A stretch of 25,695 nt of DNA, from the IMG/VR virus record IMGVR_UViG_3300032235_000832, positions 1 through 25,695 of that record. One strand, written 5' to 3'. The notes below the pieces were generated by a model, which did no database searches, had not been told where the DNA came from, and was given only the letters and a program-made list of their open reading frames with translations. Position 1 is the first letter of the stretch, and every line of letters starts with the position of its first letter. Source of the DNA: a virus. A program made the translations under genes and the position numbers. This document shows, one piece after another, positions 1 through 25,695 of the stretch.

Positions 1-224
1 CCGTACATGAGTGAACCAGCAACGGGTTCACGGATACCATCAATGTCCACAGGGGGAGCACCGATGAATGCGATGATGAAACAAGTAGCAGCAGCAAGCA
101 GCGTTGGGATCATCAGGACACCGAACCAACCAACATAAAGACGGTTATCGGTTGAAGTAACCCAGTTGCAAAATTGTTCCCAAATATTCGATTGTTGTTG
201 ACGTGAAGCAATTGAAGCAGTCAT
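1..224 (-). CDS. psbA: Photosystem II D1 protein, N-terminal part (cut by window edge)
   Basis: The reverse strand from the ATG at 224 gives 74 residues of D1 before the window ends. Recognisable D1 blocks include [21 protein letters not shown], then LMIPTLL and [16 protein letters not shown]1 is the core photosystem II reaction-centre subunit. Cyanophages carry it to keep photosynthesis running during infection as host D1 turns over. The extreme N-terminus is rich in Q and S, as in phage and host copies. No clear Shine-Dalgarno precedes the ATG, but a leader of about 160 nt with hairpins does. Only the first fifth of the protein is visible, so integrity, introns and the D1 subtype cannot be judged. 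Confidence 0.97.
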
Positions 225-274
225 TTGTTTAAAAGAGTAGTAAGACCATCAGGGAAATGGTGGTGATACTATTC

Positions 275-295
275 CCCAGTCACCCTCAGACTGGG
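275..295 (-). other. Hairpin in psbA leader
   Basis: A perfect 7-bp stem (CCCAGTC/GACTGGG) with a 7-nt loop lies in the psbA 5' leader. A second, weaker 5-bp hairpin (ACCAT/ATGGT) follows at about 245-261. There is no T-run, so these look like leader RNA structures rather than terminators. A role in mRNA stability or translation is inference. Confidence 0.5.
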
Positions 296-307
296 TATGA
301 GAGACGT

Positions 308-315
308 AATTTATA
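308..315 (-). promoter_or_regulatory. T4-late-like promoter box upstream of psbA
   Basis: TATAAATT on the minus strand matches the T4 late consensus TATAAATA in 7 of 8 positions and lies 84 nt upstream of the psbA ATG. The ten-base string TATAAATTAC recurs upstream of the small gene at 17421-17567. Confidence 0.4.
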
Positions 316-392
316 CACCCATAGGTCTCGGTTAAACGGGTGTTCACAATGTTAAGAATTGTTAGAGATCCGTAACATTTGTTTACCTATTT

Positions 393-421
393 ATCATACT
401 ACGGTCTGCTTCTGGCGTCAA
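393..421 (-). promoter_or_regulatory. Sigma70-type promoter for psbA
   Basis: TTGACG (421-416), a 17-bp spacer and TATGAT (398-393) face psbA. The -35 box overlaps the TGA stop of the 54-aa ORF upstream. Predicted start near 386 gives a leader of about 160 nt. Confidence 0.65.
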
Positions 422-582
422 GCCCTGTACTCATCAATCTTATCTAAGACTTTATTGAGATAATGATGTGCCAACCATTTTGGATCATATTCAGTTTTAT
501 TCATCCACTCTTTATCCAAATTTGATTTTAATTTAAGAACTTCACATTTGATAATATCTTTAGTCAATTGTCCGCGTGGCAT
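418..582 (-). CDS. Small conserved phage-type protein, 54 aa, unknown function
   Basis: ATG at 582 opens a 54-codon frame ending in TGA at 418-420. The protein begins MPRGQLTKDIIKCEV and is rich in K, D and W, with a predicted helical, cytoplasmic character and no membrane segment. It resembles tiny conserved proteins seen beside psbA/hli in T4-like cyanophages, but I assign no function. No convincing ribosome site is present, because the T-run of the preceding terminator ends about 6 nt upstream of the ATG. Expression may therefore depend on read-through. Its stop codon lies inside the psbA -35 box. Confidence 0.65.
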   Translation of the reverse strand: MPRGQLTKDIIKCEVLKLKSNLDKEWMNKTEYDPKWLAHHYLNKVLDKIDEYRA

Positions 583-593
583 AATACTAAAAA

Positions 594-619
594 ACTCTGC
601 CCTTTATTTAGAGCAGAGT
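594..619 (-). terminator. Intrinsic terminator after petF-hli operon
   Basis: ACTCTGC/GCAGAGT 7-bp stem with a 12-nt loop is followed on the minus strand by six Ts (593-588). It lies 21 nt after the stop of the 39-aa hli gene and just before the ATG at 582. Confidence 0.75.
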
Positions 620-640
620 CGAATATTATGAAGTCTTATA

Positions 641-760
641 TCAAAATACTCCAGGAATAATTTGCCCAGTGGTAAAGTAAGTGCCAACCGCAATCACGAA
701 ACCGAGCATTGCCAGACGAGCGTTGAGGATCTCAGCCTCAGGGGTAAAACCGAATTTCAT
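641..760 (-). CDS. hli: High-light-inducible protein, short form (39 aa)
   Basis: This is a single-helix chlorophyll-binding-type protein of the Hlip/Scp family, thought to sit in the thylakoid membrane and protect photosystem II. The 39-residue product carries the compact core FTPEAEILNARLAMLGFV, in which E-x-x-N-x-R-x-A-M-x-G is the Chl-binding signature, followed by one hydrophobic segment. It is shorter than host Hlips, as is usual in phage copies. AGGAG lies 6-8 nt before the ATG. Its ATG overlaps the TGA of the upstream 54-aa ORF (ATGA), so the two are translationally coupled. The petF-to-hli unit ends at the terminator at 594-619. Confidence 0.93.
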   Translation of the reverse strand: MKFGFTPEAEILNARLAMLGFVIAVGTYFTTGQIIPGVF

Positions 761-921
761 TTTGTTTCTCCTCTTTTAGTAGTGTTTTGAATAACAATAA
801 ATTTGTCTTTTTTTAAAGTGCCTGCAATACAAACTTTAAGTTCATCATCATTAGACCAAGCACCTTCTTCTACAAGTTGTTGAAGGGCAAGACTTAGTTG
901 CCCAAGCATTCCAGCACTCAT
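757..921 (-). CDS. Conserved small cyanophage-type protein, 54 aa
   Basis: ATG at 921 starts within the petF stop (ATGA overlap) and the frame ends in TGA overlapping the hli start, so it is sandwiched in a coupled operon petF - this gene - hli. The protein starts [20 protein letters not shown], then has an acidic patch and a basic C-terminus. It looks soluble and helical. I do not recognise a domain. Its fixed place between ferredoxin and Hlip suggests a role in the photosynthesis or redox module, but that is inference from context only. Confidence 0.75.
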
Positions 922-1208
922 AGGTTTTCTTCTTGTTCGGTAAGAATTACACAGTCACTGGTTGGATATGCCACACAGGTGAGCACCCAACCTTCAGCAA
1001 TCTGATCATCATCAAGGAACGATTGCTCCTCATTATCTACAGTGCCACTAATCAGTTTGCCAGCACAAGCAGAGCAAGCACCAGCACGGCAGGATGAAGG
1101 AAGATCTACACCTGCTTCTTCTGCTGCTTCAAGGATATATTGATCCTCAGCACACTGAATAGTTTGTTCGGTTCCATCGGGGGAACGAAGGGTAACGTTA
1201 TATGCCAT
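918..1208 (-). CDS. petF: Plant-type 2Fe-2S ferredoxin
   Basis: A 96-residue plant-type ferredoxin carries electrons from photosystem I to soluble partners in the host stroma-like cytoplasm. The cluster ligands are visible as CRAGACSAC (Cys-x4-Cys-x2-Cys) with the fourth Cys in VLTCVAYP. The N-terminal YNVTL strand and the acidic C-terminus EEENL-type tail are typical. I place the start at the ATG at 1208; a longer frame from a TTG at 1223 adds five residues with no family support. The ATG overlaps the TAA of the upstream 28-aa peptide (TAATG), so initiation is probably coupled. Confidence 0.95.
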
Positions 1209-1294
1209 TAATAAGTTTCGCAAAGTTTTTCTACAGATGCTGCCAACAAAACGAAGAAGGCAACACTAGTAATTGTAAAGATAGTTGAAGTCAT
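1208..1294 (-). CDS. Single-pass membrane peptide, 28 aa, upstream of petF
   Basis: ATG at 1294 opens a 28-codon frame that ends in the TAA shared with the petF ATG. The peptide has a short polar N-terminus, a hydrophobic run (about residues 5-20, including [10 protein letters not shown]) and a polar C-terminus ending CETY. It has the size of small photosystem or cytochrome b6f subunits such as PetN, PsbM or PsaM, but its sequence does not match those I can recall. No strong ribosome site is visible. It could instead be a leader peptide coupling translation into petF. Confidence 0.5.
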
Positions 1295-1307
1295 TGTCAA
1301 TCAATTG

Positions 1308-1502
1308 TCAGAAGATGCCGAAAAAGAAGTTGCCAGTGATAGTATAAGAAATAAACCCAGCAATAATACCGACCATTGCCCAGCGTCCATTAGTACGTTC
1401 CTTAATTTGATTGGGAGTTAACATCCCATAATTTTCATAATACATAGTGGGTTCTTTAGCAAACATATTTTGCTGCCCCCGCTCATTTGTTGTTACAGTC
1501 AT
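1308..1502 (-). CDS. hli: High-light-inducible protein, 64 aa
   Basis: Second Hlip of the window. The C-terminal half carries the chlorophyll a/b-binding signature in KERTNGRWAMVGIIAG (E-x-x-N-G-R-x-A-M-x-G), followed by a hydrophobic segment ending TGNFFFGIF. The N-terminal extension of about 25 residues is poorly conserved in the family. It is the first gene after the consensus promoter at 1528-1556 and therefore heads the photosynthesis operon hli - peptide - petF - ORF - hli. Expected role: photoprotection of photosystem II during infection. The ribosome site before the ATG is weak (AAAAG). Confidence 0.93.
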   Translation of the reverse strand: MTVTTNERGQQNMFAKEPTMYYENYGMLTPNQIKERTNGRWAMVGIIAGFISYTITGNFFFGIF

Positions 1503-1527
1503 TTCTTTTGTAAAGATTTACAACAGA

Positions 1528-1556
1528 ATTATATAGCAAAAATAAAGGGGTGTCAA
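1528..1556 (-). promoter_or_regulatory. Perfect-consensus sigma70 promoter for the hli-petF operon
   Basis: TTGACA (1556-1551), 17 bp and TATAAT (1533-1528): an exact consensus promoter about 26 nt before the hli ATG. The -35 box lies across the loop and inner stem of the terminator at 1544-1566, and the T-run of that terminator lies in the spacer. Confidence 0.85.
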
Positions 1557-1566
1557 GCACCCCTTT
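1544..1566 (-). terminator. Intrinsic terminator closing the glycan island
   Basis: Perfect 9-bp stem AAAGGGGTG/CACCCCTTT with a 5-nt loop, followed on the minus strand by TATTTTTGC. It lies 29 nt after the stop of the GT25 gene and ends the long island transcript. The same bases carry the -35 element of the next promoter. Confidence 0.88.
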
Positions 1567-1595
1567 GTTAGAATATTATGACAGACTAAGTATGA

Positions 1596-2387
1596 TTACT
1601 TATTTTCCCATCCAGGAGGAAGAGTACCAAAGTAAGGATCATAATTAAAAACACTATCCCAATTTTCAATATTTACAGATTCATTCTTCCAAAAATTCCA
1701 TATACCATCATAACTACTACGGTGATAAGTATCTATGTGAACATCATGAATTGAAGATCCCAATTCAATTTTATAAAGAAATAAAGGAATTGAAAAAGTA
1801 TTTCCTGAATTGTAAATTAAATCATCTGCAACTGCACGTGGTTTTACACCATTGTCTAATTTATACTTATCTCCACGACAGTGTAAATTAATAATTTTTT
1901 GTGCATGATGTCTTGTTATTAGATAACATGCGGTTGAAAAATCGTTTACAAATCTACGATGCATCTGAGCATATACTTGAGCGGGATTAATGATTGCAAG
2001 TTGAATAACATCATAATCATATGGAATCTTGCAAAAAAAATCTTTCCAAGTAAAAGGCCAATGTTTTACAGTATCTAAGTCACAATCATCTTCCATAATT
2101 AAAGCACATGGAGAATCAGAATTTTCCAACCAATACTTCAACGCTTTAATATGTGATGTCACACATCCAACTTCTCCAGAAGACATCATATCAGGATATC
2201 TACCTTTTAAAATATCACCCAAATCATCTTCTCTACCATCATATGCAGAAATACGAGTATAATTTTCAATTTCCCAATATTTAAACTGCTTTTCCATGTA
2301 TTCTGATCTTTCTGGTTGCCCATCAAGATTTAAATAATAAATTGGAGGTATTCCTTTCAGTTTATATGCTGATTTATTTTTGTCCAT
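1596..2387 (-). CDS. GT25-family glycosyltransferase (LPS beta-galactosyltransferase type)
   Basis: A 263-aa protein with the GT25 (LgtB/LpsA type) layout. It has the N-terminal strand IYYLNLDGQPER (16-27), then the family block GEVGCVTSHIKAL (71-83) and the metal-binding stretch IMEDDCD (97-103). Family members transfer Gal or related sugars onto LPS oligosaccharide or protein acceptors. I choose the ATG at 2387; a TTG 15 nt further upstream is in frame but has no support. The start overlaps the epimerase gene by 14 nt. It is the last gene of the island, followed by the terminator at 1544-1566. The acceptor sugar cannot be read from sequence. Confidence 0.85.
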   Translation of the reverse strand: MDKNKSAYKLKGIPPIYYLNLDGQPERSEYMEKQFKYWEIENYTRISAYDGREDDLGDILKGRYPDMMSSGEVGCVTSHIKALKYWLENSDSPCALIMEDDCDLDTVKHWPFTWKDFFCKIPYDYDVIQLAIINPAQVYAQMHRRFVNDFSTACYLITRHHAQKIINLHCRGDKYKLDNGVKPRAVADDLIYNSGNTFSIPLFLYKIELGSSIHDVHIDTYHRSSYDGIWNFWKNESVNIENWDSVFNYDPYFGTLPPGWENK

Positions 2388-3273
2388 TAATCCAATCTTC
2401 AAGTTTCATTGTAGGTTTCCATCCAAAAGTCTGACAAATTTTTTTATTATTTGCAAGACTCAATCTAGTTTCACCAGGTCTTGGTGCAATATTTATTTTA
2501 TAATCAGAAATCATTCTTGAAATTTGATTTATAGAATAATTATTACCAGTTCCAACATTATAAACCTGCCCAAATGCTTCAGAATCAACCTCTTTAGTTG
2601 CGGCTAAAATATTTGCATTTACAACATCACCAACATATGTAAAATCTCTACGCTGATTACCGTCCCCAACAATAGTTAATGGTTCTTTTGCAGCATGTTG
2701 ACGAAGAAATATACCAATTACTGGAGCGTACTGTCCTCTTAGTGGTTGACGTTCTCCATACACATTAAAGTATCTAAAACTAATTGTGGGTAATCCATAC
2801 AATTCAGTATACATTTTGCAAAGTTTTTCTCCAGAAACTTTGGAAACTGAATATGGATTTAAACAATCATCAGATTGTGTTTCAATATTAGCAGGTTCAT
2901 TTCTACCATAAGCAGATGAAGTAGAAGAATACATAACACGTTTTACAATCGCTTCACGAGCACATTGTAAAACAGTACAAGTACCAACAGCGTTAATACT
3001 TACTGCTTCAATTGGATTTTCAATAGCAGGTTGAATACGTGCTTCTGCTGCAAGATGAAAAACATAATCAACGCCATCATAAAGAGGGCGAGTGTTTTTA
3101 TAGTCACGAATATCGTATTTGTAATTTTGTGCTTTATCATTCCAATAAAATTGATCATGAGCATCAGAATACTCATTATCAATTACAATAACTTCATGAC
3201 CCATTTCAATAAGACGGTCTACAAGGTTTGAACCAATAAATCCAGCACCACCAGTCACTAATGATTTTACCAT
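2374..3273 (-). CDS. NAD-dependent nucleotide-sugar epimerase/dehydratase (GalE-like)
   Basis: Extended short-chain dehydrogenase of 299 aa. The Rossmann motif TGGAGFIGS lies at 7-15 and the catalytic Y141-x3-K145 in NPYSVSKVSGEK, with the serine block YSSTSS (115-120). RYFNVYG and the late RRDFTYVGD block are typical of UDP-Glc/UDP-GlcNAc 4-epimerases and dTDP-glucose dehydratase relatives. It most likely supplies UDP-Gal or UDP-GalNAc to the transferases here. Base composition is less AT-rich than the flanking transferases. The start abuts the stop of the GT11 gene upstream (TAA followed directly by ATG). The exact substrate is not determinable by eye. Confidence 0.88.
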   Translation of the reverse strand: MVKSLVTGGAGFIGSNLVDRLIEMGHEVIVIDNEYSDAHDQFYWNDKAQNYKYDIRDYKNTRPLYDGVDYVFHLAAEARIQPAIENPIEAVSINAVGTCTVLQCAREAIVKRVMYSSTSSAYGRNEPANIETQSDDCLNPYSVSKVSGEKLCKMYTELYGLPTISFRYFNVYGERQPLRGQYAPVIGIFLRQHAAKEPLTIVGDGNQRRDFTYVGDVVNANILAATKEVDSEAFGQVYNVGTGNNYSINQISRMISDYKINIAPRPGETRLSLANNKKICQTFGWKPTMKLEDWINGQK

Positions 3274-4080
3274 TTAAATTACCTCCCAATGTTCTAAATA
3301 AAGGTCTTCAGTTTTTTTATCAGCATTTCCAGAACCAAACCATGTTGATGGCGCAATAACATTTTGACTATTAGACAACCACGCTCCCCACCAACTGTAT
3401 GACGAATTTGCAATAATATGATATTTGCATAAAGACATTAAACAAAGATCAACATATTGATCTTTAGATTCTGATATCATAAATCTATCAGAAGAAAATG
3501 TATCCTGGGTTTTACACCATTCAGGATCATCAGAAAAAACTAAAACTGGAATATCTGTGTCAAATTTAGAAAGTGCTTCAATATAATAATTTGTACTTAA
3601 AATTGTATGATTTGGATTTTTTAAGTAATCAGTTCTACGAACATGGAGTGATATCGCACTACCAATAGAACTCATCATTTCTAAACAAGGATCTAATATT
3701 TCCTTTTTAAAAGTAAAATCTGATCTTATTATTTCTTCAACATTTTTGAAATATTTTTCAGACTGAAAAAATCCAGCAAGAGTTATTTCATCTGGACACA
3801 TATTAAACAATATTTGATCAAAATGAAAATACTTTTCATTTACAACTGGAGCATATCCTCTATCCATTATTCCAATATTTTTTTGTGATATTGAACTCAT
3901 TTTAAATGGATAGAATAATTCAATTTTAATATCAAATCCATATGGATCTTTAAAAATTTGATTATGATTTGGAATACAAAAATCATATCCCCTATTTCTA
4001 GCAATACCTCTCAAAGAAGCATACTGAAACATTTGATTACCAAGTCTACCTAATTGTCCTAAGTGATTAAACGCTAACAT
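3274..4080 (-). CDS. GT11 alpha-1,2-fucosyltransferase, copy 1
   Basis: The 268-aa protein has all GT11 landmarks: GRLGNQMFQYASLRG (11-25), the GDP-fucose-binding HVRRTDYL (146-153), and ANSSYSWWGAWL (224-235). GT11 enzymes use GDP-L-fucose, and some accept GDP-colitose, to make alpha-1,2 linkages on LPS O-antigen or glycan ends. In copy 1 the second RR-motif residue is T, where the other two copies have G. A good ribosome site (GGAGG) lies about 9 nt before the ATG. The start overlaps the upstream gene by 14 nt. It is the most diverged of three tandem-region paralogs. Confidence 0.9.
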   Translation of the reverse strand: MLAFNHLGQLGRLGNQMFQYASLRGIARNRGYDFCIPNHNQIFKDPYGFDIKIELFYPFKMSSISQKNIGIMDRGYAPVVNEKYFHFDQILFNMCPDEITLAGFFQSEKYFKNVEEIIRSDFTFKKEILDPCLEMMSSIGSAISLHVRRTDYLKNPNHTILSTNYYIEALSKFDTDIPVLVFSDDPEWCKTQDTFSSDRFMISESKDQYVDLCLMSLCKYHIIANSSYSWWGAWLSNSQNVIAPSTWFGSGNADKKTEDLYLEHWEVI

Positions 4081-4894
4081 TCAACTGTTGCCTCCGTCTT
4101 TTTACATAATCTTGATCTTCATAATATTTTAATAAATTCTTCTTATCAAGTTTCCTTATTACTTGCCAAAGGTTATGATTATCACCAAATTTTGGATTAT
4201 TATAGTGTGAATTAAAAGTTCTAGAATGATTAAAATGATATACAAAATCATTAACTCTTCCAACTTTATACCCTAAAGCAGGAAGACGATAATGATATTC
4301 ACAATCTTCAGCACCCCAAGAAATAAAATTTTCATTCCACATATAGGAATCAATATAAACTTGGCGTTTAATCATTTGCCCCCAACCCATAACCGAAGGT
4401 TGAAGTGTGCAATTTGGCGTTAGAACATTTAAATTAAATTTAGATTGAATAAACTTATCAAATAATTCTATTGGATAATCGACAGCCCATTGATATATAC
4501 CACAACCAAATGGATATACTGCATCATATCCTTGATCAGATATCATAGAATATGCACGGTGATAACTTTCAATGGGATATACAACATCAACATCATAATT
4601 ATAAACAATATCAGTTTTAGACTCAACTAAAAGATCATTTAAAATTCTAGTTTTATGGAAAAAGTTTTCTTCAGATTGTTCAAAAATATGACGTAAATTT
4701 TTTGGGACTGATCCAAAAATATTTTCTAGCGCAGGAAAAACTCTTTCACCAAATACAGAATATCGATCGTGCTCCTTTACTATTACTTTAGTTTGTGGAA
4801 AGTTATATAACAAATAACTAACAGAAGTAACAACGTTTTTAAGTCTATCCTCAGATTCAATCCTACAAGGCATTAAAAAAGTTAAATTATCCAT
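4067..4894 (-). CDS. Putative galactosyltransferase-like GT-A enzyme (GT7C-type)
   Basis: 275 aa from the ATG at 4894, which lies one base past the upstream stop; an in-frame GTG at 4930 would overlap the upstream gene by 35 nt and is not favoured. The N-terminal half is GT-A-like with a D-x-D at 101-103 (NYDVDVVYP). The C-terminal half has ISWGAEDCEYHYRLPALGY (191-209), the W-G-x-E-D acceptor-side signature of the galactosyltransferase C-terminal (GT7C) domain. That domain is found in beta-1,4-galactosyltransferases and chondroitin-polymerase-like enzymes. Both halves point to a metal-dependent, UDP-sugar transferase. Acceptor and donor are inference. Confidence 0.75.
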   Translation of the reverse strand: MDNLTFLMPCRIESEDRLKNVVTSVSYLLYNFPQTKVIVKEHDRYSVFGERVFPALENIFGSVPKNLRHIFEQSEENFFHKTRILNDLLVESKTDIVYNYDVDVVYPIESYHRAYSMISDQGYDAVYPFGCGIYQWAVDYPIELFDKFIQSKFNLNVLTPNCTLQPSVMGWGQMIKRQVYIDSYMWNENFISWGAEDCEYHYRLPALGYKVGRVNDFVYHFNHSRTFNSHYNNPKFGDNHNLWQVIRKLDKKNLLKYYEDQDYVKRRRQQLNVSV

Positions 4895-4895
4895 A

Positions 4896-5735
4896 TTAAA
4901 TTTCAATCCAGTTACTAGGCAAAAGATCACTCATATTATAATGAGAAAAGTTTGGTCCAAACCATTTCTTTGGTGCAATTATAGGATAAGTTGGGTTATT
5001 AATTAACCAAGCACCCCACCAACTCAATGAACTATTCGCAATAATTCCACCCTTACATAAAGTCATTAAACAAAGATCATAATATGGAACAAACAATTTA
5101 TCATAACCACCAGAAACTATAACTTTATGATTATATTTTTCATTTCCTTCAGATATAAAAAATCTATCTGAAGAAAATAGTTTTTGTTTTTTACACCATT
5201 CAATATCATTAGAACATATAATTACATCACAATCATCATCAAAATAACTCAAAGCAGTCTCATAATACTCAATAGAACAGGTTGGATGACATCCTGGATT
5301 GTTTAGATAGTCTCCTCTTCTAACGTGAATAAAAATTGGTTTATTTAAGGTTTCAACAAATTGCTGACAGGTTTTTAATATATCATCCTTAAAAGTGTAA
5401 TCAGTTTTTATAAGATCTTTTACATTTAAAAAATATTTTTGAGTTTGAAAAAAGTCGTTTAGATTAACATTATCTGGGCAATTATTAAATAAATTTTCAT
5501 CAAAATGAAAATTACCAGTCTCATAAGTTTTCGCATCTATAAATCCAAAGTTATTTGGAGTAACTGATTGCATCTTAAAGCATTCAAATAATCCATAATT
5601 GGCATCATAGTAATTATCTGGAGGGGGAATAACCCAATCATATCCCATGTTTTCGGATATTCCTCGCAAAGATGCATATTGGAACATTTGATTTCCCAAA
5701 AAACCATTGGATCCTAATCTATTATATCCAATCAT
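4896..5735 (-). CDS. GT11 alpha-1,2-fucosyltransferase, copy 2
   Basis: 279 aa. GT11 motifs: GFLGNQMFQYASLRG (11-25), HVRRGDYL (137-144) and ANSSLSWWGAWL (233-244). I choose the ATG at 5735. It overlaps the upstream stop as ATGA and has GGAG about 9 nt before it. An ATG at 5750 would add five residues. Bases 4995-5072 are identical to 5840-5917 in copy 3, which covers the ANSSLSWWGAWL region. The two copies arose by duplication and have recombined or diverged very unevenly. Expected donor GDP-L-fucose, or GDP-colitose if the ColD branch is active. Confidence 0.9.
   Translation of the reverse strand: MIGYNRLGSNGFLGNQMFQYASLRGISENMGYDWVIPPPDNYYDANYGLFECFKMQSVTPNNFGFIDAKTYETGNFHFDENLFNNCPDNVNLNDFFQTQKYFLNVKDLIKTDYTFKDDILKTCQQFVETLNKPIFIHVRRGDYLNNPGCHPTCSIEYYETALSYFDDDCDVIICSNDIEWCKKQKLFSSDRFFISEGNEKYNHKVIVSGGYDKLFVPYYDLCLMTLCKGGIIANSSLSWWGAWLINNPTYPIIAPKKWFGPNFSHYNMSDLLPSNWIEI
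4995..5072. repeat. 78-bp perfect direct repeat, copy A (in GT11 copy 2)
   Basis: Identical base for base to 5840-5917. It encodes the C-terminal GT11 donor-site block in both genes, while flanking sequence is clearly diverged. Confidence 0.93.
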
Positions 5736-6592
5736 TCTATAATCTCCCATTCATTCGGAATTAAATCATCCATCACATAATAATTATACATTGGACCAAA
5801 CCATTCATTCGGATCTGGAGAAATTATTTTTTTGTCCTCGTTATTAATTAACCAAGCACCCCACCAACTCAATGAACTATTCGCAATAATTCCACCCTTA
5901 CATAAAGTCATTAAACACAAATCCCAAAAAGGAATTAAAGAGTTTTCAATAGCACCGTCGCCCATTTGCATTTTAATATTAAATTTTTCAGTATTTTCAG
6001 AAATAAAAAATCTATCTGGTTTAAAAATATCTTGCTCTTTGCACCAGTCTGAATCGTCAGACAGTACAATAACAGGAATATTTGTATCAAATTTATTTAA
6101 AGACTTTTTATAATAATCTTCCCTCAACAATGGATGATAATTTTGAACTCTAACATAGTCACCTCGACGAACATGTAAGAATATTGCATCACCAATACTA
6201 TTAATTATTTCTAAACAAGGATTTAAAATTTCTGGTATAAAGGAAAAATCAAGTCGTATATCATTCTCAATATGTTTAAAATATTTTTCAGATTGAAAAT
6301 GAGTTTCTAAATCTACATTGTCTTCACACTCATTGAAAAGAACTTCATTAAAATGAAATTGCTTTTTTTCATAAGATGTTCTTTTTTCATTACCAAAACC
6401 TATATTTTTTTCTTTAACACTGGACATTTCAAAACATTGAAATAAACAATAATTTGTTTCACCAGGATGAGATTTTGGAGGTATTAAAAAATCAAATCCA
6501 CGATTTGCTGCAATACCACGCAAACCAGCGTATTGGAACATCTGGTTTCCAAGACGACCATTTGATCCCAATCTATTATAACTTATTGTCAT
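5732..6592 (-). CDS. GT11 alpha-1,2-fucosyltransferase, copy 3
   Basis: 286 aa with GRLGNQMFQYAGLRG (12-26), HVRRGDYV (140-147) and a C-terminal NSSLSWWGAWL block. Compared with copy 1 it has an insert of about 15 residues before the last motif (after SENTEKF), as copy 2 does. ATG at 6592 overlaps the FkbM stop as ATGA, and AGGAAA lies 8-10 nt upstream. Tandem arrangement with copy 2 and the shared 78-bp identity indicate intra-island duplication. The three paralogs may fucosylate different acceptor positions. Confidence 0.9.
   Translation of the reverse strand: MTISYNRLGSNGRLGNQMFQYAGLRGIAANRGFDFLIPPKSHPGETNYCLFQCFEMSSVKEKNIGFGNEKRTSYEKKQFHFNEVLFNECEDNVDLETHFQSEKYFKHIENDIRLDFSFIPEILNPCLEIINSIGDAIFLHVRRGDYVRVQNYHPLLREDYYKKSLNKFDTNIPVIVLSDDSDWCKEQDIFKPDRFFISENTEKFNIKMQMGDGAIENSLIPFWDLCLMTLCKGGIIANSSLSWWGAWLINNEDKKIISPDPNEWFGPMYNYYVMDDLIPNEWEIIE
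5840..5917. repeat. 78-bp perfect direct repeat, copy B (in GT11 copy 3)
   Basis: Partner of 4995-5072, in the same orientation and frame, 845 bp apart. Confidence 0.93.
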
Positions 6593-7212
6593 TGAGGTTT
6601 CCTAACGTAAAGAGCATCTCCCCAAATACCACCAGACCAATCAGTTTCAACTCTTTCCATATTATAATTGGTGAGATAATCATCTAATTCTTCAATATAA
6701 GCATTATTCTCATAGACTTCATCTCTGTTCACTTCACAATAAACATAATCAATATGCTTCAAAGTTTCAGATCCACCCTTCAAAACTTCTAATTCGTATC
6801 CCTGAACATCCATATTGATGAAATTAAATCCTTGAGTTTCTTCAGAAAAACTATCAAGTCTTTTCATTTCAACTTCTTCCGTCCCATAAAAATGAACTGT
6901 TGGATGGTTCTGGAGATGCTTTTTTGGTTTTAAAATTGAACTACTCATTTGATCATTATCACTCAAATACATAGTAACCATTTTTTCTTCATTTCCTAAT
7001 GCAACTTGATGTCCCGAAATATTTGCATTAGAGTCGCCAACGTTTTGTTCCAGAATTTTAAAATTGAGACTTAATGGTTCAAAAAGAATAATATCCTGCA
7101 CACCACAATTAATATAATCTTCAATTTCTTGACCTCTATGGGCGCCAACATGGATAATACCTTTAACATCCATGTTATATTTTTGGACCATAGTTTTAAA
7201 GTTTAACAGCAT
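6589..7212 (-). CDS. FkbM-family SAM-dependent methyltransferase
   Basis: 207 aa. FkbM-type landmarks are GIIHVGAHRGQE (18-29, SAM-binding glycine loop with the acidic residue after it), ILFEP (42-46), and the late block FINMDVQGYELEVLKGG. FkbM enzymes O-methylate sugars or small molecules; in polysaccharide clusters they cap or decorate hydroxyls. Beside fucosyltransferases, O-methylation of fucose or another glycan sugar is the natural inference. GGAG lies 10 nt before the ATG. Its stop overlaps the next gene (ATGA). Confidence 0.88.
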   Translation of the reverse strand: MLLNFKTMVQKYNMDVKGIIHVGAHRGQEIEDYINCGVQDIILFEPLSLNFKILEQNVGDSNANISGHQVALGNEEKMVTMYLSDNDQMSSSILKPKKHLQNHPTVHFYGTEEVEMKRLDSFSEETQGFNFINMDVQGYELEVLKGGSETLKHIDYVYCEVNRDEVYENNAYIEELDDYLTNYNMERVETDWSGGIWGDALYVRKPQ

Positions 7213-7219
7213 TTTTAAA

Positions 7220-8035
7220 TTACTCCGATTTTAAATAAATTTGATAGATATAATCTTCGTTGATTAAAAGATCTTTAATTCTTTCTAGATTTTCCTTTAC
7301 TGCATCTAGTTTATCATAATATAAGTCTGGAGTCAATGTTGAGATATCAAAATCATCGTTTAATATAATAATACCATCCAAATTAAAAAACTTTCCAATA
7401 TCAGGAGTTCCATAATAAATTGGTATTGTTCCTGTAGCAAAACAATCTTGAATTTTTTCAGTAAAATATGTTTTGTAAGAAGCATTCTCAATTGCAACTG
7501 AAAACATATAGTCTGCTAGACCTTCTTCTTTAGATTGAATCTCATTGAAACCACGACCATAAAAATCAACTTTACCTTGAAGTTTTTGAGCCCAGGTCAA
7601 TCGATTCTGATGCCCCTCACACATTAACTTATTAGAACAAATCATTGAAACCAATTTACTTTTTTCATAAAGTTTTGGTTCAGGGATCCAACTTCCATAT
7701 AATGGAGAAAACTTAAACTTGGAGTGAAGTTGAAGAAGTTCTTGATTGTGAGTAAAAATAGCATCATAAACTCTAATATAATGAAGGTAGTTACTCTTCA
7801 TATCTTCTACAACATCTGGACAAATATTTCTAGATTCTAGTAACCAAGCATATTTCTTCTTGCTAGTATCATCATCAAAAGCAAGTCCAATGTGCCTATC
7901 CACATAGAATGTTTCTTCTGCTCCAGAATCTACCCATTCAATAAACTTTGATTCTTGTTTATAAATGGAAGATGCTTTGTTTTCATTGTGATAATTATTA
8001 AATCCAGCACCAATTAAATTATATTTTTTTTTCAT
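7220..8035 (-). CDS. GT10 alpha-1,3/1,4-fucosyltransferase
   Basis: 271 aa from the ATG at 8035; an in-frame GTG two codons earlier (8041) is an alternative. The C-terminal GT10 signature spans residues 178-209. Its core is AIENASYKTYFTEKIQDCFA (181-200) followed by a G-x-IP-x-YYG loop, matching the bacterial FucT region that binds GDP-fucose. The N-terminal half contains WLLESR (64-69) and a stretch reaching FTHNQELL, as in GT10 acceptor domains. With three GT11 enzymes and Gmd/Fcl it strengthens the case for a fucose-rich glycan. No strong ribosome site is visible. Confidence 0.87.
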   Translation of the reverse strand: MKKKYNLIGAGFNNYHNENKASSIYKQESKFIEWVDSGAEETFYVDRHIGLAFDDDTSKKKYAWLLESRNICPDVVEDMKSNYLHYIRVYDAIFTHNQELLQLHSKFKFSPLYGSWIPEPKLYEKSKLVSMICSNKLMCEGHQNRLTWAQKLQGKVDFYGRGFNEIQSKEEGLADYMFSVAIENASYKTYFTEKIQDCFATGTIPIYYGTPDIGKFFNLDGIIILNDDFDISTLTPDLYYDKLDAVKENLERIKDLLINEDYIYQIYLKSE

Positions 8036-8045
8036 AAACACAAAA

Positions 8046-8765
8046 TCAAATATAACGTTGAATGATCATATCACGATGATTACTTATTGGTTTATCATTT
8101 TCATCAAATGGTTCTCCAATAAATGCAAAGTCATCTAATTTCCTATCTCTACCAATGGGTATAGCAGTTCCTTCATAATTAAAATATTCATCATGAATTA
8201 AAGAATAATCTTTAACTACTGGATAAATACACTCCTTTAAAAACCATTGATCTGCCGCTTGCTGATGTGCCCATTTACTAATGGAAAGATATTCTTTAAT
8301 TGATTTGTCAATGTTTTCAATAAATCCCCCTTTACATCCCCACATACCACCATTAATAACCCATGCATGTCCACCAGGATGATCTCTAATAATATGAAAT
8401 GGTTTATCAGATTCTATCCATTCATTTACTGCATGTACTTCTCTCATAGAAAATCTAGAGTCACAATCACGAGAAATAAAATAGTCAACTTCTTCATCAG
8501 ATGCTGGTACAAATCTCCAAAACATACCATAAGTTTTAGAATCTTCAGGTCTTGGATAAAAAATTTGATCCTTTTGTTCTTGAGTATTAATTACATTAAC
8601 ATCTAATTTTTCTAATCTATTTCTACTATCAATGTCTAAAGAATTATCACAATATAGTCTCATTTCCCAATCTGGAAAATAATCATTTTTCATTTGGGCA
8701 TTTTTAATTGCACCAATTGTATATTTTTCAACATCACCATAAACACAAAGAGATAATACTTTCAT
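8046..8765 (-). CDS. Putative GT-A-like glycosyltransferase, unassigned family
   Basis: 239 aa. I do not assign a CAZy family. What is visible: an opening strand MKVLSLCVYGD, a mid-protein YFISRDCDSRFSMREV (96-111) with a D-x-D-like element typical of GT-A metal sites, and a conserved-looking INGGMWGCKGG block. W, H and R residues are frequent, as in small LPS transferases. ATG at 8765 overlaps the GT2 stop (ATGA). Its position between GT2 and GT10 supports a transferase role, but donor and acceptor are unknown. Confidence 0.65.
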   Translation of the reverse strand: MKVLSLCVYGDVEKYTIGAIKNAQMKNDYFPDWEMRLYCDNSLDIDSRNRLEKLDVNVINTQEQKDQIFYPRPEDSKTYGMFWRFVPASDEEVDYFISRDCDSRFSMREVHAVNEWIESDKPFHIIRDHPGGHAWVINGGMWGCKGGFIENIDKSIKEYLSISKWAHQQAADQWFLKECIYPVVKDYSLIHDEYFNYEGTAIPIGRDRKLDDFAFIGEPFDENDKPISNHRDMIIQRYI

Positions 8766-9469
8766 AATAGTTCAATTCCTTCAGGTAAAACTTTATTCTT
8801 ATGCATTTCCATATTTTTAAAATATAACTCATTATCTTGAAAATGTGGCACAGCTACTTTTTGTGTAGGTAATGAACATACCTTAATATGTCTCAAATCT
8901 TTAACCTTATATCCAAAATGATATGCTCTATTTGCCATATCACCATCAGCACAATAATACTTATATTGATTATTGTACATTCCTATATTTCTAAAAATAC
9001 TTTTTTTGTAAAGACCATAGTTCATTACAATTTCTCCACCATTTTCGGAAAGATTACATAAACACCAACCAGAGTTGTGATCTTCCCCACTTAACCAATC
9101 TGGATTAGTCATGTCCTCACAAGAACCATATTTCCAATTAAAAAGATAAAAATCATGATTCGAATCTAGTTCATTAATAACTTTTTCCCATCTATTACAA
9201 AGAAGAGTATCATCATTCCACTGACAAACTATTTCATTTGATGAGTTTTTAATTGCAATATTCATAAAATGAGGATATGAACTCCTTTCACCAATCTCTA
9301 TAAATTTTATTCTAGGGTGATTTATAGATTTAATAAATTCTATTGTACCATCATTACTACCACCGTCAACTAAAACAAGTTCTATTCTTTCATCAGAGTT
9401 AACGGTATTGTCAATTAAATTTGGCAATAAATTTATTCTATTTAAAGTTCCAGTAATTACACTAATCAT
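8762..9469 (-). CDS. GT2-family glycosyltransferase
   Basis: 235 aa, a compact single-domain GT2 (GT-A fold). It begins MISVITGTLNR, followed by LVLVDGGSNDGT (31-42), the nucleotide-sugar-binding strand-loop of GT2. CQWNDDT (82-88) lies where the D-x-D metal site is expected, and YYCADGDMANRA where the acceptor-side ED/D is. No membrane segment is present, so it acts in the cytoplasm, perhaps at the membrane surface. Both ends overlap neighbours by ATGA. The sugar is unknown. Confidence 0.85.
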   Translation of the reverse strand: MISVITGTLNRINLLPNLIDNTVNSDERIELVLVDGGSNDGTIEFIKSINHPRIKFIEIGERSSYPHFMNIAIKNSSNEIVCQWNDDTLLCNRWEKVINELDSNHDFYLFNWKYGSCEDMTNPDWLSGEDHNSGWCLCNLSENGGEIVMNYGLYKKSIFRNIGMYNNQYKYYCADGDMANRAYHFGYKVKDLRHIKVCSLPTQKVAVPHFQDNELYFKNMEMHKNKVLPEGIELL

Positions 9470-10152
9470 TTTACATATTCATAAAGTTTATACATCCTAT
9501 CTTCACTGATATGATGATATGTAATATTATCTATAATATCTTTATCGGACTGCCCCCAAAATTCTGGTGGTTGAGATTTAAATAATGGACAATCAACTAA
9601 TTTGATTCCATTTCTATTCAATGTTATACCAATGGTAGCATCTTCAAATCTCATCCCATAATCCAAAAATTTATTAATTTTTTTAATACTTTTAGTTGAT
9701 ATTAAAATTCCAGCTCCACCAGAATAGTAACAATCATCTTTTCTTAAAATATTAGAATATTCAGTCCAAATATAATTACCTGGACTTTTTTGTGGAGAAA
9801 TGACCTCACAATATGCTTGACTATCATCACATTCGTGTAAGAACTTTTCAACCATTTGTCTGTTTACAAAAGTATCATCATCACACACAAGTATCCAATC
9901 ATAATAGTCAATTATACTATGATCCTTATCAATCAAAAAAATATTACCAAGATTATTAAAGAAATACAAAGACTTATCAACTAAACCTTCATACGATGAA
10001 TCATGACTTGATAGGATTACATTATTTTTAAGATCTTCATGATCCGAATAAAATACATAATCATTACATCCAGACAACCAAGTTTCTAAAACTGAATTAA
10101 TCCTAGATTGATATTTTTTAGTTGTTTTTAATGCATAAAGTATTTTTACCAT
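9466..10152 (-). CDS. Fringe / GT31-like glycosyltransferase
   Basis: 228 aa that recall the Fringe and core-1 beta-1,3-galactosyltransferase (GT31) fold, rare in bacterial LPS clusters. Visible are KTTKKYQSRINSVLETWL (9-26), then YVFYSD, the metal site WILVCDDDTFV (86-96), YYSGGAGILIS (142-152) and RFEDATIG (168-175). These correspond in order to the acceptor, DDD, SGGAG and ED elements of animal GT31 enzymes. No N-terminal membrane anchor is present. The start is an ATG two bases beyond the upstream stop. Likely activity is addition of Gal, GlcNAc or a similar sugar in beta-1,3 linkage; specificity cannot be read. Confidence 0.72.
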   Translation of the reverse strand: MVKILYALKTTKKYQSRINSVLETWLSGCNDYVFYSDHEDLKNNVILSSHDSSYEGLVDKSLYFFNNLGNIFLIDKDHSIIDYYDWILVCDDDTFVNRQMVEKFLHECDDSQAYCEVISPQKSPGNYIWTEYSNILRKDDCYYSGGAGILISTKSIKKINKFLDYGMRFEDATIGITLNRNGIKLVDCPLFKSQPPEFWGQSDKDIIDNITYHHISEDRMYKLYEYVK

Positions 10153-10154
10153 AT

Positions 10155-10838
10155 TTAATCTATTTCTATAGTATTATTCAATCCAACAGAATGAATTGAC
10201 GGTGGATAGTTCCTTACATACTTATGCAAATAAATTTTTGGGTTATCCATTTTATATGAATTAATCAAATCTTTAAATCCTGTTTGCATTGTGTGTATTT
10301 CTTCTGCATTTTCAAATAATTTAATATAATCAAACATTAAAAATCTATTATCATTTCTTATAATATTATAGTCGGAATTCACCTTATTCATATCAATAGA
10401 ATATCCCCTATCAGGAGCATCCAAAACAACAATATATTTTTGATTGTCAGGATTCAAAGTTTTACAAACTAAATTTTCCCTATCAATATCTCTTTCAAAA
10501 TAATATTCATTAAATCTAATTTGAAAGTCCAATCCTATCATTTCATAAAATGCTTGATCAAATGTCATTTTGTTTAAATATTGATCAAGTTTTTCAAATC
10601 CAGTTCTAATTAAGTTAGAATATAAATTATTTCTTTTTATAAAATTAACTATTTCTGGTTCAGTAGCAAAATCAAAAATTTCAAGATTATTCAAATCCCT
10701 ATACATATACTCTACATTTTTTCTATAATGAGAATAACAAAATAATACAACATTATTATTTTGTTTAGAAAAATGTCTTACCATACCATTACAAATAATA
10801 TGGTCACCTAATCCAAGATGATGGTAAATATATTTCAT
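10155..10838 (-). CDS. Unassigned transferase-like protein with GT9-like N-terminus
   Basis: 227 aa; very AT-rich and Asn-rich. The opening MKYIYHHLGLGDHIICNGMV resembles the start of GT-B heptosyltransferase-like (GT9) proteins, where a G-D-x-I loop sits at the acceptor side. The C-terminal half carries a motif like EEIHTMQTGFKDLI, again like the GT9 nucleotide-binding region in outline. At 227 aa it is shorter than full GT9 enzymes (about 330 aa), so it may be a reduced or divergent form. Its place among transferases supports a role in glycan assembly; no function is assigned. Confidence 0.55.
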   Translation of the reverse strand: MKYIYHHLGLGDHIICNGMVRHFSKQNNNVVLFCYSHYRKNVEYMYRDLNNLEIFDFATEPEIVNFIKRNNLYSNLIRTGFEKLDQYLNKMTFDQAFYEMIGLDFQIRFNEYYFERDIDRENLVCKTLNPDNQKYIVVLDAPDRGYSIDMNKVNSDYNIIRNDNRFLMFDYIKLFENAEEIHTMQTGFKDLINSYKMDNPKIYLHKYVRNYPPSIHSVGLNNTIEID

Positions 10839-10839
10839 T

Positions 10840-11715
10840 TTAAATAAGAGTTTTTTCTAAGTCTAAAATTTTATTCTTCCAATAGTTAAAATCTAAAATT
10901 CTTTCATCATATTTTTTATTCTTTTGTTCTATGATTTTTAATTTCAATAAATCTATATCATACAATTGCTCAAAAGAATCTAATACAACTATTGGAAGTT
11001 TAGAATATAGTTGATTATAAATTTCATATTCATCTGGAAGAATTGGAGCATGATTACTTTCTCCAGATAAAAAATTATTTACTTTAGTAGATGATGGTGA
11101 GTTAACTTTTATTGTAATGGGTATTCTTTTACAATAAAGAACTTCCCAAAGTCTATGCGTATCCACACCGTTTCCTATTGGACAAAAAGTTGCTTCATGA
11201 TCTAAAATATTAGAAATAAATTGTTGATAGGGTAGGCAAGAATCTTCAAAATTAATATAAGGAATATTTAAACATATTTCTCTCATCCTATTCCTGTAAC
11301 CTGGATTAGTAGTAGGATTAAAATTTGAGTAAATAAATTTTGAAGGTATAGTATTATCTTCAAGATATGTTTTTTTAATAATTTCTACCTTTTCTATTGC
11401 ATAATCATATCCAACTCCATGATCAGGTCTAATATTCCAAAAACTATCTTGAAGACCTATTGGAATTGAAAATAAATTATCTTTTGAACTAAGATGATTT
11501 TGAGCAAACCAATATTTTATATTTTTTGATGCCGATTCAATTACATAAGGTTCAATTCCTTTATCAGAATTTCCAGTAATTAAAATAACTTCATTATTTA
11601 ATGAAGAAATTTCTTCAAAAATTTTAGGGAGTCTTTCCATATGAGAAAAAAATATTGTCTTCCCATTATGCAACGAACCAAAGTGATTCATTTGTAAGAT
11701 GACAATTTCTTCCAC
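10840..11715 (-). CDS. Exostosin-like (GT47-type) putative glycosyltransferase
   Basis: 291 aa from a GTG at 11715 with AAGGG about 10 nt upstream; the next in-frame ATG is eight codons later. The C-terminal half has the block CPIGNGVDTHRLWEVLYCKR, which is characteristic of exostosin-like and related LPS transferases where R-x-x-E binds the nucleotide. The N-terminal part is poorly conserved. Composition is strongly AT-rich. The family call is from this one block and should be checked by profile search. Confidence 0.6.
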   Translation of the reverse strand: MEEIVILQMNHFGSLHNGKTIFFSHMERLPKIFEEISSLNNEVILITGNSDKGIEPYVIESASKNIKYWFAQNHLSSKDNLFSIPIGLQDSFWNIRPDHGVGYDYAIEKVEIIKKTYLEDNTIPSKFIYSNFNPTTNPGYRNRMREICLNIPYINFEDSCLPYQQFISNILDHEATFCPIGNGVDTHRLWEVLYCKRIPITIKVNSPSSTKVNNFLSGESNHAPILPDEYEIYNQLYSKLPIVVLDSFEQLYDIDLLKLKIIEQKNKKYDERILDFNYWKNKILDLEKTLI

Positions 11716-11717
11716 AA

Positions 11718-12059
11718 TTAAACACCCTTATAATGTTTTACAGAATCTTCACGTAAAGATCTTCCAGTTACAATAGCATTATCTACAAGGAGATTAACTG
11801 CTTGTACCAAACGAGGACGCTTGACTTTAAAGCAAATATCAATCTTACGCTTTAGTTCTGCAACTTCGGCATCAGTTTTTGCTTCCTGAATTGCATCTTC
11901 CAACATCCACATACGAGTGTGAAGAATTGAAAGTTTCTCAATCACTTCACCAAGGTTATCAGTCTCAATATATTCAACATCTGGAAGTTCTCTGCGAGAA
12001 AGAACTTCATTAATAGTTTCGTTGATACATTGATCGATTAAATCGCCAAACTTGCTCAT
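11718..12059 (-). CDS. Small helical protein of the glycan island (DUF4254-like?)
   Basis: 113 aa, predicted almost wholly helical. It has LHTRMWMLEDAI (46-57) and a basic region IDICFKVKRPRLVQAVN. The layout LH-x-x-MW-x-LED followed by K/R-rich helices recalls DUF4254-type proteins found in polysaccharide clusters, but the match is by memory and weak. It is distinctly less AT-rich than its neighbours. ATG at 12059 overlaps the stop of the ColD-like gene. A structural or scaffold role for the glycan machinery is inference. Confidence 0.6.
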   Translation of the reverse strand: MSKFGDLIDQCINETINEVLSRRELPDVEYIETDNLGEVIEKLSILHTRMWMLEDAIQEAKTDAEVAELKRKIDICFKVKRPRLVQAVNLLVDNAIVTGRSLREDSVKHYKGV

Positions 12060-13228
12060 AACTCTCCTAAAATAGTTTCCAGTAAATTCATGTCTCTATC
12101 AGATACAAATTGATTGTTCCCGATATAAACTCCGTTTTCGTGAATGATGTCTACATTCAGATTTTCTGTTTTGCCGATAATGAAATAATCCTTTAAATAA
12201 GGTTGTCTCAAAAGATTTCCACCAACCACAGGTCTATATTCAATTTTATATTTGTTTAGTAAAGAAATTAGTCTTGTTTTAATTTCTTTAGTTTTGCAAA
12301 TAAAAGGGAAACAGAAGCAACTGTTCCCTTCATTATACACTATTGGATAAAAATTGTCTCTATTTTTTGAAGAAGACATAATTTCCACAAATCTAGAATA
12401 TGCCTTATCTCTATTATCGATAAACTTATCTAGTCTTTTTAGTTGAGATAATCCCAATACTGCGCCAAATTCTGTATTTCTAAAATTATACCCATCACTT
12501 ACAAATAGAAATGATTTTTCTATTTCTGGATTCTGATTCTGATAATATTCAAATTGATCTGAGACTCTTGCTAGTCCATGAGATCGCTTCATTTTCATCA
12601 AATCATACAGTTCCCAACTATCAGTGGAAATCATTCCACCTTCTACAGTAGACATATGATGTCCAAAGTAAAAACTAAAAGTTGCTCCCAGACTATTCTT
12701 CCCTATTTTATTTCCACTTTTATCAAGACACCCATGAGATTCGCAAACATCATCAATAAACAGTGCATTTGGAAGTATCTTCTTATATTCTTCAACTTCC
12801 GCAGGAATACCTAAAAGATGAGTTACAAATACCAACTTAATGTCAGAATGAATCTCAGAGATAGTTTTAAGATTATCTAGATCAAAACTATAATTCTCAA
12901 GATTCACATCACAAAAAACAGGAGTAAGTCCTAATTGAATAATTGGGTTAATATTCGTAACCCAAGTACAAGATGGAACTAAAACTTTATCACCTTTTTG
13001 TAGTCCATACTTTTCCACTATAGCAGAGACTAGTAAAAAATTTGCTGTACTTCCAGAGGTTACAAATAATGAATACTTACAACCCAACCAATTAGACCAT
13101 TCTTTTTCAAATCGCTCAACGTTTTTACCTTGAGTAAACTTATCAGAAGTTAAAACAAATTTAGCAAGTTGAATTCTATCCCATAAAGAGATAGAATTTT
13201 TCATCAGAGGCCATTTATAGACGGACAT
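12056..13228 (-). CDS. ColD-like PLP enzyme: GDP-4-keto-6-deoxymannose 3-dehydratase
   Basis: 390-aa DegT/DnrJ/EryC1/StrS-family protein. PLP contacts are visible at TSGSTAN (57-63), the D of FIDDVCESHG (157-166) and the pocket FSFYFGHHMSTVEGG (184-198). The canonical Schiff-base lysine is replaced by H190 (FGHHMS). In this family that His marks 3-dehydratases such as ColD and RfbH rather than aminotransferases. Beside Gmd, the substrate is most likely GDP-4-keto-6-deoxymannose, with glutamate as amine source. A strong AGGAG precedes the ATG at 13228; an ATG-less longer frame to 13258 is not favoured. It overlaps the Fcl-like gene by 14 nt. Confidence 0.85.
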   Translation of the reverse strand: MSVYKWPLMKNSISLWDRIQLAKFVLTSDKFTQGKNVERFEKEWSNWLGCKYSLFVTSGSTANFLLVSAIVEKYGLQKGDKVLVPSCTWVTNINPIIQLGLTPVFCDVNLENYSFDLDNLKTISEIHSDIKLVFVTHLLGIPAEVEEYKKILPNALFIDDVCESHGCLDKSGNKIGKNSLGATFSFYFGHHMSTVEGGMISTDSWELYDLMKMKRSHGLARVSDQFEYYQNQNPEIEKSFLFVSDGYNFRNTEFGAVLGLSQLKRLDKFIDNRDKAYSRFVEIMSSSKNRDNFYPIVYNEGNSCFCFPFICKTKEIKTRLISLLNKYKIEYRPVVGGNLLRQPYLKDYFIIGKTENLNVDIIHENGVYIGNNQFVSDRDMNLLETILGEL

Positions 13229-14159
13229 AATTACTCCTATTTTTAAAGAACCAATCAATGGTAATTTTTAATCCATCTTCTAAAGATGTTTTTGCTTTCC
13301 AACCAAGAGCACTCATTTTAGAAGTATCTAATGCTCTACGGGGTGTACCATTTGGTTTAGTAGTGTCCCAAATTAAATTACCATTATAACCAACTAAATT
13401 AGAAATAATCTCAGAAAGTTCTTTAATACTTACTTCCCTTTCAGGACCAATATTAATGATTTCAGGATCATCATAATTATTCATTAAGAATACTAATCCA
13501 TCCGCAAGGTCATCAGAAAAAAGAAACTCCCTTGTCGGACTTCCATCACCAAAACAGGTTACGTTTTCAAGATTATAATCTTTAGCACTTACAAACTTAT
13601 TGATAAAACTTGGAATAACATGGCACTGTTCCAAAATAAAATTATCATTAATTCCATAAAGATTATTTGGCATTACAGAAACTGTTGAAAATCCATACTG
13701 TTCTGTATATTTTTTACACATCATATATCCAGCAATTTTTGCTAGAGAATATGAAATATTTGTTTCCTCCAAAGGACCAGTCATTAAATATTCTTCTTTA
13801 ATAGGAATTGTGGCATGTTTTGGATAAATGCAAGCAGAACCTAAGAATAGAAGTTTTTTACAACCATTTCGATATGCAGAATCAATCACATTTGTTTGAA
13901 TTTGAAGATTCTCACGAATAAAATCTGCTGGTATTACTTTATTATATCCAATACCACCAACTTTTGCGGCACCAAGAAAAACATATTCCGGACGTTCCTC
14001 TGCAAAAAAATCATCAACATCTTTTTGAATTCTCAAATCTAATTGTGATCTACTTCTAGTTAAACAATTATTATATCCAGAAGAATTTAATTTTCTAATA
14101 ATTGCAGATCCGACCAATCCCCTATGACCTGCAACAAATATTTTAGATGTTTTTTCCAT
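13215..14159 (-). CDS. fcl: GDP-L-fucose synthase-like epimerase/reductase (Fcl or ColC)
   Basis: 314 aa, NADPH-dependent dual 3,5-epimerase/4-reductase of the WcaG/Fcl family. Rossmann GHRGLVGS (11-18); SACIYPK with catalytic C110; Y137-x3-K141 in NISYSLAKIAG; H180 in CHVIPSF, matching Cys109, Tyr136, Lys140 and His179 of the E. coli enzyme by spacing. It converts GDP-4-keto-6-deoxymannose to GDP-L-fucose. ColC, the partner of ColD in colitose synthesis, is a homolog, so this single copy might serve either or both branches. A consensus promoter lies directly upstream. Confidence 0.9.
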   Translation of the reverse strand: MEKTSKIFVAGHRGLVGSAIIRKLNSSGYNNCLTRSRSQLDLRIQKDVDDFFAEERPEYVFLGAAKVGGIGYNKVIPADFIRENLQIQTNVIDSAYRNGCKKLLFLGSACIYPKHATIPIKEEYLMTGPLEETNISYSLAKIAGYMMCKKYTEQYGFSTVSVMPNNLYGINDNFILEQCHVIPSFINKFVSAKDYNLENVTCFGDGSPTREFLFSDDLADGLVFLMNNYDDPEIINIGPEREVSIKELSEIISNLVGYNGNLIWDTTKPNGTPRRALDTSKMSALGWKAKTSLEDGLKITIDWFFKNRSNYVRL

Positions 14160-14179
14160 AAAAATTTATTATTATAGTT

Positions 14180-14208
14180 ATTATATCAGATTTTAATTTT
14201 AAAATCAA
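14180..14208 (-). promoter_or_regulatory. Internal sigma70 promoter of the glycan island
   Basis: TTGATT (14208-14203), 17 bp and TATAAT (14185-14180) sit in the only sizeable gap inside the island (14160-14213). It would start a second transcript at fcl about 14 nt before its ATG. Confidence 0.7.
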
Positions 14209-14213
14209 TTATT

Positions 14214-15095
14214 TTATATATTAGATGAAATAATATTAAAAATTTCTTTTGTGTCATTACTATCAGACCAAATTTGATTACAAATTGATTCCATATACCA
14301 CTTTCCTTCAGTCTCTCTTTTTGTAAAACTAATAAAGGTTTTTTCTACATCTAATAAATTTTCTTTTATATGAGTAAAGCAGTGAGGTCCAGAAGCTCTT
14401 CCAATAATCACATTACAAAATTTAGAAATATAAGAAATATATAACAAGTCATATTTTAATTTTGTCCAGTCAGAGATGTTAATAATGTTAACAAATTCAG
14501 ACTCAATTAATTTGGTAGTTAAAAATAAGTAATTAGGAAATATTTTAGAAAGTTTTAATATAATTGGTGAAAAATCAAAATTAATTGCTTGACCAGATAA
14601 ACAATCACCATTACATACTAAAATTAGTTTTTCATAATTACATTTACCTTGACTTATTTTTTCGTTTAAATCAGAAGTAATATTTAGTCGTAAGAAATTA
14701 ATAGTTGGAAGATAGTCAATATCAGGTATATTTGTTATTTGTAACTTTTTAAGAATATCTTCACAAATTTTTTTATGAGTTAAAAATGTACATCCCTCTA
14801 TTTCTTCATAATATGGACCACCAATACCATAATAATTTCCACTCATTTTTCCAATCCACATATTAAAAATTTTTTTATCTACATTATCATTACCAAGTGG
14901 ATTGTGAATTTCTAAATCTAAACTTCCATTATGTAACGTTGGACAATCTTCAAAAATTTTTGGATTATTATTATGATTAAATTTAATCTGGTATCCTCTA
15001 GAAATAAGAGGTTTAAAAATCATTCTTGAGTAAAATAAATCTCCGTTGTGCCCATGATTATAGAGATTTATATTATTTCTTCTTTTTGGAAACAT
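14214..15095 (-). CDS. Unassigned protein between gmd and fcl, transferase-like
   Basis: 293 aa from the ATG at 15095, which overlaps the gmd stop (TAATG); a GTG at 15113 is an alternative. Extremely AT-rich, with Asn and Ile abundant. Notable blocks are NLYNHGHNGDLFYSR near the N-terminus and VIIGRASGPHCFTH in the C-terminal third. A glycine-rich loop with H, then a late GRASGP turn, would fit a GT-B-like or O-fucosyltransferase-like architecture, but I cannot name a family. It is the last gene before the internal promoter. Confidence 0.55.
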   Translation of the reverse strand: MFPKRRNNINLYNHGHNGDLFYSRMIFKPLISRGYQIKFNHNNNPKIFEDCPTLHNGSLDLEIHNPLGNDNVDKKIFNMWIGKMSGNYYGIGGPYYEEIEGCTFLTHKKICEDILKKLQITNIPDIDYLPTINFLRLNITSDLNEKISQGKCNYEKLILVCNGDCLSGQAINFDFSPIILKLSKIFPNYLFLTTKLIESEFVNIINISDWTKLKYDLLYISYISKFCNVIIGRASGPHCFTHIKENLLDVEKTFISFTKRETEGKWYMESICNQIWSDSNDTKEIFNIISSNI

Positions 15096-16096
15096 TATTG
15101 CCCATAAATGCACATATCTTCAACAAGTTGCTTAAAAGTAGTTTTAGGTTCCCATCCTAACTTTTCTTTTGCTTTGGTGGGATTTCCAAGTAAAGTTTCT
15201 ACTTCAGCAGGTCGGAAGTATTTGGGATTGACTTTAATGATTGTTCTACCAGTAGTTTTATCAATACCAACTTCATCAAGACCAGTTCCTTCCCAAATAA
15301 TATTAAATCCAAAATAAGGAGCTGCTTCCTCAACAAACTCACGAACAGAATATTGAACGCCAGTAGCAATTACATAATCATCAGGATTATCTTGCTGGAG
15401 CATTAACCACATTGCTTCCACAAAATCTTTAGCATGACCCCAATCACGCTTTGCATTTAAGTTACCAAGTTCAAGAACATCTTGCAAACCAACAGATATT
15501 CTAGAAAGAGCACGAACAATTTTACGAGTAACAAAGGTTTCTCCACGGCGAGGAGATTCGTGATTGAAAAGAATACCTGTACAAGCATACAACCCATAGG
15601 ATTCCCGATAATTTTTTGTTATCCAATAACCATAAATCTTCGCTACACCATAAGGAGATCTAGGGTAAAACGGAGTAGTTTCGCTTTGAGGAGTTTCTTG
15701 AACAAGACCATAAAGTTCGCTTGTAGACGCCTGGTAGATGCGCACACGATCCTCCATACCCAAGAGACGTACTGATTCAAGAACACGAAGAGTTCCAAGA
15801 GCATCTACTTGACCAGTATACTCTGGAGTCTCAAATGACACTTTTACATGACTTTGAGCACCAAGATTATAAATTTCATCTGGTTGAACTAACTGAATAA
15901 CTCTCACAAGATTCGTAGAATCGGTAAGATCTCCGTAATGCAACTTAATTTTATTATAGATATGATCAATCCTAGATGTATTAATCGAAGATGACCTACG
16001 AATAATACCATGAACTTCGTAACCTTTTTCTAGAAGAAGTTCCGCAAGATAGGAACCATCTTGCCCAGTAATGCCAGTAATTAATGCTTTTTTCAT
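15095..16096 (-). CDS. gmd: GDP-mannose 4,6-dehydratase
   Basis: 333 aa, clear Gmd. Rossmann [13 protein letters not shown] (7-19), the NADP-binding RRSSS (33-37), catalytic STSELYG with T125 and E127, and Y149-x3-K153 in [11 protein letters not shown]; also [17 protein letters not shown]. It converts GDP-D-mannose to GDP-4-keto-6-deoxymannose, the branch point for fucose and colitose. Length and all catalytic residues are normal. Base composition is higher in GC than nearby transferases, which may reflect separate acquisition. The TAA overlaps the next ATG. Confidence 0.96.
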
Positions 16097-16099
16097 AAA

Positions 16100-16438
16100 T
16101 TAAATCCTTCCATAGTCGTCTTCGATTCTAATGATGTCATCTTCATTACAATCGTTTCCAAGTTGTACTTCTATAATTATTATACCATCATTTCCACCAA
16201 AAATACGGTGTTTAGATAAAATTGGAACAAAAATATAATCACCAACACATATATTTTTAATATTTCCATCTACCTCAACTTTCCCATCTCCGAAAACTAC
16301 AATCCAATGTTCACATCTATAATTGTGATATTGTAATGATATTTTTTGGTTTGGATTAATATTAAGTTTTTTTACTTTATAACCATTATCGGTTTCAAGA
16401 TTTTGATACCAACCCCAAGGTCTTTCAAATTTTTCCAT
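16100..16438 (-). CDS. Phosphomannose isomerase, type II cupin domain only
   Basis: 112-aa stand-alone cupin matching the C-terminal MPI domain of ManC-type bifunctional enzymes. It starts FERPWGWYQ, then has LQYHNYRCEHWIVV with metal ligands H38 and E43, a later VPILSKHRIF with H77, and the ending EDDIIRIEDDYGR. It interconverts fructose-6-P and mannose-6-P. The GDP-mannose pyrophosphorylase domain is absent, so host ManB and ManC must supply GDP-mannose. It precedes gmd by three bases, consistent with pathway order. TAATG overlap with the upstream gene. Confidence 0.9.
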   Translation of the reverse strand: MEKFERPWGWYQNLETDNGYKVKKLNINPNQKISLQYHNYRCEHWIVVFGDGKVEVDGNIKNICVGDYIFVPILSKHRIFGGNDGIIIIEVQLGNDCNEDDIIRIEDDYGRI

Positions 16439-17259
16439 TAAACCTCACAATTTGTAAAATTCAATTGACCATTTCTAGTTGCCCAAATTGGATATTCTCT
16501 ACCATAAGTATTCCAAATTTTTGCTTGTTGATTACCTACAGGAATTCCAGATAGTTCAGTAGCATTCCAAATAGTTTCATAAGTATCATCCTCATGAAAA
16601 GTAAAATCATGGGATTCTGCTTCTTTTTTAAGTATTAAAGATAAGATAGATTGATCGTGCCTATTTTCTTTAAATATGGAATGATTTTGTAAATTTGATG
16701 GACTATCATCAAGATAACATCCATTTTCTTCTATTGAAATTGATTTCCATTTTTCAACAATATTTCTCATCATCTGATTATTTTTCATAAAAAATATACC
16801 AGAAATAATTTGACGTGTCATCATATAAACATCATTTTCTCCTAAAATTCTACGATAGGTATCCATTTTTGTCCATTGAATTTCTGGCAAATCCAATGTG
16901 AAAAAAACACCAGAAGTATCTAAACATTCTTCATAATATTGTTTAAGTTTTTCTATACCATTTTTGTTCAATTCACATCCAGAATCAACATAAAGAAGTA
17001 TATGATCTTCTGGAATATTTTTAAGTGCCTCTCCAACAAAATATGATTTGCAAGCATAATACCCATAAAATTTTTGAGGCATTCCAATTCTTTCTATCAT
17101 CATTTTACTGGCACTATTTTCCCAAAAATCTCCAGTTAAATTTTCTTCCCCAAACTCTTGAATTGATTTAAATACTTCAAAGTTTTTTGCTTGTCTTTTA
17201 AGTCTATTCTTACCAATGGAAAAATTATCATCCCCAAAGTAAGTTAAATGTAAATCCAT
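16438..17259 (-). CDS. Putative glycosyltransferase, first gene of the island
   Basis: 273 aa, soluble. A GT-A-like core is suggested by HILLYVDSGCEL (87-98), with D-x-x-C in place of a classic D-x-D, and by a later KENRHDQSILSLILK block, an H-D-Q-S signature of several LPS transferases. I do not assign a CAZy family. As the first gene after the promoter at 17283-17311 it heads the operon MPI - gmd. ATG at 17259, 24 nt downstream of the -10 box. Donor and acceptor are unknown. Confidence 0.62.
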   Translation of the reverse strand: MDLHLTYFGDDNFSIGKNRLKRQAKNFEVFKSIQEFGEENLTGDFWENSASKMMIERIGMPQKFYGYYACKSYFVGEALKNIPEDHILLYVDSGCELNKNGIEKLKQYYEECLDTSGVFFTLDLPEIQWTKMDTYRRILGENDVYMMTRQIISGIFFMKNNQMMRNIVEKWKSISIEENGCYLDDSPSNLQNHSIFKENRHDQSILSLILKKEAESHDFTFHEDDTYETIWNATELSGIPVGNQQAKIWNTYGREYPIWATRNGQLNFTNCEV

Positions 17260-17282
17260 AAATTAATGTTTGATATTTTACT

Positions 17283-17311
17283 ATTATACTAAAAAAGGTG
17301 AGTTTATACAA
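17283..17311 (-). promoter_or_regulatory. Promoter for the glycan island
   Basis: TTGTAT (17311-17306), 17 bp and TATAAT (17288-17283). The -35 lies in the loop and inner stem of the terminator at 17296-17318 and the T-run is in the spacer. Start near 17276, about 17 nt before the first ATG. Confidence 0.72.
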
Positions 17312-17318
17312 CTCACCT
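17296..17318 (-). terminator. Intrinsic terminator just upstream of the glycan island
   Basis: Perfect 9-bp stem AGGTGAGTT/AACTCACCT, 5-nt loop, then TTTTTT on the minus strand. It ends the transcript of the small genes upstream and shares bases with the island promoter. Confidence 0.87.
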
Positions 17319-17354
17319 AATCTTTAAATAGACAATCAATTTTTTGACTGGAAA

Positions 17355-17414
17355 TTAAAAACCAGGCGGAGAAAGATTTCCCCATCCGCACCACTTGCCT
17401 TTATGGAATGGCAA
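17355..17414 (-). CDS. Possible 19-aa mini-ORF (TTG start), in frame after the 48-aa ORF
   Basis: TTG at 17414 with AAGG 6-9 nt upstream opens 19 codons containing KGKWCGWGNLSPPGF, an unusually W/G/P-rich composition for such AT-rich DNA. It is in the same frame as the 48-aa ORF and is separated from it by one TAA and two sense codons. It could be a separate peptide, a read-through extension, or chance. Confidence 0.3.
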   Translation of the reverse strand: MPFHKGKWCGWGNLSPPGF

Positions 17415-17420
17415 GAAACC

Positions 17421-17567
17421 TTAGAGTGACATTTTTTTAGATAATTTGTAAATTAAATCATCTACTTTTTTCTCTAATTCTAAAATTCTTTCTTCAAAAT
17501 TAGAAGTTTGTTCCTTTGTCTCAGCAATAAAAATTTCTTCAGATTGAATTCTTTTTTTAGTTGCCAT
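17421..17567 (-). CDS. Small coiled-coil protein, 48 aa
   Basis: ATG at 17567 opens 48 codons ending in TAA at 17421. The sequence begins MATKKRIQSEE and continues with an amphipathic E/K/L heptad-like stretch (about 24-44, EERILELEKKVDDLIYKL), so a short coiled coil is likely. A run of seven As lies before the ATG in place of a clear ribosome site. A TATAAATT late-like box is located 9-16 nt upstream of the ATG. Unknown function. Confidence 0.6.
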   Translation of the reverse strand: MATKKRIQSEEIFIAETKEQTSNFEERILELEKKVDDLIYKLSKKMSL

Positions 17568-17575
17568 TTTTTTGT

Positions 17576-17583
17576 AATTTATA
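17576..17583 (-). promoter_or_regulatory. T4-late-like promoter box
   Basis: TATAAATT (7 of 8 to TATAAATA), 9 nt from the ATG at 17567. The spacing to the start codon is short, so it may be a late promoter with a near-leaderless transcript or a chance AT-rich match. Confidence 0.35.
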
Positions 17584-17633
17584 AATCTAAAATTATTTAG
17601 TTTTAAGGGTCATTTTGACTCCACCACTTGATT

Positions 17634-17861
17634 TTAAGAAACCAAGAAAAGTTGAATTAGTTTTGTAATTTCACTAATTCCAAAAAATGCACATAAAAAT
17701 AGTACATCCCAAAGTTTAAGTTTAATTGCAAAAGGAACTGTGAGTAATCCCCCAATACACTTTAGCACTAAACCATTTTTAAAATCTCCCCATAACATGA
17801 TTTGATAACCAATTATTAGAAGAAGATTTCCGAGATATCTCAGAACACTTGTTTTAGACAT
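17634..17861 (-). CDS. Small membrane protein, 75 aa
   Basis: 75 aa with two or three predicted membrane segments: about 8-25 (LGNLLLIIGYQIMLWG), 31-47 (LKCIGGLLTVPFAIKL) and 51-72 (VLFLCAFFGISEITKLIQLF). It has the look of a conserved cyanophage inner-membrane protein, but I cannot name a function. ATG at 17861 with GGAAG about 12 nt upstream. It lies downstream of the 81-aa gene in the same direction. Confidence 0.72.
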   Translation of the reverse strand: MSKTSVLRYLGNLLLIIGYQIMLWGDFKNGLVLKCIGGLLTVPFAIKLKLWDVLFLCAFFGISEITKLIQLFLVS

Positions 17862-17907
17862 AAGGGGTTTGCTTCCGACCAGTTCTGTTAACGTCCATCC
17901 GTGACGA

Positions 17908-18153
17908 TTAATCCAAGTATTCTTCAGTGTCTTTTACATAACAATAGACTCTTTCTGGGTCAAGCCAACGGCAATATTGGTGATCCTCCATTGCAGTAGA
18001 ACATTGTAAACCATTATCAAAAAGATAAATGTCATTCCAGCGTTTTGTATAATGATTTTGCTTTTGTAAACGATAATCGGGTTTACCGTTTATTTCAAGA
18101 ATACCCGCTTCAATAAAACGGTATCCTTCACGTTCTAAAAGAACTTTTGTCAT
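17908..18153 (-). CDS. Small conserved phage protein, 81 aa
   Basis: 81 aa, soluble, starting MTKVLLEREGYRFIEAG and rich in Y, W and D (HYTKRWNDIYLFDNG). No recognised domain and no membrane segment. ATG overlaps the stop of the 71-aa gene (ATGA), so the pair is coupled and probably co-expressed from the promoter at 18388-18416. Confidence 0.75.
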   Translation of the reverse strand: MTKVLLEREGYRFIEAGILEINGKPDYRLQKQNHYTKRWNDIYLFDNGLQCSTAMEDHQYCRWLDPERVYCYVKDTEEYLD

Positions 18154-18365
18154 GCAACTTCCACAGTTTCAAGATCTTGATAGAGGTACTCCATGAGCAT
18201 TTCGTAATCGTCAAGAGGGTCACCAGAAAATACCACCCCTTCATTTTCATAAAAGCGGCGAACCTTTTTATAAAGTTTCGGATTCTTTACATCAAGGTAG
18301 ATTTCCCCGTTAGCAGCAAGGCGAAGAGTGCTAACTTCTTTCTTAAACTTTTGAATCAGAGACAT
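18150..18365 (-). CDS. Small conserved phage protein, 71 aa
   Basis: 71 aa beginning MSLIQKFKKEVSTLRLAANG, with a basic N-terminal half and an acidic C-terminus (DDYEMLMEYLYQDLE). I choose the ATG at 18365. The longer open frame to 18482 runs back through the promoter and into the tRNA-Pro gene, so it is not coding. The promoter -10 box ends 22 nt upstream. It looks like a conserved cyanophage protein of unknown function, with a mixed alpha/beta profile. Confidence 0.78.
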   Translation of the reverse strand: MSLIQKFKKEVSTLRLAANGEIYLDVKNPKLYKKVRRFYENEGVVFSGDPLDDYEMLMEYLYQDLETVEVA

Positions 18366-18387
18366 TGTTTTGAATGTTGACCTAGTT

Positions 18388-18416
18388 ATTATAAAGGTTG
18401 TTTGGTTTTTAGTCAA
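18388..18416 (-). promoter_or_regulatory. Sigma70 promoter for the 71/81/75-aa gene set
   Basis: TTGACT (18416-18411), 17 bp and TATAAT (18393-18388). Confidence 0.8.
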
Positions 18417-18419
18417 GTG

Positions 18420-18439
18420 GTCCAGATTAAAAACTGGAC
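18420..18439 (-). terminator. Small hairpin after tRNA-Pro, possible weak terminator
   Basis: 6-bp stem GTCCAG/CTGGAC with an AT-rich 8-nt loop, starting 2 nt after the tRNA 3' end and ending 3 nt before the next -35 box. No T-run follows, so it may be a processing or stability element. Confidence 0.4.
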
Positions 18440-18441
18440 AA

Positions 18442-18515
18442 TCCGAGTTGAGGGATTTGAACCCCCGGCCCTCTGCTCCCAAAGCAGATGCGCTACCAAA
18501 CTGCGCTAAACCCGG
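18442..18515 (-). tRNA. tRNA-Pro(TGG)
   Basis: 74-nt cloverleaf. Acceptor CCGGGTT/AACTCGG (one G-T), D stem GCGC/GCGC, anticodon loop TTTGGGA with TGG, T loop TTCAAAT, discriminator A. CCA is not encoded. A consensus promoter lies 16 nt upstream. Confidence 0.96.
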
Positions 18516-18530
18516 TTAGGCATACAAAAA

Positions 18531-18559
18531 ATTATACACCATATCAATTTATTTGTCAA
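18531..18559 (-). promoter_or_regulatory. Perfect-consensus promoter for tRNA-Pro
   Basis: TTGACA (18559-18554), 17 bp, TATAAT (18536-18531). The -35 contains the TGA stop of the gene at 18556-18969. Confidence 0.85.
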
Positions 18560-18969
18560 GAGAATGTAATTGTTCCGCCTCTACCATAATATGGAGAAAA
18601 TGGAACATTGTAATCATACATAAGAGTATTTTTTGTCGTATTCAAATTATAAGTACCAGTAGAAATCAATTGTGCCCAAGTTGAATTTCCATCAATAGCA
18701 TTATATAAATCTAATGACCAAACATCAAAACTATATCCACTATCGGGATATTGTGATGCCCCGTCATAAGTTCTCCATGTCACATAATTATCATTATTAG
18801 ATGCTGGATATAATTCAACAGTTGCTGGTACAAAGGTAAAAGCACTAGAATCTGCAGTTACGTTTGTTGGTGTATCTGTTTTTACTACATTAGTAGTATT
18901 AGAAACTTCAAATGTACCAGTCCAATTTTGACCAGTTGCTCCACTTATAGAATAGTTTACTGTTGCCAT
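18556..18969 (-). CDS. Beta-rich protein of unknown function, 137 aa
   Basis: 137 aa with high T, N, S, Y and little K or R; many short alternating strands (SGATGQNWTGTFEV; YVTWRTYDGAS). This pattern suggests an all-beta fold such as an Ig-like or virion decoration domain. No signal peptide or membrane segment. The ATG at 18969 lies 7 nt after the stop of the 37-aa membrane peptide, with only an A-rich stretch ahead of it. Virion location is inference from composition. Confidence 0.7.
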   Translation of the reverse strand: MATVNYSISGATGQNWTGTFEVSNTTNVVKTDTPTNVTADSSAFTFVPATVELYPASNNDNYVTWRTYDGASQYPDSGYSFDVWSLDLYNAIDGNSTWAQLISTGTYNLNTTKNTLMYDYNVPFSPYYGRGGTITFS

Positions 18970-18976
18970 ATTTTTT

Positions 18977-19090
18977 TTATTTTGATTTATGTACTAAAAT
19001 AATACCAAATGTTGGAACCATTATCAATAAGTAACAAATAATAAACAAAAATATATTACTATTTAACAATGTTCTTACTAAATTTATCAT
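18977..19090 (-). CDS. Membrane peptide, 37 aa
   Basis: ATG at 19090 opens 37 codons ending at TAA 18977. N-in polar start MINLVRTLLNSN, a hydrophobic segment of about 20 residues (IFLFIICYLLIMVPTFGIIL) and a basic end HKSK. Likely one membrane pass. The ribosome site is weak and the DNA is very AT-rich, so it could be chance, but the compact placement before the next gene favours a gene. Confidence 0.45.
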   Translation of the reverse strand: MINLVRTLLNSNIFLFIICYLLIMVPTFGIILVHKSK

Positions 19091-19138
19091 ATCTATTTAA
19101 TTATCACAAAAGAAGTAATTGCAAAATTATATTTTTAT

Positions 19139-19228
19139 TTAATTTGGGTATGCATTATTTAGACCCCAATAAATGAATAGTCCAATAGAACTAAAAAGTA
19201 AAAGTGAAGATATAAAAAGATTACTCAT
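19139..19228 (-). CDS. Single-pass membrane peptide, 29 aa
   Basis: 29 codons from ATG 19228, overlapping the preceding 37-aa gene by 8 nt. Sequence begins MSNLFISSLLLFSSIGLFIYWG, one hydrophobic helix, and ends NNAYPN. It resembles small photosystem-type subunits in size but I do not recognise it. Together with the peptides at 18977 and 1208 it forms a group of tiny membrane ORFs in this phage. Confidence 0.5.
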   Translation of the reverse strand: MSNLFISSLLLFSSIGLFIYWGLNNAYPN

Positions 19229-19334
19229 TGTCTTCGTCCTCATAAGTTGAAGGTTCTTCAAATAACTCATCTATCTTTTGTTGCAAAACTCTTTGTTGAA
19301 GTTCTTGCAAATCTTTTTCTGTAATTGTCACCAT
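19221..19334 (-). CDS. Acidic coiled-coil peptide, 37 aa
   Basis: 37 codons from ATG 19334, which overlaps the stop of the 67-aa membrane gene (TAATG). N-terminal amphipathic helix with Q/L/E heptads (LQELQQRVLQQKIDELFEE), then a strongly acidic tail (YEDEDNE). Likely a small coil-forming protein; no known domain. Confidence 0.6.
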   Translation of the reverse strand: MVTITEKDLQELQQRVLQQKIDELFEEPSTYEDEDNE

Positions 19335-19537
19335 TAGTTTAAAGTAATTTTAAGAAATGGAAGTAAAGGTGGAATGACACCAATAAGTCTCAACAGTCCC
19401 TCAGCAAATAAAGCAAGAACCACCCAACCGACGCACATGCTAATGATAGAAGCATTACGGTTGTGTCGTCGTATTGCTGCATCGATCATCTCCTGAACTT
19501 CAGAACGTGTAATAAACTCTTCCTGTTCATGCATCAT
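19334..19537 (-). CDS. Small membrane protein, 67 aa
   Basis: 67 aa with a soluble charged N-terminus MMHEQEEFITRSEVQEMIDA, a basic patch RRHNRN, then one or two hydrophobic segments (IISMCVGWVVLALFAEGLL; LLPFLKI). GGAGA lies about 9 nt before the ATG at 19537, and the start overlaps the 49-aa stop by ATGA, which fixes the start. Unknown function. Confidence 0.75.
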   Translation of the reverse strand: MMHEQEEFITRSEVQEMIDAAIRRHNRNASIISMCVGWVVLALFAEGLLRLIGVIPPLLPFLKITLN

Positions 19538-19683
19538 TTCTCATCTCCAAGAAACTTTGCGAGAGGATCTCTACGAGTCTTAAAAATTTCAACTGCTCGT
19601 TTATAAAACATGTTGTTAGTGTTGCCAGAGGCTTCAAAAGTCTCTTTGATCTTCACCCAATTATCATAGGTGTGCTGATCCAT
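19534..19683 (-). CDS. Small conserved phage protein, 49 aa
   Basis: 49 codons from ATG 19683 to a TGA that overlaps the next ATG. Starts MDQHTYDNWVKIKETFEASG and contains YKRAVEIFKTRRDPLAKFLG; soluble, helical. Its form is that of a family common in T4-like cyanophages, with no function known to me. First gene after the promoter at 19709-19739. Confidence 0.75.
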   Translation of the reverse strand: MDQHTYDNWVKIKETFEASGNTNNMFYKRAVEIFKTRRDPLAKFLGDEK

Positions 19684-19704
19684 AAAGATTTAAAGTTGAA
19701 TACT

Positions 19705-19719
19705 ACTAGTTATACTAGT
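19705..19719. promoter_or_regulatory. ACTAGT inverted repeat over a -10 region
   Basis: ACTAGT-TAT-ACTAGT, two self-complementary hexamers with a 3-nt centre, overlaps the -10 box of the promoter at 19709-19739. It could be an operator. Confidence 0.35.
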
Positions 19720-19739
19720 GGGTATTTCTACTATGTCAA
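19709..19739 (-). promoter_or_regulatory. Promoter for the 49/67/37/29-aa gene set
   Basis: TTGACA (19739-19734) with TATAAC (19714-19709) at 19 bp, or TAGTAT (19717-19712) at 16 bp. The -35 is exact; the -10 spacing is less ideal. Confidence 0.6.
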
Positions 19740-19797
19740 GTTTGTGTTGATACAAAAATATAGATTAAAAAAATCTAAAATTTTGTAATATTTGTAA

Positions 19798-19884
19798 CGG
19801 AAGGTGGGAGAGTCGAACTCCCAAGGGCTTTAACACCTCAACGCTTTTCAAGAGCGGTTCCGTCGCCAATCGGATTGACCTTCC
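19798..19884 (-). tRNA. tRNA-Ser(TGA)
   Basis: 87-nt class II tRNA with acceptor GGAAGGT/ACCTTCC, anticodon loop CTTGAAA (TGA), a long variable arm and T loop TTCGACT. Discriminator G. No CCA encoded. Confidence 0.95.
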
Positions 19885-19895
19885 AATAAAAGTCC

Positions 19896-20153
19896 TCAGC
19901 GGACTTCAAAATCCAAGCGTCTTACTTTACGTTGACGCCTTGCTTCTTGAAAAGCAAGATCTTCGTTAGTGAGAACACCAGATTTTGATTTGTGACTATA
20001 AGAGTTTAGCATAATAACCTTAGATAAGTCAACTGCCGAAATAACTCCACCACGAATTGTTGCCATATTAGGACAACCACATGATATAGTCTTAGTAGGA
20101 TGCCCATCTATTTCCTTTCCACAGGAACGACATCTTATTCTTAAATTTTCCAT
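19896..20153 (-). CDS. Small Cys-rich putative zinc-ribbon protein, 85 aa
   Basis: 85 aa. The N-terminal half has CRSC (8-11) and CGC (25-27), four Cys that could bind zinc as a minimal ribbon, followed by a basic C-terminal helix (EARRQRKVRRLDFEV). Such an arrangement is common in small nucleic-acid-binding phage proteins. Unknown function. It is 24 nt past the Dps-like stop; an AATAAATA late-like box spans that junction. Confidence 0.7.
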   Translation of the reverse strand: MENLRIRCRSCGKEIDGHPTKTISCGCPNMATIRGGVISAVDLSKVIMLNSYSHKSKSGVLTNEDLAFQEARRQRKVRRLDFEVR

Positions 20154-20177
20154 TTCATCTAAAAGTAAAAATATTTA

Positions 20178-20732
20178 TTATTGGGGTATTTCTTCAGGTA
20201 CAATAATTGGAGTTTGCTCAGAATCTTCTACAGATAATTTAGAAGTTTTTTCAATTATAGATCTCAACATCCATATAAATTTACCATGAGATTCCATTAA
20301 ATCTTGAATTAGATTCTCAGTAGCATATGATCTTTGAGTTCCTGCTTCTTCGGATGCTTCTGACATTAATTCCATTAAAATCATATTATCTGTCATCAAT
20401 CTTTTAATCATATCATCAGACTTTACAATAGTCTTACCTTGAATTATTTGTTTTTGTCCCATATTATCAAACTGAATGGAATTAGATCCCTCACCTATAG
20501 TAGAAACTTCAACAATTCTAGATAATGTTCCAATTGGTCTTATATTCAAATATCTCATATGTTCAGAAAGTCGATCAATTTCTCCAAACATAGATTCATA
20601 CTGCTCACCTAAAAGAGTATGTATTTGATAAAAATCTTGACCTACCACATTCCAATGAAAGACCCAGGTTTTATGAAATAAAATAAAAAGATTTGCTTGT
20701 ATGTCACTCAATTGTTTGAAAAGTTTTTCCAT
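20178..20732 (-). CDS. Dps/ferritin-like protein
   Basis: 184 aa. The N-terminal half follows the Dps four-helix layout: FHWNVVGQDFYQIHTLLGEQ (25-44), then the second helix with EIDRLSEHM (51-59). H26, H38, D53 and E57 match the Dps ferroxidase region, but the position that usually holds Asp after H38 is G42. Dps proteins bind DNA and oxidise and store iron. A C-terminal extension ends in a proline-rich acidic tail (TPIIVPEEIPQ). An exact TATAAATA box lies 18-25 nt upstream of the ATG. Confidence 0.8.
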   Translation of the reverse strand: MEKLFKQLSDIQANLFILFHKTWVFHWNVVGQDFYQIHTLLGEQYESMFGEIDRLSEHMRYLNIRPIGTLSRIVEVSTIGEGSNSIQFDNMGQKQIIQGKTIVKSDDMIKRLMTDNMILMELMSEASEEAGTQRSYATENLIQDLMESHGKFIWMLRSIIEKTSKLSVEDSEQTPIIVPEEIPQ

Positions 20733-20749
20733 TATACCAGTTTTTTAGG

Positions 20750-20757
20750 TATTTATA
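20750..20757 (-). promoter_or_regulatory. Exact T4-late promoter box before the Dps-like gene
   Basis: TATAAATA on the minus strand, perfect match to the T4-like late consensus, 18 nt before the ATG at 20732. Late expression would suit a DNA-packaging or virion protein. Confidence 0.6.
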
Positions 20758-20761
20758 AAAG

Positions 20762-20835
20762 TGCCCGATACAGGTAATGCTCCCGTCAATGTCTGCTTGT
20801 AAGGCAGGTCCCTTCACTTGCTGGGTCATCGGGCA
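20762..20835 (-). ncRNA. Degenerate tRNA-Val(TAC)-like fold in an intergenic gap
   Basis: 74 nt. Perfect acceptor-like stem TGCCCGAT/ATCGGGCA, anticodon-like arm with loop CTTACAA (TAC), 5-bp T-like arm ACGGG/CCTGT, T8, A14 and A21 at the right places. The T loop AGCATTA lacks TTC, the D loop is poor and one extra base lies before the acceptor. Most likely a decaying or tRNA-mimic RNA; it is followed by TTTT. Confidence 0.45.
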
Positions 20836-20840
20836 ATATC

Positions 20841-21476
20841 TTAACGTATATTTTTAATATTTACCGAAGAATCTCCTCTACCATATTTATCGACAGGAAT
20901 TATGTTAAATGCTATCGAATATCTTGGATTTTCATCATAGTGAACAGATACCCTATGCATCAAATAACTTGGAAAAAATATTAGCATATTTTTTTCAGGA
21001 GAAATACTCCACATATCATTTAAGAATGAATCTGGATCTTCAGATACAACTAAAATTTGCTTAGGAATAATATTAAAATCATAAAAAACTAATTCACCAC
21101 AACTATCACTAGGATGATCTGTTAGGTACAAAACTCCACTATAAAAAGAATTACTGTGATTATGAACATGACTATAAGAATTTTTACAAATTTTCATAGA
21201 CCAAGAAGTAGTAATATCAAAATTTATTTCAGGAACCTTTAAAATATTATTCTTATATTCGGTAAAATATTTTAATAAAATTTTTTTTAGTTCTGGAATA
21301 GAGTCTAAAATATTAAGATTATCAGTAGAATACATGTAATTTTGTTCATTTAAATCTGGATGTAAACGAACAAACTCAAACTGTTTTACTTTTTCAAGAA
21401 AATATGACATTTCCTCTTCAATTTTTACAGTAGATACAACTGATGGAAATATTAAATTATTAATAAATTCTGTCAT
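20841..21476 (-). CDS. 2OG-Fe(II) oxygenase (2OG-FeII_Oxy_5 type)
   Basis: 211 aa. The family landmarks are SHVHNHSNSFYSGVLYL (102-118) with H105 and H107 region ligands, CGELVFYD (126-133), LIFFPSYLMHRV (165-176) with the distal H174, and R185 in NPRYSIAFN that holds 2-oxoglutarate. Cyanophages commonly encode this oxygenase family; the substrate is unknown, and phage proteins, nucleic acid or sugars are all possible. It is the second gene of an operon with the 53-aa ORF, joined by ATGA. Confidence 0.87.
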   Translation of the reverse strand: MTEFINNLIFPSVVSTVKIEEEMSYFLEKVKQFEFVRLHPDLNEQNYMYSTDNLNILDSIPELKKILLKYFTEYKNNILKVPEINFDITTSWSMKICKNSYSHVHNHSNSFYSGVLYLTDHPSDSCGELVFYDFNIIPKQILVVSEDPDSFLNDMWSISPEKNMLIFFPSYLMHRVSVHYDENPRYSIAFNIIPVDKYGRGDSSVNIKNIR

Positions 21477-21634
21477 TTTGAAATTAAATACTCTACTGTA
21501 TTTGCAATATCATTCATTGCATCTTTAAGATTTTCTCGTTGTCCAGATTCTTGCTTTATTATCGGTCGATGATTATCTATTAAAGTCCAACGCCATTGCT
21601 TCATATCCTCACAATACCACAAATTAATTTTCAT
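21473..21634 (-). CDS. Small conserved phage protein, 53 aa
   Basis: 53 codons from ATG 21634, ending in a TGA that overlaps the oxygenase ATG. The protein starts MKINLWYCEDMKQWRWTL, rich in W, and ends with an amphipathic helix. It resembles a tiny cyanophage family; unknown function. It is the first gene after the composite terminator-promoter at 21654-21687. Confidence 0.75.
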   Translation of the reverse strand: MKINLWYCEDMKQWRWTLIDNHRPIIKQESGQRENLKDAMNDIANTVEYLISK

Positions 21635-21653
21635 TTTTTTATAGTTGTTAGTT

Positions 21654-21683
21654 ATAATACAACAAAAAAAGGGGTTTTGTCAA
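21654..21683 (-). promoter_or_regulatory. Promoter for the 53-aa/oxygenase operon
   Basis: TTGACA (21683-21678), 18 bp and TATTAT (21659-21654). The -35 lies in the loop of the porin terminator and the T-run in the spacer. Confidence 0.7.
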
Positions 21684-21687
21684 CCCC
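21671..21687 (-). terminator. Intrinsic terminator of the porin gene
   Basis: GGGGTT/AACCCC 6-bp stem (extendable by G-runs), 5-nt loop, then TTTTTTT on the minus strand. It lies 28 nt after the porin stop. Confidence 0.85.
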
Positions 21688-21714
21688 CCCTAATTGTATT
21701 ATATAGTTAGAATA

Positions 21715-23193
21715 TCAGAACCTAAACTGAGTCTGAATCACACCACCATAGTTAGAAGAAGCATTCTTGAATCCTTGATTATTGGAAACATAGAAGATTG
21801 CAGGAGTGATGCTGATATTATCACTCACACGATAGCGATAGAAGGTTTCCCACATCAGAGCATCCTTAGTGAGGGAAGCAGCGTTGCCAGGAGCACCGAT
21901 AGCAAAACCAGCAGCATTACCCTTGACAAATACATCTGCCCACTGAAGACCAGCAAACCAAGTCTGAGACTTAGTAGCAGCACGGGGAGTGGCAGGACCT
22001 TCTACAGTATTCCACCCATAAGCACCACTCAGAGAGGGAATAATACCAGACTTCTTGGGTTGCCAGTAAGCATTCAGAGCATAACCATTGGAAGTTTGAT
22101 TGGCGGCAAGAGTGCCACCATTACCAGCAACACCATTGAAGGTACGAACACGAGTGCCTTCAGTACCATAACGATAACCAAATGCAATGCCGTACTGAGG
22201 AGCACGATAACCAAACTGTGCCAGAGTATTCAGAGCACCAGATTCGTTAAATTCACCTTTGCTAGAATCAGAACCGTTCTGAGCAACATAGTTCACACCA
22301 GCAACGAAACCACCTTTCTTGCCAGGTTGTACCCATTGAGCACCGAAACCAGAACCAGTTGCTTTATTATAAACACCAGGAGCACCAGCAACAGCGAAGA
22401 AGTCCAGAATGTCAGACTTATAGGCAGTAGGAATCCATGCCATCTCAGTGTTACGAACCAAAGCACCAGCAGTCAGATTGAGACCTTTGGTGAGAGCAGG
22501 GAACTGATAGTACAGACGGTCAAGTTGTACTTGGTTAGAAGTGCTCTCTGCCTTGTCCAGTTTGAACAGGGAAGAAGATGAACCAAAAGGTTGACTGGAG
22601 AAATTACCAGAACGCAGACGAGTCTTCAGCAAATCCTTACCAGTAAAAGAAGTATCGAAGTTCAGACGAACATCATAGTTGAATGCTGTATTGCCAACAT
22701 TAGTGCTGTTAGCAAGACGAGCACCTTCTACACCACCAAGAACGAAAGTTGCTTCGCCACGCAGTTTAGATGTGGTAGAAAATTGAGTTGCTTGAAGTTG
22801 ACCAACTTGTGCTTCCAGTTTATCAACACGACCACGAATAACTAGAAGTTCTTCAGAAAACTCTTTCGAAAGACGTTGGAGTTCATCTGTTACTTCAGTT
22901 ACACGGTCAAGGCAAGCATTCAGAAGTGCTGCTGCCTCATAACGGGTCATTGCCTTTCCACCACCATAAGTACCGTTAGGATAACCTGCTACGCAGCCAT
23001 AACGCTCCACGAGGTTGCTGAGTGCCTGATATGCCCAATCAGAAGGTTGCACATCAGAGAATTGAGTGACGCTTGTTGCTTGCTCAGCGGAGTATTGATT
23101 GACTGCTGCCATATTAAGATCTGCGGCATTCGCAACAGCAGGAGCAATCATACCAAGAGCAACGGGTGCAAGCATCAGTTGTTTGAGTTTCAT
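21715..23193 (-). CDS. Cyanobacterial SLH-domain outer-membrane porin (OprB/SomA type)
   Basis: 492 aa. Signal peptide MKLKQLMLAPVALGMIAPAV followed by ANA-A cleavage near 23; SLH domain 45-98 (FSDVQPSDWAYQALSNL; AMTRYEAAALLNACL); coiled coil about 98-137; then an OprB-like beta barrel to the end, with an aromatic C-terminal FRF as the outer-membrane insertion signal. This is the architecture of the major porins of cyanobacteria that link the outer membrane to peptidoglycan and admit nutrients. Base composition is markedly richer in G+C than the phage genes near it, which suggests acquisition from a host. Own promoter and terminator flank it. Confidence 0.93.
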   Translation of the reverse strand: MKLKQLMLAPVALGMIAPAVANAADLNMAAVNQYSAEQATSVTQFSDVQPSDWAYQALSNLVERYGCVAGYPNGTYGGGKAMTRYEAAALLNACLDRVTEVTDELQRLSKEFSEELLVIRGRVDKLEAQVGQLQATQFSTTSKLRGEATFVLGGVEGARLANSTNVGNTAFNYDVRLNFDTSFTGKDLLKTRLRSGNFSSQPFGSSSSLFKLDKAESTSNQVQLDRLYYQFPALTKGLNLTAGALVRNTEMAWIPTAYKSDILDFFAVAGAPGVYNKATGSGFGAQWVQPGKKGGFVAGVNYVAQNGSDSSKGEFNESGALNTLAQFGYRAPQYGIAFGYRYGTEGTRVRTFNGVAGNGGTLAANQTSNGYALNAYWQPKKSGIIPSLSGAYGWNTVEGPATPRAATKSQTWFAGLQWADVFVKGNAAGFAIGAPGNAASLTKDALMWETFYRYRVSDNISITPAIFYVSNNQGFKNASSNYGGVIQTQFRF

Positions 23194-23224
23194 AAGTTTT
23201 TGTTTTCTTATAAAGAATATAAAA

Positions 23225-23251
23225 GGAGTCTTAAGAAATTCCTAAGACTCC
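23225..23251 (-). terminator. Hairpin overlapping the porin promoter start region
   Basis: Perfect 9-bp stem GGAGTCTTA/TAAGACTCC, 9-nt loop, then TTTTATATTCTTT on the minus strand. It follows tRNA-Gly by about 50 nt and would end the tRNA transcript. The predicted start of the porin promoter falls in its 5' arm. Confidence 0.75.
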
Positions 23252-23255
23252 GAGA

Positions 23256-23284
23256 ATTTTATAATACTTTCTTTAGATTGTCAA
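23256..23284 (-). promoter_or_regulatory. Sigma70 promoter for the porin
   Basis: TTGACA (23284-23279), 17 bp and TAAAAT (23261-23256). Start predicted near 23249; leader of about 56 nt. Confidence 0.65.
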
Positions 23285-23300
23285 CTAAGGAAAGATTAAG

Positions 23301-23372
23301 AGCGGCTGACCCGATTCGAACGGGCGACATCCAACTTGGAAGGATGGCGTTCTACCACTGAACTACAACCGC
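23301..23372 (-). tRNA. tRNA-Gly(TCC)
   Basis: 72 nt. Acceptor GCGGTTG/CAGCCGC, D stem GTTC/GAAC, anticodon loop CTTCCAA (TCC), T loop TTCGAAT. One T-T mismatch in the anticodon stem. Discriminator T. Confidence 0.95.
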
Positions 23373-23376
23373 AAAG

Positions 23377-23394
23377 TGGGAGATTTCTCTCCCA
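23377..23394 (-). other. GNRA-capped hairpin in the tRNA-Gly leader
   Basis: 7-bp perfect stem TGGGAGA/TCTCCCA with a GAAA tetraloop on the minus strand, ending 4 nt before tRNA-Gly. Possible processing signal. Confidence 0.5.
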
Positions 23395-23418
23395 GCGTAC
23401 TTCCTTCACACAAAAGAA

Positions 23419-23447
23419 AGTATAGGACATAATAAGTATTATGTCAA
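23419..23447 (-). promoter_or_regulatory. Promoter for tRNA-Gly with a palindrome in its spacer
   Basis: TTGACA (23447-23442), 17 bp and TATACT (23424-23419). A 9-bp perfect inverted repeat (23426-23445) covers the -35 and most of the spacer. The first base of the -35 is the last base of tRNA-Thr. Confidence 0.7.
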
Positions 23448-23518
23448 GCCCCCGACTGGATTTGAACCAGCGACCAACGGTTTACAAAACCGTTGCTCTA
23501 CCACTGAGCTACAAGGGC
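23447..23518 (-). tRNA. tRNA-Thr(TGT)
   Basis: 72 nt. Acceptor GCCCTTG/CGGGGGC with G-T pairs, anticodon loop TTTGTAA (TGT), T loop TTCAAAT, D arm GCTC/GAGC. Confidence 0.95.
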
Positions 23519-23775
23519 AAATGGGTATCGAGTGCCCGACACCCGCAGAAGACACTTTCTGCTTTTTCACTGTGTTAGAGGACAGTGATGAGGAAAACAC
23601 CAAACCTTATTTTTCCTGTTCTCAGGAAGGCACCCAAATGGGGTGGGAGACCTTGCAAGGGTTTATACCTCCAAAGTTTGTCCAGCATTTTCCTTTACGA
23701 ACGGGGGTGATCAAGTCCCCGACCTAAGAAAACTTAGGATTTAGAGGAAGTCCCAGACATTTCCAGTTCTTCCAA
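23519..23775 (-). ncRNA. Hairpin-dense 257-nt stretch between tRNA-Asn and tRNA-Thr
   Basis: At least seven consecutive small hairpins, each with 5-8 bp: 23523-23544 (8 bp with a G-T pair that is allowed only on the minus strand), 23545-23562, 23568-23587, 23613-23628, 23631-23645, 23702-23721 and 23723-23738, plus 23763-23779 reaching into tRNA-Asn. This density is far above the surroundings and fits a structured RNA made with the tRNA transcript. A 37-aa frame (23575-23688, ATG with AAGGAAA ahead) is a competing reading. T4 carries stable RNAs C and D in its tRNA cluster, a possible parallel. Confidence 0.45.
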
Positions 23776-23848
23776 CTGGGGCGGCAGGGATCGAACCTGC
23801 GACCTAGATGTTAACAGCATCCCGCTACTACCGCTGAGCTACACCCCA
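23776..23848 (-). tRNA. tRNA-Asn(GTT)
   Basis: 73 nt. Acceptor TGGGGTG/CGCCCCA, anticodon loop CTGTTAA (GTT), T loop TTCGATC. Discriminator G. Confidence 0.95.
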
Positions 23849-23868
23849 TTATTTCGTATAATTATAAT

Positions 23869-24309
23869 TTATTCCCAAGAAAAACTTAAAGTTACTCTTG
23901 GAGTATTTACAATTGGATTGTGATAAACACCTTTAGGTATAAAAAGACTATCTCCAGGATAAAGAGTATAGCATTCACCACCATCAAATTCATAAGATAC
24001 CGATCCTATTGATTGAACAATAAGGACATCCACCTCATCACAATGTCTTCCAAATGTATCACTTTCTTTACAAAAAGAAATATAAGTATGCAATATTTTT
24101 ATATTACAGTCATTTTTTACTTCATTAAATGATTTCAAAATAGATTTTGGAAAAAAATTATTATGAAGTACAAATGATGGAAAACTTACATTTCTTTTAG
24201 ATATGATTAAATACGATTTACTTTCATATTCATTAGATATTTTCTCTATTACATCATCCCATGTTATTTTTTTGGGAAATGTATAGTGCGAAGATGTGTA
24301 TTTAATCAT
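23869..24309 (-). CDS. Cupin/JmjC-like 2OG-Fe(II) oxygenase
   Basis: 146 aa. The C-terminal half is a cupin of the JmjC-like type: GRHCDEVDVL with H89 and D91, then LYPGDSLFIPKGVYHNP (116-132) with the distal H130. This HxD...H facial triad suggests an Fe(II)/2-oxoglutarate enzyme. The N-terminal half is unusual and AT-rich (many S, K and N). It lies alone between tRNA-Asn and tRNA-Ala, with its own promoter and two palindromes ahead of it. Substrate is unknown. Confidence 0.75.
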   Translation of the reverse strand: MIKYTSSHYTFPKKITWDDVIEKISNEYESKSYLIISKRNVSFPSFVLHNNFFPKSILKSFNEVKNDCNIKILHTYISFCKESDTFGRHCDEVDVLIVQSIGSVSYEFDGGECYTLYPGDSLFIPKGVYHNPIVNTPRVTLSFSWE

Positions 24310-24310
24310 T

Positions 24311-24327
24311 TAACAAATTATTTGTTA
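24311..24327. promoter_or_regulatory. Palindrome just before the oxygenase ATG
   Basis: TAACAAAT-T-ATTTGTTA, perfect 8-bp arms, ends 1-2 nt before the start codon at 24309. Shares the ACAAAT half-site with the promoter palindrome at 24367-24386. Confidence 0.5.
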
Positions 24328-24360
24328 TTGACAAGAAGTATTTAAACTCTATCAATTTAT

Positions 24361-24389
24361 ATATTAACAAATTAAAAATAATTTGTCAA
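24361..24389 (-). promoter_or_regulatory. Promoter for the cupin oxygenase with spacer palindrome
   Basis: TTGACA (24389-24384), 17 bp and TAATAT (24366-24361), starting 2 nt after tRNA-Ala. ACAAATTA-AAAA-TAATTTGT (24367-24386) fills the spacer. Confidence 0.7.
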
Positions 24390-24390
24390 G

Positions 24391-24463
24391 TGGAAAATAG
24401 GAGACTCGAACTCCTAACCTTAGCCTTGCAAAGACTCTGCTCTACCAATTGAGCTAATTTCCC
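24391..24463 (-). tRNA. tRNA-Ala(TGC)
   Basis: 73 nt. Acceptor GGGAAAT/ATTTTCC, anticodon loop TTTGCAA (TGC), T loop TTCGAGT, discriminator A. The anticodon stem has a G-A mismatch at its outer pair. Confidence 0.93.
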
Positions 24464-24466
24464 TGG

Positions 24467-24540
<74 letters not shown>

Positions 24541-24566
24541 ATGATGAAAGAAAAAAATCTTCCAAG

Positions 24567-24638
24567 TAGGACTGGAGGGAATTGAACCCTCTTCACACCG
24601 TTATAAGCAGTGGGCCTTAACCAATAGGCGACAGTCCC
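24567..24638 (-). tRNA. tRNA-Ile(TAT)
   Basis: 72 nt. Acceptor GGGACTG/CAGTCCT, anticodon stem CACTG/CGGTG, loop CTTATAA giving TAT, T loop TTCAATT, discriminator A. The TAT anticodon reads AUA directly, which is unusual in bacteria, where a CAT anticodon with lysidine is the rule. First tRNA after the promoter at 24678-24706. Confidence 0.9.
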
Positions 24639-24677
24639 ATGTGGGAGTGAGGTGAAACCCCGCCTGCCCATGAGAGT

Positions 24678-24706
24678 ATTATAGGGTACTAGACCCAACC
24701 CGTCAA
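24678..24706 (-). promoter_or_regulatory. Sigma70 promoter for the Ile-Arg-Ala tRNA array
   Basis: TTGACG (24706-24701), 17 bp and TATAAT (24683-24678). The -35 contains the TGA stop of the histone-like gene. Confidence 0.8.
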
Positions 24707-24894
24707 GCCTTTGCCTCTTTACGGGCGTTTTTCTCTTCAGTGATCTCAGTCCTACGGGTCTTGACCAGTTTAGCGATTTCCTGGAGTGCCTTACGGGCAC
24801 GGGTTCCTGCTGCACTGTTCCCTGCAGCAAACTTTTCATCTTCAACTTGCCACGCTGCAACTGCATCTGTGAGTTGTTGTACTGTTTCTGACAT
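24703..24894 (-). CDS. Histone H1/Hc1-like small basic protein, 63 aa
   Basis: 63 aa from ATG 24894 with GGAGA about 10 nt upstream; an ATT-preceded longer frame to 24906 is not favoured. It has MSETVQQLTDAVAAWQVED, then the segment AGNSAAGTRARKALQEIAKL and a basic helix ending KEAKA. The N-S/K-AAGTRARKALQE stretch is shared with Hc1-type bacterial histone-like proteins. Likely binds nucleic acid, perhaps in the virion or on host DNA. Confidence 0.75.
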   Translation of the reverse strand: MSETVQQLTDAVAAWQVEDEKFAAGNSAAGTRARKALQEIAKLVKTRRTEITEEKNARKEAKA

Positions 24895-24920
24895 GATAAT
24901 CTCCAATAAAATAAGATATG

Positions 24921-24949
24921 TTTATATATGTAAGAAAAGGGAGTGCAAA
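24921..24949 (-). promoter_or_regulatory. Promoter for the histone-like gene
   Basis: TTTGCA (24949-24944), 17 bp and TATAAA (24926-24921), or TTGCAC with 16 bp. The -35 spans the loop of the terminator at 24937-24956. Confidence 0.55.
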
Positions 24950-24956
24950 CTCCCTT
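24937..24956 (-). terminator. Intrinsic terminator after the lysozyme-like gene
   Basis: AAGGGAGT/ACTCCCTT 8-bp stem with a 4-nt loop, then TTCTTACAT on the minus strand. Seven bases after the stop of the gene at 24964. Confidence 0.8.
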
Positions 24957-24963
24957 AACTGAA

Positions 24964-25626
24964 TCAAACTTCTACCGTGATCAGTCTATTTGCATATTCA
25001 TGCGCATAAGAAGTACGAGCACCATGAATACCCCAACCAATCCAACTATACGCATAATCCATGTAACGATTAATAGACTTACCAGGAGTTTTCATCCTAT
25101 CTTCAATTCGTTTCCATTGAACTTCAGTAGTTAGATAACGAAGTTGCGTTGGAAGTGTTGATGGAGAACCACCAAACTTCTTAGCAAATTCACCCAATCC
25201 ATAATAACGATCGGCAGATGTCCATTGGATCAGACCATAACCACGTCCGCAGTGATGGTACTGAGTCCTACTACCACCTTCACAAATATTAGGCACGAAC
25301 ATAGATTCCTGCTTAATATTGCCCAGGATGGTAGCAAGGGCGTTTCTGTCTTTAATTCCTTGCTCTTGGAAATAATCCAAAGCAAGTTGTTCATGTTCTG
25401 AACACCCTTTACAAATTAGCCTTTTCTCTTTTGGCTTTTCGGGAGCAACCTCGCGGATTGCTGTCTTCTTTTCATCTACAAGATCAAACTCTCTAATAAT
25501 AGAGAAAGATGCCTTTTCCACAGGAGGAGGTGGTCCTTGCATCTTGTAGTTGACGAATGGCAGTGTTGCCGTATTGGTTGTAACCGATGCCAGAAGGGGC
25601 AGGGCTACAGTAAAGAATTGTTGCAT
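24964..25626 (-). CDS. Phage tail-lysozyme-like peptidoglycan hydrolase
   Basis: 220 aa from ATG 25626; the frame stays open to the window edge (upstream codons could extend it, but residues ahead of this Met look unlike protein). N-terminus MQQFFTVALPLLASV resembles a signal or membrane segment. A proline-rich linker and a CKGC pair follow. The C-terminal domain has ALATILGNIKQESMF, GYGLIQWTSADRYYGLGEF and later WIGWGI, matching phage tail-lysozyme/muramidase folds with the catalytic Glu in KQESMF. Likely cuts cell-wall glycan at entry or lysis. Confidence 0.82.
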   Translation of the reverse strand: MQQFFTVALPLLASVTTNTATLPFVNYKMQGPPPPVEKASFSIIREFDLVDEKKTAIREVAPEKPKEKRLICKGCSEHEQLALDYFQEQGIKDRNALATILGNIKQESMFVPNICEGGSRTQYHHCGRGYGLIQWTSADRYYGLGEFAKKFGGSPSTLPTQLRYLTTEVQWKRIEDRMKTPGKSINRYMDYAYSWIGWGIHGARTSYAHEYANRLITVEV

Positions 25627-25695
25627 TAATTTTAATTGAACTCTACATCCGTATAGAAGGGGGGTACACCACCTCTCTCGAAGGGCACCTTCCAC
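25627..25695 (-). other. 69-nt leader at window edge, no gene identified
   Basis: No gene can be supported here. The stretch has C-runs and small complementary blocks (GAAGG/CCTTC) that could fold, but the window ends before context is visible. Confidence 0.3.

Follow-up and report, generated by a model that had tools for sequence, protein, structure and literature searches.

A gene in the long minus-strand sugar operon of a freshwater cyanophage encodes an enzyme that is supported as a ColD-type 3-dehydratase, lying nearer to ColD than to RfbH/E1 by its catalytic residue, its position in the tree, its fold and its lack of iron-sulfur cysteines. The gene (12056-13228, minus strand) is part of a 25,695-base virus record, the whole of which is called the window here, and its 390-residue product is predicted to be a PLP/PMP-dependent sugar 3-dehydratase. 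Colitose belongs to the rare 3,6-dideoxy sugars and is otherwise known from the surface coats of bacteria, where 3,6-dideoxyhexoses act as strong antigens and as phage receptors. We consider it probable that the 3-dehydratase acts on the product of Gmd, that an Fcl-like enzyme then produces GDP-L-colitose, and that the sugar is transferred by glycosyltransferases of the GT11 and GT10 families. If this is true, cyanophages could remodel the glycans that cover infected Synechococcus-like cells or their own virions, for instance to block superinfection.

The catalytic histidine and the family of the enzyme

The ORF gives an uninterrupted and complete translation belonging to the DegT family (Pfam PF01041, 192 bits), and when the protein was compared with the PDB by sequence its best match was ColD (E 8.7e-58). 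The motif of the protein is ATFSFYFGHHMSTVEGG, in which residue 190 is the first histidine of FGHHMS. In the alignments this residue occupies the column of ColD His188 and of the RfbH/E1 histidine. The assignment of the column was confirmed by the PDB entries for the ColD mutants H188N and H188K, which align exactly at His190. The same column holds a lysine in ArnB, WecE and PerA, as well as in two PerA-like paralogues of related phage contigs. The histidine was kept in 82 of 82 homologous ORFs listed from the relatives of the window, which are 36-94% identical, and was invariant in an alignment of 34 sequences, so His190 is a fixed feature of the catalytic site and neither a shifted lysine nor a sequencing error. 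The earlier note on this DNA had proposed that His190 replaces the PLP lysine, and these alignments bear the proposal out.

In a maximum-likelihood tree all of the histidine enzymes were separate from the lysine aminotransferases (support 100/100), which excludes a placement of the phage enzyme inside the latter. The phage group and bacterial ColD were joined with RfbH left outside (95/89). The phage ColD-like clade formed a deep branch of its own (100/99), not nested in bacterial ColD, and its nearest outsiders in the tree were one megaphage protein and one planctomycete protein. It was also seen in the alignment that the equivalents of ColD Ser57, Trp88, Asp159, Glu162 and Ser183, and of His215, Arg219, Asn248, Arg250 and Arg331, are conserved throughout the phage group. 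The E1/RfbH [2Fe-2S] residues Cys251, Cys253, Cys257 and Cys261 were all absent from the window protein. Their absence matches what is known of ColD, which was described as having no [2Fe-2S] cluster and as differing from the aminotransferases mainly by the change of lysine to histidine (PMC8987622).

The AlphaFold model of the protein (pLDDT 89.6) resembled ColD crystal structures best, with a TM score of 0.87. In a Foldseek search the 12 best PDB matches were all ColD chains (TM 0.84-0.88), and perosamine synthase and E1 ranked after them. Residue, phylogeny, fold and the absent E1 iron-sulfur cysteines thus agree with the reading, put forward earlier, of a ColD-like 3-dehydratase. The enzyme is like ColD (WbdK) of E. 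coli O55 in its catalytic histidine, its cofactor residues, its lack of iron-sulfur cysteines and its fold, but it is only 32% identical to it, stands on a separate deep branch and is encoded by a virus, downstream of a wcaG RNA. Because of this low identity and deep branching, we infer its reaction and its substrate from characterised relatives.

The sugar operon and its distribution

The ColD-like gene overlaps by 14 bases a gene (13215-14159, minus) for a 314-residue Fcl-like protein, a predicted GDP-4-keto-6-deoxymannose epimerase/reductase by the NCBIfam Fcl model and by identity to K-12 Fcl. Gmd, the GDP-mannose 4,6-dehydratase (15095-16096, minus), scored 560.8 bits on TIGR01472 (cut-off 415) and shares 66% identity with its E. 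coli counterpart. Both of the neighbours expected from the earlier note are therefore present, but Gmd is separated from Fcl by an additional ORF of 299 residues (14214-15113, minus) with no assigned function. This ORF had no match in Pfam, NCBIfam or PHROG, and its relatives, 26-42% identical, are found elsewhere in other phage sugar clusters. Also on the minus strand are a cupin (16100-16438; PF01050, 96.9 bits), similar to the C-terminal domain of type II mannose-6-phosphate isomerase, and a small DUF4254-like protein (11718-12059; PF14063, E 5.7e-5, under the cut-off). The DUF4254-like gene starts within the 3' end of the ColD-like gene. Of 80 related phage loci about 63 contain it, in most cases immediately behind the ColD-like gene.

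A candidate cis-regulatory RNA of the wcaG type (17322-17423, minus; RF01761, 74.4 bits, gathering threshold 42) lies in the leader of this operon, and 62 bases separate it from the first ORF (16438-17259). It was found in the equivalent place in related loci, and heads gmd-fcl operons with or without a ColD-like gene. The window further encodes, on the minus strand, a glycosyltransferase of GT11 (PF01531), the fucosyl/colitosyl-transferase family, at 3274-4080 (32.6% identity to O55 WbgN, E 4e-32), two GT11 paralogues (PF01531) at 4896-5750 and 5732-6592 (28.6% and 28.9% to WbgN), and a GT10-family, alpha-1,3/4-fucosyltransferase-like glycosyltransferase at 7220-8041 (PF00852, 44.2 bits). WbgN was shown to transfer both colitose and fucose (PMC11987014), and the GT11 and GT10 transferases of the window are therefore compatible with either donor.

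The cassette is not confined to the window, as about 80 viral contigs and the isolates ACG-2014f and S-CAM7 have it too. Gmd lies at most 6 kb upstream of the ColD-like gene in 77 of 80 phage loci, an Fcl of at least 50% identity is present in 78 of 80, and Gmd would be the supplier of the substrate of the ColD-like enzyme. It had been suggested that a virus making a 3,6-dideoxyhexose donor would be unusual; this calls for correction, as T4-like cyanophages commonly carry the cassette and one deposit had already named the protein a 3-dehydrase. Among the matches listed, the cellular relatives came to one planctomycete MAG (36%), in a scan of genome collections that detects close relatives only. 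The complete cyanophage genomes P-SSM2, S-SCSM1, S-SKS1 and DSL-LC03 carry gmd and fcl in the same order as the window, and a wcaG leader was found in S-SKS1 and DSL-LC03 and is annotated in S-SCSM1. In contrast to the window, the ColD-like gene is absent genome-wide from all four, and their Fcl has a serine at E. coli position 108.

Among bacteria, the colitose maker E. coli O55 has a comparable arrangement, in which a gene of the 'GDP-L-fucose synthase family' overlaps colD, and gmd and a GT11 gene lie in the cluster; its partner SDR, however, is of the ColC type, and that of the window is of the Fcl type. The same order, with a histidine enzyme, was seen in alphaproteobacterial plasmid operons (gmd - GDP-L-fucose synthase - DegT) of Sulfitobacter, Paracoccus, Chelatococcus and Phaeobacter. 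In environmental bacteria with such operons the enzyme is 31-34% identical to the window protein. The SDRs of the alphaproteobacterial operons group with O55 ColC, whereas the window SDR does not.

The Fcl-like partner and the proposed route to colitose

The earlier note had the Fcl-like enzyme acting as ColC, a predicted role that is the weak link in the colitose reading. The protein is 45% identical to K-12 Fcl and 35% identical to O55 ColC, and its score of 408.4 bits on NF047922 (GDP-L-fucose synthase), below the equivalog cut-off of 500, places it in the Fcl family. The SDR and epimerase residues Ser107, Tyr136, Lys140, Cys109 and His179 (E. coli Fcl numbering) are all present, the last two as Cys110 and His180 of the phage protein, and since they are common to Fcl and ColC they would not discriminate between the two. 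In the tree the protein was found among Fcl enzymes and outside the bacterial ColC clade (100/100), so that a ColC identity by phylogeny was rejected, although a constrained sister relation of the Fcl-like protein with ColC was not (p-AU 0.309).

The protein is a member of a phage subtype of Fcl with alanine (Ala109) in place of E. coli Ser108, most members of which are also changed at positions 202 and 283. To avoid the bias of loci fetched with ColD queries, the association of this residue with the histidine enzyme was calculated from loci retrieved by Fcl queries. The histidine enzyme accompanied the Ala-type Fcl in all 46 informative loci and the Ser-type in 10 of 64. After clustering at 75% identity, it was present in 8 of 8 Ala clusters and absent from 6 of 10 Ser clusters. 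As the Ala-type enzymes form one clade (93/97), the link is to be counted as one lineage event and not as 46 independent ones. Bacterial ColC has serine or threonine at position 108, and alanine is therefore no mark of ColC. It speaks against a simple coupling that ColD-like genes in some phages adjoin an ordinary Ser-type Fcl. C4-reductases of the GFS family from C. jejuni were shown to accept and reduce 3-deoxy GDP-sugars (PMC10440746), which makes the colitose step chemically plausible for either Fcl subtype. The proposal that the Fcl-like enzyme serves as ColC thus gained from a subtype found only beside the histidine enzyme and from the sister relation that was not rejected, and lost from its position outside the ColC clade.

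On a cyanophage contig (L072:5099-5998) an SDR precedes the ColD-like gene; it is 33% identical to the window Fcl and groups with bacterial ColC (91/81) on a long branch. Lysine PerA-like genes, similar to GDP-perosamine synthase, were found at L175:6914-8002, L209:6884-8047 and L017:7525, and in L175 and L209 the gene occupies the slot directly after fcl that elsewhere belongs to the ColD-like gene. Given these lysine genes in the same slot, and the gmd-fcl genomes that have no ColD-like gene, adjacency alone is no proof that Fcl acts after the ColD-like enzyme.

Another reading, possible though less likely in our view, is that the operon feeds two parallel branches. Gmd and the Fcl-like enzyme would produce GDP-L-fucose for the GT11 and GT10 transferases, while the ColD-like enzyme would divert a part of the Gmd product to GDP-4-keto-3,6-dideoxymannose, from which some other host or phage reductase would make colitose or a different 3,6-dideoxyhexose. 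The partner SDR is indeed of the Fcl type with conserved epimerase cysteine and histidine, cyanophages with gmd and fcl alone were described as makers of GDP-fucose (PMC9602691), and some phages have PerA-like or ColD-like genes as optional additions next to a canonical Fcl of the Ser type. Against two branches stand the constant company of the histidine enzyme and the distinct Ala-type Fcl of the window lineage, and the fact that the window holds no other obvious GDP-sugar reductase, its second SDR (2374-3273) being GalE/LegB-like.

In the single route that we prefer, Gmd would convert GDP-mannose to GDP-4-keto-6-deoxy-D-mannose, and the ColD-like enzyme, with PMP formed from PLP and glutamate, would bind the 4-keto group as a Schiff base. 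His190, as both acid and base, would remove the cofactor proton and the C3 hydroxyl would depart, after which hydrolysis would yield GDP-4-keto-3,6-dideoxy-D-mannose and ammonia. The Fcl-like enzyme would invert C5 and reduce C4 with NADPH to give GDP-L-colitose, and one or more of the GT11 and GT10 transferases would attach colitose to a glycan on the surface of the infected cell or of the virion. A colitose branch passing through GDP-4-keto-3,6-dideoxymannose had been put forward earlier; the type of the 3-dehydratase and the full-scoring Gmd agree with it, and its last part is weakened by the Fcl-like enzyme not being in the ColC clade. GDP-L-colitose is a likely product. That colitose is the end product and that the Fcl-like enzyme takes the 3-deoxy substrate is suggested with less confidence, and the last two steps, as well as a biological role on host LPS or on a virion glycan, are put forward as a proposal. 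On a still more tentative level, it is possible that T4-like cyanophages own a pathway to GDP-L-colitose, or to a close 3,6-dideoxyhexose, in which the role of ColC was taken by a phage-specific descendant of Fcl with alanine at E. coli position 108, recruited apart from bacterial ColC, and in which the rare sugar coats the host or the virion.

Competing assignments, annotation and viral setting

The true substrate may be a different GDP-4-keto sugar, such as a heptose as in C. jejuni HS:5, and the product a 3,6-dideoxy sugar other than colitose. Relatives of ColD that are active on GDP-heptose do exist (PMC10440746), and the distance to ColD leaves room for such a shift; we nonetheless hold it to be improbable, as the window showed no recognisable gene of a heptose pathway and Gmd is a full-score GDP-mannose 4,6-dehydratase.

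Much less credible is that the enzyme is a CDP-4-keto-6-deoxyglucose 3-dehydratase (RfbH/E1/DdhC), as implied by one S-CAM7 deposit that names the protein 'putative CDP-4-keto-6-deoxy-D-glucose-3-dehydrase'. RfbH/E1 has in common with the phage enzyme the DegT fold and the histidine of a 3-dehydratase, and the RfbH model NF011936 was the best NCBIfam model for the protein. Its score of 181.9 bits is, however, far under the cut-off of 423, and RfbH/E1 differs in having a [2Fe-2S] cluster, the cysteines of which are missing here, and a CDP-sugar substrate. This identity was rejected; the tree groups the enzyme with ColD, and the window has no recognisable CDP-glucose 4,6-dehydratase. An ordinary sugar aminotransferase such as GDP-perosamine synthase, in which the lysine has moved or the active site has lost its function, would suit the DegT fold and the family names, but was rejected with next to no weight left to it, since the residue at the site of the catalytic lysine is His190, no relative has lysine there, the tree sets the group apart from the lysine enzymes, and true lysine PerA-like paralogues accompany the ColD-like gene on certain phage contigs (L017, L080).

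The family as such was already known, as ACG-2014f and S-CAM7 carry the Gmd-Fcl-ColD-like cassette, and their proteins, which belong to PHROG 3139, are 54% identical to that of the window. Both RefSeq and PHROG 3139 label the family 'aminotransferase'; as its members carry the histidine, the name 3-dehydratase fits better with the residue, the tree and the fold, and the correction alters the reconstruction of pathways for many cyanophages. What is new is the reading of the pathway, the corrected name, and the link of one Fcl subtype with the histidine enzyme. No literature linking cyanophages with colitose was found among open-licence papers, an absence that is not proof.

The cyanophage character of the window is seen in a PhotoRC-II RNA, a plant-type ferredoxin, a 2OG-Fe(II) oxygenase and eight tRNAs. 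Large related contigs with the ColD-like gene encode a T4-type Gp23 capsid protein, and the copy of the ColD-like gene in a 211-kb contig is 93% identical. In a 231,085-base contig (G004, which holds locus L240) the Gp23 gene (110468-111533) has several TGA and TAA stops, which may reflect a broken assembly or an altered code. The window also carries a match to the PHROG 3636 'DNA binding protein' (20178-20732, minus; 1.7e-33), Dps-like by eye, and a SomB-type cyanobacterial outer-membrane porin of iron uptake (21715-23193, minus; NF033921, 293 bits, cut-off 100). Such a porin is unusual in a phage, and relatives of it were found in 5 of the 11 related records that were searched, with identities of 68-82% in four of the five.

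Follow-up and report, generated by a model that had tools for sequence, protein, structure and literature searches.

Results

The porin gene and its surroundings

On the minus strand of the window (by which we mean the whole 25,695-nt stretch of viral DNA that was analysed), positions 21715-23193 hold a complete ORF with an ATG start that encodes an SLH-OprB porin of 492 aa. An earlier note on this DNA had described the range 21715-23284, which consists of this ORF and its promoter, as a full-length signal-SLH-coil-barrel porin with an FRF end, and the coordinates, the Pfam and NCBIfam matches, the structural model and the C-terminal residues QTQFRF all agree with that description. The product scores 293 bits against NCBIfam NF033921 (por_somb, 'iron uptake porin'), for which the cut-off is 100, and matches Pfam OprB (E 2.2e-12) as well as Pfam SLH at aa 45-88 (E 5.5e-9). 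With its N-terminal SLH domain, C-terminal OprB barrel and full-length homology to host porins, it belongs computationally to the SLH-OprB cyanobacterial porins. A PHROG search with the protein gave no match. Long plus-strand ORFs across the gene (21694-22581 and 22876-23361) were taken as antisense by-products.

The signal peptide (approximately aa 1-24; 23122..23193) was assigned by eye from the translation, MKLKQLMLAPVALGMIAPAVANA|AD, and is followed by the S-layer homology (SLH) domain (22930..23061). In the AlphaFold2 model, a long helix (coil) at aa 84-137 (22783..22944) joins the SLH domain to a 16-strand beta-barrel, which occupies aa 141-492 (21718..22773) with its strands within 141-491 and closes with the aromatic F-R-F end; all of these features lie on the minus strand. 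The mean pLDDT of the model is 77.4, mostly about 90 in the barrel and mostly below 50 in the N-terminal SLH part. Foldseek returned Pseudomonas putida OprB (4gey, E 4.4e-13) as the best solved fold, and VIA-align of the model to OprB gave Z 25.5 and rmsd 3.2 with 315 aligned residues. The second-best fold was the SLH-tethered Veillonella porin OmpM1 (8bym/8byt), whose SLH region is also matched by sequence; OmpM1, however, is a cellular protein from another phylum with low identity to ours.

The earlier note had also given the gene its own promoter and terminator, and both can be recognised. A sigma-70-type promoter, TTGACA-17-TAAAAT (11/12 matches), lies at 23284..23256 on the minus strand, and a terminator-like hairpin with a T tail (21691-21667, minus strand) stands in the sequence just past the porin stop. 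The motif CTTA-N7-CTTA, expected in the promoters of PhoB-controlled cyanophage nutrient genes, was found at 23286-23300 on the same strand, where it abuts the -35 hexamer. This predicted Pho box, CTTAATCTTTCCTTA, directly upstream of TTGACA, is an exact match to the cyanobacterial consensus CTTA-N7-CTTA as reported in PMC3037559; the repeat is given as CTTAACCT in PMC1906773. The window contains only two CTTA-N7-CTTA matches, the other one being part of a hairpin in the 5' leader (23225..23251, minus strand) that is followed by a T run and may be a stabiliser, an attenuator, or the terminator of the upstream tRNA unit. Immediately upstream of the promoter ARAGORN places a tRNA-Gly (23300..23372, minus strand). 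Downstream, in the same direction, is a Dps/ferritin-like gene (20178..20732, minus strand; Pfam Ferritin 2.1e-19, with Dps relatives in PDB). Its product has an HWN...H...D...E pattern, which is typical of ferroxidase sites.

A phage lineage of cyanobacterial porins

S-SRM01, a complete Synechococcus phage isolate from a Singapore reservoir, has a 'porin' (QPX48248.1) that is 76.8% identical to the window porin over its full length (two records), likewise with a tRNA block upstream and a Dps gene downstream. It is known by annotation only, and the word porin is absent from the S-SRM01 genome paper (PMC8557907). The phage collection gave six matching records in all, including SLH-only matches in S-CREM1 and S-PM2. 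Among viral contigs, 472 of the 479 pattern-matched stretches encode relatives of the window porin, and two further viral-contig queries gave 399/416 and 309/315; we studied the best 80 of 472, of 399 and of 309, three sets that overlap. These relatives include 122 distinct full-length phage porins of 482-509 aa, and on the host side there are 48 distinct porins of 480-567 aa, a count that includes the record L083 described below. Exactly one porin match was found in each of 8 large viral contigs and in S-SRM01. As far as our searches show, the phage porin family is large and bears only automatic names. One 87.6-kb record, IMGVR_UViG_3300044631_000905 (L003, L061), has two different phage porins separated by about 15 kb, with 96% and 83% identity to that of the window, and this may be a real duplication or a chimera.

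The earlier note had placed the gene in DNA richer in G+C than the phage background. Its G+C is indeed 0.46, compared to 0.24-0.38 in the ORFs of the glycan island, but its GC3 of 0.32 equals that of other phage genes of the window (0.30 in ORF 918-1223, 0.32 in the tail lysozyme) and is far from the host porin median of 0.77. Since GC3 is phage-like and unlike that of host porins, the step in G+C does not indicate recent capture from a host, and we ruled out G+C as a mark of foreign origin. It is extremely improbable that the gene comes from a misassembled host contig or from a recent, non-functional host capture. The G+C above that of the glycan island would speak for such an origin; against it are the phage-like GC3, the single clade of phage porins, the 472 of 479 viral stretches and the one porin in each of nine large virus records. 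Misassembly, which the earlier note had named among the findings that would overturn its proposal, is excluded by the isolate S-SRM01 together with hundreds of viral contigs.

In a maximum-likelihood tree built quickly from 117 rows, 73/73 phage rows and L083 fall into a single clade (SH-aLRT 99), opposite 43 host rows. The latter were chosen for their similarity to the window porin, and a closer host lineage may therefore exist beyond those sampled. A porin relative is carried by 192 of 201 host-family genomes, and the closest host matches in these 201 genomes have 60% identity across almost the entire length and up to 63% within aa 35-492. The wording 'host-type' in the earlier note holds for fold and family but not for the sequence, which lies in a phage-only clade at no more than about 63% identity to any sampled host porin in the aligned part. 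The exceptional row L083 (CALGUV010000018.1) is filed in a Microbacteriaceae (actinobacterial) MAG, yet its porin is of the phage clade. It also carries nrdA/nrdB, dCMP deaminase and a sigma-factor gene, has a G+C of 0.50, and is probably a misbinned phage of another type.

Phage porins are under purifying selection and their function has been kept. The median dN/dS of phage porin pairs is 0.25 (7,483 pairs with dS 0.1-1.0, none of them at or above 1), compared to 0.47 for 364 host porin pairs. The most constrained regions are aa 161-185 (dN/dS 0.10) and the SLH domain (0.11), and mean dN/mean dS is below 0.4 in every region. The window gene represents a phage branch, of long standing, of the cyanobacterial SLH-OprB porins of the SomB/Slr1908 kind. 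It shares with them (SomA/SomB, Slr1841/Slr1908; NF033921) the signal, one SLH domain, the coil, the OprB barrel and the aromatic C-terminus, and differs in that the phage copies form their own clade, at about 60% identity to the nearest host porin, and have shorter, near-neutral surface loops. Summed extracellular loops amount to 142 aa in phage and 168 aa in host porins, with a loop entropy of 0.93 versus 2.03 and a net loop charge of -2 (+1 in the window) versus -9. The charge of the barrel as a whole had seemed peculiar to the phage porins, but the strand charge is +7 in both, and we dropped barrel charge as a sign of anion selectivity for this reason. The trimmed, less acidic loops fit a streamlined channel and equally a less recognisable surface.

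Promoter and Pho box in relatives

The leaders compared are 115 distinct phage porin leaders of 200 nt each, which are non-identical and still related, so that the shuffle figures given below, which ignore relatedness, are guides only. CTTA-N7-CTTA abuts TTGAC in 26/115 of these leaders, and the relaxed YTTA form does so in 33/115 (shuffles 0.02), or in 21/87 after merging porins at least 95% identical. The raw count of CTTA-N7-CTTA is 37/115; about 10 of these are CTTAAG...CTTA and belong to an inverted repeat further downstream, which is why the count of 26 abutting TTGAC is used. No spacer length from N2 to N14 other than N7 was enriched in the 115 leaders. As a control, the box was found in 22 of 1,343 other ORF leaders of the same loci, and 18 of these 22 precede pstS, as recognised by a common N-terminus. 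An identical 15-mer, CTTAACCAAATCTTA, precedes 12 porins and most of the 18 box-bearing pstS genes. A predicted cyanobacterial Pho box directly upstream of TTGACA in a phage porin promoter, recurring to this extent, is new.

Most leaders lack the box: it is carried by 13 of 64 tree rows, and by 34/77 loci if a box before either porin or pstS is counted. On the porin tree the 13 positive rows require at least 11 changes, compared to a mean of 12.1 for shuffled labels, and this scatter suggests that the Pho-type leader was gained or exchanged repeatedly. Host porin leaders have the exact CTTA-N7-CTTA in 0/50 cases and the relaxed form in 3/50.

TTGACA occurs in 75/115 leaders (shuffles 6.9), TTGACA-N16-18-TAWNAT in 55/115 (shuffles 0), and [CA]TAAATA, which resembles T4-type late promoters, in 89/115 (shuffles 13.1). 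The leader of the window porin has the sigma-70 promoter and no TAAATA. Phage porin leaders (e.g. L143 and L157) often pair a sigma-70 promoter with the TAAATA late-like motif, and a CGTTTAGTA element is found 20-40 nt ahead of the ATG in 49/115. Leader hairpins differ in sequence and have a similar place (again L143 and L157, and 23225-23251 in the window). The signal for a conserved leader hairpin that might act as regulatory RNA was too weak to support such a role, with a mean z of -1.38 in 108 leaders versus -0.76 in a control stretch that includes tRNA genes.

Neighbouring genes and a contrasting SLH family

Gene neighbourhoods were compared in 104 non-redundant porin loci, 82 of which have at least 3 kb downstream. 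PstS is encoded no more than 3 kb downstream of the porin in 30/82 loci, and within 400 nt in 25 of these; the assignment was checked by Pfam PBP_like_2 on three porin neighbours and on L272. Dps lies within 4 kb downstream likewise in 30/82; both occur together in 15/82, and neither is nearby in 37/82. A porin Pho box showed no association with an adjacent pstS (7/30 vs 9/52 loci), and the 25.7-kb window fragment has Dps and no pstS. Upstream, a tail lysozyme is found within 2.5 kb of the same offset in 60/113 loci. A GDP-mannose dehydratase relative matches near the porin in 41/138 loci; for the whole-surface remodelling together with the glycan island that the earlier note had suggested, this is co-location only. 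Downstream of the porin, 22/104 loci have a redoxin/peroxiredoxin gene (e.g. L072:13680-14213), which suggests that the cargo region also has an oxidative-stress component.

In a Dps search of viral contigs, 209/214 stretches encode relatives, and a different SLH protein, of roughly 290 aa and related to S-PM2p170, can stand ahead of dps in place of the porin. For this family 133/137 viral stretches encode relatives, the best 80 of the 133 being studied, and a model shows a helix and 8 strands (mean pLDDT 67.8). Its members (L303:6679-7560, the relatives L348-L426, and L105:3932-4771 of S-PM2) have 279-295 aa, end in F and are annotated as 'putative S-layer protein' or 'iron uptake porin'. Like the window porin, S-PM2p170 ('putative S-layer protein') and S-CREM1_199 are phage SLH-coil-barrel proteins with a similar SLH domain, and their relatives stand at the porin locus in some freshwater phages; unlike it, they have an 8-strand barrel of about 165 aa. 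None of 58 leaders of 8-strand genes has a Pho box, PstS is beside 1 of 45 such loci, and Dps follows in 13/45. The differences from the porin family give Fisher values of 3e-8 for the Pho box and 3e-6 for PstS, uncorrected for relatedness and to be read as guides only. As the 8-strand genes lack the box and rarely stand beside PstS, both features belong to the porin-sized protein. Phage Dps recurs behind a porin, PstS or the 8-strand SLH protein. In one phage without an SLH protein before dps, a small barrel of Pfam Phage_OMP (L272:6293-6661) and PstS are there instead. Envelope cargo seems to have a hot spot between lysozyme and dps.

Discussion

The window comes from a virus of freshwater cyanobacteria, which probably uses its porin to help the infected cell take up scarce nutrients. 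More specifically, we find it slightly more likely than not that this porin of a phage lineage is induced by the host PhoB and raises the uptake of phosphate and/or iron across the outer membrane during infection. Nutrient uptake had been put forward in the earlier note, and at the level of sequence it gains support from the promoter Pho box and from the recurrent pstS adjacency in relatives. According to PMC10976474, cyanophage pstS is controlled by PhoBR, and not all Pho boxes predicted in phages are bound by PhoB; they can fail in EMSA. In Synechocystis, PhoB is reported to bind the promoter of the iron-selective SLH porin gene slr1908, which was up 7.5-fold under +Fe-P (PMC11126600), and this makes the regulatory reading plausible for the phage porin. 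The host precedent and the PhoBR control of cyanophage pstS, taken together with the fallibility of Pho box predictions, lead us to favour PhoB-controlled nutrient uptake to the degree stated.

Concerning PhoB binding, expression in infection, location, the ion transported and the benefit to the phage, we infer the following course. In an infected, phosphate-starved host of the Synechococcus/Cyanobium type, the host PhoB (SphR) would bind the Pho box beside the -35 hexamer and turn on the phage porin through the host sigma-70 RNA polymerase. The porin would be exported, fold as a 16-strand outer-membrane barrel and be anchored to the cell wall through its SLH domain. With the synthesis of host porins shut down, it would maintain or raise the permeability of the outer membrane to inorganic nutrient ions, in the first place phosphate and perhaps also iron. 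Many relatives have, directly behind the porin gene, genes for a phage PstS that would bind phosphate in the periplasm and for a Dps-like iron protein. Several results count against this reading: the minority of tree rows with a box, the frequent TAAATA late-like motif, the independence of box and pstS adjacency, the loci with neither PstS nor Dps, the window fragment without pstS and the host porin leaders without an exact box. To these may be added the reported EMSA failures and the statement, in PMC9705863, that the porins of Anabaena could not be linked to iron uptake.

A channel that serves mainly iron acquisition is a minority possibility, and one that overlaps PhoB-controlled nutrient uptake, so that our degrees of confidence are not exclusive. 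An Fe-selective porin of the Slr1908 kind with Dps storage would supply phage ferredoxin, PsbA turnover and Fe(II) enzymes, and the Pho box would reflect Fe/P cross-talk. The family name 'iron uptake porin', the frequent Dps-like gene within 4 kb and its retained ferroxidase-type motif point this way, as does the reported PhoB control of an Fe porin in Synechocystis. However, the phage porin lacks the acidic surface loops of host porins and does not suggest cation capture, the recurrent direct neighbour is pstS and not an iron-binding protein, and Dps also follows the 8-strand form.

The same loops bear on surface replacement, also raised in the earlier note, in which a trimmed, near-neutral porin would dilute or replace host porins used as receptors and block superinfection. 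Their reduced length, entropy and charge agree with it, and so does the fact that a different SLH barrel can take the same place in the genome. We nevertheless regard it as unlikely: it leaves the Pho box and pstS adjacency unexplained, it assumes that these porins are cyanophage receptors, and the phage loops are more conserved and not diversifying. Ancestry alone may account for loops that differ between a clade and its outgroup. The Lc/NmpC porin of the lambdoid phage PA-2 is a precedent for replacement by a phage-carried porin; it is of the enterobacterial OmpF/C type, has no SLH domain and acts in lysogenic conversion, unlike the window porin. Somewhat more doubtful still is that the pore is secondary and that the SLH domain serves to anchor the outer membrane to peptidoglycan, preventing vesicle shedding or early lysis. 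The strong conservation of the SLH domain, the fold resembling wall-tethered OmpM1 and the 8-strand phage SLH protein, an unlikely nutrient pore at the same place before dps, would all fit a tether. Disruption of slr1908 is moreover reported to lower cell iron and to cause hypervesiculation, with more vesicles (PMC8707739). Yet purifying selection has maintained the full 16-strand pore, and the Pho box and the pstS link set the porin apart from the 8-strand form.

Returning to PhoB-controlled nutrient uptake, the cyanophage genes pstS and phoA under host PhoBR are a close known parallel, with the same Pho box, the same host regulator to be expected and often a neighbouring position; the porin differs in being an outer-membrane channel, not a periplasmic binding protein or an enzyme. 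Known phage nutrient genes act in the periplasm (pstS) and as enzymes (phoA). If an outer-membrane channel obeys the pstS/phoA switch, viral control would reach as far out as the cell's first permeability barrier. We tentatively suggest, at somewhat less than an even chance, that freshwater cyanomyoviruses own a virus-evolved outer-membrane pore switched on by the host phosphate sensor, which with phage PstS would form a viral import line for phosphate from outer membrane to periplasm. If so, viruses would set host outer-membrane permeability by nutrient state. The porin offers a directly testable model of the way in which lytic cyanophages manage in lakes poor in phosphorus or iron. A literature search for phage-encoded porins, which covered subscription journals only in small part, found nothing, and the literature on cyanophage, porin and pstS describes no phage porin as far as searched.

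Elsewhere in the window, the glycosyltransferase-like ORFs at 3274-4080, 4896-5750 and 5732-6592 have a common N-terminal LGNQMFQY motif and look like nearby paralogues within the glycan island.
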